A stretch of DNA of 64,000 nt, from assembly GCF_030408735.1 (NCBI RefSeq), contig NZ_CP047205.1:39708-103707 (forward strand), written 5' to 3'. A program made the position numbers and the translations under genes. The notes under the pieces were generated by a model. The model made no database searches. It was not told the origin of the DNA and was given only the letters and a program-made list of their open reading frames with translations. Every line of letters starts with the position of its first letter. Within the stretch, counting starts at the first letter, position 1. The stretch comes from Corynebacterium faecale. GTDB taxonomy: Bacteria; Actinomycetota; Actinomycetes; Mycobacteriales; Mycobacteriaceae. Shown here in pieces: positions 1 to 64,000 of the stretch.

Positions 1-276
1 ACGGTTAGTGTCAATAACAGGCGGCGACACTTCACAGGCGATGCGGCCTCGGTTCTCTACCCTCACGATCATTTGATGCGCGGGTAAGTCCGAGCCTGTG
101 TATCGCTCCCTATAGATCATCATCACAGGATACGGTCCACTCTGGCGATGAATTATCAGCATGAGTTTTTGATTCCGAGCGGCAACTCGATAAGTGATTA
201 TCGCTGTAACTAGGCTTCCAATGGCAGCGAGCGCCGCCCACTGCCCAGAAGTTAGCCACCACACGGTTTCGCTCAT
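1..276 (-). CDS. Partial small membrane-anchored hypothetical protein (3' end outside window)
   Basis: The reverse strand stays open from an ATG at 276 to the window edge (92 codons, no stop). The product starts MSETVWWLTSGQWAALAAIG and has one hydrophobic segment at about residues 12-30. A basic, mixed region follows with V/I-rich strands (MIVRVENRG) that look like a small extracytoplasmic or cytoplasmic beta domain. No family is recognised. It lies just outside the left end of the Tn3-family element. Being open to the edge is weak evidence, but the predicted signal-anchor architecture is protein-like. Confidence 0.5.
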   Translation of the reverse strand, partial: MSETVWWLTSGQWAALAAIGSLVTAIITYRVAARNQKLMLIIHRQSGPYPVMMIYRERYTGSDLPAHQMIVRVENRGRIACEVSPPVIDTNR

Positions 277-537
277 ATTGAAATCTTCTCATAACCTACG
301 GGCTTTTCATCTTTGTCGCAGCTTCGTGTATATCTATGAGATTCCCGCAAGAGCACGCCTTGTCCACTGGTTATTTCTGTTGGTGTGGTCAAATATGCGC
401 ACTTTTAGCTGGGGTGGAGTGGGTAGCGGTAGTGCATACGCGAAGATCTCTGAGTCAAAGGGCGAACATTGGGGGTATTTTACGAACCTTTGCCCCTGTT
501 AGTCGTAGTGCTGGATAAGCTCAATTAATGACTTCTA
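277..537. other. Intergenic stretch left of the Tn3-family element
   Basis: I see no convincing gene here. The short open frames lack a plausible ribosome site and overlap the edge gene. The segment is more AT-rich than its surroundings and may hold the promoter of the leftward edge gene. Confidence 0.4.
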
Positions 538-575
538 GGGGTCGCCGCAGAAAACGGAAAAAATCGTACGGTAAG
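538..575 (+). repeat. Tn3-family left inverted repeat
   Basis: This 38-bp terminal repeat starts GGGGTCGCCGCAGAAAACGG. It matches the right repeat at all but a few positions, the differences being near position 5, in the central A-run and near the inner end. Confidence 0.93.
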
Positions 576-751
576 GGTGGGCTGAGTCCAGTGGTCACTG
601 GAAGCCACACAGAGCCTGTCTGTAAGCGGGTCCACCACCGGACAAGCACGTTCCGGACCTGCATCAGGGTAAAGTTAGTCCCGCCACCGTCCCGTAAGAC
701 CTGTCCGGTGATTCGACCGGTGAAGGGACGTTATATGGAACACTAGACCGC
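576..751. promoter_or_regulatory. Probable res/promoter region of the Tn3-family element
   Basis: The gap between the left repeat and tnpR is where Tn3-family elements of this gene order keep their res site. It contains a dyad with arms TCCAGTG (587-593) and CACTGGA (596-602), and several GTCCGG / ACCGGT half-site-like motifs at 640-725. The exact subsites and the crossover point cannot be fixed by eye. Confidence 0.45.
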
Positions 752-1351
752 ATGGCTAACATACTGGTCGGCTACGCACGTGTATCCACGGAAGAGCAAG
801 ATCTCACTGTCCAGCGTGACGCACTGGATGCTCTTGGGGTTGAGTCGAAAAGAATCTATGTGGATCACGGATTTACCGGCCGAAACAAGAACCGGGCCGG
901 ACTCCGCGAAGCCCTGGCCGCTTGCCGGGCCGGGGATACCTTCGTCGTGACCAAGCTGGACCGCCTGGCCCGTTCTGTGCGGGACGCCCACGAAATAGCA
1001 GACGACCTCGCCAGCCGTGAAATCAAACTCAACATCGGTGGTTCCGTCCACGACCCCACCGACCCAATGGGCAAACTGCTGTTCAACGTGCTGGCGATGA
1101 TCGCTGAGTTCGAAGCAGACCTCATCAGCATGCGCACCCGCGAAGGAATGAAGATTGCCAAGGCCAAGGGCCGACTCCGCGGAAAACAACCAAAGCTCTC
1201 CGTCAAACAGGAAACCCATCTTGTCAAACTCCACACCGCTGGCGAGCACACCATGAGCGAGCTGGCCGAACTGTTCTCCGTCGGCCGATCCACTGTCTAC
1301 CGGGCCATTGAACGCGCCGAGCGCAAGAAGATCGATGCAATCACACCCTGA
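752..1351 (+). CDS. tnpR: Serine resolvase TnpR of the Tn3-family element
   Basis: This 199-residue small serine recombinase resolves transposition cointegrates at res. The N-terminal catalytic domain shows the nucleophile motif [12 protein letters not shown] (Ser at about residue 12) and the conserved arginine segments [11 protein letters not shown] and [17 protein letters not shown]-terminal helix-turn-helix is visible in [21 protein letters not shown]. Length fits the family. It lies between the left repeat and tnpA in the same direction, with the probable res site just upstream, so TnpR binding there would also repress both genes. Confidence 0.95.
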
Positions 1352-1437
1352 CCTGTATAGGGCCACCTTCGAAAGCTGACATCCGGTCACAGCATCCCCG
1401 ATTCTCCTTTTTTCATTTGTTATCGAGAGGAACACCA

Positions 1438-4404
1438 ATGCCGCGTCGTTCGATCTGGTCTGCGGCTGAGCGCGAAAGTCTGCTCGCGCTGCCCGCTGAT
1501 GAGGATGAGTTGATCCGGCAGTACGCGTTCAGCGAATCCGATCTGGCAATGATCCGCCAGAGACGCGGTGACACGAACCGTTTGGGCGTTGCTGCGCAGT
1601 TGAGTTTGTTGCGTTTCCCCGGCCAAGGTCTATCGGCTGAGGCCGATGTCCCCGCAGTGTTGTTGGATTGGATCGGACGGCAACTCGGCATCGATCCGAC
1701 CTGCTGGCCGGAGTATGCCGCACGGGAAGAAACCCGCCGTGAGCATCTGCTTGAGCTTCGTACATACCTTGGCTTGGGGCCTTTCGGTCTCACCGATTAC
1801 AGGAAGGCCTTGCAGTCAGCCACGGAATTGGCCTTACAGTCCGACAAGGGCATCGTGCTGGCCGGTAGCGTGCTCGAGGCCCTACGCCGACAACGCATCG
1901 TGATTCCGTCCTTGGACGTCATCGAACGTATCTGCGCCGAAGCCATCACGCAGGCCAACCGCCGCATCTACGCAGTCTTGACGGATTCCCTGACCACCGA
2001 GCACCGACGACGGTTGGACTCTCTGCTCAAACGCCGGGAAGACAGTAAGTCCACCCGGCTTTCCTGGCTGCGCCAGTCGCCGGTCAGACCGAACTCACGG
2101 CACATGCTCGAACACCTCCAGCGTCTGAAAGCCTGGCTGGAGCTGGAGCTGCCTGCCGGCATTGAACGCCAGGTTCACCAGAACCGCCTGCTCAAGATCG
2201 CCCGCGAGGGAGGGCAGATGACGCCGTCAGATCTGGCCAAGTTCGAGCCACAACGCCGTTATGCGACGTTGGTGGCTGTGGCCACGGAGAGCACGGCTAC
2301 CGTCATCGATGAAGTCATCGACCTGCACGACCGCATCATCGGCAAGATCTTTAATACAGCCAGACACCGGCACCAGCAACAATTTCAGGCCTCCGGAAAG
2401 GCGATCAACGACAAGGTCCGCCTCTATGGGCGCATTGGCAAAGCACTGCTGGACGCCAAGGAAAGCGGTATAGACCCCTACACCGCGATCGAGAAGGTTA
2501 TTTCTTGGGAGGCCTTTACGGCCAGCGTTGGCGAGGCACAGACACTCGCCCGCCCTGGGGATTTTGATTTCCTGCACCACATCAGCGAAAGCTACACAAC
2601 GGTGCGCCGCTACGCTCCGGAATTCTTGGCCGTGCTCAAATTCAGGGCAGCCCCTGCCGCCAAGGATGTGCTCGAGGCCATCGAGGTACTGCGGACTATG
2701 AACAAGGACAATACCCGCAAGGTGCCGGCGGATGCGCCGACCAGATTCATCAAACCTCGTTGGGCAAAACTGGTCGTCACCGATGAAGGAATTGACCGGC
2801 GGTACTACGAGCTATGCGCGCTGTCGGAGCTGAAGAACGCGCTGCGTTCCGGTGATGTCTGGGTACAGGGATCACGCCAATTCAAAGATTTCGAGGAGTA
2901 CCTCGTTCCGGCAGGAACGTTCACCGAGCTGAAGGCCACCGGCGCCTTGCCAGTGGCGATAGACACCGATTGCGATCAGTACCTGCACAACCGACTTTCA
3001 CTGCTGGAGCAGCAATTGGCAGTGGTTGACGGTTTGGCTGGGAGCGGCGGTCTACCCGATGCCATCATCACCGCTTCCGGGTTGAAGATCACCCCGCTCG
3101 ATGCTGCCACCCCCGATGCGGCGCAGACACTGATCGAACTGACAGCGGCACAGCTGCCGCGGGTGAAGATCACTGACATGCTCATGGAGGTGGATGAATG
3201 GACCGGGTTCACCCGCCACTTCACCCACTTGAAGACCGGTGACACGGCGAAGGATAAGAAACTCCTGCTGACTGCGATCCTGGCTGATGGAATTAACCTC
3301 GGGCTGACCAAGATGGCCGAATCCTGCCCCGGAACCACCTATGCCAAACTGTCCTGGCTGCAGGCCTGGCACATCCGGGACGAAACTTACTCCACCGCAC
3401 TGGCCGAACTGGTCAATGCCCAATCCCGCCAATCCCTCGCCGGACATTGGGGCGACGGTACCACCTCGTCCTCAGACGGCCAGCGCTTCAAGGCCGGCGG
3501 CAGGGCCCAAAGTACTGGCCATGTAAATCCCAAATACGGCACGGAACCGGGGCGGATGTTCTACACCCACATCTCGGATCAGTACTCGCCCTTCAGCGCC
3601 AAGGTCGTCAACGTCGGCGTCCGCGACTCGACCTATGTCCTTGACGGTCTGCTCTACCATGAGGCAGATCTGCGCATCGAGGAACACTACACGGACACGA
3701 ACGGGTTCACCGACCACGTGTTTGGCCTGATGCATCTGCTTGGCTTCCGCTTCGCTCCACGCATCCGCGACCTAGGCGAGACCAGGCTATATATCCCCGC
3801 ATCGAATACCGCCTACGGTGCACTGAACCCCCTGATCGGTGGCACCCTCAATACCAAGGCGATCCGAACCCATTGGGATGAGATTCTGCGGTTGTCCACG
3901 TCCATCAAACAAGGCACGGTGACCGCCTCTCTGATGCTGCGCAAGCTTGGCAGCTACCCACGCCAAAACGGCCTTGCGGTCGCCCTGCGCGAACTGGGAC
4001 GGATCGAACGAACTCTATTCATCTTGGACTGGCTCCAAAGCGTCGAACTCCGCCGCCGCGTCAACGCCGGACTAAACAAAGGAGAAGCACGCAACGCCCT
4101 CGCCAGGGCTGTGTTCTTTAACCGCCTCGGCGAAATCCGGGACCGTGGATTCGAGCAACAGCGCTACCGCGCCAGTGGACTGAACCTCCTCACAGCCGCC
4201 ATTGTGCTCTGGAACACCGTCTACCTCGAACGAGCCACAAACGCAGTCGCCAGCCACGATCCGGAATTCGACGACGCGCTCCTGCAATATCTCTCACCAC
4301 TGGGTTGGGAACACATCAACCTCACCGGTGACTACACCTGGCGCAACAACGCCAAACTGGGAACAGGCAAATTCAGGCGCTTGCGCCCCGCCAAGCGTCC
4401 TTAG
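1438..4404 (+). CDS. tnpA: Tn3-family transposase TnpA
   Basis: About 988 residues, full length for a Tn3-family DDE transposase (DUF4158 N-terminal region, then the Tn3 transposase catalytic domain). The start [13 protein letters not shown] at 1438 follows a GAGAGG ribosome site, better than the in-frame codon seven residues earlier. The C-terminal half contains the typical [16 protein letters not shown] segment with a catalytic Asp, and the family-typical end [18 protein letters not shown]. The stop codon falls inside the right inverted repeat. No frameshift is visible, so the element could be active. Confidence 0.95.
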
Positions 4405-4437
4405 CGTACGATATATTCCGTTTTCTGCGGCGGCCCC
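4400..4437 (-). repeat. Tn3-family right inverted repeat
   Basis: This 38-bp terminal repeat, read on the minus strand, starts GGGGCCGCCGCAGAAAACGG. It overlaps the last codons of tnpA. Confidence 0.93.
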
Positions 4438-4439
4438 GA

Positions 4440-4664
4440 GTTCTCCCACTCACCAAGAGCGGCGCGCGTGGTACGCAGCCGCGCAAGATGGCTGTCATGG
4501 TCAGCCTCACCCCTGCCGATGAAATCGACGTTGAGGTGCGGGAAATCGCGCGAAAAACAGAGCATGCCCGCATCGAGGGAATTTACATTGACCAGCTCGC
4601 CAGGGCGGCGCTGGCCATCGACTATGACGGCCCCACGGCGCTAAACCCGCGCTACTGGCACTAA
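4440..4664 (+). pseudogene. C-terminal fragment of an unknown gene cut at the Tn3 right end
   Basis: An open frame enters directly from the transposon end and runs 74 codons to a TAA at 4662. Internal ATGs at 4488 and 4497 could start a 55-58 residue protein. The sequence (VSLTPADEIDVEVREIARK, then IYIDQLARAALAIDYDG) looks like a small helical plasmid protein or the tail of a longer one. Its promoter side has been replaced by the transposon, so it is probably a remnant. Family not recognised. Confidence 0.45.
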
Positions 4665-4667
4665 CCG

Positions 4668-4724
4668 AATAGTACTATTACCGTTGCTTTTTAATAGCGG
4701 TGATAGTACTATTAGAGTTATAAT
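4668..4724 (+). promoter_or_regulatory. Promoter with paired AGTACT palindromic boxes (box pair 1)
   Basis: Two copies of the (A/G)ATAGTACTATTA box are centred on AGTACT at 4671-4676 and 4705-4710, 34 bp apart. A -35-like TTGCTT (4684-4689) and a -10-like TACTAT (4707-4712) are separated by 17 bp, so the second box covers the -10. A TATAAT at 4719-4724 is an alternative -10. The arrangement is repeated almost exactly at 5030-5083. Confidence 0.75.
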
Positions 4725-4742
4725 AAACATCGAAAGGGAATC

Positions 4743-4991
4743 ATGAGCGACAAGAAGAAATTGCCTATGGCCTGGCCGCATATGGTTGTATCCCTACTCT
4801 GCGCCGGCGTGGCCGCAGGTGCAATCGTTGCCCTCTGGCTCGGGCGGATGGAGCGCGGGGAAACGTTTGCTGTCATGGTTTACTGCTTCATCATTTCTGG
4901 CATAGAATTCTGGGCTTTCAACAAGATTGCGGATCGCCGCCAGGCTGAAATCGCAGATCGCCTCTATCGGGACGACGAGTCCATGCCATAG
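4743..4991 (+). CDS. Small two-helix membrane protein, plasmid backbone
   Basis: This 82-residue protein has two predicted transmembrane helices at about residues 12-33 and 40-60. A basic then acidic cytoplasmic tail (NKIADRRQAEIADRLYRDDE) follows. The start has a good ribosome site (GAAAGGGAATC then ATG). No family is recognised. It is the first of six genes each preceded by an AGTACT box, which places it in the plasmid-maintenance regulon with ssb and parA. A role in entry, conjugation or exclusion is possible but unproven. Confidence 0.7.
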   Translation: MSDKKKLPMAWPHMVVSLLCAGVAAGAIVALWLGRMERGETFAVMVYCFIISGIEFWAFNKIADRRQAEIADRLYRDDESMP

Positions 4992-5029
4992 ACGCAACCC
5001 ATACCGCGAGGCGTCTAAATCTTGGCCAT

Positions 5030-5083
5030 ATAGTACTATTACCGTTGCATTTCGGTAGCGGTGATAGTACTATTAGAGTTAGA
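5030..5083 (+). promoter_or_regulatory. Promoter with paired AGTACT palindromic boxes (box pair 2)
   Basis: Boxes are centred at 5032-5037 and 5066-5071, again 34 bp apart. -35 TTGCAT (5045-5050) and -10 TACTAT (5068-5073) have exactly 17 bp between them, with the -10 inside the second box. The sequence between the boxes is nearly the same as in pair 1 (CCGTTGC...TAGCGGTGATAG). Confidence 0.78.
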
Positions 5084-5120
5084 GGAAATCACCCGGAGCA
5101 CTAACCAGGAGGCGAGTCGC

Positions 5121-5378
5121 ATGGTCACCGTGTACACCACCGGGCCAGACTGCATTCGATGCAAGATGACCAAGGGCGTCATGACCAAGAAGGGCCTCGA
5201 ATTCGTCGAGGTGGACATTCGGCAGAACGCCGCAGCTCGCGAGTACGTCACCGAGGAGCTGGGTTACTCCGAGGCCCCGGTGTGCGTCGTGGAGGACGGT
5301 ACGGGCGAGGACCATTGGTCCGGCTTCCGCCCCGATAACATCAGCCGGCTGGTCACCCTGACCAGGAGTGGAGAGTGA
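5121..5378 (+). CDS. NrdH/glutaredoxin-like redoxin
   Basis: An 85-residue thioredoxin-fold protein. It begins MVTVYTTGPDCIRCKMTKG with a CxxC active site (CIRC) at about residues 11-14. It has the family EAPVCVVEDG cis-proline-type segment (here Ala-Pro) and ends with a FRPDNI helix start, all typical of NrdH-type glutaredoxins. The ATG at 5121 follows an AGGAGG; upstream in-frame codons would read through the promoter box. NrdH donates electrons to class Ib ribonucleotide reductase. A plasmid copy could support nucleotide supply or redox repair after transfer. Its substrate is not shown by the sequence. Confidence 0.85.
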   Translation: MVTVYTTGPDCIRCKMTKGVMTKKGLEFVEVDIRQNAAAREYVTEELGYSEAPVCVVEDGTGEDHWSGFRPDNISRLVTLTRSGE

Positions 5379-5388
5379 TCCAGGGCAC

Positions 5389-5426
5389 TTGACCCGGGGT
5401 AACTCTGATAGTACTATTAGAGTTAG
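5389..5426 (+). promoter_or_regulatory. Promoter with AGTACT box 3 (near-perfect 26-bp palindrome)
   Basis: -35 TTGACC (5389-5394), 17-bp spacer, -10 TACTAT (5412-5417). The -10 sits in the middle of a palindrome whose outer arms are TAACTCT (left, from 5400) and AGAGTTA (right, to 5425), flanking GATAGTACTATT. This copy shows the full operator symmetry best. Confidence 0.8.
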
Positions 5427-5448
5427 AAAGAATGGAAGGAGCTGAGTT

Positions 5449-5691
5449 ATGAAGCAGCAGATCATCACCCCCTACGACACGGGGGAGCGGCTGGAGCCGA
5501 AGGCCTGGCATGTGCAGCCCCGGAACCTCCCAAGCGAGGAGGAGGCCGAGCGCTATGGGCGCGTGGACTTCGACGACGACGAGGGGCGTACGGTTCTCAC
5601 GGCCCACGTCGAGCGGACACCGATCGGCTACGCCGTGCGCATCGAGAATGTCGCGGAACCCGTTACCGTGACGATCGCGGCAGCAGAGTAA
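5449..5691 (+). CDS. Hypothetical 80-residue plasmid protein
   Basis: A small acidic protein (MKQQIITPYDTGERLEPKAW) ending in a beta-rich segment with alternating Val/Ile (YAVRIENVAEPVTVTIAAAE). No transmembrane segment, signal peptide or known motif is seen. The start has an AAGGAG ribosome site. It sits under AGTACT box 3. Function unknown. Coding status is supported by codon bias, spacing and the dedicated promoter. Confidence 0.7.
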   Translation: MKQQIITPYDTGERLEPKAWHVQPRNLPSEEEAERYGRVDFDDDEGRTVLTAHVERTPIGYAVRIENVAEPVTVTIAAAE

Positions 5692-5702
5692 CCACCAAGC
5701 GG

Positions 5703-5727
5703 CCCTGATAGTACTATTACCGTTAGG
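5703..5727 (+). promoter_or_regulatory. AGTACT box 4 with -10
   Basis: CCCTGATAGTACTATTACCG followed by TTAGGG. The -10 TACTAT is at 5712-5717; no convincing -35 is visible. The right arm has the ACCGTTA form seen in the upstream members of pairs 1 and 2 rather than AGAGTTA. Confidence 0.65.
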
Positions 5728-5748
5728 GTCGCTCCGAAAGGAGAAGCA

Positions 5749-5986
5749 ATGCAGACCATCACCGTTCACCGCCTGGCGGACCTGCGCGTCGGGGGACCGC
5801 ATCTTGAGCCATGGGGGCCGCGCGTACCGCACGCCGCTGCGCGTGACCAACAGCCTGGGACCCATTGAATTCGGCTCGCCCGTCCGGGGCGTGCTGGTCG
5901 AAAACCCCAATCCATCCAGCGGCATCGAGTGGGTCCTGTACCTCTCGCAGATGGACGGGCGTCCGATGGAAGTCGAGCGCTACTAG
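5749..5986 (+). pseudogene. Frameshifted small plasmid gene (G5 tract)
   Basis: Translation from the ATG at 5749 (ribosome site AAAGGAG) gives MQTITVHRLADLRVG, then leaves frame and stops after about 39 codons. The next frame continues at once as LSHGGRAYRTPLRVTNSLGP and runs to a stop at 5986. Removing one G from the GGGGG at 5791-5795 joins them into a protein of about 78 residues (RVGDRILSHGG). This is a real mutation, a sequencing error in a homopolymer, or less likely programmed slippage. Family not recognised. Confidence 0.7.
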
Positions 5987-5989
5987 CCC

Positions 5990-6027
5990 TTGCCAATCAA
6001 ATAACCCTGATAGTACTATTAGAGTTA
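5990..6027 (+). promoter_or_regulatory. Promoter with AGTACT box 5 upstream of ssb
   Basis: -35 TTGCCA (5990-5995), 18-bp spacer, -10 TACTAT (6014-6019). The box has arms TAACCCT and AGAGTTA, one mismatch from the palindrome of box 3. Confidence 0.75.
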
Positions 6028-6046
6028 CACAATGAAGGAAAAAATC

Positions 6047-6412
6047 ATGAGCCACATCACCCAAACCGGCAACCTGGCCGCCACCCCCGAACTGCGCCAA
6101 GGGGAGCGCGGCGCATACACCTATGCCCGCGTCATCGTCACCGACAGGCTGCGCCAGGAGGACGGCAGTTACGCCGACGGCTCAGCCATCGCCTACGACG
6201 TCGCCGTAAGTGGTGACCAGGCAACGAACCTTGTCGCCGCCGCGCAGGAGTCCGGCAACATCCGCGTGATGTTCTCGGGGCGCTATCGCGTCACCGAATA
6301 CAAAGGCCAACAGAGAACCCGGATCAAGCACGAAGTGAACGCCGACGAGGTGGCCGTCAGCTTGCGCGGCCAGACAGTCACCGCAACCCGCAACAGCCGC
6401 AGCAGCGACTAG
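6047..6412 (+). CDS. ssb: Single-stranded DNA-binding protein, plasmid type
   Basis: A 121-residue OB-fold Ssb. It starts MSHITQTGNLAATPELR, with the family GNLAxxPELR strand, YARVIVTDRL and a V(F)SGRYRVTEYKGQQRT segment. It lacks the long acidic tail of chromosomal Ssb, as is common for plasmid copies. The ATG at 6047 has an AAGGAA ribosome site; an in-frame ATG five codons upstream overlaps it. Ssb protects single strands during replication and conjugative entry. AGTACT box 5 lies immediately upstream. Confidence 0.9.
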   Translation: MSHITQTGNLAATPELRQGERGAYTYARVIVTDRLRQEDGSYADGSAIAYDVAVSGDQATNLVAAAQESGNIRVMFSGRYRVTEYKGQQRTRIKHEVNADEVAVSLRGQTVTATRNSRSSD

Positions 6413-6465
6413 GGCAGACTGACGCCTAACCCGTCAGGGGTGCGCGGCTGGCAAGCTTCGCACCC

Positions 6466-6486
6466 CTGACAGTACTATTAGCACTA
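6466..6486 (+). promoter_or_regulatory. AGTACT box 6 upstream of parA
   Basis: A divergent copy (CTGACAGTACTATTAGCAC) with -10 TACTAT at 6473-6478, followed by GGAGG and the GTG start of parA. A partial second ACTATT lies just downstream. No clear -35 is visible. Confidence 0.65.
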
Positions 6487-6500
6487 TTGGAGGTAATACA

Positions 6501-7298
6501 GTGACCGCTCAAATTTTCGCCCTCTGCAATCAGAAGGGCGGCGTCGGTAAATCGACGACCACCTTCCACCTGGCACGTTCCGGAGTGCTCCGAGGCCTAC
6601 GGGTGCTCGTGGTCGACAACGACCCCCAGGGCAACCTCACCGCCGTAGCTGCCGCAGAACCAGTAAGCGAGGACCAGGCCGGACTAGCCGACGCGCTCAG
6701 CTCCCGCGCATCCGAGACCGTGCGCGACGTCATCGTGCCCGGCATTTGGCCCGGCCTCGACGTCGTACCCACCTCCGGCGTCACGCTTGGCACGGTGCGC
6801 GATGAACTGGTGATTGCCGGGGCAGGCCGCGAGGGCCGCCTCAGGGAAGCCCTGGCCACCGTGGCGGAGGACTACGACCTAATCCTGATCGACTGCGCCC
6901 CAAGCCTGGACCAGCTCACCATCAACGGGCTGACCGCAGCCCACGGGGTCCTAGTTGTCACGCACTCGAAACAATGGAGCCTCAGCGGCCTGTCCCAGCT
7001 CCTTGACACCATCGAGAGCGTGCGCGGCTACTACAACCCGTCGTTGACGGTGGCGGGCGTGCTCGTCAACCAGCACGAGGAACGAACCGTCAGCGGTCAA
7101 ACGTGGCTCGATGAGCTGCACACGGCAGCAGAAGCCCGCGGCCTGCGCGTGTTGACCCCACCGATCCCCAAGCGCGTCGTTATCGCAGACGCCACCGAGG
7201 CCGCGCGCGGCCTCGACGAATGGGGGAGCGCCGAAGCGACCACGCTGGCCACCCTCTACAGCAAACATCTGGCCACCATCGAAGGAGTCAAGCCATGA
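6501..7298 (+). CDS. parA: ParA-family partition ATPase
   Basis: A 265-residue deviant Walker ATPase. The N-terminus has the motif CNQKGGVGKSTTTFHLA, Walker A' LVVDNDPQGNLTA and the Walker B-like LILIDCAPSLDQLT, in the order expected for Soj/ParA. There is no N-terminal HTH, so it is the type Ib/short ParA class. The GTG start has a GGAGG site. It drives plasmid segregation with the centromere-binding protein encoded by the overlapping next gene. The promoter carries AGTACT box 6. Confidence 0.93.
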   Translation: MTAQIFALCNQKGGVGKSTTTFHLARSGVLRGLRVLVVDNDPQGNLTAVAAAEPVSEDQAGLADALSSRASETVRDVIVPGIWPGLDVVPTSGVTLGTVRDELVIAGAGREGRLREALATVAEDYDLILIDCAPSLDQLTINGLTAAHGVLVVTHSKQWSLSGLSQLLDTIESVRGYYNPSLTVAGVLVNQHEERTVSGQTWLDELHTAAEARGLRVLTPPIPKRVVIADATEAARGLDEWGSAEATTLATLYSKHLATIEGVKP

Positions 7299-7696
7299 CC
7301 CGCCCCACCCCGCGCAAATCATCCCTTGCCGGTTCAAGCCCCGTCACCCCACCTCAACCAGCTGCACAGGCAGACCCAGTGCCCGCGGCCAGCGTGCCGG
7401 CCGCCCCAGCTACCGCAACGCGGGCAGTGGCGCCGAAGCCGGCCGACGGCAAAAAGAAGTACCCACATAAAGTCTCGTTTTACCAAGACCCCGAGGACAC
7501 CGCCCGAGTGCGCGGTGCCATCCTTTACACGATGACCACCGAGGGAAACCGCAACCTGTCCCAGTTCGTCAACCGCGCCGTGATGGCCGAGGTTGAGCGC
7601 CTGGAAGCCAAATACAACAACGGCGAGCCCTTCCCATCGGTGGGAGCCCGCGAGATGCCCCAGGGCGGCGCGGCGGCCGCAGGGTCCGAGGACTAG
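7295..7696 (+). CDS. Probable ParB-type centromere-binding protein (ribbon-helix-helix-like)
   Basis: A 133-residue protein that starts within parA (ATGA overlap), so it is translationally coupled. Residues 1-50 are Pro/Ala-rich and likely disordered. The rest contains KKKYPHKVSFYQDPEDTARV and a short helix pair NLSQFVNRAVMAEVERLEAKYN, as in small RHH partner proteins of type Ib par systems. It is not a classical ParB with a CTPase domain. It is the leading candidate for binding the AGTACT boxes, because such proteins usually autorepress their operon; this is an inference. Confidence 0.72.
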   Translation: MTRPTPRKSSLAGSSPVTPPQPAAQADPVPAASVPAAPATATRAVAPKPADGKKKYPHKVSFYQDPEDTARVRGAILYTMTTEGNRNLSQFVNRAVMAEVERLEAKYNNGEPFPSVGAREMPQGGAAAAGSED

Positions 7697-7699
7697 GCC

Positions 7700-8149
7700 A
7701 TGCGGGCGCACGCGGCCGCCGCAGTGGCCTTGGCTGCCCTGCTAGCCGGATGCGCTTCGACGCCTGAGGAACCCGCGACCGCCCTCGTCGCCCTCGGCCC
7801 GGCCCTGGAATTCCAGGTAGAGCATGCCCGCACTGCCGACGAGCAGCGCACGGGCCTCGCTGGCCGGTCCGAGCTGTCGGAGGATCAAGGCATGCTGTTT
7901 TCATTCGCCAGCCAATCAGAACGCCAAGTATGGATGGCCGGAATGAAATTCCCGCTCGACGTCGCCTGGATCGCGGATCACCGCGTGATCGCTGTACAGA
8001 CCCTTGAACCCTGTACCGAGGTCGAACAAGATCGCTGTCCGCGCTGGACGTCTCCCAACGACGTCGACGCGCTGTTAGAAGTCCGGGCGGGTGCCCTCGC
8101 AGGCATCGACGCCGGAACCGTCGTGACCATCCGAGAGGAAACCCCGTGA
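7700..8149 (+). CDS. DUF192-family lipoprotein
   Basis: 149 residues with a lipoprotein signal (AAVALAALLAGCAS, lipobox LAGC, Cys at about 19). A DUF192 domain follows: EFQVEHARTADEQRTGLAGRSELSEDQGMLF, then VWMAGMKFPLDVAWI, with the usual VWM(K/A)N(G)M-like segment and a C-terminal G..AGTVV. DUF192 proteins are small secreted or anchored beta proteins of unclear role. It begins 3 nt after the preceding gene and overlaps the next start, so it is part of the parA operon. An envelope protein in a partition operon is unusual. Confidence 0.85.
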   Translation: MRAHAAAAVALAALLAGCASTPEEPATALVALGPALEFQVEHARTADEQRTGLAGRSELSEDQGMLFSFASQSERQVWMAGMKFPLDVAWIADHRVIAVQTLEPCTEVEQDRCPRWTSPNDVDALLEVRAGALAGIDAGTVVTIREETP

Positions 8150-8898
8150 GTGCCACCGACCCCGCACTGACCCCAGCGCAGCCCGACACCAGGCCCGACT
8201 ACATCGCCCAAGCCATTGCCGCACTCACCGCCGCAGCGCGCACGACACGCACCATCGGTGCGGGAACCGATAACGAGCACACCGAACCGGCCGACTTTGG
8301 AGAGATCGCCTGTCACGTCATCACGAGCGTGGCGGCCAACCTCGGAGGCGTTGATACGCTGCTGGCCGGTCGCCCCGGCTCCTGGGAAGCCGACTACGTC
8401 CGGCAGATCGTCCACAGCACCACCCCCGAGGACGAGCTGTTGACCTGGCGGACCGAGCCGGTGCGCATGCACCTCGATATTGAGGGCGTGTTCTACGACT
8501 TCGGTCTGGAACAACTGTGGGACGAAGAATCAGGACAGGCTATCAAGCACGAACAGGACGACAGTCTCACCGAGGAACAGGTGGCCCGCGCTGACGCCAT
8601 CGCCGCGAGTATCGACCGGCTCTGGAAGCAGGATCAGGCCGCGTACCGTGAGGCCTATCTGGCCTCGATCCGCCATGAGCTGACCAGGCGCGGGCTCACC
8701 GTCGAGGTGGAAGCCATCGACGAGCCCGCCGACACTCTCACCTGGGAGCCGTTCGCCGACGAGCTGCACGAGCTCGCCCGAAAAAACACGCCCTTGCCGA
8801 TGACCGGAGAAGTCCCGGACTGGACCGAGGGCACCCCGGCCGACGCGCTGCGCCGGGCCGGTCTGACCTACACCGCCCGCGCGCAGGACGCCATCTAA
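8146..8898 (+). CDS. Hypothetical 250-residue plasmid protein
   Basis: The gene overlaps the DUF192 stop (GTGA) and starts with GTG. The protein is acidic and helical. Its segments include DYIAQAIAALTAAARTTRTIG, FGEIACHVITSVAANLGGVDTLLAGRPGSWEADYVRQIVHST and a charged C-terminal half. It has no signal peptide, transmembrane helix or recognised catalytic motif. The N-terminal part (IACHVITSVAANLGG...L..RPGSWEAD..RQ) is compact and looks like a domain that may be conserved on related plasmids. Function not assigned. Confidence 0.75.
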   Translation: MSATDPALTPAQPDTRPDYIAQAIAALTAAARTTRTIGAGTDNEHTEPADFGEIACHVITSVAANLGGVDTLLAGRPGSWEADYVRQIVHSTTPEDELLTWRTEPVRMHLDIEGVFYDFGLEQLWDEESGQAIKHEQDDSLTEEQVARADAIAASIDRLWKQDQAAYREAYLASIRHELTRRGLTVEVEAIDEPADTLTWEPFADELHELARKNTPLPMTGEVPDWTEGTPADALRRAGLTYTARAQDAI

Positions 8899-8933
8899 GC
8901 GCGCTGCAACAGAAAGCTGCGAGGAAGGAAATA

Positions 8934-9152
8934 ATGAACGATCCCGAAGCTGTCGATGATCTGATCACCGATCTTCCAGAATGGGCGACGACCGAAGAAA
9001 TCGCCGATCTAATGCGTGTTAAGCCGCAAACCGTTCTGAAATGGAACAAGGAATATGGGCTTAAGGCCGTTTCGATCGGTGCTAGGGTGCGGCGCTACCG
9101 GAAGAAGGATGTCAGGGACTTTTTGCTCACCAGTGACGACAACGACGAATAG
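8934..9152 (+). CDS. Small excisionase/MerR-like HTH protein
   Basis: A 72-residue DNA-binding protein. The helix-turn-helix is in TTEEIADLMRVKPQTVLKWNKEYGL, followed by the wing SIGARVRRYRKKDVRDFL, as in AlpA/Xis-type winged HTH proteins. The start has a GGAAGGAAATA site. It ends the plasmid backbone block, with resistance-region remnants directly after. It could regulate transfer or maintenance genes, or be left over from an integrated element. It is the second candidate, after the RHH protein, for reading the AGTACT boxes. Confidence 0.8.
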   Translation: MNDPEAVDDLITDLPEWATTEEIADLMRVKPQTVLKWNKEYGLKAVSIGARVRRYRKKDVRDFLLTSDDNDE

Positions 9153-9154
9153 CC

Positions 9155-9360
9155 TCAGGCTGCTTTCACGGTCAGTAGCTCACGCCAGTGCGTGGTGTAC
9201 CGCGGACTCATCATCTCCCGCCGCATCTCCCACGCCGGCCCCTGCTGTAGTCCAGCCCGACCTAAACCGATGGACTTCACACCGTGTTCAGAACGAATCT
9301 GCTGAATCAACGGGCCAATCTGTTTCGCCTCATGGGGTGGCTTGTGAAAAAGTAGAATAT
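9155..9360 (-). pseudogene. C-terminal fragment of a Y-family DNA polymerase (UmuC-like)
   Basis: The minus-strand frame ends with GPAWEMRREMMSPRYTTHW, followed by RELLTVKA. This matches the C-terminal DUF4113 segment of UmuC-type Y-family polymerases (W.MRR..LSPRYTTRWDEL). The upstream part (PLIQQIRSEHGVKSIGLGRAG) is also family-like. No polymerase catalytic region precedes it. Sequence related to a different gene begins around 9390, so only the last 65 or so residues remain. Confidence 0.7.
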
Positions 9361-9390
9361 CCGACGCTAAGGTTTTGTCGAGCGCCGTAG

Positions 9391-9549
9391 TGGCCTGTAT
9401 TTGCCTGGTTTGATCTTGTTGGTAACCCGGAAGAGATCCGGGCTGCACGCCAAGCCTTCGAACGCTCATGGGGGCGCTGGAACTTCGTCCGCACGCTCGC
9501 CAGCGTCGTGGCGCTCGGCTGCCTTGTCATCGCGGAGATTTCAATATAG
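9391..9549 (+). pseudogene. C-terminal fragment of a DUF1772-like membrane protein
   Basis: The open frame carries DLVGNPEEIRAARQAFERSW, then RWNFVRTLASVVALGCLVIA, and stops at 9547. The R..FERW...RT..S..A pattern and the terminal hydrophobic helix resemble the end of DUF1772/anthrone-oxygenase-like membrane proteins. No start or upstream portion is present. It abuts the UmuC fragment and marks a recombination joint. Confidence 0.5.
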
Positions 9550-9574
9550 TCAGACGCCTCCAGGTCGAGGGCTG

Positions 9575-10783
9575 TCATGCCGGTGTGTAGTCAGGCAGGT
9601 CAATGTCGGACGCTTTGCTGAACTGTTTCTCCATGAAGCCTCGCATAGGCCAGCGTGTTGCCCACGACATCGACGCCTGCATGAACCGGATCGCAAGAGC
9701 CGTCATCGGCGCATATCCGCCAGGCCCGCCCGCAAGCTGCTGCGCACCCTCGACATACGGGCGAACGAGGCGATCGTACGCCGCGAACGCAGCGGCATGG
9801 TCGCTTCCGTCTCCGAGTTCTCCGGCGAGCACATAGGCGCCCACCAGCGCGACGCTGGTGCCGAGCCCGCTGAGCGGGGTCGGACAGGCGGCTGCATCCC
9901 CGATCAGGGCAATGCGGCCATTCCACCAGCGAGACAGTTGAACCTTCCCCATCTCATCGAACGAGAAATCCGATGCCGAGCGCGCGGCCTCGAGCAGCCG
10001 CGGAACATGCCATCCGACACCACCGAACCGATCTTCCAGGAGTGCGATCTGGGAGGCGCGGTCGCGTCGGTCGTGGCCGACCCTCTCTCCGGGGCGGGTA
10101 CGAAAGCTCAGCGCTGCTTTGGACTCACTTGGCTGGCTCCCGGGCCTGATCGAGGCCACGAGTCCGCCGGTGTGGTTGTACAACTGATACCAGTTGTCGA
10201 GTTCTTCGAACGCCGGAGCGGTGAACCATGCCGTGTACAGCCCGAGCGGATGGACGAAGTCCTCTTCCCGCCCAAAAGCGGCCGTCCGAACTGCCGAATG
10301 TAAGCCGTCGGCGCCGATGACGAAATCGAAACGCTGTGGGCGTGCGCCACGGAACGTGACATTCACGTAGTTCGAACTCTGCGCGAGCTCGGTGATGGTG
10401 TCGTTGAAGATCCACTCGATACCGTCACCGAGCTGTTGGTAGAGCAGGTCGACGAGATCGCCGCGGAGGATCTCGATCTCCGAGATGAATCCTTCTCCGC
10501 CGAACGCATCCGTCGGCATGGCGGCGCGTGTCTGGCCGTGTGCGTCGACCCAGGACATGCCCGCCTGCTCGAGGCCGATCGCACGCGCCCCATTGAGCAG
10601 CCCCATACGGTCGATGACTGTGCGTCCGGCGCCGCGCAGGTCGACGGCTTGACCGCCGGGCCGTGGGCTGGGAGCGATCTCGACGATCGTGACGGAGAAT
10701 CCGTGCCTTCGAAGCCAGTAGGCGCATGCCAGTCCTGCGATGCTTGCGCCAGAGATGAGTACTCGTCGTTCATTCATATTCAT
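9575..10783 (-). CDS. FAD-dependent aromatic-type monooxygenase (Tet(X)/PHBH-like)
   Basis: A 402-residue group A flavoprotein monooxygenase. It starts MNMNERRVLISGASIAGLAC, a dinucleotide-binding motif. The conserved DG motif (VIGADGLHSAVR, about residue 160) and the FAD ribityl-binding GDAAACPTPLSGLGTS (about 290) are both present. Members hydroxylate small aromatics and include tetracycline- and rifampicin-inactivating enzymes. It lies in a resistance cluster with tetA, so drug inactivation is possible but not shown. It is divergent from the double-HTH regulator at 10913 and shares a 129-bp control region. Upstream in-frame codons would cross that region. Confidence 0.85.
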   Translation of the reverse strand: MNMNERRVLISGASIAGLACAYWLRRHGFSVTIVEIAPSPRPGGQAVDLRGAGRTVIDRMGLLNGARAIGLEQAGMSWVDAHGQTRAAMPTDAFGGEGFISEIEILRGDLVDLLYQQLGDGIEWIFNDTITELAQSSNYVNVTFRGARPQRFDFVIGADGLHSAVRTAAFGREEDFVHPLGLYTAWFTAPAFEELDNWYQLYNHTGGLVASIRPGSQPSESKAALSFRTRPGERVGHDRRDRASQIALLEDRFGGVGWHVPRLLEAARSASDFSFDEMGKVQLSRWWNGRIALIGDAAACPTPLSGLGTSVALVGAYVLAGELGDGSDHAAAFAAYDRLVRPYVEGAQQLAGGPGGYAPMTALAIRFMQASMSWATRWPMRGFMEKQFSKASDIDLPDYTPA

Positions 10784-10912
10784 GACGCCAAACCTAAGGA
10801 AGGCCTGAGATGGTGAGCAAGCTCGTACTAGTACAGCGATGCTGAGACCTGCTCCACTGTGACGGAATGGCAAGGTTCTCATCGCTTGCCAACGCTGGTG
10901 TTCTAGTACAGG
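10784..10912. promoter_or_regulatory. Divergent control region with CTAGTACA motifs
   Basis: A perfect 10-bp palindrome GTACTAGTAC lies at 10825-10834. The same core CTAGTACA recurs at 10903-10910, three bases before the regulator's ATG. The second copy overlaps the likely -10 of the regulator, so autorepression is plausible and the regulator mRNA may be leaderless. Confidence 0.6.
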
Positions 10913-11878
10913 ATGGCAAGGGTGGGAACGTCATCTGCGGAGATCGCTGCCGAGCTGCGGGCGCAGATATTTGCTGGAGAATTGCGGCCCGGGGAGATGC
11001 TTCCTTCTGCCAGGGAGATCACTGGTACGTGGAATGTCGCAATTGCAACGGCCAGTCGTGTGCACGCACTACTGCGATCCGAGGGACTGGCGACACCGGT
11101 GCCCGGTGTCGGAACGGTCGTCGCGACAACGGCACCAGGGGCAAGGGGTGGGCGCAGCTCACGAGACGCACCCCAGCACCCACAACGGCGGCAGCATGTG
11201 CAGCGTCCGGTGCCGGAAGCAGATGATGCCGTTGCGGAACGCATCGTAACTGCCGCTGTTTCCATCGCCGATGTCGAGGGTATTGACTCGCTTTCGATGC
11301 GGAGGGTCGCGAATGTGGTCCATATGGGGTCGGCCACGCTATATCGGTTCTACCCGAGCCAGGAACATCTGCTTTTCGCGATGATGGATCGTGCGCTTCG
11401 CGATTGGTCTGCGGGTGATGAAGTCGGGACCTGGCGTGAAGATCTGATCCGCGGACATCGAGAGCTGTGGCGAGTGTTCCGACGGCATCCGTGGCTTGCT
11501 CCGCAGCTTTCCGTCACACGCCCGCAATTAGTGCCCGCAGCACTCGTCTTCGCAGAGTGGGTGATTCGAACACTCACTCGGGCGGGTATCAGTGCCGAAG
11601 AAGCGATGGAGACGCACATTCTGCTCTTCACGCAGGCGCGAGGCACGGCAATTTTGCTCGAGCCCGAAACAGAGGCAGAATCTATCACCGGTGTCGATGC
11701 AGATACCTGGATCGATGAGCGTATCGACAAACTCGAGCAACTCAGTTCGAATGAGAACCACGCCGCGCTGAAATCCTTGATCGGCTCGGGTTATGCCCTC
11801 GATCTTGATCGTGCCTATGAGCGCGGTCTGGCGCTTATGGTGGACGGGATCTTTTCCCGTCTCGCGCGAACCCGCTGA
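10913..11878 (+). CDS. Double-HTH regulator: GntR winged helix fused to TetR-type domain
   Basis: 321 residues with two DNA-binding modules. Residues about 1-75 form a GntR-type winged helix (IAAELRAQIFAGELRPGEML, then SAREITGTWNVAIATASRVHALLRSEGLA). After a linker rich in Arg/Gln/Pro, residues about 105-150 form a TetR-type HTH (ERIVTAAVSIADVEGIDSLS, MRRVANVVHMGSATLYRFYP). A TetR_C-type ligand-binding helical domain follows. This fused arrangement is known in actinobacteria. It is divergent from the FAD monooxygenase and probably represses it until a ligand binds. Confidence 0.88.
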   Translation: MARVGTSSAEIAAELRAQIFAGELRPGEMLPSAREITGTWNVAIATASRVHALLRSEGLATPVPGVGTVVATTAPGARGGRSSRDAPQHPQRRQHVQRPVPEADDAVAERIVTAAVSIADVEGIDSLSMRRVANVVHMGSATLYRFYPSQEHLLFAMMDRALRDWSAGDEVGTWREDLIRGHRELWRVFRRHPWLAPQLSVTRPQLVPAALVFAEWVIRTLTRAGISAEEAMETHILLFTQARGTAILLEPETEAESITGVDADTWIDERIDKLEQLSSNENHAALKSLIGSGYALDLDRAYERGLALMVDGIFSRLARTR

Positions 11879-11891
11879 GCGTCGAATGAGG

Positions 11892-12491
11892 TCACGATTC
11901 GCTCGAGGTCAATGACGCTGTGCGGGAGTGAGAGAATCCGTCGATCAGTGCTGTCAGGCCGAAATCGAATTCCCGGTCGCGTTCAGGAACGCTCGCATTG
12001 CCGACCTCTGCGGTTTGCTCCTCCAGTACGACACCGACGGTGTATCGGCTGACCGCGATGAGCATGCTGATGGCTGTCTGTTCATCGAATCCCTGAGACA
12101 CGAGAAGCCCGACTTGCTGACCGGAAGCCTCAGCTCCTTCGTCGGTGTCGTCGCCGGATGGTCTGCGGTGGTGCTCAGCGTGGAGACGCGCACCGTCACG
12201 GACCGCGTGTAGTGCGTGGCGGAAACTTCTTGCGTTTCGCAAGAGAAATGCGTCCCATTTCTCGTCGGACTCGGGGAAGGAAGCGTGATGCTCTCGGTCA
12301 AGCACGTCGCTCGCCAGCGCTGCGAGGAGTTCGGCCTTCGTGCGGAAGTGCCAGTAGAGGCCGGGCTGCTGTACCTGTAAGTGAGCCGCCAGCGCGCGAG
12401 TGGTGAAGCCATCGAGCCCAGTCTCGTCGAGCACCTGCCGGGCCCCGAGCAACACGGACGTGCGGTCGAGACGCTTCCGGTGGTGAGTCAT
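11892..12491 (-). CDS. tetR: Tetracycline repressor TetR
   Basis: A 199-residue TetR-class repressor. The N-terminal HTH is RTSVLLGARQVLDETGLDGF, then TTRALAAHLQVQQPGLYWHF, the motif typical of true Tet repressors (QQP(A/G)LYWH in the recognition region). The C-terminal domain fits the drug-binding core. The gene is divergent from tetA, and a perfect tet operator lies between them. Expected function: repress both genes until tetracycline-Mg binds. Confidence 0.92.
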   Translation of the reverse strand: MTHHRKRLDRTSVLLGARQVLDETGLDGFTTRALAAHLQVQQPGLYWHFRTKAELLAALASDVLDREHHASFPESDEKWDAFLLRNARSFRHALHAVRDGARLHAEHHRRPSGDDTDEGAEASGQQVGLLVSQGFDEQTAISMLIAVSRYTVGVVLEEQTAEVGNASVPERDREFDFGLTALIDGFSHSRTASLTSSES

Positions 12492-12512
12492 AGTTGCACT
12501 TTATCATCGATA

Positions 12513-12531
12513 ACTTTATCTTAGATAAAGT
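12513..12531. promoter_or_regulatory. tet operator (19-bp palindrome) and tetA promoter
   Basis: ACTTTATCTTAGATAAAGT is a perfect palindrome around a central T. A second partial copy (CACTTTATCATCGAT) lies at 12498-12512. For tetA, -35 TTGCAC (12495-12500) and -10 TATCTT (12517-12522) are separated by 16 bp. The -10 is inside the operator, so TetR binding would block initiation. Confidence 0.85.
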
Positions 12532-13744
12532 GACTGCTCGCTACTCTCATCTGACTGCTCGCTACTCTCATCGTGGAATCCTGACAGCCGTGCTCATCAC
12601 GGCGACCCTCGATGCTGCAGGGCTGGGCCTCGTGATGCCGATCTTGCCTACCCTTCTCGACCAGGTCGGTGCCCCCGACGACATGATCCCACTGCACGTC
12701 GGACTACTGACAGCGCTCTATGCGATCATGCAGTTTCTTTGCGCCCCGATCCTTGGCCGACTCTCTGACCGTTTCGGACGCCGCCGCGTGCTTGTCGCCT
12801 CCCTCGCAGGCGCGACGATCGACTACCTCGTGCTCGCACTGACGGACACGCTGTGGGTCTTTTACCTCGCCCGCGCGGTTGCAGGCATTACCGGCGCCAC
12901 GAACGCCGTCACCGCGACGGTGATCGCCGACATTACTCCGCCGGATCAGCGCGCAAAACGCTACGGGTGGCTCGGCGCATGCTACGGCGGTGGCATGATC
13001 GCGGGTCCCGCCATTGGCGGTCTTTTCGGCGGGGTCTCACCGCATCTGCCATTCCTCGTCGCCGCCGCGCTCGCCGGAATCACCCTCGTACTCAGCGCGA
13101 GTCTTCTGCGTGAGACGCGGCCACCGGGCAGCAACGGCTCGCACGCACAGCAACCCGGTACGGCGAAGCGAACCGCAGTGCCGGGGATGCTTATCCTTCT
13201 CGCAGTCTTCGGCATCGTGCAGTTCATCGGCCAAGCACCAGGCTCCACCTGGGTGCTCTTCACGCAGCAGCGCCTCGACTGGAACCCCGTCGAAGTCGGC
13301 GTTTCGCTATCCATCTTCGGAATGGTGCAAGTATTCGTGCAGGCGGCACTGACCGGACGCATCGTGTCCCGGATCGGCGAGACCCGGGCGATCCTCGTCG
13401 GTATCGCCGCAGACGCCATTGGGCTCATCGGCCTTGCCCTCATCGCCAGCACATGGGCGATGCTACCGATCCTCGCAGCGCTCGGACTCGGCAGCATCAC
13501 GTTGCCCGCACTGCAGACGCTGCTCTCGAGACGCGCGCCCGAGCAGCAGCAGGGACGCCTGCAGGGAACACTTGCAAGCCTGAACAGCCTCACCTCGATC
13601 ATCGGCCCGGTCACCTTCACCGGCATTTTCGCACTCACCCGAACGAATGCAGACGGCACCCTCTGGATCTGCGCCGCAGCGCTCTACGTTCTCTGCGCCC
13701 TCCTGATGATCCGTGAGACATGCGCCTCACGGCGATCTCGATAA
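12530..13744 (+). CDS. tetA: Tetracycline efflux MFS transporter TetA (class Z/33-like)
   Basis: About 404 residues, a 12-helix drug:H+ antiporter of the Tet efflux family. Diagnostic motifs are DAAGLGLVMPILPTLL in helix 1, motif A GRLSDRFGRRRVL in the 2-3 loop, and ARAVAGITGATNAVTATVIAD. The start is uncertain. No ATG precedes helix 1 in frame except one at 12494 upstream of the promoter. The GTG at 12530 sits at the expected transcription start, giving a leaderless mRNA. A 21-bp tandem duplication lies between it and helix 1. The class is inferred from context and general resemblance only. Confidence 0.9.
   Translation: MTARYSHLTARYSHRGILTAVLITATLDAAGLGLVMPILPTLLDQVGAPDDMIPLHVGLLTALYAIMQFLCAPILGRLSDRFGRRRVLVASLAGATIDYLVLALTDTLWVFYLARAVAGITGATNAVTATVIADITPPDQRAKRYGWLGACYGGGMIAGPAIGGLFGGVSPHLPFLVAAALAGITLVLSASLLRETRPPGSNGSHAQQPGTAKRTAVPGMLILLAVFGIVQFIGQAPGSTWVLFTQQRLDWNPVEVGVSLSIFGMVQVFVQAALTGRIVSRIGETRAILVGIAADAIGLIGLALIASTWAMLPILAALGLGSITLPALQTLLSRRAPEQQQGRLQGTLASLNSLTSIIGPVTFTGIFALTRTNADGTLWICAAALYVLCALLMIRETCASRRSR
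12531..12572 (+). repeat. 21-bp tandem duplication in the tetA 5' region
   Basis: The unit TGACTGCTCGCTACTCTCAT plus C occurs twice head to tail, 21 bp each, so the frame is kept. It adds the residues TARYSHL-TARYSHR before the first membrane helix. Confidence 0.9.
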
Positions 13745-13791
13745 CCGCGCTAAGGTGCCATCCCGATGCGACGGGATCGCTCTGCCACCAG

Positions 13792-14643
13792 TCAAGTCTC
13801 CCGTAGCCGGTATGAGCTGACAAGCACGGATATGGTGACTCGCTCGGGCAGGTCGTCGTCCGAGACCTCTGCCGGGGTGATGTGCCGCGCACTCGGCGTC
13901 ATTCCGAGCAGATCGCGAGCCGTTTGCGGTTCAATCTCTGCGATGTAGCCGACGTGTTGATCTCGCTCCTGTTCGAAGAACGGTGCCAGGGCGTCATGCA
14001 GGCGTTGCTCCTTGGAAACATCGATAGTCACCGAGTCGGGCACATCGCGGCGCAACTCGGCCAGGTGGTCGACCGTCGGACGCACCACGATCAGGCTGCC
14101 GTTCGGGCGGAGGACCCGGTGAAACTCGCCGGGGTTGCGCGGAGCGAACATGTTCAGCACAGCATCCACCGACTGGTCGGCCAACGGATACGGGCGGAAC
14201 ACGTCCCAGCTCGCTGCGGCTGCTCGCTCGTGGACGCGCGCAGCGACCCGCAGCGCACGCACCGAGGAGTCAAGCCCCAGGCCGCGAGCCCCGGTCACTT
14301 TGTCGAGCGCACCGGCGAGGTAGTAGCCGGTACCACAGCCAACATCGAGAACTATGCCATCACGAGGGATCGTATGAGACACCATCGTCGAGACGGCCCG
14401 GCGTATCGGCTCGTAGGCGCCGGTCGCGAGGAAACGTTCTCGAGCTTGGATCATCGGCGCATCATCCCCGCTGATCGCATTAGTCCCAGACAGTAGGCTG
14501 ACGTAGCCGTGCCGAGCGATGTTGAAGGTGTGTCGCTGACGACAACGCAGTGCCCCCGGTGTCAGTTCGAGGCGACCGGCGCAGATCGGGCACCGGAGTG
14601 AGTCACGGATAGCGCTGAGGCCAGGTGCGGCCAGGGCTGACAT
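13792..14643 (-). CDS. 23S rRNA (guanine-N1)-methyltransferase, RlmA/TlrB-like
   Basis: A 283-residue SAM-dependent methyltransferase. The N-terminal zinc ribbon CPICAGRLELTPGALRC and the RHTFNIARHGYVSLL segment are the RlmA signature. SAM-binding motif I is VLDVGCGTGYY at about residues 96-106. The family modifies G745 (RlmA-I) or G748 (TlrB/RlmA-II) of 23S rRNA; the TlrB type confers resistance to tylosin-like macrolides. Which base is targeted cannot be read from the sequence. The gene converges on tetA and has a GAGAGG ribosome site. Its location between tetA and mobilisation remnants favours an acquired resistance role. Confidence 0.85.
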   Translation of the reverse strand: MSALAAPGLSAIRDSLRCPICAGRLELTPGALRCRQRHTFNIARHGYVSLLSGTNAISGDDAPMIQARERFLATGAYEPIRRAVSTMVSHTIPRDGIVLDVGCGTGYYLAGALDKVTGARGLGLDSSVRALRVAARVHERAAAASWDVFRPYPLADQSVDAVLNMFAPRNPGEFHRVLRPNGSLIVVRPTVDHLAELRRDVPDSVTIDVSKEQRLHDALAPFFEQERDQHVGYIAEIEPQTARDLLGMTPSARHITPAEVSDDDLPERVTISVLVSSYRLRET

Positions 14644-14847
14644 GATGGTCTACCTCTCTTCGGTCGAACGACGGTGTCAAAGACGATCTCGGCCTTCTGG
14701 GGGCGAGACAACGACTCTCACACAGTCATCGGCGGTCTTGTGGGATCCGGAGTTGGAAAGTTGGTTGAAGTCTTAGGAGCCGTCTTGCACATTTACGGGT
14801 ACAGGACTGCCTTACACGGGGTATCCGTAGCGAAGTAGCAAGCTATA
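14644..14847. other. Intergenic stretch upstream of the methyltransferase
   Basis: No gene is supported. It separates the methyltransferase promoter from the mobilisation remnant. A TACACGGGG / CCCGTGTAA-like imperfect repeat near 14800-14822 is the only structure noticed. Confidence 0.35.
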
Positions 14848-14892
14848 GACTTAGGTCCCCTAAGTCGCTTTGTCCTCGACTTCGTGTCGAGG
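14848..14892. other. Candidate oriT: two tandem hairpins before a mobC-like gene
   Basis: Two perfect inverted repeats lie side by side. GACTTAGG / CCTAAGTC (14848-14866) has a 3-base loop, and CCTCGAC / GTCGAGG (14874-14892) has a 5-base loop. They lie directly upstream of a truncated mobC-like gene, the usual place for oriT. The nick site and relaxase gene are not identifiable here. Confidence 0.5.
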
Positions 14893-15124
14893 ATGGGGCA
14901 CACTGGAGGTGTGGTCCCCGCACAAGGCGGGGTCGCTGCGCTGGGCCGAAAGAAGGTGATCCCGTTGGGTGACGAACAGACTCCCACAGGTCGCTTGTTC
15001 GCGCGCCGACGTCGTGCCAACGTCGAAGGCGGACGGCAGCACCATCACAAGGTGAAGGTGACGCCGGAAGAAGAAGGCATGCTGCTTCGGCTGGCCGAGG
15101 CGCAGCACGTGACCATCCCTCGCC
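14893..15124 (+). pseudogene. mobC-like mobilisation gene truncated by the IS1628-like element
   Basis: The frame encodes GDEQTPTGRLFARRRRANVE, then VKVTPEEEGMLLRLAEAQHVTIPR, and is cut at the insertion element boundary. The RRRRAN basic patch and the 'VTPEE...LL.LAEAQ.VT(I/V)PR' motif are characteristic of small actinobacterial MobC/relaxosome accessory proteins, which continue with LL.E.AL in intact copies. The true start could be the ATG at 14893 or a GTG/TTG near 14957-14965. The downstream portion and any relaxase are missing. Confidence 0.7.
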
Positions 15125-15178
15125 GGTGCTGTTGCAAAGTTGGGGCAGTAGGAAGACCGGCGTGGAATAATCAGGTCC

Positions 15179-15889
15179 ATGGGCATCTTCTCCGGTCGGC
15201 AGTTCCCTCGTGAAATCATCCTGTGGGCGGTGCGGTGGTACTGCCGCTACGGCGTGAGCTATCGCGACCTCGAAGAGATGATGACCGAGCGGGGAGTGCC
15301 GGTCGATCACACCACGATCTACCGCTGGGTCCAGAAATATGCTCCTGAGCTGGATAAGAAGACCCGGTGGTATCGGCAAGTTCCTGACTGGCAGGCCAGG
15401 TCCTGGCGGGTGGATGAGACCTATATCCGGGTCGGGGGAAAGTGGTGCTACCTCTATCGGGCAATCACCGCCGGTGGCCAGACCCTGGACTTCTACCTCT
15501 CCCCGAAGAGAAACGTCGCGGCGGCGAAGCGTTTCCTGGCGAAGACGCTGCGGTCGAATAAATCGGCAGGCTATCCGCGGGTGATCAGCACCGACAAGGC
15601 CCCCTCACTCGCCAGGGCAATCTCTGAGCTGAAGGCGGAAGGCGTCTGTCCATCGACGGTCGAGCATCGTCGGGTGAAATACCTCAACAACGTCATTGAA
15701 GGCGACCATGGTCGGTTAAAGCGGATCCTGGGGCCGAAAGGCGCATTCAAAAACCGAACGTCTGCCTACCGGACGTTGAAAGGGATGGAGGCGATGCACT
15801 CATTGCGGAAGGGGCAGGGCACGATGTTTGCCTATGGTCACCCGAATCCGGATGCAGTGATTGTTAGCCGGGTATTCGAGACGGCCTGA
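15179..15889 (+). CDS. tnp: IS6-family transposase
   Basis: 236 residues with a DDE catalytic domain. It starts MGIFSGRQFPREIILWAVRW and has the IS6 markers YCRYGVSYRDLEEMMTERGV, WRVDETYIRVGGKW (first catalytic Asp), ISTDKAPS (second) and EHRRVKYLNNVIEGDHGRLK (Glu). Length is normal and the frame is uninterrupted, so it may be functional. It closely resembles corynebacterial IS1628 transposases in general character; identity cannot be measured here. Confidence 0.92.
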   Translation: MGIFSGRQFPREIILWAVRWYCRYGVSYRDLEEMMTERGVPVDHTTIYRWVQKYAPELDKKTRWYRQVPDWQARSWRVDETYIRVGGKWCYLYRAITAGGQTLDFYLSPKRNVAAAKRFLAKTLRSNKSAGYPRVISTDKAPSLARAISELKAEGVCPSTVEHRRVKYLNNVIEGDHGRLKRILGPKGAFKNRTSAYRTLKGMEAMHSLRKGQGTMFAYGHPNPDAVIVSRVFETA

Positions 15890-15915
15890 CAACACAGGCA
15901 CATAGCGTTGATCAC

Positions 15916-15943
15916 ACAATAAAAACGGAGCCTTCTTGGCTCC
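15916..15943 (-). terminator. Rho-independent terminator read on the minus strand
   Basis: The stem GGAGCC / GGCTCC (15927-15932 and 15938-15943) has a 5-base loop. On the minus strand it is followed by a run of five T. It would stop transcripts leaving the cadD operon to the right. Confidence 0.6.
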
Positions 15944-16004
15944 CGCCCCAAGTTGCAACAGCACCACACCTGGATAGGCCACCCGGGCGCTCGGGATGGG
16001 CTTA

Positions 16005-16601
16005 TTAGAGGCCGAAGGCGCCGCCGCTGACGAGGATGAAGATGCCCAGGCCGATCAGGACGATCGGGAACAGCACGTGCTCCCAGCGCTCAAGGACTTC
16101 TGCGATGGGCGGGCGGGTGGCCACGAACTTTGCCAGCAGGACCAGGCCTGCCACCAGGACGAGGAAAACGATGCAGTAGATGATGACGGCGGCAGTGTCC
16201 ACGTTGAGGAAGACCGGGACGTAGACGCCGATATTGTCGCCACCGTTGGCAAACGTCACACCGGCGACGGTCAGCACACCCACCTTTTTCCCGGCGATCT
16301 TCGCATCATCATCGTCGTCATCATCGCTTCGCCAGGCCTGCCAGGCCGCCCATAGTCCCAGGGCCAGGGGAATTAGTCCGAAGTACGGGATCGCCTCAGC
16401 AGGTAGGAATGCTCCTGCCCCCAGCGTGACCAGGACTGCGGCCGCGAGGATGCCCATGAAGCCGAGGTACTGACCAGCCAGAATCCGAAGCGTGGTCCCT
16501 TTTTGCCCCGCCCCGCGGGCAAAAAACAGCGAGAGCACGATGATGTCGTCGATATTGGTGGCGATAAACAGACCAATCGCCGACAGTAGACCGGTTACCA
16601 C
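16005..16601 (-). CDS. cadD: CadD-type cadmium resistance transporter (copy 1)
   Basis: A 198-residue membrane protein of the CadD/LysE-like superfamily. The N-terminal helix carries the signature ATNIDDIIVLSLFFARG, and a later helix carries ANGGDNIGVYVPVF; both contain acidic residues within membrane segments. A central Asp run (SDDDDDDD) lies in a cytoplasmic loop. The start is taken as GTG overlapping the cmtR stop, matching the second copy. It forms an operon with cmtR and should lower cadmium by export or sequestration. Confidence 0.9.
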   Translation of the reverse strand: MVTGLLSAIGLFIATNIDDIIVLSLFFARGAGQKGTTLRILAGQYLGFMGILAAAVLVTLGAGAFLPAEAIPYFGLIPLALGLWAAWQAWRSDDDDDDDAKIAGKKVGVLTVAGVTFANGGDNIGVYVPVFLNVDTAAVIIYCIVFLVLVAGLVLLAKFVATRPPIAEVLERWEHVLFPIVLIGLGIFILVSGGAFGL

Positions 16602-16960
16602 TACGCACTCTCCTGTCCAGTGACACACCCAGGTACGGCGCATCCGGCGTCGATGCATTCGGCGTTGTCATCGACGGCCAGGGTGATATCCAGCAACGCG
16701 TTCAACGCCTGCGCCAGATGAGCATCAACGATCTCGTAGCGGGTCTGTCGCCCCTGCGGTTCGGCGACAACAATTCCGCAGTCCCTCAGGCAGGCGAGAT
16801 GGTTCGACACGTTCGAGCGCGTCAGTTCCAGATCCTGGGCGAGAGCGGCCGGGTAGGCCGGCCCCTCCAGCAGCGCCAGGAGAATGCGGGAACGAGTCGG
16901 ATCCGCCATGGCCCGACCCAACCGGTTCATCACGTCTAGATGAGAAGCAATAGTCAGCAT
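16601..16960 (-). CDS. cmtR: CmtR-type ArsR-family Cd/Pb sensor (copy 1)
   Basis: A 119-residue winged-helix repressor. It starts MLTIASHLDVMNRLGRAMAD. The recognition helix carries the CmtR metal site LTRSNVSNHLACLRDCGIVV, with the two Cys four apart as in mycobacterial CmtR (Cys57, Cys61). C-terminal Cys in ECIDAGCAVPGC supply the third ligand. Metal binding releases the promoter. It overlaps the cadD start. The upstream TATAGT -10 lies so close to the ATG that the mRNA is probably leaderless. Confidence 0.92.
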   Translation of the reverse strand: MLTIASHLDVMNRLGRAMADPTRSRILLALLEGPAYPAALAQDLELTRSNVSNHLACLRDCGIVVAEPQGRQTRYEIVDAHLAQALNALLDITLAVDDNAECIDAGCAVPGCVTGQESA

Positions 16961-16990
16961 GTGCTGAACTATACAGCTGTTGCTGAACTA
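16961..16990 (-). promoter_or_regulatory. cmtR copy 1 promoter, probably leaderless
   Basis: On the minus strand, CTGTATAGTTCAGCAC precedes ATG. The -10 TATAGT ends 8 bases before the start codon. TGCTGAACTA occurs twice near here, a possible operator. The same CTGTATAGT...ATGCTGACT layout precedes both other cmtR genes. Confidence 0.7.
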
Positions 16991-17310
16991 ACTTCGACAT
17001 GGGGTGGCGTCGTTGCCAGAGGTCGTCTGCACTTTCAGGCTGAGGCCTTCACTGCGCAGGAAGGAAGCGGCTGCCTAGTTGGCGGTGTTCCCGACGTGAT
17101 TTAAAGGTGAGGGCTATTGCCGGCAGCTTCCGGCCCAGGCCAGTGGCGGCCCACGTACCGATCAAGGTGTCCCACTTCCAAGGAAGTGGAACACCCTTAA
17201 TGAAACCAAGTGAAAATACATAGCCCCAGGACGAAACTGTTCCACAAGCTATTCCAACGAACTGACTCACGAAACCTGCTGCAGAATAGACTTCCGGTAC
17301 GCTGTAGGTC
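16991..17310. other. Intergenic region with a large hairpin upstream of a recombinase
   Basis: No gene is supported. A long inverted repeat has arms GGTGTCCCACTTCC (17166-17179) and GGAAGTGGAACACC (17182-17195), 13 of 14 bases paired around a two-base loop. It is not followed by a T-run. It may be a terminator, a recombinase binding site or the end of a lost element. Confidence 0.45.
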
Positions 17311-17937
17311 ATGGATATTGGTTACGCCCGGGTTTCCACCGCAAAACAAGACCTCGACCGCCAGATCGACGCGCTACGCAAAGAAGGTGTTGCGGATAAA
17401 TATATTTACGTCGATAAGAAATCCGGATCCACCACGAATCGGCCCGGACTCCAGCAAGCCCTGGAGCAAGCCCGCGAGGGAGATGTCATCGTCGTCCACA
17501 CCCTCGACCGGCTGGGCCGCACCGTCCGTGACACCCTTAACCTGATCCATGACCTTCAGGAGCGTGAGGTCGGGGTGCGCACCTTGGCCGATCCCATCAA
17601 GGTCGATTCCTCGAACCCGAATGATCCGATGGCCCAACTATCAGTGGTGATCCTCTCGCTGTTCGGGCAGATGGAACGCACCTACGCCGTTGAACGCGCG
17701 GCCCATGCCCGGGCCGTGGCCGAGGCCAAGGGAAAGCGCGTGGGCCGGCCCAGTGTGGTGGACCCGGACAAACTCCGATACGCAGAACATCTGCGCAACG
17801 AAGGGTATTCAATGAGCAAGATCGTGGAGAAGACCGGCATCACCCGCTCCAGTCTCTACCGGCACCTGCCACCCCGGCCGGTGGAAACCCACACCGCCGC
17901 AGACATCCCTGACGCCTCACACCCCACCTTGGGGTGA
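17311..17937 (+). CDS. Small serine recombinase/resolvase (second)
   Basis: 208 residues. The catalytic N-terminus is MDIGYARVSTAKQDLDRQID (Ser at about 9), with LDRLGRTVRDTLNLIHDL and SLFGQMERTYAVERA. The C-terminal HTH is YSMSKIVEKTGITRSSLYRHLP. It is related to Tn3 resolvases and DNA invertases but clearly different from the tnpR at 752. No transposase accompanies it, so it is either a relic of another element or a plasmid multimer-resolution enzyme. Confidence 0.9.
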   Translation: MDIGYARVSTAKQDLDRQIDALRKEGVADKYIYVDKKSGSTTNRPGLQQALEQAREGDVIVVHTLDRLGRTVRDTLNLIHDLQEREVGVRTLADPIKVDSSNPNDPMAQLSVVILSLFGQMERTYAVERAAHARAVAEAKGKRVGRPSVVDPDKLRYAEHLRNEGYSMSKIVEKTGITRSSLYRHLPPRPVETHTAADIPDASHPTLG

Positions 17938-18124
17938 CGGTTGGTGAACAGGACTTCTGACACTTGTCGTCTTGTGCACGCGGGTAGTGACCAGATAGTG
18001 GTCAGAAGGCGCGTGCACAGCCCTGCTCACCACATCGTGTTTGTTCAATCGCCTTCTGACCCTGACAACGATATTTTTTCGATGCGTGTCACGTAAATGA
18101 TCGTATAAGTGATGGGAGAACACT
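17938..18124. promoter_or_regulatory. Recombinase intergenic region with a nested dyad
   Basis: Between two recombinase genes lies a nested palindrome. GTGCACGCG (17974-17982) pairs with CGCGTGCAC (18010-18018), and inside it TGACCA (17988-17993) pairs with TGGTCA (17999-18004). Both spacers between the arms and the loop are exactly 5 bp. An outer pair GGTGAACAGG (17943-17952) / CCTGCTCACC (18022-18031) matches at 9 of 10. This is likely a resolvase binding or crossover site. Confidence 0.6.
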
Positions 18125-18742
18125 ATGGCACTGATTGGGTATATGCGGGTCTCGAAGTCGGATGGATCGCAGACGACGGATCTGCAACGCGACGCCCTCA
18201 TCGCGGCCGGGGTGGATCCGGGGCATCTCTACGAGGACCGGGCGTCAGGCAAGCAAGAAGACCGCCCACACCTGGATGCCTGCCTCAAGGCACTGCGTCC
18301 CGGGGACACCCTGCTGGTGTGGAAGCTCGACCGGCTGGGCAGGAATCTGCGGCACCTGGTCAACATCGTCCACGATCTCACCGCCCGCGAAGTAGGACTC
18401 AAAGTTCTCACCGGGCAGGGGGCGGCAATCGATACCACCTCGGCCCAGGGCAAGCTCGTGTTCGGGATCTTCGCCGCCCTGGCCGAGTTCGAACGCGAGT
18501 TGATCTCGGAGCGGACGAAGGCCGGCCTGGAGTCGGCGCGGGCCCGCGGGCGCAAGGGTGGTCGGCCGTTCAAGATGACACCGGCGAAAGTGCGGTTGGC
18601 GATGGCGGCAATGGGCCAACCCGAAACCAGCGTCGCCGCGTTGTGTAAAGAACTCGGGATTACCCGTCAGACCCTCTACCGGCACGTCTCTCCCACCGGT
18701 GAGCTGCGGGAGGATGGGCGCAAGCTGCTTTCCGGGAGCTGA
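18125..18742 (+). CDS. Small serine recombinase/resolvase (third)
   Basis: 205 residues. It starts MALIGYMRVSKSDGSQTTDL with the catalytic Ser at about 10, followed by LLVWKLDRLGRNLRHLVNIV and AALAEFERELISERTKAGL. The C-terminal HTH is TSVAALCKELGITRQTLYRH. The sequence is of the Tn3/IS-resolvase type found on corynebacterial plasmids. It lies downstream of the nested dyad and upstream of the manganese genes. No cognate transposase is present. Confidence 0.9.
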   Translation: MALIGYMRVSKSDGSQTTDLQRDALIAAGVDPGHLYEDRASGKQEDRPHLDACLKALRPGDTLLVWKLDRLGRNLRHLVNIVHDLTAREVGLKVLTGQGAAIDTTSAQGKLVFGIFAALAEFERELISERTKAGLESARARGRKGGRPFKMTPAKVRLAMAAMGQPETSVAALCKELGITRQTLYRHVSPTGELREDGRKLLSGS

Positions 18743-19042
18743 CTACTGGCGGTAGAGCGCGGGTGGATCGGGTTTTCTGGGGTCGTCTCGAGGTGTCTTA
18801 TATATAGAGGTATAGGGGAGAAAAATTGAGGGGGAGAATCCGGTCCCATCGACTTCCCCATCACTGCAGTCGCCAAAAGAGTCTGTGAGTCACATCCCAG
18901 GATGATCTCATGGCAGGAAAAGTCGGCCCGGGAAAATACCCCTGATCTTCATCGTGCCAGAGAAGGGCCGCGCATCTCGCGAGTGCGGCAGTATCCCTAA
19001 AAGTTACCCCCCGAGACTATAAGTTCGTGTAACTTAACTTTT
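18743..19042 (+). promoter_or_regulatory. mntH upstream region with candidate MntR operator
   Basis: No gene is seen. The last 44 bases before mntH carry AAAAGTTA (18999-19006) and its inverted partner TAACTTTT (19035-19042), plus an internal AAGTTCGTGTAACTT. This is a plausible operator for the DtxR-family regulator encoded downstream. The ATG follows directly, again suggesting a very short or absent leader. Confidence 0.5.
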
Positions 19043-19402
19043 ATGAAACTCAGGGGCGCCTGGGGCGACTCGGACCAAGCGGTGCAAAGAGTACCGGGTG
19101 GGCGACGGGTGAGCCGGCAGCCTCTGCCCTGGCTGCTGGGCCCGGCCTTCGTGGCTGCGGTGGCCTATGTGGACCCGGGTAACGTCGCGGCGAATATCAC
19201 CGCCGGGGCGCAGTACGGGTACCTGCTGGTGTGGGTGCTGGTGGTCGCCAATGTCATGGCGATGCTCGTGCAGTACCTCTCGGCCAAACTCGGGTTGGTC
19301 ACCGGTTATTCCCTGCCGGAGTTGCTGGGGCAACGGCTACCGCGGGGACGGCGCTTGATGTTCTGGGCGCAAGCAGAGACGGTGGCCGCGGCCACGGACC
19401 TA

Positions 19403-20410
19403 GGTCCTGTTACGAAATTCCGGTGAGTGAGACCGGCGTGTCCTAAACACAAGCGAGGGTTTCCCCACGCACGCTGTTGGTGTCTAATCATCAACGCTTG
19501 CAAGGAAACCCTCGTTGCCTACTTTACCGCCCTCTGCGCGCCATGACCTCACCGACGCTTCAATGGGACCTGCTCGCTCCACTCCTGCCTGCCCCGTCAC
19601 GCCGGGGACGACCGCGCACCTGGGATCTACGATCCCTGGTCAACGGCATCTTCTTCCGTGTTCGGACTGGTTGCCCGTGGCGGGATGTTCATGAACGCTA
19701 CGGGCCGTGGTGGCGGGTCTACCATCTGTTCATTCGTCTGCGGGCCGACGGGGTGTGGACCCACGTGCACACCCGGTTGCTCACCCACGCCCAGGAGAAA
19801 GGGAAACTGTCCTGGGAGGTCAGCGTGGATTCCACCACCGCCCGGGGCCATGTCCACGCCGCGGGCGCGCGGAAAGATAGTACCGCCCGGCACCCCACAG
19901 AGCCGGCTGATCATGGTTTCGGCCGCTCCCGGGGTGGCTGGTCAACGAAGATCCACGTCGGTATCGACGCGGACTGCGGGGTGCTGTCCTTTGTGATCAC
20001 CCCAGGTCAGGTAGGTGACGGTCCGCAGATGGTGCCGGTGATCGAGAAGATCCGGGTGCCGTCCACCGGCCGGGGTCGGCCGCGGCGCCGCCCTAAACGG
20101 GTGCTGGCGGACAAGGCGTACTCCTCGCGCGCGAACCGAAAATATCTGAGCTCACGGGGTATCAAGGCGACGATCTCCCAGCCCAGGGACCAGGTCGCCC
20201 ACCGGAAGCGGCGGGGATCAGCTGGTGGCCGACCCCCTGCCTTCGATGCGGCCGCCTACCGGCGGCGTAATGCCGTGGAGCGGGGCATTAATCGGATTAA
20301 GCAGCACCGTGGGTGTGCCACGCGTTTCGACAAGTTAGCGGTGCACTTCGAGGCCACGGTTCAGCTGGCGGTGATCCGGTACTGGCTGAAACGACTTTCG
20401 TAACACGACC
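19403..20410 (+). mobile_element. IS5-family element inside mntH
   Basis: A 1008-bp element with ends GGTCCTGTTACGAAA (left) and, on the minus strand, GGTCGTGTTACGAAA (right), flanked by a TA duplication within CTAG. It is related to but not identical with the element at 53408-54409. Confidence 0.9.
19543..20403 (+). CDS. tnp: IS5-family transposase
   Basis: About 286 residues from the ATG at 19543. DDE motifs are SVDSTTARGHVHAAGARKDS (first Asp), VLADKAYSSRANRKYL (second) and YRRRNAVERGINRIKQHRGC (Glu). The IS5 N-terminal DUF4096-like part is PAPSRRGRPRTWDLRSLVNG. Comparison with the second copy suggests an older upstream start (TTG near 19514, LPTLPPSARHDLTD). That frame is broken here by one extra T near 19560, so the shorter ATG start is used, or expression is reduced. 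Confidence 0.88.
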   Translation: MTSPTLQWDLLAPLLPAPSRRGRPRTWDLRSLVNGIFFRVRTGCPWRDVHERYGPWWRVYHLFIRLRADGVWTHVHTRLLTHAQEKGKLSWEVSVDSTTARGHVHAAGARKDSTARHPTEPADHGFGRSRGGWSTKIHVGIDADCGVLSFVITPGQVGDGPQMVPVIEKIRVPSTGRGRPRRRPKRVLADKAYSSRANRKYLSSRGIKATISQPRDQVAHRKRRGSAGGRPPAFDAAAYRRRNAVERGINRIKQHRGCATRFDKLAVHFEATVQLAVIRYWLKRLS

Positions 20411-21362
20411 TAGCCGAAGTGATCGGCGGAGCGATCGCCCTCCACATTCTCTTCGGCCTCCCCTTGCTGATAGGGGGCCTGCTCATCGGGCTGGTCTCGA
20501 TGCTGCTGCTGGCCATCCAATCCAGGCACGGTCAGCATCCCTTCGAGTTCGTCATCGTAGGTCTGCTGGTAATCATCACCGCCGGCTTCCTCACGGGCAT
20601 GTTCATCGGCACTGTCTCCTGGGGCGAGGCCCTGGCTGGGGTTATCCCGCGCTTTGAGGGGACCCCGACGGTGGTGCTGGCTCCGAGCATGCTCGGAGCC
20701 ACCGTGATGCCCCATGCCATCTATGCCCACTCCTCCCTCGCCCGAGACCGCCACGGTGACACCATCGCGCCCGAGGCATTGCCGCGCCTGCTCCGTGTCA
20801 CCCGGTGGGATGTTCTCCTGTCGCTGCTGGTGGCCGGGTCGGTCAATATCGCGATGCTGTTGTTGGCGGCCGGCAACTTGAACGGGATTCCTGGCACCGA
20901 CAGCATCGAAGGGGCCCACGCGGTGATCACCGACACGCTGGGCCCGGTAGTCGGAGTGGCCTTCGGTGTCGGTTTGCTGGCTTCCGGGCTGGCGTCCACC
21001 TCGGTGGGCTGCTACGCCGGATCCACGATCATGGGCGGATTGTTGCACCGGCAGATCCCGCAGGTGGTGCGGCGAGCGGTCACCCTGATCCCGGCCTTAA
21101 TCGTGATCGCCGCCGGGGTGGAGCCGACGTGGGCGCTGGTGCTCTCCCAGGTGGTCCTCAGCCTGGGTATCCCCTTCGCCCTGATCCCGCTGGTGGTGTT
21201 GAGCAGTGATCAAACCCTCATGGGTGGTTTCGCCATCCGGGTTCCTCTGCAGGTGGCGTCCTGGGTGGTGGTCGCGTTGATTGTGTCGCTGAATCTCGCC
21301 TTGATCGGACTGCTGGTCACCGGTCGGGGCTGACCGGCTGTGGTCTTCGGTAGCGTGAGTCC

Positions 21363-22061
21363 ATGGACCTGAGTGAGATCACGCCGGTAGCCCAGGACTA
21401 CCTCAAGGTGATCTGGGCGGCCACCGAGTGGGGAGGCCCACCCATCACCGCCACGGCCTTGGCGGCACGGATGGGCACGACCACGCCCAACGTCTCGGAT
21501 ACGGTCAAGCGGCTGGCGGCCCAGGGACTGGTGGAGTATCAACCTTACAAACCGGTCATGCTTACCGAGCGGGGCGAGAAGTACGCCATCGCGATGGTAC
21601 GTAGGCACCGACTGCTCGAGACCTTCCTCGCCACCACCCTGGGCTACCCGTGGGAGGAGGTCCACGACGAGGCCGAACGGCTCGAACACGCCGCCTCAGA
21701 AACCATGATCGAGCGTATCGACGCTCTCCTCGGGAACCCCGCCACCGATCCACACGGCGACCCCATCCCCACCGCTACCGGGCATATCTCCCGCTCCATC
21801 GATGCCATCCGGCTCACCCACGTTGTTCCGGGTGACTACGTAATCATCCGCATCTCTGATGCTGACTCAAGCCAGTTAGCCGGCTTTAGGAGGCAGGAAA
21901 TAGTTCCGGGCGCCATAGTGAACGTCGCTGGCGCGGACCCACGCCAAGACAGAGTTCTCCTCAAAGGCGCTGATGGGAAAGAGGTCATCCTCACCACGGA
22001 GCAAGCCAATGCCATTTGGGTAGCGCCCTCCCCCGGCCTCCGGGGCAGCACTTCCTTGTAG
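21363..22061 (+). CDS. mntR: DtxR/MntR-family metalloregulator
   Basis: 232 residues in the three-domain DtxR layout. The winged HTH is ITATALAARMGTTTPNVSDT, then VKRLAAQGLVEYQPYKPVML. The dimerisation domain carries metal-ligand residues in MVRRHRLLETFLATTLGYPWEEVHDEAERLEHA, with the E..H..H-type DtxR pattern. A C-terminal SH3-like domain follows. It lies 29 bp after mntH in the same direction, so manganese (or Mn/Fe) sensing is most likely. The regulator is intact although its transporter is not. Confidence 0.88.
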   Translation: MDLSEITPVAQDYLKVIWAATEWGGPPITATALAARMGTTTPNVSDTVKRLAAQGLVEYQPYKPVMLTERGEKYAIAMVRRHRLLETFLATTLGYPWEEVHDEAERLEHAASETMIERIDALLGNPATDPHGDPIPTATGHISRSIDAIRLTHVVPGDYVIIRISDADSSQLAGFRRQEIVPGAIVNVAGADPRQDRVLLKGADGKEVILTTEQANAIWVAPSPGLRGSTSL

Positions 22062-22240
22062 CTGGTAGGGGGGGGATATCGGCCGCACCACTCTTTGCAT
22101 CTAGCGTGATTGTTTTCTGAAGTCCTGCGCCCAAGGCGCCCGTTTGCGATGCGTGACGTTCGGAGCTGATGCACATATTTCCTGGCCCATCCTCCGGGGG
22201 CGGGCAAGGATTGTTCAGTGTCTGCTGTATAGTTAAGTGC
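22062..22240 (+). promoter_or_regulatory. Promoter region of the second cmtR-cadD operon
   Basis: CTGTATAGTTAAGTGC precedes the ATG at 22241. The -10 TATAGT is at 22227-22232, 8 bases from the start, so the transcript is probably leaderless. TGTTCAGTG at 22213-22221 is a possible operator half. No gene is seen in the remainder. Confidence 0.65.
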
Positions 22241-22600
22241 ATGCTGACTATTGCTTCCTGTCTCGATGTGATGAACCGGTTAGGCCGTGCCATGGCCGAT
22301 CCCACCCGGTCCCGGATCCTGTTGTCCCTGCTGGAGGCGCCCGGCTATCCCGCGCAACTGGCTCGGGAGCTGGAACTGACGCGCCCGAATGTGTCGAACC
22401 ATCTCGCCTGCCTACGCGACTGCGGCATCATCGTTGCCGAACCGGAGGGCCGGCAGACTCGCTACGAAATCGTCGACGCCCACCTCGCCCAGGCGCTCAA
22501 CGCGTTGCTGGACGTCACGCTCGCGGTGGATGAGCACGCTCCCTGTCTCGACTCGGGCTGTGACGTGCCCGGTTGTGTCACCGGGCAGGAGGGCATGTGA
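22241..22600 (+). CDS. cmtR: CmtR-type ArsR-family Cd/Pb sensor (copy 2)
   Basis: 119 residues, clearly paralogous to the copy at 16601. It starts MLTIASCLDVMNRLGRAMAD and carries the sensor helix NVSNHLACLRDCGIIV with both metal-binding Cys. C-terminal Cys are in CLDSGCDVPGC. It has an extra Cys at residue 7 that copy 1 lacks (His). The stop overlaps the cadD start (TGATG). The ATG at 22241 is chosen because the -10 lies directly upstream; earlier in-frame codons would precede the promoter. Confidence 0.92.
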   Translation: MLTIASCLDVMNRLGRAMADPTRSRILLSLLEAPGYPAQLARELELTRPNVSNHLACLRDCGIIVAEPEGRQTRYEIVDAHLAQALNALLDVTLAVDEHAPCLDSGCDVPGCVTGQEGM

Positions 22601-23196
22601 TGGTCTCCGGCTTGCTGTCGGCGATTGGCCTGTTCCTCGCCACGAACATTGACGACATCATCGTGCTTTCGCTGTTCTTCGCCCGCGGTGCGGGACAAAA
22701 GGGGACCACAGCCCGGATCCTGGTCGGCCAGTACCTCGGATTCGTCGGCATCCTCGGCGCCGCCGTCCTGGTGACCCTGGGGGCGGAAGCCTTCCTGCCC
22801 GAGCAGGCCATCCCATACTTCGGGCTCATCCCCCTGCTCCTCGGCTTATGGGCGGCCTGGCAGGCCTGGCGGAGCGATGATGACGACGATGACGCCGGGA
22901 AGGTCGCCGGGAAGAAGGTGGGTATCCTGACCGTCGCCGGGGTGACGTTTGCCAACGGCGGCGACAATATCGGCGTCTACGTCCCCGTCTTCCTCAATGT
23001 GGGAACCGCCACGGTCATCACCTACTGCGTCGTCTTCCTCGTCCTGGTGGCAGTTTTGGTCCTGCTGGCAAAATTCGTTGCCACCCGTCCGCCCATCGCC
23101 GAGGTCCTCGAACGCTGGGAACATGTACTGTTCCCCATCGTTTTGATCGGCCTGGGTATTTTCATCCTCGTCGGCGGCGGTGCTTTCGGTCTCTAG
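22600..23196 (+). CDS. cadD: CadD-type cadmium resistance transporter (copy 2)
   Basis: 198 residues with the same signature helices as copy 1 (ATNIDDIIVLSLFFARG and ANGGDNIGVYVPVF) and the same length. It differs by scattered substitutions (for example FLPEQAIPYFGLIPLLLGL). It follows cmtR with a TGATG overlap. Its TAG stop is the CTAG target of the downstream IS481-family element, and the duplicated target leaves the protein unchanged. Confidence 0.9.
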   Translation: MVSGLLSAIGLFLATNIDDIIVLSLFFARGAGQKGTTARILVGQYLGFVGILGAAVLVTLGAEAFLPEQAIPYFGLIPLLLGLWAAWQAWRSDDDDDDAGKVAGKKVGILTVAGVTFANGGDNIGVYVPVFLNVGTATVITYCVVFLVLVAVLVLLAKFVATRPPIAEVLERWEHVLFPIVLIGLGIFILVGGGAFGL

Positions 23197-24301
23197 GTGT
23201 ACTTCCTCGGGAGGTTGTAAACGGTGTGAGCAGATAAGCAGATAAAGGAAGTCCCCGGTAGTGGTGTAGGTAACCACACGAACAACCACACCGGAGGCTT
23301 CCATGACACACCGTAACGCGCCGATGACCCCGACCGGTAGGGCCAGGATGATTGAACTGGTCATCACCCACGGATGGACCCAGCGCAGGGTTGCAGAACG
23401 GTTCCAGGTCTCCCCGGCCACCGTCAACCGCTGGGTACAACGCGCCCGCAACGGTGAGCATCTCGGCGACCGTTCCAGTCGGCCCCACACCTGTGCTCAC
23501 CGGCTGCCACAGCGTAGTGAACGCCGGATCATCAAGCTGCGGTTCACCCGTCAGTGGGGACCCCACCGCATCGGCTACCACCTGGGCATTGCCCGTTCCA
23601 CCGTCGGCCGGGTCCTGGCCCGCTACGCGATGCCCAAGCTGTCATGTATCGACCAGGCCACCAGACTGCCGGTACGAAAGAACCCGGCAGTGCGCTACGA
23701 ACGCGACGCCCCTGGGGATCTGGTGCATGTCGACATCAAAAAGCTCGGGATGATCCCCGACGGCGGTGGATGGCAGATCCACGGACGTGGTTCTGCCCAG
23801 GACCGGAAGGCGGGGGTCGCCCGGCAGAGGAGAACCCGGGCAGGGGCACCGTCCGGACGGGGATACTCGTACCTGCATCACGGTCGTGGATGACCACTCC
23901 CGGGCGGTGTATTCAGAGATCCTCACCGATGAGAAGAAGGAGACCGCGGCCGGGTTCTGGAAACGGGCCGAGGCATTCTTCGCACTTCAGGGGATCACCG
24001 TACGTGGGGTGATGACCGATAACGGGGCCTGCTACCGCTCGCATGCCTTCGCCGCGGCACTGGGAGACGACGTCAGACACATCTACACCAGGCCGTATCG
24101 TCCGCAGACCAACGGCAAGGTGGAACGGTTTAACCGCACGCTGATGCAGGAGTGGGCTTACGCGCACCCCTATCTCAGCGAACAGGCCCGGCAGGCAACG
24201 TATGAGAAGTTCATCCACGAGTACAACTACCATCGGGCCCATACCGCTATCGGAGGGCTAACTCCCATGCAACGCGTTCACAACGTCACAGGGAAGTACA
24301 C
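23197..24301 (+). mobile_element. IS481-family element directly at the cadD stop codon
   Basis: A 1105-bp element with ends GTGTACTTCC and GGAAGTACAC. Both outer flanks are CTAG (23193-23196 and 24302-24305). IS481-family elements are known to favour CTAG targets and duplicate them. The internal transposase frame is broken, so it is probably immobile unless helped in trans. Confidence 0.88.
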
Positions 24302-24305
24302 CTAG
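23303..24305 (+). pseudogene. tnp: IS481-family transposase with a single-base frameshift
   Basis: The first frame carries the N-terminal HTH (GWTQRRVAERFQVSPATVNR) and start of the integrase core (PGDLVHVDIKKLGMIPDGGG), and reads to GYSYLHHGRG before a stop. The second frame picks up as TVVDDHSRAVYSEILTDEKK and completes the DDE core (GVMTDNGACYRSHAF and RPYRPQTNGKVERFNRTL). Deleting one base near 23879 would restore SYLH-TVVDDHS. IS481 members normally use one frame, so this is taken as a mutation. Confidence 0.85.
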
Positions 24306-24473
24306 GGGATTGATCATTAAATGTATGCAGCATGGTTGATTCTCGGCCTCGAAGGCCGCGAATCGCCACGCCACCCCTCCCATTGCCGATGGTCATTGCC
24401 GGGGGCAAGCGCGCGGTGTGATGATGGGATCGAAGGGCAGGCGGGATTGTCGGCCCCTCGGAAGTAGGCCACG
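24306..24473. other. Short gap after the IS481-family element
   Basis: Nothing beyond a probable promoter for the following gene is seen. Confidence 0.3.
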
Positions 24474-25013
24474 ATGATCGACCGTGTTGAGATAGCAGAT
24501 GGATACTGGCGAGCCTATGCCGAACTGGAGGACGTCCTCGCGCGGGCCGGGGATGCCGAGCTGCGCAGCCATAGCGTGGGGACCCGGTGGACCAACGAGG
24601 AATTGCTATTTCACATGGTCTTCGGCTACTTGGTGGTCCGCCGACTACTACCTCTAGTCAAGTTCTTCGGCTATCTGCCGCCCTCGCTGAGCGAGGTGTA
24701 CGCGCGTCTGCTCAATTCCAGCACCCGCCCCTTCGGCTGGGTCAACTACTGGGGATCTCGGGCTGCGGCGCGGGTCTACCACCGTCACCGCATGGCCCGG
24801 AAACTCCGGTTGCTCACCACCGCCCTGGCCACCAGTCTGGAGAAGGAATCCGAGCACTCCCTGGCACGTGAGATGGCGTTTCCGACCCGGTGGGATCCGT
24901 TCTTTGCCCCGGCGATGACGGTGGCGGACGTCTACGCCTATCCGACTCGGCACTTTGATTTCCACGCCCGGCAACTGAGTCTGCCCTTCGAGCGGGGAAA
25001 CGCGGAGGAATAG
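24474..25013 (+). CDS. DinB-like four-helix protein
   Basis: 179 residues. It starts MIDRVEIADGYWRAYAELED, then GTRWTNEELLFHMVFGYLVV and a C-terminal YAYPTRHFDFHARQL. The 'W(T/S).EE..FH' and late 'H..FH..QL' histidine pattern is typical of the DinB/YfiT-like metal-binding superfamily, whose actinobacterial members include mycothiol- or bacillithiol-dependent enzymes. The specific reaction is unknown. It lies alone between the IS and the CDF gene, convergent with the latter. Confidence 0.72.
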   Translation: MIDRVEIADGYWRAYAELEDVLARAGDAELRSHSVGTRWTNEELLFHMVFGYLVVRRLLPLVKFFGYLPPSLSEVYARLLNSSTRPFGWVNYWGSRAAARVYHRHRMARKLRLLTTALATSLEKESEHSLAREMAFPTRWDPFFAPAMTVADVYAYPTRHFDFHARQLSLPFERGNAEE

Positions 25014-25146
25014 GAAATCCTCACTCCAAGGACCCTCGCCGCCAGTGACCGGCCGGGGACTGTGAACAGCCCCGAAATATAGTGCTAAGCAGGTCAAAAA
25101 GGGCGGACAAGCCGTCGCCGTGGGGTCCCACTCTGGCAGTGAGTGA

Positions 25147-26055
25147 TCAACAGACCTCTTCGTGATGGACGTGGCCGTCCTGCTCGATCTGGATAGTCGA
25201 GTGCTCAATGCCGAAGTCTTGCAACCGAGTTTGAGCGGCGGCCAGAATCCCTCCGTCGGAGACGTTCATATCGTCGACGACCAGGTGGCAGGTGGCAAGC
25301 GGCTTCGTGCCGTCGGTGCTCCAGATGTGCAGGTCGTGCACGGCCGTGACCCCGGGCAGGCCGACCAAGGCGGCTTCTACCTCGCGGGTATCGACACCCC
25401 GGGGGGTGTGGTTCATCAGGACCGAGAGGGACTCGGCCAGCAGGCGCAGTGCTCGCGGCAGCACCAGGGCGGCAATGAACAGGGAGGCGATGGTGTCGGC
25501 AGCTAGCCAACCGGTGAAGTGGATGATCAGGCCGGCGATGATCACGGCAACCGAACCGACCAGGTCGGAGAGCACATGCAGGTACGCCCCGCGCATATTG
25601 AGGCTCTCATGCTGACGGCGCATGAGAATCAGGGCGGAGATCAAGTTAGCGAGCAAACCGACCACCGCCACGACGAGCATCATGCCCGTGTCGATCGATT
25701 CGTGGCCGCCGATCCGGCCAACCGCGCGGATGACGATCCAGACCGAGACCGCGGAGACCACCGCAGCATTGACCAGTGCGGCGAGCACCTCGACGCGTCG
25801 GTAACCGTAGGTGGCCCGAGGGGTGGCGGCACGACGGCCGATGAGGAGGGCCACCAGGGCAATAAGCAGCCCCGTGGAATCCGAGAGCATATGCATCGCA
25901 TCGGACAGCAAGGCCAACGAACCGGAAAGGAGGCCGCCGATCACCTGCGCCAGGAAGATGGTGGCGGTCAGGGCGAAGGTGACCGCCAGGGCGGTGAGGG
26001 ATCCGTTCGAGGCAGTACGGTGGCCGGGGTCATGGTCGTGTTGGTGCTCGCTCAT
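25147..26055 (-). CDS. Cation diffusion facilitator (CzcD/ZitB-like Zn/Cd exporter)
   Basis: 302 residues with the CDF fold. A His-rich N-terminus (MSEHQHDHDPGH) precedes six predicted helices. The helix 2 metal site is LALLSDAMHMLSDSTGLLIA (D...D) and the helix 5 site is LHVLSDLVGSVAVI. A C-terminal cytoplasmic domain (AVHDLHIWSTDGTKPLATCHLV) has the family H-D-L-H-I-W motif. It exports divalent cations, usually Zn, against protons. The gene ends the cadmium/zinc block and has no adjacent sensor. Confidence 0.92.
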   Translation of the reverse strand: MSEHQHDHDPGHRTASNGSLTALAVTFALTATIFLAQVIGGLLSGSLALLSDAMHMLSDSTGLLIALVALLIGRRAATPRATYGYRRVEVLAALVNAAVVSAVSVWIVIRAVGRIGGHESIDTGMMLVVAVVGLLANLISALILMRRQHESLNMRGAYLHVLSDLVGSVAVIIAGLIIHFTGWLAADTIASLFIAALVLPRALRLLAESLSVLMNHTPRGVDTREVEAALVGLPGVTAVHDLHIWSTDGTKPLATCHLVVDDMNVSDGGILAAAQTRLQDFGIEHSTIQIEQDGHVHHEEVC

Positions 26056-26177
26056 GCCTGTAGCCTAACGGGGAAAACCTCTTATTGAAAGCTTATTAAA
26101 AATCCTTGAGGGTATCCCATTCCGCACCCTCCGTATAGACATCGAGCGGGCCGCAACGTGGGTGCGGAAGGCTGCGG

Positions 26178-27218
26178 TTAGAACCGCTCGTGCCGGCGGT
26201 TGGTGAATTTCCGGGAGTGGTTCGGCTGGCTGTCGCCGTAACGGTCGTGCAACATGCGTGAACGGGCACCGGAGGATGCGGACGTGGTGGTTCCGGTAGG
26301 GGCGAGGCCAGGGGTGTCGTTCTCCAGGAGGGTGGTGCGGAGGGTGCCCATCGTGCCGGAATCCGTGTCACCGTCCTGTCGGTCCGTGGTCTGCTCGGCG
26401 GATGCGGCGTCGACGGAAAGCTCGGCCTCCTCGCGGCGCACGCGGCGGCGTTCCTTCAGCTCCGCCCAGATAAAATACCCCAGGCCGAGCGGGGCCATGA
26501 TGCCGAAGGCGATCCACTGGAAGGCGTAGGACAGGTGTGAGCCGCGGTCGAGCATGGGCACCGGGATGGCGTTGATCTCCCCGGCCTGCCCCTCGGCCAG
26601 CTGCACATAGTCCTCCGCCAGGTCCATGCCGATCACCTCGGAAATCTGCGCGGTGTTGATGCCGTAGACCTGGCGGTAGCCCTGGTCCTCGATCGGGGGG
26701 GACATCGGTGTCTGCTCGGTGAATCGGGCGTGGCCGACGATGGACTGCTCACCGGCTGGCGCAGTGTCCATCGGGGGGACACCGCCCTCAAGCGGCGGGT
26801 TGAAACCCCGGTTGACCAGGATGATCTCACCGGAGTTCAGCTGGAAGGGAGTCAAGGCATGGAAGGCAGGGGAGGAGTCGACCGGACGGTTGCGCATCAG
26901 CACCTCATCCTCGGGCAGGTAGTGGCCCTGAAGGATCACCCGGGCCCATTCCTTCCCGGGCTCGATACTGCCCTGGGCGTCAAAGATCTCCTCGGCGGGG
27001 ACGAGCTCGACCTCGAAGGCGGCTTCGATCTGCTCGTTGCGCTCGACGATAGTGCTATCCCTGCTCAGCTGCCACGGCGCCAGAAAGGTAAAGGCGACGT
27101 AGGAGAAAGCGATGATGGCGAGGACACCGAACACCCAGCCGGGACGGAGGAATGTCCTCCAGCCCTTCTTCTGCGGGGCCCGACCGTACCTGCGTTCATG
27201 TGTGCTGCTCACAGCCAT
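26178..27218 (-). CDS. SURF1-family cytochrome oxidase assembly protein
   Basis: About 346 residues. A basic N-terminus precedes a first helix (RPGWVFGVLAIIAFSYVAFTFLAPWQLSRD, the actinobacterial SURF1 pattern). A periplasmic SURF1 domain follows (RVILQGHYLPEDEVLMRNRPVD and GEIILVNRGFNPP), then a second helix (YAFQWIAFGIMAPLGLGYFI) and a long charged tail. SURF1 helps insert haem a into aa3-type oxidases. The ATG at 27218 is preferred over one eleven codons upstream. It sits between metal exporters, consistent with protection of a copper enzyme under metal stress. Confidence 0.88.
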   Translation of the reverse strand: MAVSSTHERRYGRAPQKKGWRTFLRPGWVFGVLAIIAFSYVAFTFLAPWQLSRDSTIVERNEQIEAAFEVELVPAEEIFDAQGSIEPGKEWARVILQGHYLPEDEVLMRNRPVDSSPAFHALTPFQLNSGEIILVNRGFNPPLEGGVPPMDTAPAGEQSIVGHARFTEQTPMSPPIEDQGYRQVYGINTAQISEVIGMDLAEDYVQLAEGQAGEINAIPVPMLDRGSHLSYAFQWIAFGIMAPLGLGYFIWAELKERRRVRREEAELSVDAASAEQTTDRQDGDTDSGTMGTLRTTLLENDTPGLAPTGTTTSASSGARSRMLHDRYGDSQPNHSRKFTNRRHERF

Positions 27219-27281
27219 GAAGTCTACTGCCCCGTCCGGTGGAAAGTACATCCTGTCGCCGGGTGCTCATGGGGGAAAGCA

Positions 27282-29252
27282 CTACGAGACCCGGGACCTT
27301 CTGTACGCATCCTCGTCGGCGGTGACCGTGGTCGCCTCGACGGGCTTCAGGTCAGGATGCTGGGTGCGGGCGGCGCGTAGGCCGTTGGCGATGACGATGA
27401 CCTCGGCCACCTCGTGGACCAGCACGACAGCAGCCAGTCCCAGCACGCCGGTGATCGCCAGCGGCAACAGGACGATGATGATCGCCAGGGACAGCACAAT
27501 GTTCTGGTTGATGATGGCCCGGCCCCGGCGGGCGTGGTGCAGGGCCCGGGGGATCAGGCGCAGGTCATCGCCGGTAAACGCCACATCCGCAGACTCGATC
27601 GCCGCATCCGAGCCCTTGGCACCCATGGCGATACCGATATCGGCTCGGGCCAGGGCGGGCGCGTCGTTGATGCCGTCACCGATCATCGCCACCGGGCCGC
27701 GGGTCCCCAGTCCGGCCACGGCGGTGGCCTTGTCCTCCGGGCGTAGCTCGGCCCGCACGTCCGTGATGCCGGCCTCCCGGGCCAGGGCGGTGGCGGTGCG
27801 GGTGTTGTCGCCGGTGAGCATGGTGACCCCGAAACCCTTATCGGTGAGTGTCCGGATGACTTCGGGGGCCTCGGGGCGGAGTTCATCGCGCACCCCCACC
27901 GCACCGACCGGGTGGTCGTCACGGTAAACGATGACCACGGTCATACCCTGGCTCTCCAGGGTTTCGACCTGCCCGACCAAGGGGCCAGGGGACAGCCAGC
28001 GGGGACTCCCGACCTTAATCTGCGTCCCGTCGATCACCCCAGTGATCCCCTGCCCCGCAGTCTCGTCAACCTGCTGGGCAGTCGGCGCCTGGGGTGCTGC
28101 GGCGGTAATAGCGGCGGCCAGCGGGTGGGTGGAGTGATCCTCGAGCGCGGCAGCCCAGCCGAGGACATCTGCCCGACTGATGCCATCGATGGTGAGCACC
28201 TCCGCAACAGTGGGCTGATTGCGGGTTAGGGTACCGGTCTTATCCAGGGCCAGGTGGCGGATGCCACCGAGGCGCTCAAAAGCGGCGCCGGACTTGATGA
28301 CCACCCCGAACTTGCTGGCCGCCCCGATCGCGGAGACGACCGTGACCGGCACCGAGATCGCCAGCGCACACGGCGAGGCCGCGACCAGCACGACCAGGGC
28401 ACGCTCAATCCACACACCTGGATCCCCGAACAGCGACCCGATCACGGCAACGAAGATGGCCAGAATGAGCACCCCCGGCACCAGGGGGCGGGCCAACCGG
28501 TCGGCGATACGCGCGCGTTGGCCCTTCTCACTCTGCGCCTGCTCGACCAGCGCGACCACAGTGGTCAGGGAATTGTCCGTGCCTCCGGCGGTGGCCTCAA
28601 CTTCGAGAGCCCCGGTGGTGTTGATTGAGCCAGCCAGCACCGCGTCACCGGGGCCGACCTCCACAGGGATGGATTCCCCGGTGATCGCCGAAACATCCAG
28701 GCTGCTGTGCCCGGACCGGATGATCCCATCGGTGGCCAAGCGATCTCCGGCCGCCAGGCGCAACACATCCCCTGGAGCGAGGTCTTCGACCGGCACCGTG
28801 CGGGTAGACCCGCGGACAAGAATGGTCGCGGTCGAGGGGATCAGAGCAAGCAGGGACCGCAGGCCCGAGCGGGCCTTGTCCATCGCCTTATCTTCCAGCG
28901 CCTCTGCGATGGAGTAGAGGAAGGCTAGGGCGGCGGCCTCCTCGATGAACCCGAGCAGGACGGCACCGGTGGCGCTGATCGTCATCAGCAACCCGATACC
29001 CAGTTTTCCCCGGGTAAACAACCCCTTCAGCGCCCCAGGAACGAACTGGGAGGCACCCAACAACAGGGAGGCCCAGAATAAGACGAGGGCGATCATCCCG
29101 GCATTGGGGACGAACCACTCAAGGATCAGACCAACCAGCAACGATACACCGGAGGCCACAGGAAGGAGGATAGCCCGATCACGCCACCAGGGCGTGTGCT
29201 CCTCTTCTCTGGCCATCGGTGCAGATGGTTCACAACCACAGGCAGACGTCAT
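27282..29252 (-). CDS. cadA: P1B-type heavy-metal ATPase, CadA/ZntA-like (Cd/Zn/Pb)
   Basis: 656 residues. A short Cys-rich start (MTSACGCEPSAP) replaces a full metal-binding domain. The membrane metal site is SPC (VVLVAASPCALAISVPVTVV), the A-domain motif is DVSAITGESIPVEVG, the phosphorylation site is ALDKTGTLTRNQPTV, and the hinge is MIGDGINDAPALARADIGIAMG. The SPC motif (not CPC) favours Cd/Zn-type specificity or a related P1B subclass. The gene overlaps cmtR copy 3 by ATGA. Metal-bound CmtR would derepress both. Confidence 0.92.
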   Translation of the reverse strand: MTSACGCEPSAPMAREEEHTPWWRDRAILLPVASGVSLLVGLILEWFVPNAGMIALVLFWASLLLGASQFVPGALKGLFTRGKLGIGLLMTISATGAVLLGFIEEAAALAFLYSIAEALEDKAMDKARSGLRSLLALIPSTATILVRGSTRTVPVEDLAPGDVLRLAAGDRLATDGIIRSGHSSLDVSAITGESIPVEVGPGDAVLAGSINTTGALEVEATAGGTDNSLTTVVALVEQAQSEKGQRARIADRLARPLVPGVLILAIFVAVIGSLFGDPGVWIERALVVLVAASPCALAISVPVTVVSAIGAASKFGVVIKSGAAFERLGGIRHLALDKTGTLTRNQPTVAEVLTIDGISRADVLGWAAALEDHSTHPLAAAITAAAPQAPTAQQVDETAGQGITGVIDGTQIKVGSPRWLSPGPLVGQVETLESQGMTVVIVYRDDHPVGAVGVRDELRPEAPEVIRTLTDKGFGVTMLTGDNTRTATALAREAGITDVRAELRPEDKATAVAGLGTRGPVAMIGDGINDAPALARADIGIAMGAKGSDAAIESADVAFTGDDLRLIPRALHHARRGRAIINQNIVLSLAIIIVLLPLAITGVLGLAAVVLVHEVAEVIVIANGLRAARTQHPDLKPVEATTVTADEDAYRRSRVS

Positions 29253-29614
29253 GACTGCTGGCCTCCTTCTGTATCGCAACAGCCGGCGACCGGACAGGCA
29301 GGGTCTAGGCAGGGGGCATCCTCATCAACGGCGAGGGTGATCTCTACCAGGGCATTGAGCGCGCGAGTCAGGTGTGCATCAGCGATTTCGTAGCGGGTAC
29401 GCCGCCCCTCCGGTTCGGCCACGACGATGCCGCAATCGCGCAGGCACGCCAGGTGGTTGGAGACATTCGTCCGGGTCAGGCCCAACGTCTCGGCCAATTG
29501 GGCCGGATACCCGGGGGATTCGAGTAGGGACAACAGGATCCGGGACCGAGTGGGATCAGCCATGGCCCGGCCCAGGCGGTTCATGACGTCAAGACGAGAA
29601 GCAATAGTCAGCAT
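29249..29614 (-). CDS. cmtR: CmtR-type ArsR-family sensor (copy 3)
   Basis: 121 residues. It starts MLTIASRLDVMNRLGRAMAD. The sensor helix is LTRTNVSNHLACLRDCGIVV with both Cys, and C-terminal ligands are in CLDPACPVAGCCDTEGG. It is translationally coupled to cadA by a four-base overlap, the same cmtR-efflux logic as mycobacterial cmtR-cmtA. The third paralog in the window differs mainly at the C-terminus, which carries the third metal ligand and may tune metal specificity. Confidence 0.92.
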   Translation of the reverse strand: MLTIASRLDVMNRLGRAMADPTRSRILLSLLESPGYPAQLAETLGLTRTNVSNHLACLRDCGIVVAEPEGRRTRYEIADAHLTRALNALVEITLAVDEDAPCLDPACPVAGCCDTEGGQQS

Positions 29615-29640
29615 GCACTGACTATACAGTGGGGACTGAT
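29615..29640 (-). promoter_or_regulatory. cmtR copy 3 promoter, probably leaderless
   Basis: On the minus strand CTGTATAGTCAGTGC precedes ATG, the same layout as the other two cmtR promoters. Confidence 0.65.
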
Positions 29641-29790
29641 TAGTCTGCAATTGTCCCTAGGGTGGTCGCCCCTGGATGTCCGACGAACGTCAGGTGGGAG
29701 GTGGGGTCCTGAAACCGCGTCAGCCTGGAGGGAGATTGACCCGCGGCATGGCACACCGGCGCTCAGGATGTAGCGGGAGTCTTCTGCTCC

Positions 29791-30375
29791 CTAACGCCTG
29801 TCACGGCTCCGGACAGCCAGCACGATGGCCCCGGCGATGACGCCGAAGAGGGCCAACCCCGCGAGGGTCAGGACTATCGGATTACTGACTATGGAGGTGT
29901 CCCCCTCGGCGGTGTTCTCGACAGCTGTGGTCTCCTCCACAGGCTTGGCGTCGGCGCCCGTGGGGGTGGCGGTCGTTTGGGCGTCACCGGCGACGGTGAA
30001 AGTGGTCGCGCTGCGGGTGGCGTGGCCGTCGGAGGAGAGGATCTGGAAGCCGACGGTGTAGTCACCTGGCCCGCCGCTGACATCCGCAGGTAGATCAAGG
30101 GTCACCAGTCGGCCGTCGATGGTCGGCTCACCACTGAACAGGAGATCACCGGAGTCCTGGTCGGTGATGGCTACGGTGCTGAAACCCTCCTGGGGAAGCC
30201 CGGAGAACTTCAGCTCGATGCTGCGGGGAAATTCTTCGACCACTTCACCGTCCGCGGGATTGCCGCCGATCACGGAGTCATGCGCGAGGGCAACCGGGGT
30301 GGCTACGACGGTCAGGGCCCCGACCGCCACAACAGTAGCCAGCACACGACGAGGGAGCATGGGGGAGATGATCAC
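29791..30375 (-). CDS. copC: CopC-domain copper-binding protein (secreted, membrane-anchored)
   Basis: 194 residues. A Sec signal (RRVLATVVAVGALTVVATPVALA) is cleaved before HDSVIGGNPADGEVV, giving the mature N-terminal His typical of CopC Cu(II) sites. The CopC domain continues with FQILSSDGHATRSATTFTV (second Asp/His ligand pair). A linker and one C-terminal helix with RSRDRR anchor follow. The GTG at 30375 has an AGGAGG site; the ATG five codons on is an alternative. It is divergent from the CopD-CtaG fusion, its likely membrane partner. Confidence 0.88.
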   Translation of the reverse strand: MIISPMLPRRVLATVVAVGALTVVATPVALAHDSVIGGNPADGEVVEEFPRSIELKFSGLPQEGFSTVAITDQDSGDLLFSGEPTIDGRLVTLDLPADVSGGPGDYTVGFQILSSDGHATRSATTFTVAGDAQTTATPTGADAKPVEETTAVENTAEGDTSIVSNPIVLTLAGLALFGVIAGAIVLAVRSRDRR

Positions 30376-30603
30376 GAAAGTCCTCCTGGACTGGGCCGGT
30401 TCTTCAACCGGATGTGAGCGACTAAGGCACCTGCCTGCGGGAGGTGCCAAGACACTGGTCGGAACGGGCGGGAGGAAAGTTCCCGGCCACGCCGCCTTCA
30501 CCGGGTGTTGTTCTTCCCAGGTCGGTGCACCCCTGCAGGGTGCGAACCGGGGAAGAGACCGGTCCCTGGGTAATGTACAAGAACACCCGCAGGCCCCATT
30601 AGG
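30376..30603. promoter_or_regulatory. Divergent intergenic region between copC and copD-ctaG
   Basis: A 228-bp region holding both promoters. I see no CsoR-type TATACCC palindrome or CopR-type box in it, so control of this pair is not explained by the other copper sites in the window. Confidence 0.4.
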
Positions 30604-32790
30604 GTGAACCTCACGCCCGCTTCCGAGCACACCATGAGAGCGGAGGCGGCATGGACGGCGAAATGGACACAGATGACCCACCCGGTAAATGACACCCCCA
30701 CTGCCACGGATACGACCACAGGGACGACCCCCACCATCGGGAGCCGGCCTCAGGAGCGGGTGCGCCCCACGTGGCCGTTGTACCTGCTCTTTTTCGCCGT
30801 CGCCGGTGCCATCGGCGGGACGGTTGCCTACAGCTTCCTCGGTGAATCCCTCGCGGCCCTGGGGATCCCCAACCCGGGCATCGCGACCACCTTCGGGTTG
30901 CCGTTTTTCCGTGCGGTCGGTTGGATGCTCGCTGCCCTGTCGGCCGGTTCTTTCCTGTTCGCTGCTTTCCTCATCTCCCCACGGTTGCCCGGCGGTGATC
31001 ACGACCGCCTGCACCAGGCCTCGTTGAGTGTGGACGGGCACCTGGCCTCGCGTACCGGTGCGGTCGCGGCCATCTGCTTCGGACTGATCGCGTTGTTGAT
31101 GATCCCGCTGGTGCTCTCAGATGTCTCCGGCACCCCCCTGGCCCAGACACTGGGCGTGGAGACCCTGACGGTGGCCGTCGAGCAGGTGGCCATGGCCCAG
31201 GTGTGGCTGATCGTCGCCCTTATTGCCCTGGTCACCGGTTGTACGGGCCTGATGAGCAGGGCGTGGATCACCCAACCACTGTTGCTCCTCGGGTCAATCC
31301 TCATGATCATCCCCCTGGGCCTGACAGGACACTCCTCCTCGGGCGGTAACCACGACCACGGCACCAACTCCTACCTGTGGCACCTGGTCTTCTTAGTCCT
31401 GTGGGTCGGCGGACTCATGGCCCTGCTCGCCCACGGGCGTCGCCTGGGACCTGACCTGGATATTGCGCTGCGCCGCTACTCGATGATCGCCCTGGTCTCC
31501 ATCATCGTCATGGCCGTGTCCGGGCTGGTCAACGCCGCCATCCGCATCGAGCTGACGGATCTGTTGACCACCCGTTACGGGTTGATCATCGTGGCCAAGA
31601 CCATCGGCGTGATTATCCTCGGTGTCTTCGGGTGGATCCACCGGGCGTGGGTCATTCCGCAGGTGCAGGCCAACCCCGCTGATCGCCGCCTGTTCCGCCA
31701 GGTCGCCATCGTCGAGGTGCTTGTCATGGCGGCGGTCACCGGTATCGCCATCACCATGGGGCGCACCCCGCCGCCCCCACCGCGCATCCCGAACCTCTCG
31801 CAGATGGTCACCAAGCTCGGCTACGAGCTGTCCGAGAAGCCCACCATCCTCAACGTGTGGGGCATGTGGCGCTTTGACCTGCTGTTTGGTGCCCTCGCCC
31901 TGCTGCTGGCCGTCGGCTATCTGGCCGCTGTGTGGCGCACCCGCCAGGCAGGTCACACCTGGTCGAGTACCCCCACCGCCTGGTGGTTGGCCGGATGTGT
32001 GACCCTGCTGGTGACGATGAGCTCCGGGATCGGGCTGAATATGCCCGCGGTCTTCTCGGTGCACATGGTCGGCCACATAATCTTGTCGCTGGTCATCCCC
32101 ATCTTCCTGGTGCTGGGTGCCCCGCTGACCCTGCTGATGACCGCCTTCGCCCCGGGGGCCCCGGGTAGGCCGAATATCCACGACTGGGTGCGCGCCTTCA
32201 CCCGCAGCCGGTTGGTGGGGGTGATCACCCATCCGGTGGTCAACACCCTGCAGTTCCTGGTGTTCTTCTACGTCATGTACCTGTTCATCCCGCTTTATGA
32301 GCTGCTGATCTCCAAGTACGCGGGGCAGCTGATCATGAACGCCGTGCTCCTGGTCTCCGGTTGCTTCTACGTCTGGGGGATGCTCGGACCCGACCCGATC
32401 CCGCGCCGGCGCCCGGCCACCATCCGCCTGGGGTGGCTGGTTGCCTCCCTGCCTGTCCACCTGCTCGTCGGGGTCTATCTCCTGCGCCTGGACACGATTC
32501 TGGGCGAGGAGTTCTACCGCTCCCTGCTCCTGCCCTGGGAGCTCGATCTGCTCGCCGACCAACGCACCGCCGTCCTGGCCTGGGCCACAGGTGTGGTCCC
32601 ACTGGCCGTCGTCGCCCTCCTGCTCATCGGCCAATGGCCGGGCACGGTCGGGAAAACCACGGGCAACGAGGAAAAGACCACCACCGGTAGCAACGCCGAG
32701 AACGAAAACCACACCGCATTCCTCGGCCCCACCGCGGACGGTAAGACCCCCACGTCCGACCACGGCACCCGGACAACCGACCAGCCTTAA
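30604..32790 (+). CDS. CopD-CtaG fusion: copper uptake/cytochrome oxidase assembly membrane protein
   Basis: About 700-728 residues. The N-terminal half is a CopD-like domain with multiple helices and His-containing segments (TGHSSSGGNHDHGTNSYLWHLVFLVLWVGG). The C-terminal half is a CtaG/caa3-assembly domain (SAVFSVHMVGHIILSLVIPIFLVLGAP-type helix and DQRTAVLAWATG near the end). Fusion of the two is characteristic of actinobacteria. It probably delivers copper for oxidase Cu centres. Starts at 30604 (GTG), 30634 or 30673 are possible. The hydrophilic Thr-rich tail is likely cytoplasmic. Confidence 0.88.
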   Translation: MNLTPASEHTMRAEAAWTAKWTQMTHPVNDTPTATDTTTGTTPTIGSRPQERVRPTWPLYLLFFAVAGAIGGTVAYSFLGESLAALGIPNPGIATTFGLPFFRAVGWMLAALSAGSFLFAAFLISPRLPGGDHDRLHQASLSVDGHLASRTGAVAAICFGLIALLMIPLVLSDVSGTPLAQTLGVETLTVAVEQVAMAQVWLIVALIALVTGCTGLMSRAWITQPLLLLGSILMIIPLGLTGHSSSGGNHDHGTNSYLWHLVFLVLWVGGLMALLAHGRRLGPDLDIALRRYSMIALVSIIVMAVSGLVNAAIRIELTDLLTTRYGLIIVAKTIGVIILGVFGWIHRAWVIPQVQANPADRRLFRQVAIVEVLVMAAVTGIAITMGRTPPPPPRIPNLSQMVTKLGYELSEKPTILNVWGMWRFDLLFGALALLLAVGYLAAVWRTRQAGHTWSSTPTAWWLAGCVTLLVTMSSGIGLNMPAVFSVHMVGHIILSLVIPIFLVLGAPLTLLMTAFAPGAPGRPNIHDWVRAFTRSRLVGVITHPVVNTLQFLVFFYVMYLFIPLYELLISKYAGQLIMNAVLLVSGCFYVWGMLGPDPIPRRRPATIRLGWLVASLPVHLLVGVYLLRLDTILGEEFYRSLLLPWELDLLADQRTAVLAWATGVVPLAVVALLLIGQWPGTVGKTTGNEEKTTTGSNAENENHTAFLGPTADGKTPTSDHGTRTTDQP

Positions 32791-33136
32791 CCACCCCGGT
32801 CTCACCGCCGGCCCCTCACGGGGCCAGCGAGGAACTGGTCGCGTGACCTCCTCCCGGGCTCCCGCGGCCATGGCCCATGCCTCGACGAGCTCAGCGACAA
32901 GCCCGAGACAGGCCTTTCCCCTGGTGATCCCGCCCGCCCATCACAGACCCCTCTCCGACTAGGAGCCGAGGAAACTATGAAATAGATCACTAAATGGACT
33001 CCGGAGGTGACTTCGGTGGGGATGAGGGGTTAACGTCACCTCCATCAGGTAACGGAACAGTCACAATTTCGTCTCTAACGAGTACAACGGTGAGATCGAG
33101 TGTGGCGGGACAACGGACAACGACGGAAGAAGATTC
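32791..33136 (+). other. Intergenic region with hairpins before the first M23 gene
   Basis: A GGCCCC/GGGGCC stem (32810-32825) after copD-ctaG may end transcription but lacks a T-run. A perfect 9-bp dyad GGAGGTGAC / GTCACCTCC spans 33003-33043. The last 20 bases (ACGACGGAAGAAGATT) are nearly identical to those before the second M23 gene, as is CAGGTAACGGAACAGTCACAAT to its counterpart. No gene is seen. Confidence 0.5.
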
Positions 33137-33928
33137 ATGCTCCTGAAGGCCCAGCGATCAGCCGGAGGAAAACACCGCAAGATCCCCACCTCGCAAACCA
33201 AGAGCCGCGTAGCCCTGGTGGCCGTGGCCACGGGAGCGGTCTCGTCCGCGGGTATCGGGGGTGCCGCCGCCGCCACGCTGCAGACCCAGGCTGAAGCCTC
33301 GATCTCCCCGCAGGACACTGTCGGTGGCGTGCAGTTGGCCACCAATGACACCGCGCTGCCCCCGGACACGACGGAGACGGCCCCGCAGATCCTGACGATC
33401 TCAGAGTATAAGCCGGTAACCAATATCAACGAGCAGTTGGACAAGGCGGTTGAGTACGCCGCCGAGCGCACCGAGGCCGCCCGCGCTGAGGCCGCACGTC
33501 TGGAAGCAGAACGCATTGAGGCAGAACGCCTGGCCAACGCCTCATCCGTGGTCAAACCCACTGAAGGCACCTTCACCTCCGGTTTCGGTATGCGCTGGGG
33601 CAGCCTCCACGCAGGACTAGACATCGCCAACGTCGTGGGCACCCCAATTCTTGCGGCCATGGGCGGCACCGTCATCGACTCCGGACCGGCCTCCGGTTTC
33701 GGCCAGTGGATCCGCATCCAGCACGACGATGGCTCCATTGCCGTCTACGGACACATGGAAACCCTCGACGTCAGCGTCGGTGAGCAGGTCACCGCCGGCC
33801 AGAAGATCGCCGGCATGGGTAACCGAGGATTTTCCACCGGGTCCCACCTGCATTTTGAGCTCTACCCCACCGGCAGCGGCGCCGTCGACCCCGCCCCCTG
33901 GTTCGCCCAGCACGGCATCACCTTCTAA
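33137..33928 (+). CDS. Secreted M23 (LytM-type) metallopeptidase (copy 1)
   Basis: 263 residues. A basic N-terminus and a hydrophobic segment (VALVAVATGAVSSAGIGGAAAATLQ) serve as signal. A coiled coil at about 95-135 (EQLDKAVEYAAERTEAARAE, then alternating A/E/R) precedes the M23 domain: GTFTSGFGMRWGSLHAGLDI (H...D ligands) and GFSTGSHLHFELYP (HxH). It is expected to cut peptidoglycan cross-links outside the cell. A Cys-containing ArsR sensor follows 146 bp later in the same direction. Paralogous to the gene at 52571. Confidence 0.9.
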   Translation: MLLKAQRSAGGKHRKIPTSQTKSRVALVAVATGAVSSAGIGGAAAATLQTQAEASISPQDTVGGVQLATNDTALPPDTTETAPQILTISEYKPVTNINEQLDKAVEYAAERTEAARAEAARLEAERIEAERLANASSVVKPTEGTFTSGFGMRWGSLHAGLDIANVVGTPILAAMGGTVIDSGPASGFGQWIRIQHDDGSIAVYGHMETLDVSVGEQVTAGQKIAGMGNRGFSTGSHLHFELYPTGSGAVDPAPWFAQHGITF

Positions 33929-34074
33929 CCTTCCCCCCCACCCGGGAGAAAACCCGGCCTTGGCCCTCAGGGCCGCGTCTGTGGCCGGGGTGCCGAACAC
34001 GCTCCCGCTTATCGGGGGTTAGTGCGCTGAGTGCATTGAGGCTTAGTACAGGGGACTGTGTACTGTCTATCGTT

Positions 34075-34407
34075 ATGAGCACGGTGACCCTGCCTCACAT
34101 CTCCGCCTTGTCCCGGATGGGCCATGCCCTGTCCGATGACACCCGGACCGGAATTTTGCTGGCCCTGCGCCACGGGCCGGCTCGACCGTCCGAGCTGGCC
34201 CGGCAGTTGGCTGTCTCCAAGCAGGTGATGTCGAATCAGTTGGCCTGCCTGCGCGGATGCGGACTGGTGGTCTCCACCCCGCAGGGGCGCAACGTCTGGT
34301 ATTCGCTGGCTGATCCTCGGCTGGGTCACGCCTTGGGCGAGTTGCTTGAGTTGGTGGTCACCATTGATCCGACCTGCTGCTCGCCGGATGGATGCACCTG
34401 TTCATGA
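34075..34407 (+). CDS. ArsR-family metal sensor, CmtR-like (copy 4)
   Basis: 110 residues. It starts MSTVTLPHISALSRMGHALS. The sensor helix SKQVMSNQLACLRGCGLVVS has the CmtR-type Cys pair, and the C-terminus DPTCCSPDGCTCS is unusually Cys-rich. It is more distant from the three cmtR copies. It is followed by dsbA and vkor in the same direction, so it may control envelope thiol-oxidation genes. The ATG at 34075 is preferred because GTACTGTCTATC upstream resembles a promoter -10. A decayed copy lies at 54465. Confidence 0.88.
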   Translation: MSTVTLPHISALSRMGHALSDDTRTGILLALRHGPARPSELARQLAVSKQVMSNQLACLRGCGLVVSTPQGRNVWYSLADPRLGHALGELLELVVTIDPTCCSPDGCTCS

Positions 34408-34505
34408 CCCTCCCAGGTAGAGGGCTTCGTCGGCAGGTTGCCGGGCGACCCTGGGCCTGCTGCCTTGACACCCCTGATTCCCACCAGAGATAGAACGGAA
34501 CCCTC

Positions 34506-35207
34506 GTGAGCACTCCCACCAACCGCACCACCCGGCCGTCCGGGAACTGGAGAAAAGCCCGGATCATTGTCTGGGCATTGCTAGCCGTCGTCGTGATCGC
34601 CGGGATCGTGGCCTTCCTCATCGGCCGGGCGGACTCCACTTCTGCGCCCACCCCCGAAACTGTGGCCAGTGATGCGGGCCAGGTGGTGAGGGACAACAGT
34701 CGGGTGCTGTCCCAGGCGCCGAACGAGAAGGCTGTGCTGGTGGAGTTCCTCGACTTCGAGTGCGAGGCCTGCCGAGCGGCGTACCCCTTCGTGGAGGACC
34801 TGCGCGCGGAGTATTCCGACACCGTCACCTTCGTCCATCGTTACTTCCCGCTGCCGGGCCACCGCAACTCCATGCCGGCGGCCGTGGCCGTGGAGGCCGC
34901 CGCCCAGCAGGGCCAGTACGAAGCGATGTATCACCGCATGTTCGAGACCCAGTCCGAGTGGGGCGAGTCCTCGGAGGACCACAGTGCGGTCTTCCGCGGC
35001 TTCGCCGAGGACCTGGGCCTGGACCTGGCCGCCTATGACGCCGCTATCGCCGATCCGGCCACCGAGGCACGGGTCCAGCTCGATGTGGCCGACGGCACGG
35101 CCTTGGGTGTGCGCGGCACCCCGACCTTTTTCCTCGACGGCCAGCTTTTGACTCCGGACTCCCTGGAGCAGTTCCGGGCCGAGGTCGACGCGGCCGCCGC
35201 CGACTAA
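34506..35207 (+). CDS. DsbA/DsbG-like membrane-anchored thiol oxidoreductase
   Basis: 233 residues. One N-terminal helix (ARIIVWALLAVVVIAGIVAFLIG) precedes a thioredoxin-fold domain with active site FLDFECEACRAAYPFVEDL (CxxC = CEAC), an inserted helical lobe and the cis-Pro loop GVRGTPTFFLDGQ. It introduces disulfides into exported proteins. The VKOR gene 10 bp downstream should reoxidise it. The starting codon is GTG with an AACGGAACC leader, weak but the only fit. Upstream lies the CmtR-like sensor. Confidence 0.9.
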   Translation: MSTPTNRTTRPSGNWRKARIIVWALLAVVVIAGIVAFLIGRADSTSAPTPETVASDAGQVVRDNSRVLSQAPNEKAVLVEFLDFECEACRAAYPFVEDLRAEYSDTVTFVHRYFPLPGHRNSMPAAVAVEAAAQQGQYEAMYHRMFETQSEWGESSEDHSAVFRGFAEDLGLDLAAYDAAIADPATEARVQLDVADGTALGVRGTPTFFLDGQLLTPDSLEQFRAEVDAAAAD

Positions 35208-35216
35208 CCCGAACCC

Positions 35217-35870
35217 ATGACGCACCCACCCACCGCCGAAGACGAAACTGAGGTTCTCGTGACCGAGACGAACACTGATACCTCTCTACCGACCGTCGCC
35301 CGGGACCGTCCTTTCGCCCTCATCCTGCTGATCACCGGTGTGATCGGATGGGTGGCCTCGGGCATCCTGGTGCTCGAACGCCTGGCCCTCTACGAGGACG
35401 CCGAACATGTCACCACCTGCGACATCAACGCGTTAGTTTCCTGCGGAAAGGTGATGGGCACCTGGCAGTCCGAACTGCTCGGCTTCCCCAACCCCCTGAT
35501 CGGCATCGTCGCTTTCGCCGTGGTCATCACCACGGCGATGGCCATGCTGTCCGGGGCCCGCTTCGCCGACTGGTACTGGGGGGCTCTGCAGGCAGGGGTG
35601 ACCGTGGGCCTGCTGTTCATCGTCTGGTTGTGGTACCAGGCCCTGTTCGTCATCCACATTCTCTGCCTGTACTGCATGGTGGTGTGGGCCATGATGGTTC
35701 CGCTGTTCATCCTGCTTACCGTGCGCAACCTCGCTCATGGGCTCTTCCCCGCCTCCCCGGCTGTGGTGCGGTTTTCCTCCCAATGGGCGGGCACCCTGAT
35801 CGCCGTGATCTACGTCGCCGTCGCAGCCTCGGTGTTTGTCAGCTTCTACTCCGATTTCACCAGCCTCTGA
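35217..35870 (+). CDS. VKOR-family quinone-linked thiol oxidase
   Basis: 217 residues with four to five helices. The VKOR loop cysteines are in TTCDINALVSCGKVMGTWQS and the catalytic pair is CLYC in IHILCLYCMVVWAMMV. This enzyme reoxidises DsbA using the membrane quinone pool, the route used in actinobacteria instead of DsbB. It is 10 bp after dsbA, probably co-transcribed. Electrons would end in quinol, and the bd oxidase encoded next can take electrons from quinol. Confidence 0.92.
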   Translation: MTHPPTAEDETEVLVTETNTDTSLPTVARDRPFALILLITGVIGWVASGILVLERLALYEDAEHVTTCDINALVSCGKVMGTWQSELLGFPNPLIGIVAFAVVITTAMAMLSGARFADWYWGALQAGVTVGLLFIVWLWYQALFVIHILCLYCMVVWAMMVPLFILLTVRNLAHGLFPASPAVVRFSSQWAGTLIAVIYVAVAASVFVSFYSDFTSL

Positions 35871-36168
35871 CCTTGGCGAGCGGCCACTTCCCAGCGCCGG
35901 TGATTCCGGGGCCATGTGTGACGCAGGCCCAGACCTGGGGTGACCTGCATCAACTCGAATGGGCTTCGGGTGGGGACCTTCGTCACGTTCTCGGAACTTT
36001 CCGTTCAGCCGGACCGACAACTTGGGTATACCTGAATTTAGATCGGGTGTCGGCAGGAATCGCGAGCCGGGAGTGTGTGAGGCCAGTTCGCCGCGCCTGC
36101 CGGAAAAGAAGCTGTCGCGGTGGCGATGAGTTACTGTGCCGGTTTTTCAACTGCGAAAGGCATACGCT
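35871..36168 (+). other. Intergenic region before cydA
   Basis: About 300 bp without a supported gene. It must contain the cydABDC promoter. I see no clear palindromic operator. Confidence 0.35.
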
Positions 36169-37794
36169 GTGGATCTTGTCGATGTCTCACGCTGGCAATT
36201 TGGCATCACGACTGTCTATCACTTCATTTTCGTCCCCCTGACCATCGGACTCGCTCCGCTGGTGGCAATCATGCAGACGGCCTGGCATCGCACCGGTAAA
36301 GATATGTGGTACCGCGCCACCCGGTTTTTCGGCACGCTGTTCCTGGTCAACTTCGCCATGGGCGTGGTCACCGGCCTTGTCCAGGAGTTCCAGTTCGGCA
36401 TGAACTGGAGTGAGTACTCTCGCTTTGTCGGCGATGTTTTCGGTGGTCCGCTCGCCCTGGAGGGGCTGGCAGCTTTCTTCTTTGAGTCCATCTTCTTGGG
36501 CATTTGGATCTTTGGTTGGGGAAGAGTCCCCCGCTGGATACACCTGGCGTCCATCTGGATCGTCGCAGCCGCGACTAATGTCTCGGCCTACTTCATCATC
36601 GTGGCGAACTCCTTTATGCAGCACCCGGTGGGGGCGGCGATGAACTACGAGAACGGTCGCGCGGAACTGATCAACGTCTGGGAACTGCTGAGCAATCCGG
36701 TGGCCCTGGTGGCCTTCCCGCACGCGGTGGCCGGTTCCGTGCTTGTGGCCGGCACCTTCGTCGCCGGCATTAGTGCGTGGTGGATGGTGCGCGATCGTCG
36801 TCACGCCGCAAAGACGGGCGAAAACGCCGAGGATGCCGGGCAGTTGTGGCGGCCCCTGCTGCGCATGGGACTGTGGGTCACATTATTGGGGATCGTCTCC
36901 GTTTCCATCACCGGTGATCTGCAGGCCAAGGTGATGTTCGAGGTCCAGCCGATGAAGATGGCCTCCGCGGAGGCCCTTTGCTATACGGAGGAGGACCCGT
37001 GGTTTTCCATCTTGGCTATCAGCACGTTCAACGACTGCAACTCCGTCTCCGAGATTTTCAGTGTGCCCTGGGTTCTGTCATTCCTGGCCGGCGGCCAATT
37101 CAGCGGTGTAACGCTGCAGGGTGTCACGGACCTGCAGGCCCAGGCCGAGCAGCTCTACGGTCCGGGCAACTACTCTCCGAACCTGTTCGTGACCTACTGG
37201 TCCTTCCGTCTGATGATCGGCTTCATGGCCGCCTCCATCCTGGTGGTTATCGTCGGTTTCTGGTTGACCCGTAAGAAACGCACCACCGACAGGCGGTGGT
37301 TCGCCTGGCTGGGTCTCATCGCGATTCCGTTCCCCTTCCTGTCTAACTCCGCCGGCTGGATCTTCACCGAGATGGGGCGCCAGCCCTGGGTGGTGTACCC
37401 GAATCCTGACTTCGGTCCGGAGAATAGCCCGAACGGGGAGAACGACATCCACCTGATCGTGGACTTCGGGGTGTCCAACCACTCGGTGGCCACCGTCTGG
37501 ATTTCCCTGATCGCCTTCACCCTGATCTACGGCATCCTCGCCGTGGTCTGGTTCTGGCTCATGCGCCGCTTCGTGGTTGCCGGGGCACTGGCATCTGGCG
37601 CTTCCGAGAACATCGTCGAGGACACCTACGGGCCGGACGCCGAGGAGCTAGAACCGCTGAGCTTCAACGCCGACAGCTCCGACGACTTCCCCAGCGCCGA
37701 AGAGTCCGAACCCGCCGACCGGGGTTCCGCAGCTGTCACCACGAAACCACGCCGACAGCGTGATGAGCGCACCGTTGATGAGAAGGGGAATTGA
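36169..37794 (+). CDS. cydA: Cytochrome bd oxidase subunit I
   Basis: 541 residues. It starts VDLVDVSRWQFGITTVYHFI, giving the His ligand of haem b595 near residue 18. The quinol-binding loop is short (actinobacterial S-class). The GRQPW motif (EMGRQPWVVYPNPDF) and FAMGVVTGLVQEFQFGMNWS are family landmarks. The GTG at 36169 has a GAAAGG site; an earlier GTG is unlikely. It reduces O2 with quinol and contains no copper, so it resists copper and many oxidase poisons. The long acidic C-terminal tail is typical of actinobacteria. Confidence 0.95.
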   Translation: MDLVDVSRWQFGITTVYHFIFVPLTIGLAPLVAIMQTAWHRTGKDMWYRATRFFGTLFLVNFAMGVVTGLVQEFQFGMNWSEYSRFVGDVFGGPLALEGLAAFFFESIFLGIWIFGWGRVPRWIHLASIWIVAAATNVSAYFIIVANSFMQHPVGAAMNYENGRAELINVWELLSNPVALVAFPHAVAGSVLVAGTFVAGISAWWMVRDRRHAAKTGENAEDAGQLWRPLLRMGLWVTLLGIVSVSITGDLQAKVMFEVQPMKMASAEALCYTEEDPWFSILAISTFNDCNSVSEIFSVPWVLSFLAGGQFSGVTLQGVTDLQAQAEQLYGPGNYSPNLFVTYWSFRLMIGFMAASILVVIVGFWLTRKKRTTDRRWFAWLGLIAIPFPFLSNSAGWIFTEMGRQPWVVYPNPDFGPENSPNGENDIHLIVDFGVSNHSVATVWISLIAFTLIYGILAVVWFWLMRRFVVAGALASGASENIVEDTYGPDAEELEPLSFNADSSDDFPSAEESEPADRGSAAVTTKPRRQRDERTVDEKGN

Positions 37795-37796
37795 TC

Positions 37797-38798
37797 ATGG
37801 ATCTGCAGACCTTGTGGTTCATCGTGATCGCTTTCCTGTTCGTCGGTTATTTCGTCCTGGAGGGTTTCGACTTCGGTGTCGGTATGCTTCTGCCCTTCCT
37901 GGGCGGTGACGGTGAGGAGCGTGCGCGGCGTCGCGACGCGGTGGCCACTAGCATCGGACCGGTGTGGAACGGCAACGAGGTGTGGCTTATCGTGGCGGTG
38001 GGTGGCATGTTCGCAGCCTTCCCTGAGTGGTACGCCACGATGTTTTCCGGTTTCTATCTCCCGTTGCTGCTCATTTTGCTCTCCCTAATCCTGCGGGGCG
38101 TCGCCCTGGAGTGGCGCGTCAAAGTCGACACCCAGGCCTGGCGGGACCGCTGCGATATCGGGTTGGCTATCGGCAGTTGGGTGCCAGCGATTTTTTGGGG
38201 TGTAGCCTTCGCCAATATCGTCCAGGGCGTGGCGATCGACGCCAACCGGCAGATCGATTCCAGTCTGACCGCGATGTTTGGCCTGTTCAATCCCTACGGT
38301 CTGCTGGGAGCGGGGACCTTCGTTCTGGTGTTCATGGTGCACGGCGCGACCTTTTTGGGGCTCAAGGTGCACGAACCGTTGCGCAGCCGGGCCCATCGCC
38401 TAGCCCAACGGCTGACTATCCCGACAGCCGTGGTGGCCGTCGGGTTCGCGGTATGGACTCAGCTGGCACATGGTGATCCCGTCATCTGGATCGCGGTGGG
38501 TGTGCTCGCACTGTGCGTGCTCATCGGTTCGGTGGCCATCATGCGGGGCCACGACGGCCTCGCGTTCGCGGCCACTGCCGTGGCTGTGGCCACCCTGGTG
38601 GTGCAGATTTTCGTCACCTTGTTCCCGAACGTGATGCCTACCTCCCTGCCGGGCGGGGTGTCTCTGGACATCTATAACGCCTCTAGTTCGGACTACACGC
38701 TGGTCTTTTTGTCCTGGGGTGTGCTGATCCTGGTGCCGTTCATCCTGGCCGCTCAGGGCTGGACCTTCTGGTCCTTCGCCAAGCGGATCACGGTGTGA
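37797..38798 (+). CDS. cydB: Cytochrome bd oxidase subunit II
   Basis: 333 residues with eight to nine helices. It starts MDLQTLWFIVIAFLFVGYFV and has the family EGFDFGVGMLLPFLG and RRDAVATSIGPVWNGNEVWL motifs. Length is normal. The ATG is two bases after the cydA stop. It pairs with CydA to form the oxidase. It overlaps the cydD start. Confidence 0.95.
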   Translation: MDLQTLWFIVIAFLFVGYFVLEGFDFGVGMLLPFLGGDGEERARRRDAVATSIGPVWNGNEVWLIVAVGGMFAAFPEWYATMFSGFYLPLLLILLSLILRGVALEWRVKVDTQAWRDRCDIGLAIGSWVPAIFWGVAFANIVQGVAIDANRQIDSSLTAMFGLFNPYGLLGAGTFVLVFMVHGATFLGLKVHEPLRSRAHRLAQRLTIPTAVVAVGFAVWTQLAHGDPVIWIAVGVLALCVLIGSVAIMRGHDGLAFAATAVAVATLVVQIFVTLFPNVMPTSLPGGVSLDIYNASSSDYTLVFLSWGVLILVPFILAAQGWTFWSFAKRITV

Positions 38799-40426
38799 GC
38801 CGCGTGCAGGGACCCATTGACCCCAGACTCCTTGCTCTGGTTCCGCCGGTGTGGGGCCTGATCCTGCGTACCGGCGTTCTGCAGGCGCTCACCACCGTGT
38901 TAGTGCTCGCCCGCGGGGTGCTCATCGGCTGGATCGCAGCCCGCGTCATCTTGGACCGCGGCGCCGACTGGGACGTGCTGACCTGGCCAGTGGTGGCACT
39001 TTTCGTGGTCATTGCTGTCCACGGCGTCGTGTCCGGTCATGCGCAACGCGCCTCCTCGGAGAGCGTCGGACGGGTCGTGGATACGCTGCGGGCCAAGGCT
39101 CTGACCGCGTTGCGACGCCGCGATCCCCGCCGCGTGCAGGAGGAATCGGCCCACTGGCGTGAGGTACTCACCGACGGTATCGAGGACTTCCGGCCCTACT
39201 TGAGCGAATTTCTGCCCTCGCTGGTCGCCGTCGTGCTGGCTACTCCGGCCGCTTTGGTGGTGGTGCTGGTGGCGGACCCGGTCTCCGGAATCTTGGCGCT
39301 GGTGACGGTGCCGCTGATCCCGGCCTTCATGGTGTTGATCGGCAAGCTGACCGCCGCGCATACCCGACGCCGCCTGGAGGTGACCGCTGCTTTGGGCGGG
39401 CAGCTGGCGGATCTACTCTCCGGCTCGCTAACGCTGCGGGCGCTGGGAGCCATCCGTCATCCGAGTAGGCAGCTGCGGTCCACGGGGCGTCGCCATGAAA
39501 AGGCCACCATGTCGGTGCTGCGCCTGGCATTCCTCTCTTCCTTCGCCCTGGAGTTCCTGGCCACCCTCGCGGTGGCGCTAGTTGCTGTGAGCATCGGGCT
39601 GCGCCTGGTGGACGGGAACATGGAGTTGACCGCCGGGCTGATCGCGCTGATCGTGGTCCCGGAGGTGTACAACCCGATCCGGCAGGTGGGTACGAACTTC
39701 CACGCCGCAGCCGATGGGCTGGCCGCCGTCGAGGAGATCTTGGAGCTGCTGGATGAGGATGCCAAAGCAACCGACACATCCGGGGCCGGAGCGGACCACC
39801 GCGGCCGGACCTATCTGACCCACCGCGAATCACCTGGAGACGCCCAACTGACGGTCACCGGCCTCAGCGTGAGAGGCCGCGACGGCATGAAGCCGGAGAA
39901 CTTGAGCTTCACCGCCGAACCTGGGACGATCACCGTGTTGTACGGCGACAACGGTTCCGGAAAATCCACTGTGTTCCTCGCCGTCCTGGGCGCGCTGCCG
40001 GATGATCTGGTCACCGGACGGGTCGTCGCTGCGCCGTTGGTGCGCACGGCCTATCTGCCGGCCCGGCCGGTACTGGTGCAGGGCAGCGTAGAGGACAACC
40101 TCGTGCTGCTGGGTGCGGAGCGTGGGCCGGCCACCGAAACCGCTCGGAACCTGGGCTTCGACGTGTCGCTGGAACGCCGCCTCGGACCGGCGGGGGAAGG
40201 CATCTCGGCGGGCCAGGGCCAACGCCTGGCCCTGGCGCGCACCCTGGCGGGCGGCACCGGCCCCACGCTGTATCTGCTGGATGAACCTAGCGCGCACTTG
40301 AGTCCGGAGCTGGTGGAGGCCCTCTCCGCTGAGCTGCGGCGGCGTGCAACGGCCGGACACACGGTGGTGGTGGCCAGTCATGACGTCCGGCTGGCCGCGA
40401 TCGCGGATGAGGTGGTGTACCTGTGA
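38795..40426 (+). CDS. cydD: Heterodimeric ABC exporter CydD (glutathione/cysteine, haem-linked)
   Basis: 543 residues. An N-terminal six-helix ABC domain precedes an ATPase domain with Walker A LYGDNGSGKSTVFLAVLG, signature GEGISAGQGQRLALARTL and Walker B LYLLDEPSAHLS. CydDC is needed to assemble the bd oxidase and exports reduced thiols to the outside. The GTG start overlaps the cydB stop. The ATPase D-loop reads SAHLS. Confidence 0.93.
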   Translation: MSRVQGPIDPRLLALVPPVWGLILRTGVLQALTTVLVLARGVLIGWIAARVILDRGADWDVLTWPVVALFVVIAVHGVVSGHAQRASSESVGRVVDTLRAKALTALRRRDPRRVQEESAHWREVLTDGIEDFRPYLSEFLPSLVAVVLATPAALVVVLVADPVSGILALVTVPLIPAFMVLIGKLTAAHTRRRLEVTAALGGQLADLLSGSLTLRALGAIRHPSRQLRSTGRRHEKATMSVLRLAFLSSFALEFLATLAVALVAVSIGLRLVDGNMELTAGLIALIVVPEVYNPIRQVGTNFHAAADGLAAVEEILELLDEDAKATDTSGAGADHRGRTYLTHRESPGDAQLTVTGLSVRGRDGMKPENLSFTAEPGTITVLYGDNGSGKSTVFLAVLGALPDDLVTGRVVAAPLVRTAYLPARPVLVQGSVEDNLVLLGAERGPATETARNLGFDVSLERRLGPAGEGISAGQGQRLALARTLAGGTGPTLYLLDEPSAHLSPELVEALSAELRRRATAGHTVVVASHDVRLAAIADEVVYL

Positions 40427-42117
40427 AGTCCGAATTTCGCGCCCTGAGCGCCATGCTGCGCCTGGCCGGCGTGCGCTACCGCGAGGTCGTCGCGGGTATC
40501 GCTGCCGGTTCCATCACGCTGATCTCTGCGTTGACCCTGACGATCGTTTCCGGTTGGTTAATCACCAAGGCTTGGCAGATGCCACCGGTGCTGGACCTCT
40601 CGGTCGCGGTCACCGCGGTGCGCGGCCTGGGCATCTCCCGGGCAGTATTCCGCTACGTGGACCGGCTGCTCAGCCACCGCATCGCGCTGCGGGCCCTGAC
40701 CACATTGCGGTCACGGGTCTTCGACGCGCTGGCTTTTGACCACACCGGCACCGGCCGAGGACACCTCTTCACCCGCGGTGACGGGCTGGTGCGCCTGGTC
40801 GCCGACACCGAACGCATCACTGACGTCATCGTCCGTTCTGTCGTCCCCGGTGGGGTGGCATTGGTGCTCACCGTGTTCGCGGTGGCCGGCGCTACCTGGC
40901 TGCACCCGGCAGCGGGCCTGGTCCTGACTCTCGGCTTCATGGTCACCGGCCTTATCACCCCGTGGCTGGCGGTGCGGGCGGCCAGACGTTCACGCCGAGT
41001 GTTCGCCGAGGACAACCTCGACGTGGCCCTGGATGAACTGCTGGACCACCGCGTCGAGTTCGCCGCCGCCGGCCTGGGGGCGAAACGCGAGGAGTGGGCC
41101 CTCACGGCGTCGCGACGCAGCAGCGACGCCACCGTCGCCGCCGAGAAACCGCTGGCCACCTCACAGGTCTTGATCACCTGGTCCACCGGTCTGGCGGCGG
41201 CGCTGACCGTGGTCGTTGGCGCGCTGACCTACACCGGGGACCCCACCTGGCTGGGCATGATGGTGCTGCTGCCGCTGGCCGCCTTCGAGTCTCACGCCCA
41301 GCTCTCAGAAGCTGCGATCCACGCCGACGAGGCCTCCCGCAGCGCCCACCGACTCACCGACCTGGTCAAAGAATCCGACACCACTTCGGCGACGGACGGC
41401 GGGGAGGCGACGGCGTGGGAGCTCGATGGCTGTCACCTTAAAGCCACCGACCTACGTTGCCGCTTCGGCGATACCACCTGGCAGGTGGATCTGCCACCCG
41501 GTGAGCGCATGGTCATTCGCGGCCCCAGCGGTTGCGGCAAGACCACACTGCTGCAGACCCTGGGTGGCCTGGTGCCACCACGCAGCGGTTCTGTCACGCT
41601 GGGAGGGCAACGTGTGCCGGAGATCGACCCGGCCGCGTTGCGGAAGACCGTCCGCGTGCACGCGGAGGACGAATGGCTCTTCTCCACCACTATCCGACAG
41701 AACCTCCTCGTGGCCAACCCGGCCGCCAGTGACGGGGAACTATGGGAGGTCCTGCATGCGGTGGGGTTAGATGACTGGCTGCGGGAGACTGTGGGACCGG
41801 TCACCGACCCGCTGGACCTGCTGCTTGCCGACGGCGCGGGTTCCCTGTCGAGCGGGCAGCGCCGCCGTCTGCTGCTGGCCAGGGCGCTATGTTCCACCGC
41901 GCCGGTGCTGCTGTTAGATGAGCCGACCGAACACATTGACGCGGCAGATGCCGACGACCTGCTGGACACCCTCCTGGCCAAGCCGCTACCCGGACCGCGG
42001 ACCCGACGCAGCGTCATCGTGGTCACCCACCGGTCGGATAAGCAGGACGGCGGGAACACTGAAGTCGGAGAAGTAGACATCCGCCGCTACGCCGACCCGG
42101 TGACGGAGCACCCCTAA
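40423..42117 (+). CDS. cydC: Heterodimeric ABC exporter CydC
   Basis: 564 residues. A membrane domain (SALTLTIVSGWLITKAWQMP) precedes an ATPase domain with Walker A IRGPSGCGKTTLLQTLGG, signature GSLSSGQRRRLLLARAL and Walker B VLLLDEPTEHIDAAD. It overlaps cydD by four bases (GTGA). The last 20 bp of the gene lie inside the 513-bp direct repeat that borders the composite transposon, so the insertion left the gene intact. Confidence 0.93.
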   Translation: MKSEFRALSAMLRLAGVRYREVVAGIAAGSITLISALTLTIVSGWLITKAWQMPPVLDLSVAVTAVRGLGISRAVFRYVDRLLSHRIALRALTTLRSRVFDALAFDHTGTGRGHLFTRGDGLVRLVADTERITDVIVRSVVPGGVALVLTVFAVAGATWLHPAAGLVLTLGFMVTGLITPWLAVRAARRSRRVFAEDNLDVALDELLDHRVEFAAAGLGAKREEWALTASRRSSDATVAAEKPLATSQVLITWSTGLAAALTVVVGALTYTGDPTWLGMMVLLPLAAFESHAQLSEAAIHADEASRSAHRLTDLVKESDTTSATDGGEATAWELDGCHLKATDLRCRFGDTTWQVDLPPGERMVIRGPSGCGKTTLLQTLGGLVPPRSGSVTLGGQRVPEIDPAALRKTVRVHAEDEWLFSTTIRQNLLVANPAASDGELWEVLHAVGLDDWLRETVGPVTDPLDLLLADGAGSLSSGQRRRLLLARALCSTAPVLLLDEPTEHIDAADADDLLDTLLAKPLPGPRTRRSVIVVTHRSDKQDGGNTEVGEVDIRRYADPVTEHP

Positions 42118-42610
42118 GTGCTTATCTGCTTGTCGACGCCTCCTGAGCCCGGAGGCAAGTCGGGGTGAGCCGGTCACCGCAGGGTGATGCCGATGTGCTC
42201 GACACCCACCAAACCGGCATCGAGCTGCCCCTCACAAGGCAAGAGAACACCGCAATATAAGTACCCAGGTCCCCTGACCGTGTGGTCGGGGACCTGGGTG
42301 CTGCCCTCTTCGGTTTCTGCCCTAGTGCGAGTTGATCCTCGTTGACGGTGAGCATCTGCCTCACCATCCGGTAGGCGTGCTCGTCCCACCCTTGGCGTAC
42401 AGCATCGCGGACGAGTCGGGAGCGTTCCCACCGGTGACCGCAGCCAATGACAGGGGTATTGTCGCGGCGGCGGCCGATCTCCCCGGGACAGAGACCTTCA
42501 TCCACGTCGAACCCCTGGCGGGCAGTGACGCGCCTTGACTGTCCCTAGATCCCACTCCTTTCTCAGGGGCGAAGATCTGTTCGCTGAATGCGCCGTGCCC
42601 AGGCCGTCAA
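42098..42610. repeat. 513-bp direct repeat, left copy (target duplication of composite transposon)
   Basis: By base-by-base reading this is identical to 47963-48475. It starts within cydC and ends at the outer end of the left IS1634-family copy. It contains a strong hairpin and short open frames of unknown status on both strands (for example 42332-42538), with no recognised gene. Confidence 0.95.
42263..42299 (+). terminator. Strong hairpin after cydC (left repeat copy)
   Basis: Arms ACCCAGGTCCCC-TGACC and GGTCGGGGACCTGGGT pair over 16 bp with one bulge. It is a likely terminator or transcript stabiliser for cydABDC, although no T-run follows. The identical copy is at 48128-48164. Confidence 0.6.
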
Positions 42611-44284
42611 CCCGACTTGGCTCAATTTAGTGCCGTCGTCACCCTGACTGGATCCGGTCGATGAGCTCCTGGACCGGAACCGGCAGCGGTGACGCAGCAT
42701 GCACGGTTTGGCCGGCGACCTGAAGCTCGAAGGTCCGATACTTGCGCAACGTACGAACCAGACGCTTGAGAGACAACCCTGACCGCTGTTCCAGCAGGTG
42801 GCCCACAGCCATCGCGGCCATCACCACCGCCAGATGCGCGTCAATCGATTCACGCTTGTGGTGATAAATCGGCCGCGCTTTGAGATCTGACTTCGACATC
42901 CGGAACGTCTTCTCAATCTTGAGCAGCTGCCGATACGCCCCGATCACCTCCTCGGGCCCCAAGTCGATTCGGGAGGTTTCGTAGCCCTTGATCCCGGCCA
43001 GGGCCCTGTTCTTGTTCACCAACGCCCAGTTGACCTGCTTGTTCGGTGACTTCAGATCCACGAAGCGATTACGCTTGACCGCGATCTTGCCGGCCACCGC
43101 CTTCTCAGCCTTGGCCACCTGCTCGTCAATGCCTTTGAGGGTGCGCCGTGCCCTATCCCAGGAGTACTGGTAGTAGGTCACCTCCCCGACCACACCGTCT
43201 GAGGCTCCCTGGTCGGCACGGCTGCCGGACTGCCAGATCTGGCCGTGGGTGTAGTCCTGGCCCGGATGCTCCTTGCGCCACTGCGCGATCGGGGCCGGCA
43301 GCTGACGAAACTTCGTGCCGATGATGTAGTGCAACCCGGCGTCGACGATGGCCTTCTTGTTGCCAGCGGAAAACATGCCGGCGTCCGCCACGACAGTGAT
43401 GTCGTCGGCGTCGAAGGAGTCCTGGAAGCGCCGGATCATCGGCAGCATCGTGCGGGTTTCGGCCATGTTTCCCTCGAACGCCCCGACCGCGAGCGGAAAT
43501 CCTGACTGATCCGACAGCAGGCCGACGGTGATCTGTGGTTCCAGGCGTCGCTCCTTGGAAAACCCGGGTTTGCGGAATTCGTCGGCTTCGTCGGTTTCGA
43601 AGTACAGGGTCGTCACGTCGTAGAGGACCAGCACCCCGGGGCCGATCCCGGCATGGGTGGCACACGCCCGGGTGATCTGATCCCGGAAATCGGTGGTGGC
43701 ATAGCGGGGTAGTCGTCGTTTGATCGTGGCGTAGCTGGCGCTGGCCACGCCGATGTCGGCCAGTGTTTCCACCGAGTCCAGTTTCGATCCCGGTTGCACG
43801 ATCCTCGCGGTGACCAGGTCGACGAAGACCTGGTCGTTGTTGGTGGCCTGGTCGAAACCCAAGACTTGGTAGGCGGTGGTGATCGCATCGATGAGGTAAC
43901 CGGCGCGTTCAGCGGTCACCGGGACTGGGGCCTCCTGGGTGCCGGTCGCCGCCGCGGTGGTGTCGACACCCAGATCAAGTGTCATCTGATCGCCGTCGAG
44001 GAGGCGTTGGGCCTGGGCTTTGAGCATCGCCAGTTCATCGTCGGTATGTGCCGAGCCGATGTGTTCGAGCTTTTTCGATCCGCGGTGTTGCGAGTACACG
44101 ACCTGTACCGCGGTGGCACCGGAGGCGGTGGTGACGGTCCGGATGTAGGGGCTCACAAAGTTCAATCGTATCGGCGACCCCGGGCTTCACCCCCTTAGTG
44201 CACAGAAGTCAGGGATCGCACGCCTGAACCTACTGGTCTAGGTGTCAATATGGTGATGGTCACAGCACTTTGAGCCAAGTCGGG
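42611..44284 (-). mobile_element. IS1634-family insertion sequence, left copy
   Basis: 1674 bp with terminal inverted repeats CCCGACTTGGCTCA at the left end and its reverse complement TGAGCCAAGTCGGG at the right end. Confidence 0.92.
42639..44165 (-). CDS. tnp: IS1634-family transposase, left copy
   Basis: 508 residues, IS4-like DDE fold of the IS1634 group. Visible parts include VLYDVTTLYFETDEADEFRK (first catalytic Asp region), FDADDITVVADAGMFSAGNK (second) and the C-terminal YRQLLKIEKTFRMSKSDLKA (Y..K-E-..R signature), followed by RPIYHHKRESIDAHLAVVMA. Frame is complete and identical to the right copy, so at least one is probably active. Confidence 0.93.
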   Translation of the reverse strand: MNFVSPYIRTVTTASGATAVQVVYSQHRGSKKLEHIGSAHTDDELAMLKAQAQRLLDGDQMTLDLGVDTTAAATGTQEAPVPVTAERAGYLIDAITTAYQVLGFDQATNNDQVFVDLVTARIVQPGSKLDSVETLADIGVASASYATIKRRLPRYATTDFRDQITRACATHAGIGPGVLVLYDVTTLYFETDEADEFRKPGFSKERRLEPQITVGLLSDQSGFPLAVGAFEGNMAETRTMLPMIRRFQDSFDADDITVVADAGMFSAGNKKAIVDAGLHYIIGTKFRQLPAPIAQWRKEHPGQDYTHGQIWQSGSRADQGASDGVVGEVTYYQYSWDRARRTLKGIDEQVAKAEKAVAGKIAVKRNRFVDLKSPNKQVNWALVNKNRALAGIKGYETSRIDLGPEEVIGAYRQLLKIEKTFRMSKSDLKARPIYHHKRESIDAHLAVVMAAMAVGHLLEQRSGLSLKRLVRTLRKYRTFELQVAGQTVHAASPLPVPVQELIDRIQSG

Positions 44285-44364
44285 ACCACGGCGCGACGCT
44301 GGGTCTCGTCGAGCTGCACGAACAGCTCGGGCCAGCGGTCCTCGATGTCGAACTTCGTAGCCAC
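44285..44364 (-). pseudogene. N-terminal fragment of a VbhA-like antitoxin gene
   Basis: From a GTG at 44364 with a purine-rich site, the frame reads VATKFDIEDRWPELFVQLDE, then TQRRAVV, and is cut by the left IS copy. The DRWPELF..L...QRRAV pattern resembles the start of small VbhA-type antitoxins that pair with Fic toxins. Only 26 residues remain. Assignment is tentative. Confidence 0.45.
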
Positions 44365-44538
44365 GGTGGGGCTCCCCTCTCCTGGGTCTGAGACCATTCT
44401 ACCGGAGCAACCGAAAACGGTCCAGCGGTGGTTTCGGTGCGTCTAGGTTTCGGTGGTGAGTTTCGGTTGACCGATGCTCGGCGTGTCGGCGCTCTGGTCG
44501 ACGTCGCCGGCATCCGCACCGGAAACGATCGTTATCGG

Positions 44539-45090
44539 TCAGGGCGAGGTGGTCGCGGGGATCATGGCGGCGATGGCCTCGGCCACGGCGCTCCGGAACT
44601 GGGGGTTCAGGCGGGTGTCGTACATCGACTCGAAGCTCCACAGCCCGTCCGCGGCGAGCCGGGCGATGAACATCGCGAACGCACGCGGGTCGGTCGCTGC
44701 CTCCTCTGCGGTGGGCGTCCACCGCGCCACGACGCCATCCCACTGCGCGGCGAGGCCGGCGTGCTTGGAGAACTCGAGAATCAGGGCCAGCTCGGCGCTA
44801 CCGGCCGACTCGGTCGCCACCCGCGCGTACGCGGCCAACCGTTCCTCCGGCGTCGCCTCCGCGGCCGTCTTGCCGGCGGCTGCCTCCATCGCTCCCTCCC
44901 AGAACACGATCAAGTGCTCTTGGATGCCCCACAGCAGGGCCTCCCGGCTCGGGAAGTAATACATGAGCCCGGCCTTGGTCAGCCCGGCCTCCTGCGCGAC
45001 AGCATCCAGGGTGATCCCGGTCACCCCGTCACGCTCCGCGACGCGCAGCGCGGCGTCAAGGATGTTGGTGCGCTTGCTAGGTCGCGTCAC
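44539..45090 (-). CDS. TetR-family regulator of the SMR pumps
   Basis: 183 residues. The N-terminal HTH is KRTNILDAALRVAERDGVTG, then LDAVAQEAGLTKAGLMYYFP, followed by a helical ligand domain. It is divergent from the two SMR genes, with a TACCA-TT-TGGTA dyad between, the arrangement of QacR-like systems. It probably derepresses the pumps on binding cationic compounds. Confidence 0.9.
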   Translation of the reverse strand: MTRPSKRTNILDAALRVAERDGVTGITLDAVAQEAGLTKAGLMYYFPSREALLWGIQEHLIVFWEGAMEAAAGKTAAEATPEERLAAYARVATESAGSAELALILEFSKHAGLAAQWDGVVARWTPTAEEAATDPRAFAMFIARLAADGLWSFESMYDTRLNPQFRSAVAEAIAAMIPATTSP

Positions 45091-45156
45091 CGCGCACCTC
45101 CCGTCCTCGAATCGCCCGGCACCGAGCTTGGCTGGCGAGCCTCGCCCGAGTTACTA

Positions 45157-45168
45157 TACCATTTGGTA
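45157..45168. promoter_or_regulatory. Dyad operator between tetR-like and SMR genes
   Basis: TACCATTTGGTA, arms TACCA and TGGTA around TT, overlaps a TATACC -10-like hexamer. Candidate TetR-family operator. Confidence 0.55.
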
Positions 45169-45234
45169 GGTTGCTTGAATCGTCTGAGTTCCGGTAAGGG
45201 GTCGCGGCCCCACCCAGCTCCTCTCGAAAGTCGA

Positions 45235-45585
45235 ATGATGAAGAAGTGGATACTCCTCGCCTGCGCGATCCTCAGTGAGGTCACCGGGTCGCTCTCCCTC
45301 AAAGCCGCGCTCGGTCATCCGGGCTGGTATGCGCTCGTGGTCGCCGGTTTCTTCTGCGCGTTCATGTTCCTCGCGCTCGTCCTGCGCGAGCGCGTGCCGC
45401 TCGGCGTCGCCTACGGCATCTGGGGAGCCTCCGGCGTCGCCCTCACCGCGATCCTGTCCACCCTGATCTACGGTGAACCGCTCACCCCGATCATGGTCGG
45501 CGGGATCGTGCTCATCATCCTCGGCGTGCTGACTATCGAACTCGGCTCCCAACGCGCCGCCCGCCAGAGGCAGGCGGCGAGCTGA
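45235..45585 (+). CDS. SMR-family efflux subunit 1
   Basis: 116 residues with four helices. The essential membrane Glu is in CAILSEVTGSLSLKAALGHP. Conserved later parts are VPLGVAYGIWGASGVALTAIL and GGIVLIILGVLTIELGS. Two ATGs in tandem (45235, 45238) are possible starts. Small multidrug pumps of this type often work as pairs and expel quaternary ammonium compounds or guanidinium-like cations. Its stop overlaps the next start (TGATG). Confidence 0.92.
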   Translation: MMKKWILLACAILSEVTGSLSLKAALGHPGWYALVVAGFFCAFMFLALVLRERVPLGVAYGIWGASGVALTAILSTLIYGEPLTPIMVGGIVLIILGVLTIELGSQRAARQRQAAS

Positions 45586-45905
45586 TGGCCTGGCTGTTCC
45601 TCGCCGGCGCGATCGGCTTCGAGGTCGCCGCGACCCTCTCCCTGCGCATGGCCACCCACGGCCGCAAGCTCTGGTTCGTCGCGGTCATCGCCGGCTACAT
45701 CGTCGCGTTCACCATGCTGGCACTCGCCCTCGACGCGGGGATGGCCCTCGGCGTCGGCTACGGCATCTGGGCCGCCTGCGGCGTCGCCCTCACCGCCATC
45801 CTCTCCAAGCTCCTCTTCGACGAGCCGTTTTCGTGGATCATGGCCGCCGGCATCGCCCTTGTCGTCGGCGGCGTCCTCCTCGTCGAACTCGGCGCCGCGC
45901 ACTGA
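45585..45905 (+). CDS. SMR-family efflux subunit 2
   Basis: 106 residues. The membrane Glu is in AGAIGFEVAATLSLRMATHG, followed by ALGVGYGIWAACGVALTAILS and AAGIALVVGGVLLVELGAAH. It overlaps subunit 1 by one base. Paired coupled genes suggest an antiparallel heterodimer like EbrAB or YkkCD. Confidence 0.92.
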   Translation: MAWLFLAGAIGFEVAATLSLRMATHGRKLWFVAVIAGYIVAFTMLALALDAGMALGVGYGIWAACGVALTAILSKLLFDEPFSWIMAAGIALVVGGVLLVELGAAH

Positions 45906-45944
45906 GCCGTGGCCGACACACCGCGGGCCGCTGCCGGCGTGCGG

Positions 45945-46288
45945 TCAGCGTTCGAGTTGGCCGGGCCGGTCGGCGGTAGGTCCGTTCGCTCGTACTGCGG
46001 TGACCGTGACGGCGCGGGCCTGCGGGGCGCTTGGGAATGACGCTGCCCTTACGTTCGTCACGGCGCCGGCGAGAGGGGAGCGCTCGCCCTCCTGGGTGAG
46101 CGTGAATGCCTCGACGACCTCGGCGCGGTCGAGCGGGATTCGGTAGTGCAGCTCGCCGTCGGGGAACTCGTCTTCGAGCTGCGCGTCGGCCTCGTCGACG
46201 CGCACGTGCACGACGGCTGATCCGTAGCCGGCGGCCTCGCCGTCGACGTGCGTCGAGACGTACGCCTCCGGCGTGTTCTCACGTGTGA
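45945..46288 (-). pseudogene. 5'-truncated unknown gene at the right inner IS border
   Basis: The frame enters from the right IS copy and reads ENTPEAYVSTHVDGEAAGYG, then VHVRVDEADAQLEDEFPDGE, to a stop at 45945. It is acidic and beta-rich with no recognised family. The missing N-terminus shows that the captured segment was excised from a larger source region. Confidence 0.5.
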
Positions 46289-47962
46289 CCCGACTTGGCT
46301 CAATTTAGTGCCGTCGTCACCCTGACTGGATCCGGTCGATGAGCTCCTGGACCGGAACCGGCAGCGGTGACGCAGCATGCACGGTTTGGCCGGCGACCTG
46401 AAGCTCGAAGGTCCGATACTTGCGCAACGTACGAACCAGACGCTTGAGAGACAACCCTGACCGCTGTTCCAGCAGGTGGCCCACAGCCATCGCGGCCATC
46501 ACCACCGCCAGATGCGCGTCAATCGATTCACGCTTGTGGTGATAAATCGGCCGCGCTTTGAGATCTGACTTCGACATCCGGAACGTCTTCTCAATCTTGA
46601 GCAGCTGCCGATACGCCCCGATCACCTCCTCGGGCCCCAAGTCGATTCGGGAGGTTTCGTAGCCCTTGATCCCGGCCAGGGCCCTGTTCTTGTTCACCAA
46701 CGCCCAGTTGACCTGCTTGTTCGGTGACTTCAGATCCACGAAGCGATTACGCTTGACCGCGATCTTGCCGGCCACCGCCTTCTCAGCCTTGGCCACCTGC
46801 TCGTCAATGCCTTTGAGGGTGCGCCGTGCCCTATCCCAGGAGTACTGGTAGTAGGTCACCTCCCCGACCACACCGTCTGAGGCTCCCTGGTCGGCACGGC
46901 TGCCGGACTGCCAGATCTGGCCGTGGGTGTAGTCCTGGCCCGGATGCTCCTTGCGCCACTGCGCGATCGGGGCCGGCAGCTGACGAAACTTCGTGCCGAT
47001 GATGTAGTGCAACCCGGCGTCGACGATGGCCTTCTTGTTGCCAGCGGAAAACATGCCGGCGTCCGCCACGACAGTGATGTCGTCGGCGTCGAAGGAGTCC
47101 TGGAAGCGCCGGATCATCGGCAGCATCGTGCGGGTTTCGGCCATGTTTCCCTCGAACGCCCCGACCGCGAGCGGAAATCCTGACTGATCCGACAGCAGGC
47201 CGACGGTGATCTGTGGTTCCAGGCGTCGCTCCTTGGAAAACCCGGGTTTGCGGAATTCGTCGGCTTCGTCGGTTTCGAAGTACAGGGTCGTCACGTCGTA
47301 GAGGACCAGCACCCCGGGGCCGATCCCGGCATGGGTGGCACACGCCCGGGTGATCTGATCCCGGAAATCGGTGGTGGCATAGCGGGGTAGTCGTCGTTTG
47401 ATCGTGGCGTAGCTGGCGCTGGCCACGCCGATGTCGGCCAGTGTTTCCACCGAGTCCAGTTTCGATCCCGGTTGCACGATCCTCGCGGTGACCAGGTCGA
47501 CGAAGACCTGGTCGTTGTTGGTGGCCTGGTCGAAACCCAAGACTTGGTAGGCGGTGGTGATCGCATCGATGAGGTAACCGGCGCGTTCAGCGGTCACCGG
47601 GACTGGGGCCTCCTGGGTGCCGGTCGCCGCCGCGGTGGTGTCGACACCCAGATCAAGTGTCATCTGATCGCCGTCGAGGAGGCGTTGGGCCTGGGCTTTG
47701 AGCATCGCCAGTTCATCGTCGGTATGTGCCGAGCCGATGTGTTCGAGCTTTTTCGATCCGCGGTGTTGCGAGTACACGACCTGTACCGCGGTGGCACCGG
47801 AGGCGGTGGTGACGGTCCGGATGTAGGGGCTCACAAAGTTCAATCGTATCGGCGACCCCGGGCTTCACCCCCTTAGTGCACAGAAGTCAGGGATCGCACG
47901 CCTGAACCTACTGGTCTAGGTGTCAATATGGTGATGGTCACAGCACTTTGAGCCAAGTCGGG
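46289..47962 (-). mobile_element. IS1634-family insertion sequence, right copy
   Basis: 1674 bp, the same as the left copy including the terminal repeats, in the same orientation. Confidence 0.92.
46317..47843 (-). CDS. tnp: IS1634-family transposase, right copy
   Basis: 508 residues with the same deduced protein as the left copy. Identity of both copies points to recent assembly or gene conversion. Confidence 0.93.
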   Translation of the reverse strand: MNFVSPYIRTVTTASGATAVQVVYSQHRGSKKLEHIGSAHTDDELAMLKAQAQRLLDGDQMTLDLGVDTTAAATGTQEAPVPVTAERAGYLIDAITTAYQVLGFDQATNNDQVFVDLVTARIVQPGSKLDSVETLADIGVASASYATIKRRLPRYATTDFRDQITRACATHAGIGPGVLVLYDVTTLYFETDEADEFRKPGFSKERRLEPQITVGLLSDQSGFPLAVGAFEGNMAETRTMLPMIRRFQDSFDADDITVVADAGMFSAGNKKAIVDAGLHYIIGTKFRQLPAPIAQWRKEHPGQDYTHGQIWQSGSRADQGASDGVVGEVTYYQYSWDRARRTLKGIDEQVAKAEKAVAGKIAVKRNRFVDLKSPNKQVNWALVNKNRALAGIKGYETSRIDLGPEEVIGAYRQLLKIEKTFRMSKSDLKARPIYHHKRESIDAHLAVVMAAMAVGHLLEQRSGLSLKRLVRTLRKYRTFELQVAGQTVHAASPLPVPVQELIDRIQSG

Positions 47963-48475
47963 CGGTGACGGAGCACCCCTAAGTGCTTATCTGCTTGTCG
48001 ACGCCTCCTGAGCCCGGAGGCAAGTCGGGGTGAGCCGGTCACCGCAGGGTGATGCCGATGTGCTCGACACCCACCAAACCGGCATCGAGCTGCCCCTCAC
48101 AAGGCAAGAGAACACCGCAATATAAGTACCCAGGTCCCCTGACCGTGTGGTCGGGGACCTGGGTGCTGCCCTCTTCGGTTTCTGCCCTAGTGCGAGTTGA
48201 TCCTCGTTGACGGTGAGCATCTGCCTCACCATCCGGTAGGCGTGCTCGTCCCACCCTTGGCGTACAGCATCGCGGACGAGTCGGGAGCGTTCCCACCGGT
48301 GACCGCAGCCAATGACAGGGGTATTGTCGCGGCGGCGGCCGATCTCCCCGGGACAGAGACCTTCATCCACGTCGAACCCCTGGCGGGCAGTGACGCGCCT
48401 TGACTGTCCCTAGATCCCACTCCTTTCTCAGGGGCGAAGATCTGTTCGCTGAATGCGCCGTGCCCAGGCCGTCAA
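47963..48475. repeat. 513-bp direct repeat, right copy
   Basis: Identical to 42098-42610. It begins at the outer end of the right IS copy with the last 20 bp of cydC sequence and runs into unique DNA at 48476. Confidence 0.95.
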
Positions 48476-48638
48476 GGTCCGGGTTCGCCTCGCGCCCCAC
48501 GCAGCCGTGCGTGTTCTGCCGTCTCGCGGCGAAAACTGTTGCGACGGTCACCGGGGACGCGCCACCTTCTCCGCTGAATCCACGGATCTGCGGGCCACCC
48601 TGATATGCGGGGGTTCGTGAGCTAGTTTGTTCGTTCGG
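48476..48638. other. Gap between the transposon repeat and csoR
   Basis: No gene seen. This is where cydC downstream DNA met the csoR 3' end before the insertion. Confidence 0.3.
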
Positions 48639-48983
48639 TTAGGAGCGGGCGAAGCGGGCGATGGCATCGGTGACTTCCTGAAATTTCGCGTCTGCAGCCT
48701 CGCCTCCCGACTGGGCGGCATCGCGCACGCAGTGCCTCATGTGGTCATCGAGCAGGCCCAGGGCGACATTGCGCAGGGCGGAGTTGACCGCGGAGACCTG
48801 GGTGAGGATATCGATGCAGTACTGCTCCTCGTCGACCATGCGGTGTATGCCCCGGACCTGGCCCTCGATGCGCTTGAGGCGGGCAAGGTAGCGGTCCTTA
48901 TCGTTGATGTAGCCGTGGGTGGTGTGGCAGGTGCCTGCCGTTTCGTCACTAGGGACGGTCTGATCAGGGGTGAGGGTATTCAT
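48639..48983 (-). CDS. csoR: CsoR copper-sensing repressor
   Basis: 114 residues of all-helical DUF156. The Cu(I) ligands are visible as Cys in EEQYCIDILTQVSAVNSAL and His/Cys in LLDDHMRHCVRDAA (C-H-C). The DNA-contact segment is YLARLKRIEGQVRGIHRMVD. Cu(I) binding releases DNA. It is the last gene of the leftward copA-csoR pair, so it is autoregulated through the copA promoter or its own. Three CsoR-type palindromes are present in the window. Confidence 0.93.
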   Translation of the reverse strand: MNTLTPDQTVPSDETAGTCHTTHGYINDKDRYLARLKRIEGQVRGIHRMVDEEQYCIDILTQVSAVNSALRNVALGLLDDHMRHCVRDAAQSGGEAADAKFQEVTDAIARFARS

Positions 48984-49072
48984 GGGGGTCTCCTTGCTAA
49001 AAAGGGGCCGGCTGGTAAGTCGTGGGGTTGGTGAGAAGTTCGATCAGGATGGCAGGCGTGAGGGAAGGTGGA

Positions 49073-51430
<2,358 letters not shown>

Positions 51431-51509
51431 TTATCAGTCCTCCGGGAGAGTGTATGGGTAATTGTTGTCCAGTGCGGGCGACAATCCCCGCCTTCCATAA
51501 CCCTAACCA

Positions 51510-51528
51510 TATACCCCTTGGGGGTATA
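51510..51528 (-). promoter_or_regulatory. CsoR operator upstream of copA
   Basis: TATACCCCTTGGGGGTATA, a near-perfect palindrome of the CsoR type, located between the copZ terminator and copA. Confidence 0.85.
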
Positions 51529-51560
51529 ATGTAAGGGTGGGTAATGTCCGCGAATCTGCA

Positions 51561-51609
51561 GATAAAAACGGGCCCGGCCCCGCTGTGACGCAGTGCAGCA
51601 GCCGGGCCC
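51561..51609 (-). terminator. Rho-independent terminator after copZ
   Basis: On the minus strand a GGGCCCGGC / GCCGGGCCC stem (arms 51601-51609 and 51570-51578) is followed by GTTTTTATC. It separates copZ from the copA promoter. Confidence 0.85.
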
Positions 51610-51621
51610 TGGGGGTGGGAA

Positions 51622-51831
51622 CTAGGGCTTGAGGGTGTAGCCGGCCTCCTTGATGGCGGCGGCGATATCCTCGTCAGTGAAGTTCTCTCCGGTTACCTCC
51701 ACGCGGCCGGTGCCGGGGTTCGCCTCCACGGAGTTTACGCCTGCCACCTCGCGGACCTCTTCCTCGACGGAAGATTTGCAGTGGCCGCAGGTCATGCCTG
51801 TGACCATGTAGTTCTTGGTGACGGTTGTCAT
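51622..51831 (-). CDS. copZ: CopZ-type copper chaperone
   Basis: 69 residues of a single HMA domain. It starts MTTVTKNYMVTGMTCGHCKS, metal site MTCGHC, and has the usual betaalphabetabetaalphabeta length. It carries Cu(I) to CopA. Transcription starts from its own CsoR-type promoter at 51916-51934 and ends at the hairpin 13 bp after the stop. Confidence 0.93.
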   Translation of the reverse strand: MTTVTKNYMVTGMTCGHCKSSVEEEVREVAGVNSVEANPGTGRVEVTGENFTDEDIAAAIKEAGYTLKP

Positions 51832-51915
51832 GTGAATGTCCTTTCGAAGGTGGGTTGGGCCGGAGGGGGCGAAGTGATGTCAGTGCTGGGATGCCCCTTC
51901 GACTATCTTCCAATT

Positions 51916-51934
51916 TATACCCATGGGGGGTATA
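51916..51934 (-). promoter_or_regulatory. CsoR operator upstream of copZ
   Basis: TATACCCATGGGGGGTATA, a palindrome of the same type as at 51510 and 63567. It lies between leftward copZ and a rightward gene-free stretch. Confidence 0.82.
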
Positions 51935-51940
51935 AATCAA

Positions 51941-52570
51941 GAGGGTGGGCAGTCATGGCAAGCGCAAGAGATATCGGGGCCCTGCGTCACCCTCCCGTGC
52001 TGCCTCGACCTCACTCGAACCACGTTGCAATTACTTCCGGTCAGGGTGTCCTTGCCGCTCTGGCTCAGGTCTTTCGGGCGGTGTCCAGCATGGTGGTACG
52101 TGATAGGTCATGTTGTGCTCCCTATTTTGCATCGATCCGGACAGCGGACCGGCCGACCCGCGCCCTCGACCCTAAGGGCCTCTCGGCGGGAATCACGGGG
52201 TGAAACCATGAAGATTTCATGAAGAAAATCCCTCCTTCATCCCGCGGCTGTGCTGCTGGAGGGGTGGCTCCAATGCCGGCCCCCACTTTCCTGGGAATAG
52301 GCCTGCCCTATGTGGGCTGTGACCAGCCATTTCCTTACGTCGCTTGGGGTTGCCTTCCGGTACGCAAGCTCAGTCGCCAGGTCCGTGTATGTGTCGTGGA
52401 GAGTGGGTATTCGTGCCCACTGCGGGTCCAGGTCTGCTTGTTTTGCCTGGGGAATGCGCGGATGGGGAAGTCATCGGGGTGGGGCATCTCCCATTGGGTC
52501 GCTATAGTCATCTCGGAACGGTAACGCCATGATCACAATCCCGCATAGGGAAACGACGGAAGAAGATTTA
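51941..52570 (+). other. 630-bp gene-poor stretch with CopR-like box before the second M23 gene
   Basis: No gene is convincing. A frame from 52274 encodes about 83 Cys-containing residues but has no family features. The CopR-like box lies at 52209-52228. The end (GAACGGTAACG...ATCACAAT, ACGACGGAAGAAGATT) matches the region before the first M23 gene. Confidence 0.45.
52209..52228 (+). promoter_or_regulatory. CopR-like tandem box
   Basis: TGAAGATTT, two bases, TGAAGAAAA. The C. glutamicum CopR site is described as two TGAAGATTT copies separated by two bases. The first half matches exactly and the second at 7 of 9. It lies about 340 bp before the M23 gene. Confidence 0.6.
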
Positions 52571-53317
52571 ATGCGACTGACGGCTCAGCGGGCTCCCCGA
52601 GGGAAACATCGCAAGATCACCACCTTGCAGACCAAGGGGCGCGTGGCGCTGGTGGCCGCGGCCGCCAGTGCGGTCTCCTCGGCCGGTATCGGTGGGGCCA
52701 CCGCGGCCACACTGCAGGCCCAGGATGAAGCCCCGGTATCGTCGGAGGTCGCCTCCGTCGATGTGGAGCTGGTGGCCAATGACACTGTCCTATCCTTTGA
52801 TGCGGCACAGGTGGCACCGCAGATCTTGACGATCCCGGAGTATAAGCCGGTAACCAACGTCGACGAGCAGCTGGACAAGGCGGTGGAGTACGCCGCCGAA
52901 CGTGCCGAGGCTGATCGTGTGGCCCGTATTCCCTCCGTGGTGAAGCCGGCCGAGGGTATCTTCACTTCCGATTTCGGTATGCGCTGGGGCAGCCTCCACC
53001 AAGGCATTGACATCGCCAATGTCGTGGGTACCCCCATTCTCGCAGCGATGGGAGGCACCGTCATCGACTCCGGCCCGGCCTCCGGTTTCGGCCAGTGGAT
53101 CCGCATCCAGCACGACGATGGCTCTATTGCCGTCTACGGCCACATGGAAACCCTTGACGTCAGCGTGGGTCAGCAGGTCACCGCCGGCCAGAAGATCGCC
53201 GGCATGGGTAGCCGAGGATTTTCTACCGGTTCCCACCTGCATTTTGAGCTCTACCCGTCCGGCAGTGGTGCCGTCGACCCCGCCCCCTGGTTTGCTCAGC
53301 ACGGCATCACCTTCTAA
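52571..53317 (+). CDS. Secreted M23 (LytM-type) metallopeptidase (copy 2)
   Basis: 248 residues, strongly similar to the gene at 33137, especially in the catalytic half (FGMRWGSLHQGIDIANVVGT and RGFSTGSHLHFELYPSGSGA). The coiled-coil insert is shorter by about 15 residues. The signal-like N-terminus (VALVAAAASAVSSAGIGGAT) is conserved. The ATG at 52571 corresponds to the copy 1 start. It probably remodels peptidoglycan and may be copper-induced through the CopR-like box. A decayed ArsR sensor follows, as an intact one does in copy 1. Confidence 0.9.
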   Translation: MRLTAQRAPRGKHRKITTLQTKGRVALVAAAASAVSSAGIGGATAATLQAQDEAPVSSEVASVDVELVANDTVLSFDAAQVAPQILTIPEYKPVTNVDEQLDKAVEYAAERAEADRVARIPSVVKPAEGIFTSDFGMRWGSLHQGIDIANVVGTPILAAMGGTVIDSGPASGFGQWIRIQHDDGSIAVYGHMETLDVSVGQQVTAGQKIAGMGSRGFSTGSHLHFELYPSGSGAVDPAPWFAQHGITF

Positions 53318-53407
53318 ACCCACCCCACCGGGGAGAAAACCCGGCCCCGGCCCTCTGACTGCGTCTGTGGTTGAGGCGTCGAACATGCTCCCGTTTATCG
53401 TGGGTTA

Positions 53408-54409
53408 GGTCCTGTTACGAAAGTGGTGGGAGTCGGGATGTCGGGTGGAAAATAGGGCGGCCTCCGGTGTAGCGAGGAAGGTGCGAACAATCACTGCTAG
53501 ACACCGGAGGCCTTATCCCCACCCTAAACGCTGCCAACCGTCACGACCTCACCGACACCCAATGGGATTTCCTGGAAACGCTGCTACCAGCCTCTTCCCG
53601 GTATGGTCGGCCTCGACGCTACGGCCTGCGGGATCTGATCAACGGCATCCGACACCGCATCCGGTCTGGCATCCCTTGGCGGGATGTGCCTGACTGCTAC
53701 GGGCCCTGGTGGCGAATCTATGCCCTGTTTCGTGACTGGCAACTATCAGGCACCTGGTCACAGATCGAAGCCGCCCTCCAGACCCGGGCCGATGGCCAGG
53801 GGAAACTCGGATGGGACATCTCCGTCGACTCGACCACAAGCCGGGCGCACATCCACGCCGCCGGGGCCCGTCGAGATTCCTCCGAGCGCCTCGACGGTGA
53901 ACCGGACAACCATGCCCTCGGCCGGTCCCGGGGCGGGTTCTCCACCAAGATCCACCTGGCCTGTGACCAGCATCTACAGACGGTGTCGTTCACGCTTACC
54001 GCCGGGCAGTCCGGCGATAGTCCGCAGCTGATCGAAGTCCTGGAACGAATCCGAGTGGCCCGCCCCGGGCCCGGTCGACCCCGCAGTCTGCCGGATCGGG
54101 TGCTGGCGGACAAGGCCTACTCCTCACAGGCAAACCGGTCCTACCTGCGGTGCCGGGGCATCACGACCACAATCCCGGTCAAAAAGGACCAGGTCGCGAA
54201 CCGTCAGGCCAAAGGGTCTGCCGGTGGCCGGCCACCGGCCTTCGACGCAGAGGCCTACAAGGCCCGCAACGTCGTAGAACGCTGCTTCAACGCGCTCAAG
54301 CACAATCGCGGGGTGGCCACCCGCTACGACAAGCTCGCCGTCCGATTCCAGGCAGTCGTCCAGGTCGCGAACATTGACCGCTGGCTCAAACGACTTTCGT
54401 AACAGGGCC
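53408..54409 (+). mobile_element. IS5-family element between M23 copy 2 and the arsR remnant
   Basis: 1002 bp with ends GGTCCTGTTACGAAAG and, on the minus strand, GGCCCTGTTACGAAAG, flanked by TA. Removing it joins GGGTTA to ATGCGCTG, matching the uninterrupted GGGTTAGTGCGCTG at 34015 in the paralogous region. Confidence 0.9.
53515..54402 (+). CDS. tnp: IS5-family transposase without a canonical start codon
   Basis: The catalytic part is complete: SVDSTTSRAHIHAAGARRDS, VLADKAYSSQANRSYLRCRG and AYKARNVVERCFNALKHNRG. The frame is open from 53473, but the only ATG/GTG/TTG in frame is the GTG at 53686, which would lose about 55 N-terminal residues. A GGAGG (53506-53510) sits correctly for an ATC codon at 53515, which aligns with a TTG in the copy at 19403. 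Either ATC initiates poorly or the element is dead. Confidence 0.75.
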   Translation: MPTLNAANRHDLTDTQWDFLETLLPASSRYGRPRRYGLRDLINGIRHRIRSGIPWRDVPDCYGPWWRIYALFRDWQLSGTWSQIEAALQTRADGQGKLGWDISVDSTTSRAHIHAAGARRDSSERLDGEPDNHALGRSRGGFSTKIHLACDQHLQTVSFTLTAGQSGDSPQLIEVLERIRVARPGPGRPRSLPDRVLADKAYSSQANRSYLRCRGITTTIPVKKDQVANRQAKGSAGGRPPAFDAEAYKARNVVERCFNALKHNRGVATRYDKLAVRFQAVVQVANIDRWLKRLS

Positions 54410-54464
54410 TAATGCGCTGGGTGTTTCGAGGTTTAGTACAGGCAACCGTGTACTTCCTATCGTT

Positions 54465-54720
54465 ATGACTACGGTGACCCTGCCGCACATCTCCGCCTTG
54501 TCCCGGATGGGCCACGCCTTGTCCGATGACACCCGGGCCGGAATTTGCTTGCTCGATGACACGAGCCGGCTCGACCGTTTGAGCTGGCACGGCAGTTGGA
54601 TGTCTTCAAGCAGGTGATGTCGAATCAGTTGGTTTGCTTGCGCGGATGTGGACTGGTGGTCTCCACCCCGCAGGGGCGCAGCGTCTAGTGTCCGCTGGGT
54701 GATCCTCGGCAGGGGGGAGG
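54465..54720 (+). pseudogene. Decayed ArsR-family sensor (copy of the gene at 34075)
   Basis: It begins MTTVTLPHISALSRMGHALS as in the intact paralog, then loses frame at about residue 27 (GICLLDDTS). Later segments align only after frame changes, and the Cys-pair region is followed by an in-frame TAG. The C-terminal Cys cluster is gone. It follows the IS5-family insertion that cut it from its upstream region. Confidence 0.85.
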
Positions 54721-54729
54721 AACCTTGGG

Positions 54730-55743
54730 TTAGTTCAGTCCAGCGTAGGAATGCAGACCAGACACCACCAGGTTGATGAAGAACAGGTTGAAGATCATCA
54801 CAGCCAGCGCCAGGATATTGATCCACGCGGCCTTGTGATCACGCCAACCTGCCGTGGCCCGGGCATGTAGATAAGCGGCATACAGGATCCAGGAGATGAA
54901 GGAGGCTGTTTCCTTTGGGTCCCAACCCCAGAACCGACCCCACGCGGCTTCTGCCCAGATCGCCCCGAGAACAATCCCCAGGCCGAGAACCGGCAGAGTG
55001 ATGATGGCCGATTTATACGCCAGCCCATCAAGCTTCTGTGCATGGGGCAGGGGTTTCGCCACCGCACCGAAGAAACCGCGCTCTTCACCCTGGGGCTGCT
55101 TGATCCGCAGGAGATACAGCAGGGAAGCGATACCGGAAACTATACCGATCGCCGCACCGAGCGAGACGGTGGAGACATGGATGGGAAGCCAGTAGGACTG
55201 TAGTGCCGGGACCACTGGTGCGGACACCGAGTACAGGTTAGTGCCACCGAAGAAGAGCAGTACCAGAATGGGCAACAACAACCACGGCCAAAAACTGCGC
55301 CATTCCTTTCGCTGGATCACAATCGAAGCGGATATCACCGACAGCACACAGATCATGGAGATGTACTCGTACATATTTCCCAGTGGGAAACGGTCGGTGG
55401 CCAGTCCACGAAGGATCACCGATGCCAGGTGAACGACAGCCCCGAGGTACACCAGCCCCTGGGTCATGCCACCGAACTTGTCGGTGGCGTTCCTCTTCTT
55501 GGTGAATTCTTCTTCGCTGAGGGCCTCGATGTCCACACCGCTGGCTGTCTCCACCTCTTGGTTGTCTCCAGCGGAGGAGACCAGTGCTTTTGCTGTCATT
55601 TTTTCCCGTGCGCGGTGGGCGTCGATGACTCCCTGAAGCTTCACGTAGTAGATCAGTGAGAGCACCAAGGCTAGTAGGTAGATGACGAACGCTGTCTGGA
55701 AGGCGGTGTCGGAGAATGTGGACAAGGTTTGATTAACCGGCAT
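54730..55743 (-). CDS. Cytochrome c maturation haem protein CcsB/ResC (CcsA-type)
   Basis: 337 residues of haem-handling membrane protein. The WWD-like tryptophan motif is AEAAWGRFWGWDPKETASFI. His residues in LGAVVHLASVILRG and LPIHVSTVSLGAAIG flank it as haem ligands. With ResB it forms the system II haem-delivery and ligation complex for cytochrome c. It is the last gene of a leftward set resA-ccdA-resB-resC, each separated by 0-106 bp. Naming of CcsA/CcsB differs between organisms. Confidence 0.92.
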   Translation of the reverse strand: MPVNQTLSTFSDTAFQTAFVIYLLALVLSLIYYVKLQGVIDAHRAREKMTAKALVSSAGDNQEVETASGVDIEALSEEEFTKKRNATDKFGGMTQGLVYLGAVVHLASVILRGLATDRFPLGNMYEYISMICVLSVISASIVIQRKEWRSFWPWLLLPILVLLFFGGTNLYSVSAPVVPALQSYWLPIHVSTVSLGAAIGIVSGIASLLYLLRIKQPQGEERGFFGAVAKPLPHAQKLDGLAYKSAIITLPVLGLGIVLGAIWAEAAWGRFWGWDPKETASFISWILYAAYLHARATAGWRDHKAAWINILALAVMIFNLFFINLVVSGLHSYAGLN

Positions 55744-55849
55744 GGGGATGTGGATTCCTTTTGCAGAACATTGGATGTGGATCTACGGGAAAGTCAAGGT
55801 CGGTTCAAGTCATGAGAGGGTGCGCCGTTCTCGGTGGATAGATGAAGGA

Positions 55850-57529
55850 TCAGTTTCTGGACGCGGACTGGGCAAACCAGGAGTCATCCTCGGTTTGCTC
55901 CGCCACATCATCGGGGTCGGGCAGGTTGAATAGTGCGCGGTGGAGTTTGTCGAACTCCCGACCACCACCGGCGTTATCGGTTCGTGCCAGACCGGCGATC
56001 TCCATGGTGGTGGTGTTGTCTGTGGGGCCGGGATACAGACGTATCCAGATACGACGACGCTTGATCAACAGGGAGCTGACCAACGAGATGAGCATGGTCG
56101 CTGTGGTCACCAGGACCCACGGTTGGAAGGGGTCGTAGCTGATCTGGAAGTTGGCGAATTCACTGGCACCATCGAACGTGATGGTGGTGCCGTCATCGAG
56201 GGTCACGTCACTGCCTTGTTCAAGGTTGACCCGCTCGATTTTCTGTAACTGCCCGCTGGCAATCAGTGTGGGGTCGAGTTCAAAGATGGACTGGGCCCGA
56301 CCGGTATCCAAGCCAGCATCTCCACGGTAGATATCGATCGCTACTGCGGGATCACGCATGGCAGGGAAGGCTGATGTCAGTAATTCACCGTTGTCCCCGC
56401 CCCAGGCTGCGGTGGGGGCAAAGAGGCCTTGGATGGCAATCTGCTGTTGGCGGCGTTCATAAATCTCGGGGTACATCCCGGCCGGTGGATCAAAGCGCAT
56501 CGCTCCGGAGGAAAGAAAGAAGGTTGGGTCTTCGGGGCCAAATTGGATGGTTTGGGTGCGGGTTTCGCCGTTGGGCCAGGTCACGGTGAATGTTGGTGCG
56601 TACCCGTGGCCCATCAGATATACGCGGTCACCTGCCAGTCGCAGCGGGTGGTTGACCTGTAGTTGATAATCGGTCCATTCTTCCTTGGGCCGGAGGATGT
56701 GCTCGCCCACGGCGTAGGAGATGTTGGAGGTAAACATCTCCGCCTGGCCGTTACGTAGATAATCGGCGGAGAAGTCGTGGGCATCAAAGCAGAAGGTGTT
56801 CAATCCGGTTCCATCGAATACTGGACCGGCGCGGAAAGAATCGAAGTTGGCGGTGGAGGTGTTGCAGAACTCGGTGCTTTGGTCGATCGGAGGGGTCTCG
56901 TAGTTGCCGGATTCGGTGACGATGATGACCATGCCCTCGTAGTAGATCATTTTTCCAGCTGCGATCGTAGCCAGCATGCCAACGAGACTGAGATGAAACA
57001 CCAGGTTCGCCAGTTCGCGGGCGTATCCTCGCTCTGCTGAAAGGGAGAATTTCCCAGCCCGGTCTTGGTTCGGCTGGTAGTCAGCAACTTTCCACCGCTT
57101 GAGTAGCTGGCGTGCATCGCGAGTGACCTGGTCCATGGGCTTGTCGATGGTGCCGGTAGCGTGGAATGGAAGTCGTTCCAGGCGTTTTGGTGCACGGGTT
57201 GGCGGGGTTTTCAGTGCTTTGTAGTGTTCCCAGGATCGGGGCAGAATGCAGCCGATCAGAGAAAGCGTCAAGAGCATGAAGATAGAATTGAACCAGGTGG
57301 ATTCGAAAACATCGAAGAGCTGAAGTTGGTCGTAGATCTCAGCGAGTTGGCCGTTGTTGGCAATATAGTCGGCAACATTTCCTGCGTTGAGGCTGCGCTG
57401 GGGTAACACGGTGCCGGGAATCGCTGCGATAGCCAGTACAAACAGCAGTGCCAGCGCGGTGCGCATGCTGGTTAACCAGTGCCAAGCCTTCTTGAGATAC
57501 GTCCAGAAGGTGCGTATCAGGGTAATCAT
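55850..57529 (-). CDS. resB: ResB-family cytochrome c biogenesis protein
   Basis: 559 residues. The N-terminal helices begin FWTYLKKAWHWLTSMRTALA, the conserved ResB start (W..L.S.R.AL.LL). The end of a third helix is VFHLSLVGMLATIAAGKMIY. A large extracytoplasmic domain and a final helix (PWVLVTTATMLISLVSSLLI) follow. It works with ResC in covalent haem attachment to apocytochrome c. Confidence 0.93.
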   Translation of the reverse strand: MITLIRTFWTYLKKAWHWLTSMRTALALLFVLAIAAIPGTVLPQRSLNAGNVADYIANNGQLAEIYDQLQLFDVFESTWFNSIFMLLTLSLIGCILPRSWEHYKALKTPPTRAPKRLERLPFHATGTIDKPMDQVTRDARQLLKRWKVADYQPNQDRAGKFSLSAERGYARELANLVFHLSLVGMLATIAAGKMIYYEGMVIIVTESGNYETPPIDQSTEFCNTSTANFDSFRAGPVFDGTGLNTFCFDAHDFSADYLRNGQAEMFTSNISYAVGEHILRPKEEWTDYQLQVNHPLRLAGDRVYLMGHGYAPTFTVTWPNGETRTQTIQFGPEDPTFFLSSGAMRFDPPAGMYPEIYERRQQQIAIQGLFAPTAAWGGDNGELLTSAFPAMRDPAVAIDIYRGDAGLDTGRAQSIFELDPTLIASGQLQKIERVNLEQGSDVTLDDGTTITFDGASEFANFQISYDPFQPWVLVTTATMLISLVSSLLIKRRRIWIRLYPGPTDNTTTMEIAGLARTDNAGGGREFDKLHRALFNLPDPDDVAEQTEDDSWFAQSASRN

Positions 57530-57627
57530 GAGTGTTCCTCTTCAGAGTTTCCAGCCCGACCAGCCGAGATGGTTGATGTAGATGTCAGATGTGGTGGGAT
57601 CGTCTGGACCGCCACTGATTCCATGGG

Positions 57628-58443
57628 TCAGATCAGGGTGGCACCGTATTCCACGGTCCACTGGCGAGCCCAGTTGATGAAGTAGGCCCAGGCACCGCTA
57701 GTGAGGGCGACACCGACCAGGACCATCAACACCCCGCCGAAAATCTGAATCTTCCGGGAGTGCTTGCCTAACCAACCAAAGGTGCGCATGGCCTTGGCAG
57801 AGCCAAACGCCATCAGCAGAAACGGCAGCCCCAATCCCAGGCAGTAACCGATGATGAGGATGACCCCGCGGGCAGCGGTCATTCCCTCGGTGCCTGCGGA
57901 AACAGAGATGATTGCAGCAAGTGTTGGGCCAAGACACGGGGTCCAGCCCAATGCGAAGACCCCTCCGAGTAGCGGAGCGCCCAGCCAGGTCGACCACTTC
58001 TTGGGAGCCATCCTGGTGTCGCGTTGCAAGGCGGGAACCATCCCCATAAACGCCAAACCCATGAGTATGGTGATCACCCCACCAATGCGCATGAGGGTGT
58101 CGGCATTGAGTGTGAGTAGGCTGATTGCCCCGAATACGGTGACGGTGGCCAGCACGAAAACAACTGTGAAGCCAAGGATGAATAATCCGGCTGCGCCAGC
58201 CACGGCCCACTGACGTTTCTTGGTCACCACGGCACCGTGTTCGGAGTCGTATTCCACCTCACCGCCCACCACACTTGCCAGATAGGACATATAACCAGGC
58301 ACCAGAGGCACTACACAGGGGGAAGCAAAAGAAATAAGACCGGCGGCTGCAGCAGCAAAGATCCCGAGCATCAGGGGACCAGAGGCTGCAACATCGGCGA
58401 ACTGCTGGCCGATGGACAACTGGGCCATCACATCAATAGTCAT
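57628..58443 (-). CDS. ccdA: CcdA-family thiol-disulfide membrane transporter
   Basis: 271 residues with six helices. The two redox Cys are in [20 protein letters not shown] and [16 protein letters not shown]. It passes electrons from cytosolic thioredoxin to the ResA-like protein. The start overlaps the resA-like stop (ATGA), so the two are coupled. Confidence 0.93.
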
Positions 58444-59060
58444 GATTGAGGTGCCTGTTCAGCTAACGGCAATGCCACGTCGAGGATGTCGTCGGCATCG
58501 ACTTCACGCAGGAACACCGCAGCCGGGCGGTGCTCTCGGTCCAGAATAATGGTCGTTGGGACCACAGAAGTGGGTATTCCACCCAAAGACGCAGCGGTGC
58601 GGAAGGGTGGGTCATAGATCGAGGGGTAGGTCACGCCATTATCGAGGATAAAGTCCTGGGCGATGGTTTGGTTATAGTCGCGGACGTTAATGCCCAGCAC
58701 GGTGCCACCGAGTGGTTCGAGAGTTTCCTGGACAATTTGGAGATCATCGACTTCTGCGCGGCAAGGGGCACACCATTGTCCCCAGGCGTTGAGGACTACT
58801 ACCTCGCTGTCAAAGTCGGACAGGTTGATTTCTTCACCTTCCTCCATCAATGATGGCCCGGAAAAGTTCGGCAGGGGGGCGCGTTGCTCTTCGTCGTAGA
58901 AAATCTCAGTTTGTCCACCGGGGGAGTGGAACTGGAAGGTGCCCCCGAGAGCGACAGCATTTTGTGCGCCTTCTCCGGAAGAACATGCTGTAACCGTCAG
59001 GGTGGTGAGCAGGGCAAGCATGGCGGTGATAATGCGGGGGCGAATTTTCGACATGGACAA
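58440..59060 (-). CDS. ResA/CcsX-like thioredoxin lipoprotein
   Basis: 206 residues. The lipoprotein signal has a Cys at about 26 ([12 protein letters not shown]). The thioredoxin-fold active site is [20 protein letters not shown] (CAPC) and the cis-Pro region is [15 protein letters not shown]. It reduces the CxxCH cysteines of apocytochrome c before haem ligation. In a copper locus it could also reduce copper-oxidised thiols. Confidence 0.92.
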
Positions 59061-59150
59061 GGTCTCCTTTTCCAGGACAAGAGGAAAGAATCCGATGATC
59101 TGGCGATTCCGCAGAATCAGTGCATCATCTAATAGGGCCGTGGTGTAGGA

Positions 59151-60659
59151 CTACTCGTAGCGAAGCGAGCTGATCATTCCGGTTTCCATGTGGTAGGCGT
59201 TGTGGCAGTGAAATGCCCACTCACCGGGGTTATTGGCGATCAGATCAGCGATCACGGTTTCTCCGTGGCGGAGCAGGACGGTGTCTTTGCGCAGTCCACC
59301 GCTGCCGGGTAGAGACCACGTGTGGCCGTGGATGTGCATGGGGTGGGGCATCATGGTCCTGTTGCGCATGACCATCCGCAGGCGCTGGCCTTCCTGCACG
59401 GTGCCCGGGGAGGACTGGCCGTTGGTGAGGATGCCCCATTCGTACGGCATCATCTGTCCGCTCAGGTCGATGCTGACTTCTCGGTCTGGTTTGCCCTCCG
59501 GCATGAGTGCACGATCCGCGGGTTCAAAGGACGTCAGGAAGGTGCCGGTAGCGTTGAGCTCGGGGAAGGTGGTCTCTGGTGCGGGGGCCTGGCCCCCGGA
59601 GGTCCGGACCACGGCGAAGGCCCGGTCATCCTTGCCGGCGGCTAGCGCAGTCAGGGGGAACACACCATCGCCCAGGACCACCTCCACGTCCACGCGCTCG
59701 CCCATCGAGAGGTAGAACGATTCGATGTCGCGGGGGCGGACAGGGAAACCGTCGATATGGGTGACGGTCATGCGGTGTCCACCGAGGGCGACTTTGAAGA
59801 TGGTGTCACCGCCTGCATTGATGAACCGGAGGCGGGCTTTATCCCCCGGTCGGGCGTTGAACGTGCGGTGTGCCCGGGGGATCCGGCCGTTGATGAGGTA
59901 GTGCGGATACATAACATCACCGGCATCACCGCCCAGAACGGGGTCAGGGGTGCCGTGGGCCATCATGCCCCCCTCACCACCCATAGCCATCCCGCCATGG
60001 TCACCCATATCCATCCCGCCATGGTCACCCATGTTCATCCCCGTCAGCATGCTCAGCTGGTCCTCGGGGGTGCTGCCGTCGATACCGTCGACCCAGTCAT
60101 CAAGCACGATGGTCCATTCGACATCCTGGTCGTCTGCGTCTTCCGGATCACGGACGATCAACGGAGCATGCAGGCCACGGTCGAGTTGCAGGCCACTGTG
60201 GGAATGGTAGAAGTAGGTGCCCCCGTGTGGGGTTTCAAAAAGATAACTAAACGTCTCGCCCGGTTCAATCGGGGATTGGGTCATTCCGGGAACACCGTCG
60301 GCCGCGTGATGCAGGGCAATACCATGCCAGTGGATGGAGGTGGATTCGGGAAGTTCGTTGGTGATGTCGACCTGGAGGACATCCCCTGCGGTGGTTTCGA
60401 TGGCGGGTTCACCGGTATCGGCGTTGTACCCCCAGGTTTTTGCCTCGATGCCACCGATATCGATCGACATGGGTCGGGCTGTTAATTTCTTGTGTACTGA
60501 GGGTTGCGCCAAGTTCGTTGGTGTTGGGTACGGGCCACGGGATGGGGAAGTGGTGGCAGGGGCTGTGCCAGTGTTGCCACCGCAGGCGGCCAACGCGCCT
60601 GTGCCAGCGAGAACAAGCCCGCCGAGCAAGAACTGTCGCCGGGAAAAGTTACTAGTCAT
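59151..60659 (-). CDS. Tat-exported multicopper oxidase (CueO/CuoX-like)
   Basis: 502 residues. The Tat signal has the twin Arg in SNFSRRQFLLGGLVLAG, with Cys after (LAACGG), so it may be a lipoprotein. The copper-binding motifs are STSIHWHGIALHHAADGVPG, YFYHSHSGLQ, HPMHIHGHTW and HCHNAYHMETGM. A Met/His/Gly-rich insert at about residues 210-235 has repeats of MGDHGGM. It probably oxidises Cu(I) to the less toxic Cu(II). It resembles in context the C. glutamicum CopRS-controlled oxidase. Confidence 0.93.
   Translation of the reverse strand: MTSNFSRRQFLLGGLVLAGTGALAACGGNTGTAPATTSPSRGPYPTPTNLAQPSVHKKLTARPMSIDIGGIEAKTWGYNADTGEPAIETTAGDVLQVDITNELPESTSIHWHGIALHHAADGVPGMTQSPIEPGETFSYLFETPHGGTYFYHSHSGLQLDRGLHAPLIVRDPEDADDQDVEWTIVLDDWVDGIDGSTPEDQLSMLTGMNMGDHGGMDMGDHGGMAMGGEGGMMAHGTPDPVLGGDAGDVMYPHYLINGRIPRAHRTFNARPGDKARLRFINAGGDTIFKVALGGHRMTVTHIDGFPVRPRDIESFYLSMGERVDVEVVLGDGVFPLTALAAGKDDRAFAVVRTSGGQAPAPETTFPELNATGTFLTSFEPADRALMPEGKPDREVSIDLSGQMMPYEWGILTNGQSSPGTVQEGQRLRMVMRNRTMMPHPMHIHGHTWSLPGSGGLRKDTVLLRHGETVIADLIANNPGEWAFHCHNAYHMETGMISSLRYE
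59986..60033 (-). repeat. 24-bp tandem repeat encoding the Met/His-rich loop
   Basis: Two near-identical 24-bp units (CCATCCCGCCATGGTCACCC core) encode GMDMGDHG-type repeats. A partial third unit follows. Copy number change would alter the number of likely Cu(I)-binding Met/His residues without a frameshift. Confidence 0.75.
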
Positions 60660-60717
60660 AATTCAAACTTTCTTATTGCCAAGCTCAGAGAAACAAAAGG
60701 AACATCCAGACTGAATA

Positions 60718-61299
60718 TCAGGTCAGACGCAGGTCCGTGACACAGGTGGCACCGTCGTCGGTGGTACTGAAGTCAACAGCTCCGGTGTGGCCCCCGTGGT
60801 TGATCTCAATGAGTCCTTCGGCATTATCTGGGAGCCAGAAGCCGACAAACCCGTTATCGAAGGTGGTGGTCTCTTCGTTCACCAGAACCTCTCCGGAGGC
60901 CTCATCTGTGATCTTTACCTTGATCTGCTCATTGCCCAGTTCGCCCCGACAGGTGGTCAGACTGTGATAGAAGCAGTCATGCGTCTGGTTCAGGTAGGGG
61001 GCTATGGATACGTAGGTCAGATTCTCCGGCAGGTCCAAGGCCACTTCCTGGGACTGATCCGAGAGGATGAGTTGATCGGTGCGTACCGAGGCGATGAGAT
61101 CAGTGGGGCGATCGGCGAGAGCCTGTTGATCAAGTTCGTCAATGATGTCTCTGGCGTCCATGCCTGCCAGACCTTGGGAAACCAGAAGATCCTGATCCCT
61201 GGTCTGGTCAGCCACTGCGGAGTCAGAGTCGGTGGTTGTACATCCGGCCAACACCAGGCTGAGGGCGGCGAGAATAATCGCAGCTCGTTTCACATCCAT
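60718..61299 (-). CDS. CueP-like copper-binding lipoprotein
   Basis: 193 residues. The lipobox is LSLVLAGCTTTD. The CueP-family core is LAGMDARDIIDELDQQALAD, then VALDLPENLTYVSIAPYLNQ and THDCFYHSLTTCRGEL (C...C pair), FDNGFVGFWLPDNAEGLIEI and the C-terminal DDGATCVTDLRLT. Enterobacterial CueP is a periplasmic Cu-binding and reducing protein. The gene is next to the multicopper oxidase in the same direction and divergent from copRS. Confidence 0.88.
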   Translation of the reverse strand: MDVKRAAIILAALSLVLAGCTTTDSDSAVADQTRDQDLLVSQGLAGMDARDIIDELDQQALADRPTDLIASVRTDQLILSDQSQEVALDLPENLTYVSIAPYLNQTHDCFYHSLTTCRGELGNEQIKVKITDEASGEVLVNEETTTFDNGFVGFWLPDNAEGLIEINHGGHTGAVDFSTTDDGATCVTDLRLT

Positions 61300-61686
61300 C
61301 TCCTAAAGGCAAGTGCTCCACACCGTCCTCTGTGGCGGTGATACCTGGCATTTCTAACACGGATCTCTACCCGGTGAAAAACTAAAAACCCTGCTCAGTC
61401 GGTAAAAATGGAGGGATATCTGTTCATAGAAGTGGTCGTTGTCACCACATCCTCCTCATGTGTAGCTTGATGTTGACTGGGGTGGGATCCACGGGAAGTG
61501 GCCGCTGCGGTGGGTGAACCTATGGTGGGAGCACCTTTTACTCTTATCCCAGTGCCTGTGACCACCGTGGGTAAGGGAGTCCGTCGTCGGCAACTTACAC
61601 ATCGGTATTTAAAGATTTGGCAAAGATTTCCCTGATCAGGGTTTTCGGGTCTCTTCCGGGCAGGTGTTGGGGAGATACTGGGAGCT
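61300..61686. promoter_or_regulatory. Divergent region between cueP-like and copR, with a CopR-like box
   Basis: 387 bp without a supported gene. TAAAGATTT, two bases, CAAAGATTT at 61610-61629 lies about 60 bp before copR. Each half matches the CopR half-site TGAAGATTT at 7 or 8 of 9. This suggests autoregulation and possibly control of the leftward genes. Confidence 0.65.
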
Positions 61687-62409
61687 ATGAGTGAGCACAC
61701 TAGAACACCCCAGGACCCGGTCGGTAGGGTGTTGGTCGTCGACGATGAGCAACCCCTGGCTCAGATGATCGAGAGTTATCTGGTGCGGGCTGGCTTTGAT
61801 GTCACCCAGGCTCATACTGGTCCGGAGGCGGTTGAACAGGCACGGGCGTGGGCACCAGATGTGGTGGTACTGGATCTGGGCCTGCCGGAGTTGGATGGAA
61901 TGGAGGTCTGCCGGCGAATCAGGGAATTCTCGGATTGCTACATCCTCATGCTCACTGCCCGGAACAACGAGGATGACAAAATTGCCGGATTGACCACGGG
62001 TGCAGATGACTACATCACCAAACCATTTAGTATCCGGGAACTGGTTACCCGGATCCGTGCGGTTCTGCGTCGGCCTCGCGTTGCCACCATGGGTACCGGG
62101 ATGACCTCCACCTGGGTGTTTGGGGATCTTGTTGTTGACCTAAGCGCCCATGAGGTTCGAGTCAACGATGTCCCGGTACCTCTCACCCGCACGGAATTTG
62201 CGATCCTGGTAGCCCTAGCCACCCATCCTGGTCAGGTTCTGACCCGTCAGGAATTAATCATCGATGTCTGGGATACCTCCTGGATTGGAGATGAGCGCAT
62301 CATTGATGTCCATATCGGTAATCTGCGGCGCAAGCTAGATATAGGCGAGGCAGGCCAGGGCTATATCGACACTGTCCGTGGTGTTGGCTACCGCATGGGG
62401 CGGGCATGA
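61687..62409 (+). CDS. copR: OmpR-type response regulator (CopR-like)
   Basis: 240 residues. The receiver domain has the acidic pocket VDDEQP, phospho-acceptor VVVLDLGLPELDGMEV and the K in DDYITKPFSIREL. The winged-helix output domain is DLSAHEVRVNDVPVPLTRTE to YIDTVRGVGYRMGRA. It is coupled to the kinase by ATGA. It lies next to copper genes and a matching box, so copper sensing is likely. Confidence 0.9.
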   Translation: MSEHTRTPQDPVGRVLVVDDEQPLAQMIESYLVRAGFDVTQAHTGPEAVEQARAWAPDVVVLDLGLPELDGMEVCRRIREFSDCYILMLTARNNEDDKIAGLTTGADDYITKPFSIRELVTRIRAVLRRPRVATMGTGMTSTWVFGDLVVDLSAHEVRVNDVPVPLTRTEFAILVALATHPGQVLTRQELIIDVWDTSWIGDERIIDVHIGNLRRKLDIGEAGQGYIDTVRGVGYRMGRA

Positions 62410-63545
62410 CGAACGGAACAAATCTCACCTTCCGCTTTCTGATCGCCCAGGCCGTGGTTGTAGTCATCAGCCTACTGTCAGCCGTGGCCGTAGCATCGCT
62501 GGTAGGGCCACCATTATTTCATGATCACCTGTTGATGGCTGATCGCGCGGATGAGCTGCGCCATGTTGAGCAGGCCTACCAGGATGCTGGGCTGATCACC
62601 CTGGCCGTGGCGGTGCCGATTGCCTTCGTGTCTGCGCTGTTGGCCAGCTTCTGGCTGGCCCACAAGATCCGAGCACCCCTGCGTGGTCTGACCAGGGCTG
62701 CGACTGCGGTCGCGGGGGGAAATTATGACGTTAAAGTCCCTACCGATGATGCCGGCCCAGAGGTGACAACCCTGGCCGTGGCGTTTAACACCATGGCTGA
62801 CCGGCTCGCACATACCGAAGAGGTGCGTCGCCAACTCTTATCCGATCTTGCACACGAAATGAGCACACCCGTATCCGTCCTTAGCGTTTACCTCGATGGT
62901 CTACAAGATGAGATCGTGGACTGGAATGCCACCACGCAGCAGGTGATGGGGGAACAACTGCAACGCCTCACCCGATTGATCGAGGACCTCGATGATGTCT
63001 CCCGCGCCCAGGAAGACCGCATTGAATTAGACCGTGCCGAACAACCCCTGGGTGAGCTTATCCATGCCAGCGCAATCGCGGCACAGGAGGCCTACGCGCT
63101 CAAAGGGGTGAGCCTGCAGGTGGTTCCTGTCACAGCGCCCGTTTTCGTGTTCGTGGACCGCCAACGTTTCGGCCAGGTCATGGGCAATCTATTGTCCAAT
63201 GCACTGCGTCACACTCCCGCAGGTGGTCAGGTCATGATCAGCGCCCGTCGACAAGGTTCGGAAACCGTGCTGATTGATGTGACGGACAACGGGGAAGGGT
63301 TGACCAGCGACCAGCTGGGGCACATCTTCGAACGCTTTTACCGCGGTGACGCTGCCCGCAATCGTGACAACGGTGGTTCTGGGATTGGTCTCACGATTTC
63401 CAAGGCATTAGTCGAAACCCACGGTGGCACCCTGACTGCTGCGTCCGCCGGGCCTGGTACCGGGACCACACTCACCATCCGTCTCCCACTTTCTCCACCA
63501 TCAGGGGGTTCTGCTCATGGCCATTCCGTCTTACCTGGGGCATGA
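62406..63545 (+). CDS. copS: Membrane sensor histidine kinase (CopS-like)
   Basis: 379 residues. Two helices (residues about 12-33 and 62-85) flank a short extracytoplasmic loop of about 30 residues with a few His/Asp/Met (LFHDHLLMADRADELRHVEQ). HAMP is followed by the H-box RRQLLSDLAHEMSTPVSVLS and the N/G boxes GNLLSNALRHTPAGG, DNGEGLTSDQLGHIFERFYR and NGGSGIGLTISKALV. The small sensor loop suggests direct metal detection at the membrane. Confidence 0.9.
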   Translation: MTNGTNLTFRFLIAQAVVVVISLLSAVAVASLVGPPLFHDHLLMADRADELRHVEQAYQDAGLITLAVAVPIAFVSALLASFWLAHKIRAPLRGLTRAATAVAGGNYDVKVPTDDAGPEVTTLAVAFNTMADRLAHTEEVRRQLLSDLAHEMSTPVSVLSVYLDGLQDEIVDWNATTQQVMGEQLQRLTRLIEDLDDVSRAQEDRIELDRAEQPLGELIHASAIAAQEAYALKGVSLQVVPVTAPVFVFVDRQRFGQVMGNLLSNALRHTPAGGQVMISARRQGSETVLIDVTDNGEGLTSDQLGHIFERFYRGDAARNRDNGGSGIGLTISKALVETHGGTLTAASAGPGTGTTLTIRLPLSPPSGGSAHGHSVLPGA

Positions 63546-63566
63546 AAACTCTCAACCCCTAGCCCA

Positions 63567-63585
63567 TATACCCCATGGGGGTATA
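63567..63585 (+). promoter_or_regulatory. CsoR operator upstream of the last gene
   Basis: TATACCCCATGGGGGTATA, extended on both sides by CCA / TGG to a 25-bp near-perfect palindrome. Closest to an ideal CsoR site among the three in the window. Confidence 0.87.
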
Positions 63586-63634
63586 TGGTGGTGGGTGAGA
63601 ACCTCCCCAGTCCACTCTTATCAGGAGCTTGAAG

Positions 63635-63961
63635 ATGACCACCCTGCTGCCATTGACCTCCACCCAATCGACTGATCCCGCTGGTTGTGGGTGCTGCGGC
63701 CCTGCCGAGTCAGCTGAGGCTTCCGCCCCCAGCGGTGACGCGGCCACTGAATCCATGACCCGATATCGAGTATCTGGTTTGTCCTGCACCGGGTGTGTCA
63801 ACACTGTCACCTCTGCCCTCGGGGAGGTGCCACAGATCACTTCAGTTGATATAGAACTGATCAAGGGTGGTGTCTCCACGATCACCGTGACCGGAACCGC
63901 ATCCCGGAAAACCGTCACGCAGGCCATTGAACAAGCCGGTTATGCCCTCGCCCCTTCCTGA
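63635..63961 (+). CDS. HMA-domain copper-binding protein with Cys-rich N-terminus
   Basis: 108 residues. Residues 1-45 include GCGCCGP, a possible second Cu(I) site. The HMA domain follows as MTRYRVSGLSCTGCVNTVTS (metal site LSCTGC) and ends TQAIEQAGYALAP. The ATG at 63635 has AGGAG seven bases upstream. A CsoR operator lies directly before it. It is a CopZ-like chaperone or the leader of a further copper ATPase operon beyond the window; a ribosome-site-like AGGAG near 63990 suggests another gene follows. Confidence 0.88.
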   Translation: MTTLLPLTSTQSTDPAGCGCCGPAESAEASAPSGDAATESMTRYRVSGLSCTGCVNTVTSALGEVPQITSVDIELIKGGVSTITVTGTASRKTVTQAIEQAGYALAPS

Positions 63962-64000
63962 TCCGACCACCCACCACCCCCAGAGAAAGACAGGAGTTTC

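Follow-up and report, generated by a model that had tools for sequence, protein, structure and literature searches.

A composite IS1634-family transposon bounded by a perfect 513-bp direct repeat between cydC and csoR in Corynebacterium faecale

According to the family table of a 2008 review, insertion sequences (IS) of the IS1634 family are 1,500–2,000 bp long with ends of the form C-----YT (PMC2266710). The usual product of their insertion is given there as a 5–6-bp AT-rich target repeat, with IS1549 (Mycobacterium smegmatis) and IS1634 (Mycoplasma mycoides) named as exceptions that carry direct repeats of 8–514 bp, and the passage on these two elements states that no mechanistic model had yet been proposed for the long repeats (PMC2266710). 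In M. mycoides strain PG1, 60 copies of IS1634 are described (PMC1798306). Two further members are relevant for comparison. Tn6097 of Paracoccus is a composite of two identical IS1634-family copies (ISPfe2), described in the relevant section of its report with convergent copies and 6-bp repeats (PMC3281130), and ISGka5 of Geobacillus, for which transposition was demonstrated, also has 6-bp repeats in the section that describes it (PMC8024623).

The locus studied here lies in a 64,000-nucleotide stretch of Corynebacterium faecale contig NZ_CP047205.1 (hereafter the window), in which two IS copies enclose a short cargo. The copies (42611–44284 and 46289–47962, both on the minus strand) are identical over 1,674 bp, have the same orientation and carry terminal inverted repeats, with the ends CCCGACTTGGCTCA / TGAGCCAAGTCGGG; both the length and the terminal bases (CCCGACTT) agree with the family description. 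Each copy encodes a transposase on the minus strand (42639–44165, 508 aa as called, with a TTG start, and identically 46317–47843), which was assigned to the IS1634 family, as the preliminary description had proposed, with 365.4 bits against model NF033559 (cut-off 100; no competing model scored above 33.4 bits). It also matches Pfam DDE_Tnp_1 at the profile level only.

The cargo (44285–46288, 2,004 bp) matches a section of Miniimonas plasmid pS16-2 at 100% identity and, from 44489 onward, Paenarthrobacter plasmid pYJND-1 as well. It forms one contiguous identical stretch in a Micrococcales plasmid that has no IS at that place. A TetR-type regulator (44539–45090, minus strand; Pfam TetR_N and TetR_C_28) is followed on the plus strand by two subunits of a small multidrug resistance (SMR) efflux system. 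The first (45238–45585) is annotated so on pS16-2 and matches SMR models with every score under the curated cut-offs, and the second (45585–45905) matches Pfam Multi_Drug_Res above its cut-off. Both cargo margins are gene remnants on the minus strand: IS copy 1 truncates a vbhA-type antitoxin gene (44285–44364, intact in locus L024), and IS copy 2 truncates a hypothetical plasmid gene (45945–46288, intact in L024 and L025).

Sequence comparison within the window confirmed that 513 bp at 42098–42610 recur at 47963–48475 with zero mismatches. The two repeat copies abut the outer ends of the IS copies, and the bases immediately beyond them differ on both sides. Starting within the last 20 bp of cydC (ORF 40423–42117, TIGR02868), the repeat stops in DNA that has no clear gene, and a csoR/ricR-type gene follows beyond the right copy (48639–48983). 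This is the span from inside cydC into non-coding DNA that had been described beforehand, together with two identical IS copies around an SMR module. The 513-bp repeat stands outside the unit as a whole, and no such repeat surrounds either IS copy singly; judged by its sequence architecture, the unit between cydC and csoR is thus a composite transposon. It resembles Tn6097 in being built from two identical IS1634-family copies, but its copies are direct and its repeat is 513 bp long. The repeat likewise departs from the 5–6 bp usual for the family, and from the 6 bp of ISGka5, and falls with the long, variable repeats of IS1549 and IS1634, from which the locus differs in being a composite unit with cargo. 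A recent origin, as suggested earlier, is supported because the paired copies show no difference.

As a control for chance, flanks of different IS copies were swapped. Among 5,402 such pairings, abutting repeats of 5 bp occurred eleven times and of 6 bp twice, and only four longer ones were found, all of them at two compound IS loci, the window's own and L129, with two each. Since swapped pairings give almost no abutting repeats, a chance origin of the repeat is excluded.

The origin of the repeated segment was traced in related genomes. Repeat positions 1–389 adjoin cydC at 100% identity in four of them (G063, G236, G018 and G140), and the right part adjoins csoR in G018, G140, G087 and C. 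comes pCETAM. These relatives carry the two parts unfused and without an IS; a single contig of G140 has both, in order and separated by 3.97 kb. Comparison with L207 revealed the scar of an older deletion, about 3.97 kb in size, in the left repeat copy at a 9-bp microhomology (TCTCCCCGG, 42478–42486), and the same scar is present in the right copy (48343–48351). Because relatives have both parts without an IS and both copies share the scar, the repeat is target DNA and not element sequence, in line with the preliminary description. The shared scar also argues that one segment was duplicated after the deletion, so that the order of events, deletion first and duplication later, has good support. 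The empty site that had been predicted, with one 513-bp copy joining cydC to csoR, did not appear among the matches listed for 242 genomes of the genus (two candidates per genome scored), where relatives show the two unfused parts instead.

Repeat lengths were then surveyed in IS1634-family copies of actinobacteria, as had been proposed. Direct repeats of at least 20 bp were present in 77 of the 103 copies with both ends (median 127 bp, range 23–1,267 bp), repeats of 5–8 bp in six, and repeats shorter than 4 bp in 20, two of which are the composite's own. The long target duplications are nearly always perfect, and the copies bearing them are spread across the tree. Among the IS copies examined, long duplications of variable length are the rule, and 513 bp is an ordinary value. 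The earlier suggestion that it exceeds reported lengths does not hold, as it falls within the range given in the review's passage (PMC2266710) and seven of the 77 surveyed repeats are longer than 514 bp. What was an oddity of two named elements becomes a common trait of the sampled actinobacterial copies. Such duplications may double small genes or promoters beside the element, and tools that seek short repeats would be expected to miss them.

The survey sample is a part of the matches, with complete assemblies taken first. From the first set, 45 match groups with no recognised ends or short flanks (partial, broken or duplicate loci) were left out, among them L124, with a repeat of about 18 bp by a looser scan. 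From the second, 16 match groups and one duplicate were left out, and five of the 16, in which the looser scan gave a repeat, were added back, which slightly biases the counts toward the long-repeat class. Among the copies lacking a repeat, 18 lie outside the composite, and for five of these (L014, L114, L184, L185 and one in L205) the flank available on one or both sides was shorter than 800 bp, which may have hidden a longer repeat. In searches for empty sites of two repeat-free copies, relatives matched L141 closely on its right flank and barely on its left, and the two flanks of L139 matched different genomes.

The reading we favour, with a probability of roughly 0.72, is that two IS1634-family copies took up a TetR/SMR segment from a Micrococcales plasmid and that the resulting composite entered a probable Corynebacterium plasmid between cydC and csoR, duplicating 513 bp of target by end joining at a variable distance. 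The two IS ends would join opposite target strands, one end first and the second tens to over a thousand bp away. Repair synthesis from the free 3' ends would then copy the intervening DNA, and the length of the direct repeat would equal the spacing.

The same final structure would be expected if the 513-bp repeat stemmed from an earlier insertion of a single IS, with which a circle or another molecule bearing IS and cargo later recombined. The identical IS copies in direct orientation are consistent with this sequence of events, which we nevertheless consider rather unlikely, as it requires two steps and a donor, and no IS copy beyond the two was found in the 3.15-Mb genome among the candidates scored (40 of 74 in one search, 5 of 5 in another). 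An attack of each IS end on a separate sister chromatid in the wake of a replication fork, joining the chromatids with an overlap, would account for the variable length, and at L129 a left flank with one insertion is joined to a right flank without it. Deletions should then be as frequent as duplications, yet 77 long repeats stand against 18 copies with less than 4 bp outside the composite (the five with short flanks included). Nor was a replication-fork bias seen, with 26 of 50 transposases and 24 of 45 inferred extensions running in the fork direction (terminus assumed opposite dnaA), and we judge this explanation unlikely.

The tandem pair at L129 also has the geometry of two overlapping insertions combined, with repeats of 91 and 180 bp (the latter from coordinates). 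It is here that long repeats might be attributed to two nearby ordinary insertions on sister copies and unequal exchange inside the IS, and not to transposition itself; a perfect repeat abutting both ends would be produced in this way too. Two chance insertions within about 1 kb of a 2.5–3-Mb genome should, however, be rare, whereas 77 of 103 copies have long repeats, and one would expect reciprocal deletions at a similar frequency, which makes such an origin very improbable. An assembly artefact or an ancestral duplication is hardly credible: the strain is represented by one assembly only, but many independent assemblies show this pattern too, the scar in both copies puts the duplication after the deletion, and no second copy of either repeat part was seen among the matches listed in other genomes of the genus (two candidates per genome; nine in the search including G018).

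Several properties of the repeats were evaluated further. Base composition did not differ between repeats and flanks (59 copies), and repeat lengths showed no helical phasing at periods of 10.0–10.8, with a weak value at period 11.0 (p about 0.04, all 58, uncorrected).

Under the favoured reading of joining at a variable distance, the two ends may be chosen differently. TNNNA occurs at the repeat ends in 21/58 and 20/58 copies against a background of 3.8%, and among these first 58 repeats usually only one end has the target motif (about TTANA). The idea of a symmetric 5-bp site targeted at both ends was dropped because only 3/58 copies have TNNNA at both. For a one-motif-end model on the 58 copies, the observed value was reached by 0/500 simulations under either rival model and by 0/500 shuffled pairings, and the model beat the both-ends model in 88/100 half-split tests. 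It did not succeed when applied to 19 additional copies, most of which belong to more distant branches (lnL −314.0, against −310.0 for both ends, −309.4 for an independent mixture and −313.8 for background), also after refitting to them (−293.0 against −290.8 and −290.2), and shuffled pairings reached the observed value there in 79/200. The likelihood lead on the 58 shrinks once branches are fitted separately: the 39 closer copies favour one motif end (−585.9, against −590.3 for both ends and −590.0 for the mixture), and the 19 more distant ones do not (−291.1 against −288.7 and −288.8). In favour of the model, shuffled pairings reached the observed value in 0/200 for these closer and 3/200 for these more distant copies.

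A tentative reading is that site choice (about TTANA) falls to one end and that the other is largely indifferent to sequence; this gives a testable hint that site selection differs between the two IS ends. A general scheme of two unequal insertion steps, with either end at a TTANA-like site and the other joining near-randomly 20 to >1,200 bp away, mostly on the duplicating side, is doubtful. If true, the target duplication would be the stretch synthesised between two joinings and not a fixed stagger; such an insertion mode was not met in the portions of the literature searched. The window's own repeat ends, TTGAC and CGGTG, fit the motif poorly.

Re-examination of the sequence found the coordinates in the preliminary description exact, and its composite element with a 513-bp direct repeat real and correctly described. 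Two identical IS1634-family copies of 1,674 bp each lie in direct orientation at 42611–44284 and 46289–47962, with 2,004 bp of cargo between them (44285–46288) and two identical 513-bp segments outside them (42098–42610 and 47963–48475). The transposase was assigned to the IS1634 family (NF033559, 365 bits against a cut-off of 100), and no third IS copy was found in the strain's own 3.15-Mb genome. The cargo contains a TetR-type regulator and two SMR subunits, with a cut gene at each cargo end, two in all. Since flanking genes on the 103,707-bp contig that carries the window match the Corynebacterium plasmids pCETAM, pCmarinum1 and pCha1, this contig is probably a plasmid of a Corynebacterium.

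The 513-bp segment was searched for in 242 genomes of the genus, with two candidates scored per genome, and matches at E up to 1e-20 were obtained in 13 of them, the own genome included. Repeat positions 1–389 adjoin cydC at 100% identity in four other genomes (G063, G236, G018 and G140) and were matched at 86% in G120. The right part was present in G018, G140 and G087, where it runs on into the csoR side, and likewise in C. comes pCETAM. With its two parts found in relatives beside cydC and csoR, the 513 bp are target DNA, as had been proposed; a single-copy fused segment, the expected empty site, was not found among the 242 genus genomes. Four other genus genomes (L154, L155, L156 and L157), each taken as a different species, share 1,889 bp of the cydC region (40598–42486) at 100% identity, which suggests that this block was recently exchanged among Corynebacterium genomes. 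A segment of about 230 bp (42249–42480, also 48114–48345) has places of 72–75% similarity in nine other Corynebacterium genomes and a further one on the window's own contig (L009, G000:C2:2898-3130), and is perhaps a dispersed repeat.

In G140 both parts of the segment lie on one contig in the same order, about 3.97 kb apart, and the interval holds metal-transport genes. By comparison, the window's lineage is without these ~3.97 kb, and a 9-bp microhomology marks the deletion scar in the left (42478–42486) and right (48343–48351) repeats. The cydC side now abuts a cation-efflux (CDF) gene near csoR, of which the tail is left, and the longer form is kept in G140. Because the CDF gene that the join truncates extends further in G140, G018 and pCETAM, the window form is the derived one; as the join is present within both 513-bp copies, we infer that the deletion came first and the duplication afterwards.

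Repeats of 8–514 bp are given for IS1549 and IS1634 in a review (PMC2266710), according to which nobody had by then put forward a mechanistic model. IS matches were obtained in 34/242 genus genomes, 23/397 of the order sample and 21/394 of the class sample (overlapping sets, own genome included), and in 35 plasmid records, of which 18 were fetched. The survey comprised 103 distinct IS copies among those fetched that retained both ends and had 30 bp or more of flanking sequence. A direct repeat of at least 20 bp abutted both ends in 77 copies (23–1,267 bp, median 127, quartiles 76 and 244), and repeats of 5–8 bp were found in six. Long and short repeats were scattered across the tree of surveyed copies. 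Repeats were perfect in 57 of the first 58 long cases, and three of the 19 added later carried mismatches (1, 1 and 7). Lengths fitted a log-normal distribution (KS p 0.82) and an exponential was not rejected (p 0.24), the parameters having been fitted to the same data. In the one long case compared, the relative G014 had a single match to the 1,198-bp repeat of L087; it covers 1,181 bp at 95% and extends into about 100 bp of one of the outer flanks. That 513 bp would be longer than reported duplications, as the preliminary description supposed, was not borne out: the review reaches 514 bp, and seven of the 77 exceed this. The composite repeat is a new example of known behaviour, to which the length survey and a hint of unequal IS ends are added; no claim of novelty for repeats longer than 514 bp is made beyond the literature searched. 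For other members of the family, ISPfe2/Tn6097 and ISGka5, repeats of 6 bp have been reported.

Repeats below 4 bp were recorded in 20 of the 103 copies, two of which are the window's own, sharing the 513 bp as a unit. Transposition of the composite as one unit is the simplest reading of the locus; the same final sequence could also have arisen if a single IS inserted first and a circle carrying IS plus cargo then recombined with it. Four copies with good ends (L139, L140, L141 and L142) lacked a direct repeat within about 9 kb, for which rearrangement, deletion or IS–IS recombination are candidate explanations.

Among the 116 repeat ends of the first set, position 1 was T in 64 (65 in a second count, probably because the other copy of one imperfect repeat was used) and position 5 was A in 61. 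TNNNA occurred at 21/58 and 20/58 ends against a background of 3.8%, at both ends in only 3/58 copies, and was not clearly seen at the window's own repeat ends. When each copy was modelled with the motif (roughly TTANA) at exactly one end and background sequence at the other, lnL in this set was -886.8; a model treating both ends alike gave -902.8 and one with independent mixing -899.3. The observed difference was reached in 0/500 simulations under either rival model and in 0/500 re-pairings. In 100 overlapping half-splits the one-motif-end model beat the both-ends model in 88 and the mixture in 91. For the 39 closer training copies alone it was ahead (-585.9, versus -590.3 for both ends and -590.0 for the mixture; shuffle 0/200), whereas for the 19 distant ones it was not (-291.1, versus -288.7 and -288.8; shuffle 3/200), so that the pooled lead partly reflects differences between branches. 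In the 19 further copies (17 from outside the genus) the one-motif-end model was unsupported (-314.0, versus -310.0 for both ends, -309.4 for the mixture and -313.8 for background), its value being reached by 79/200 shuffled pairings. The evidence for unequal ends is suggestive and holds for the first set only, which is mostly Corynebacterium.

If this model is right, joining would be ordered: one IS end would join first at a chosen site (roughly TTANA), the second would follow at a varying distance, usually on the duplication-making side, and DNA synthesis would copy the interval between the two joinings. No link between fork direction and the IS copies was seen.

The cargo is 100% identical to plasmid pS16-2 of Miniimonas sp. 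S16 across all 2,004 bp, and to plasmid pYJND-1 of Paenarthrobacter sp. YJN-D over 1,800 bp. Both plasmids belong to Micrococcales and lack the IS at the matching places, and pS16-2 continues beyond both IS junctions of the composite. Given this identity, the transfer between orders is recent; its direction we infer.

A second direct pair of identical IS1634-family copies (L129, in G470) has a 126-bp spacer and a common 145-bp outer repeat, a geometry that fits two overlapping insertions combined. As the outer repeat contains IS-end-like sequence, the pair may have been inserted in an older IS copy.
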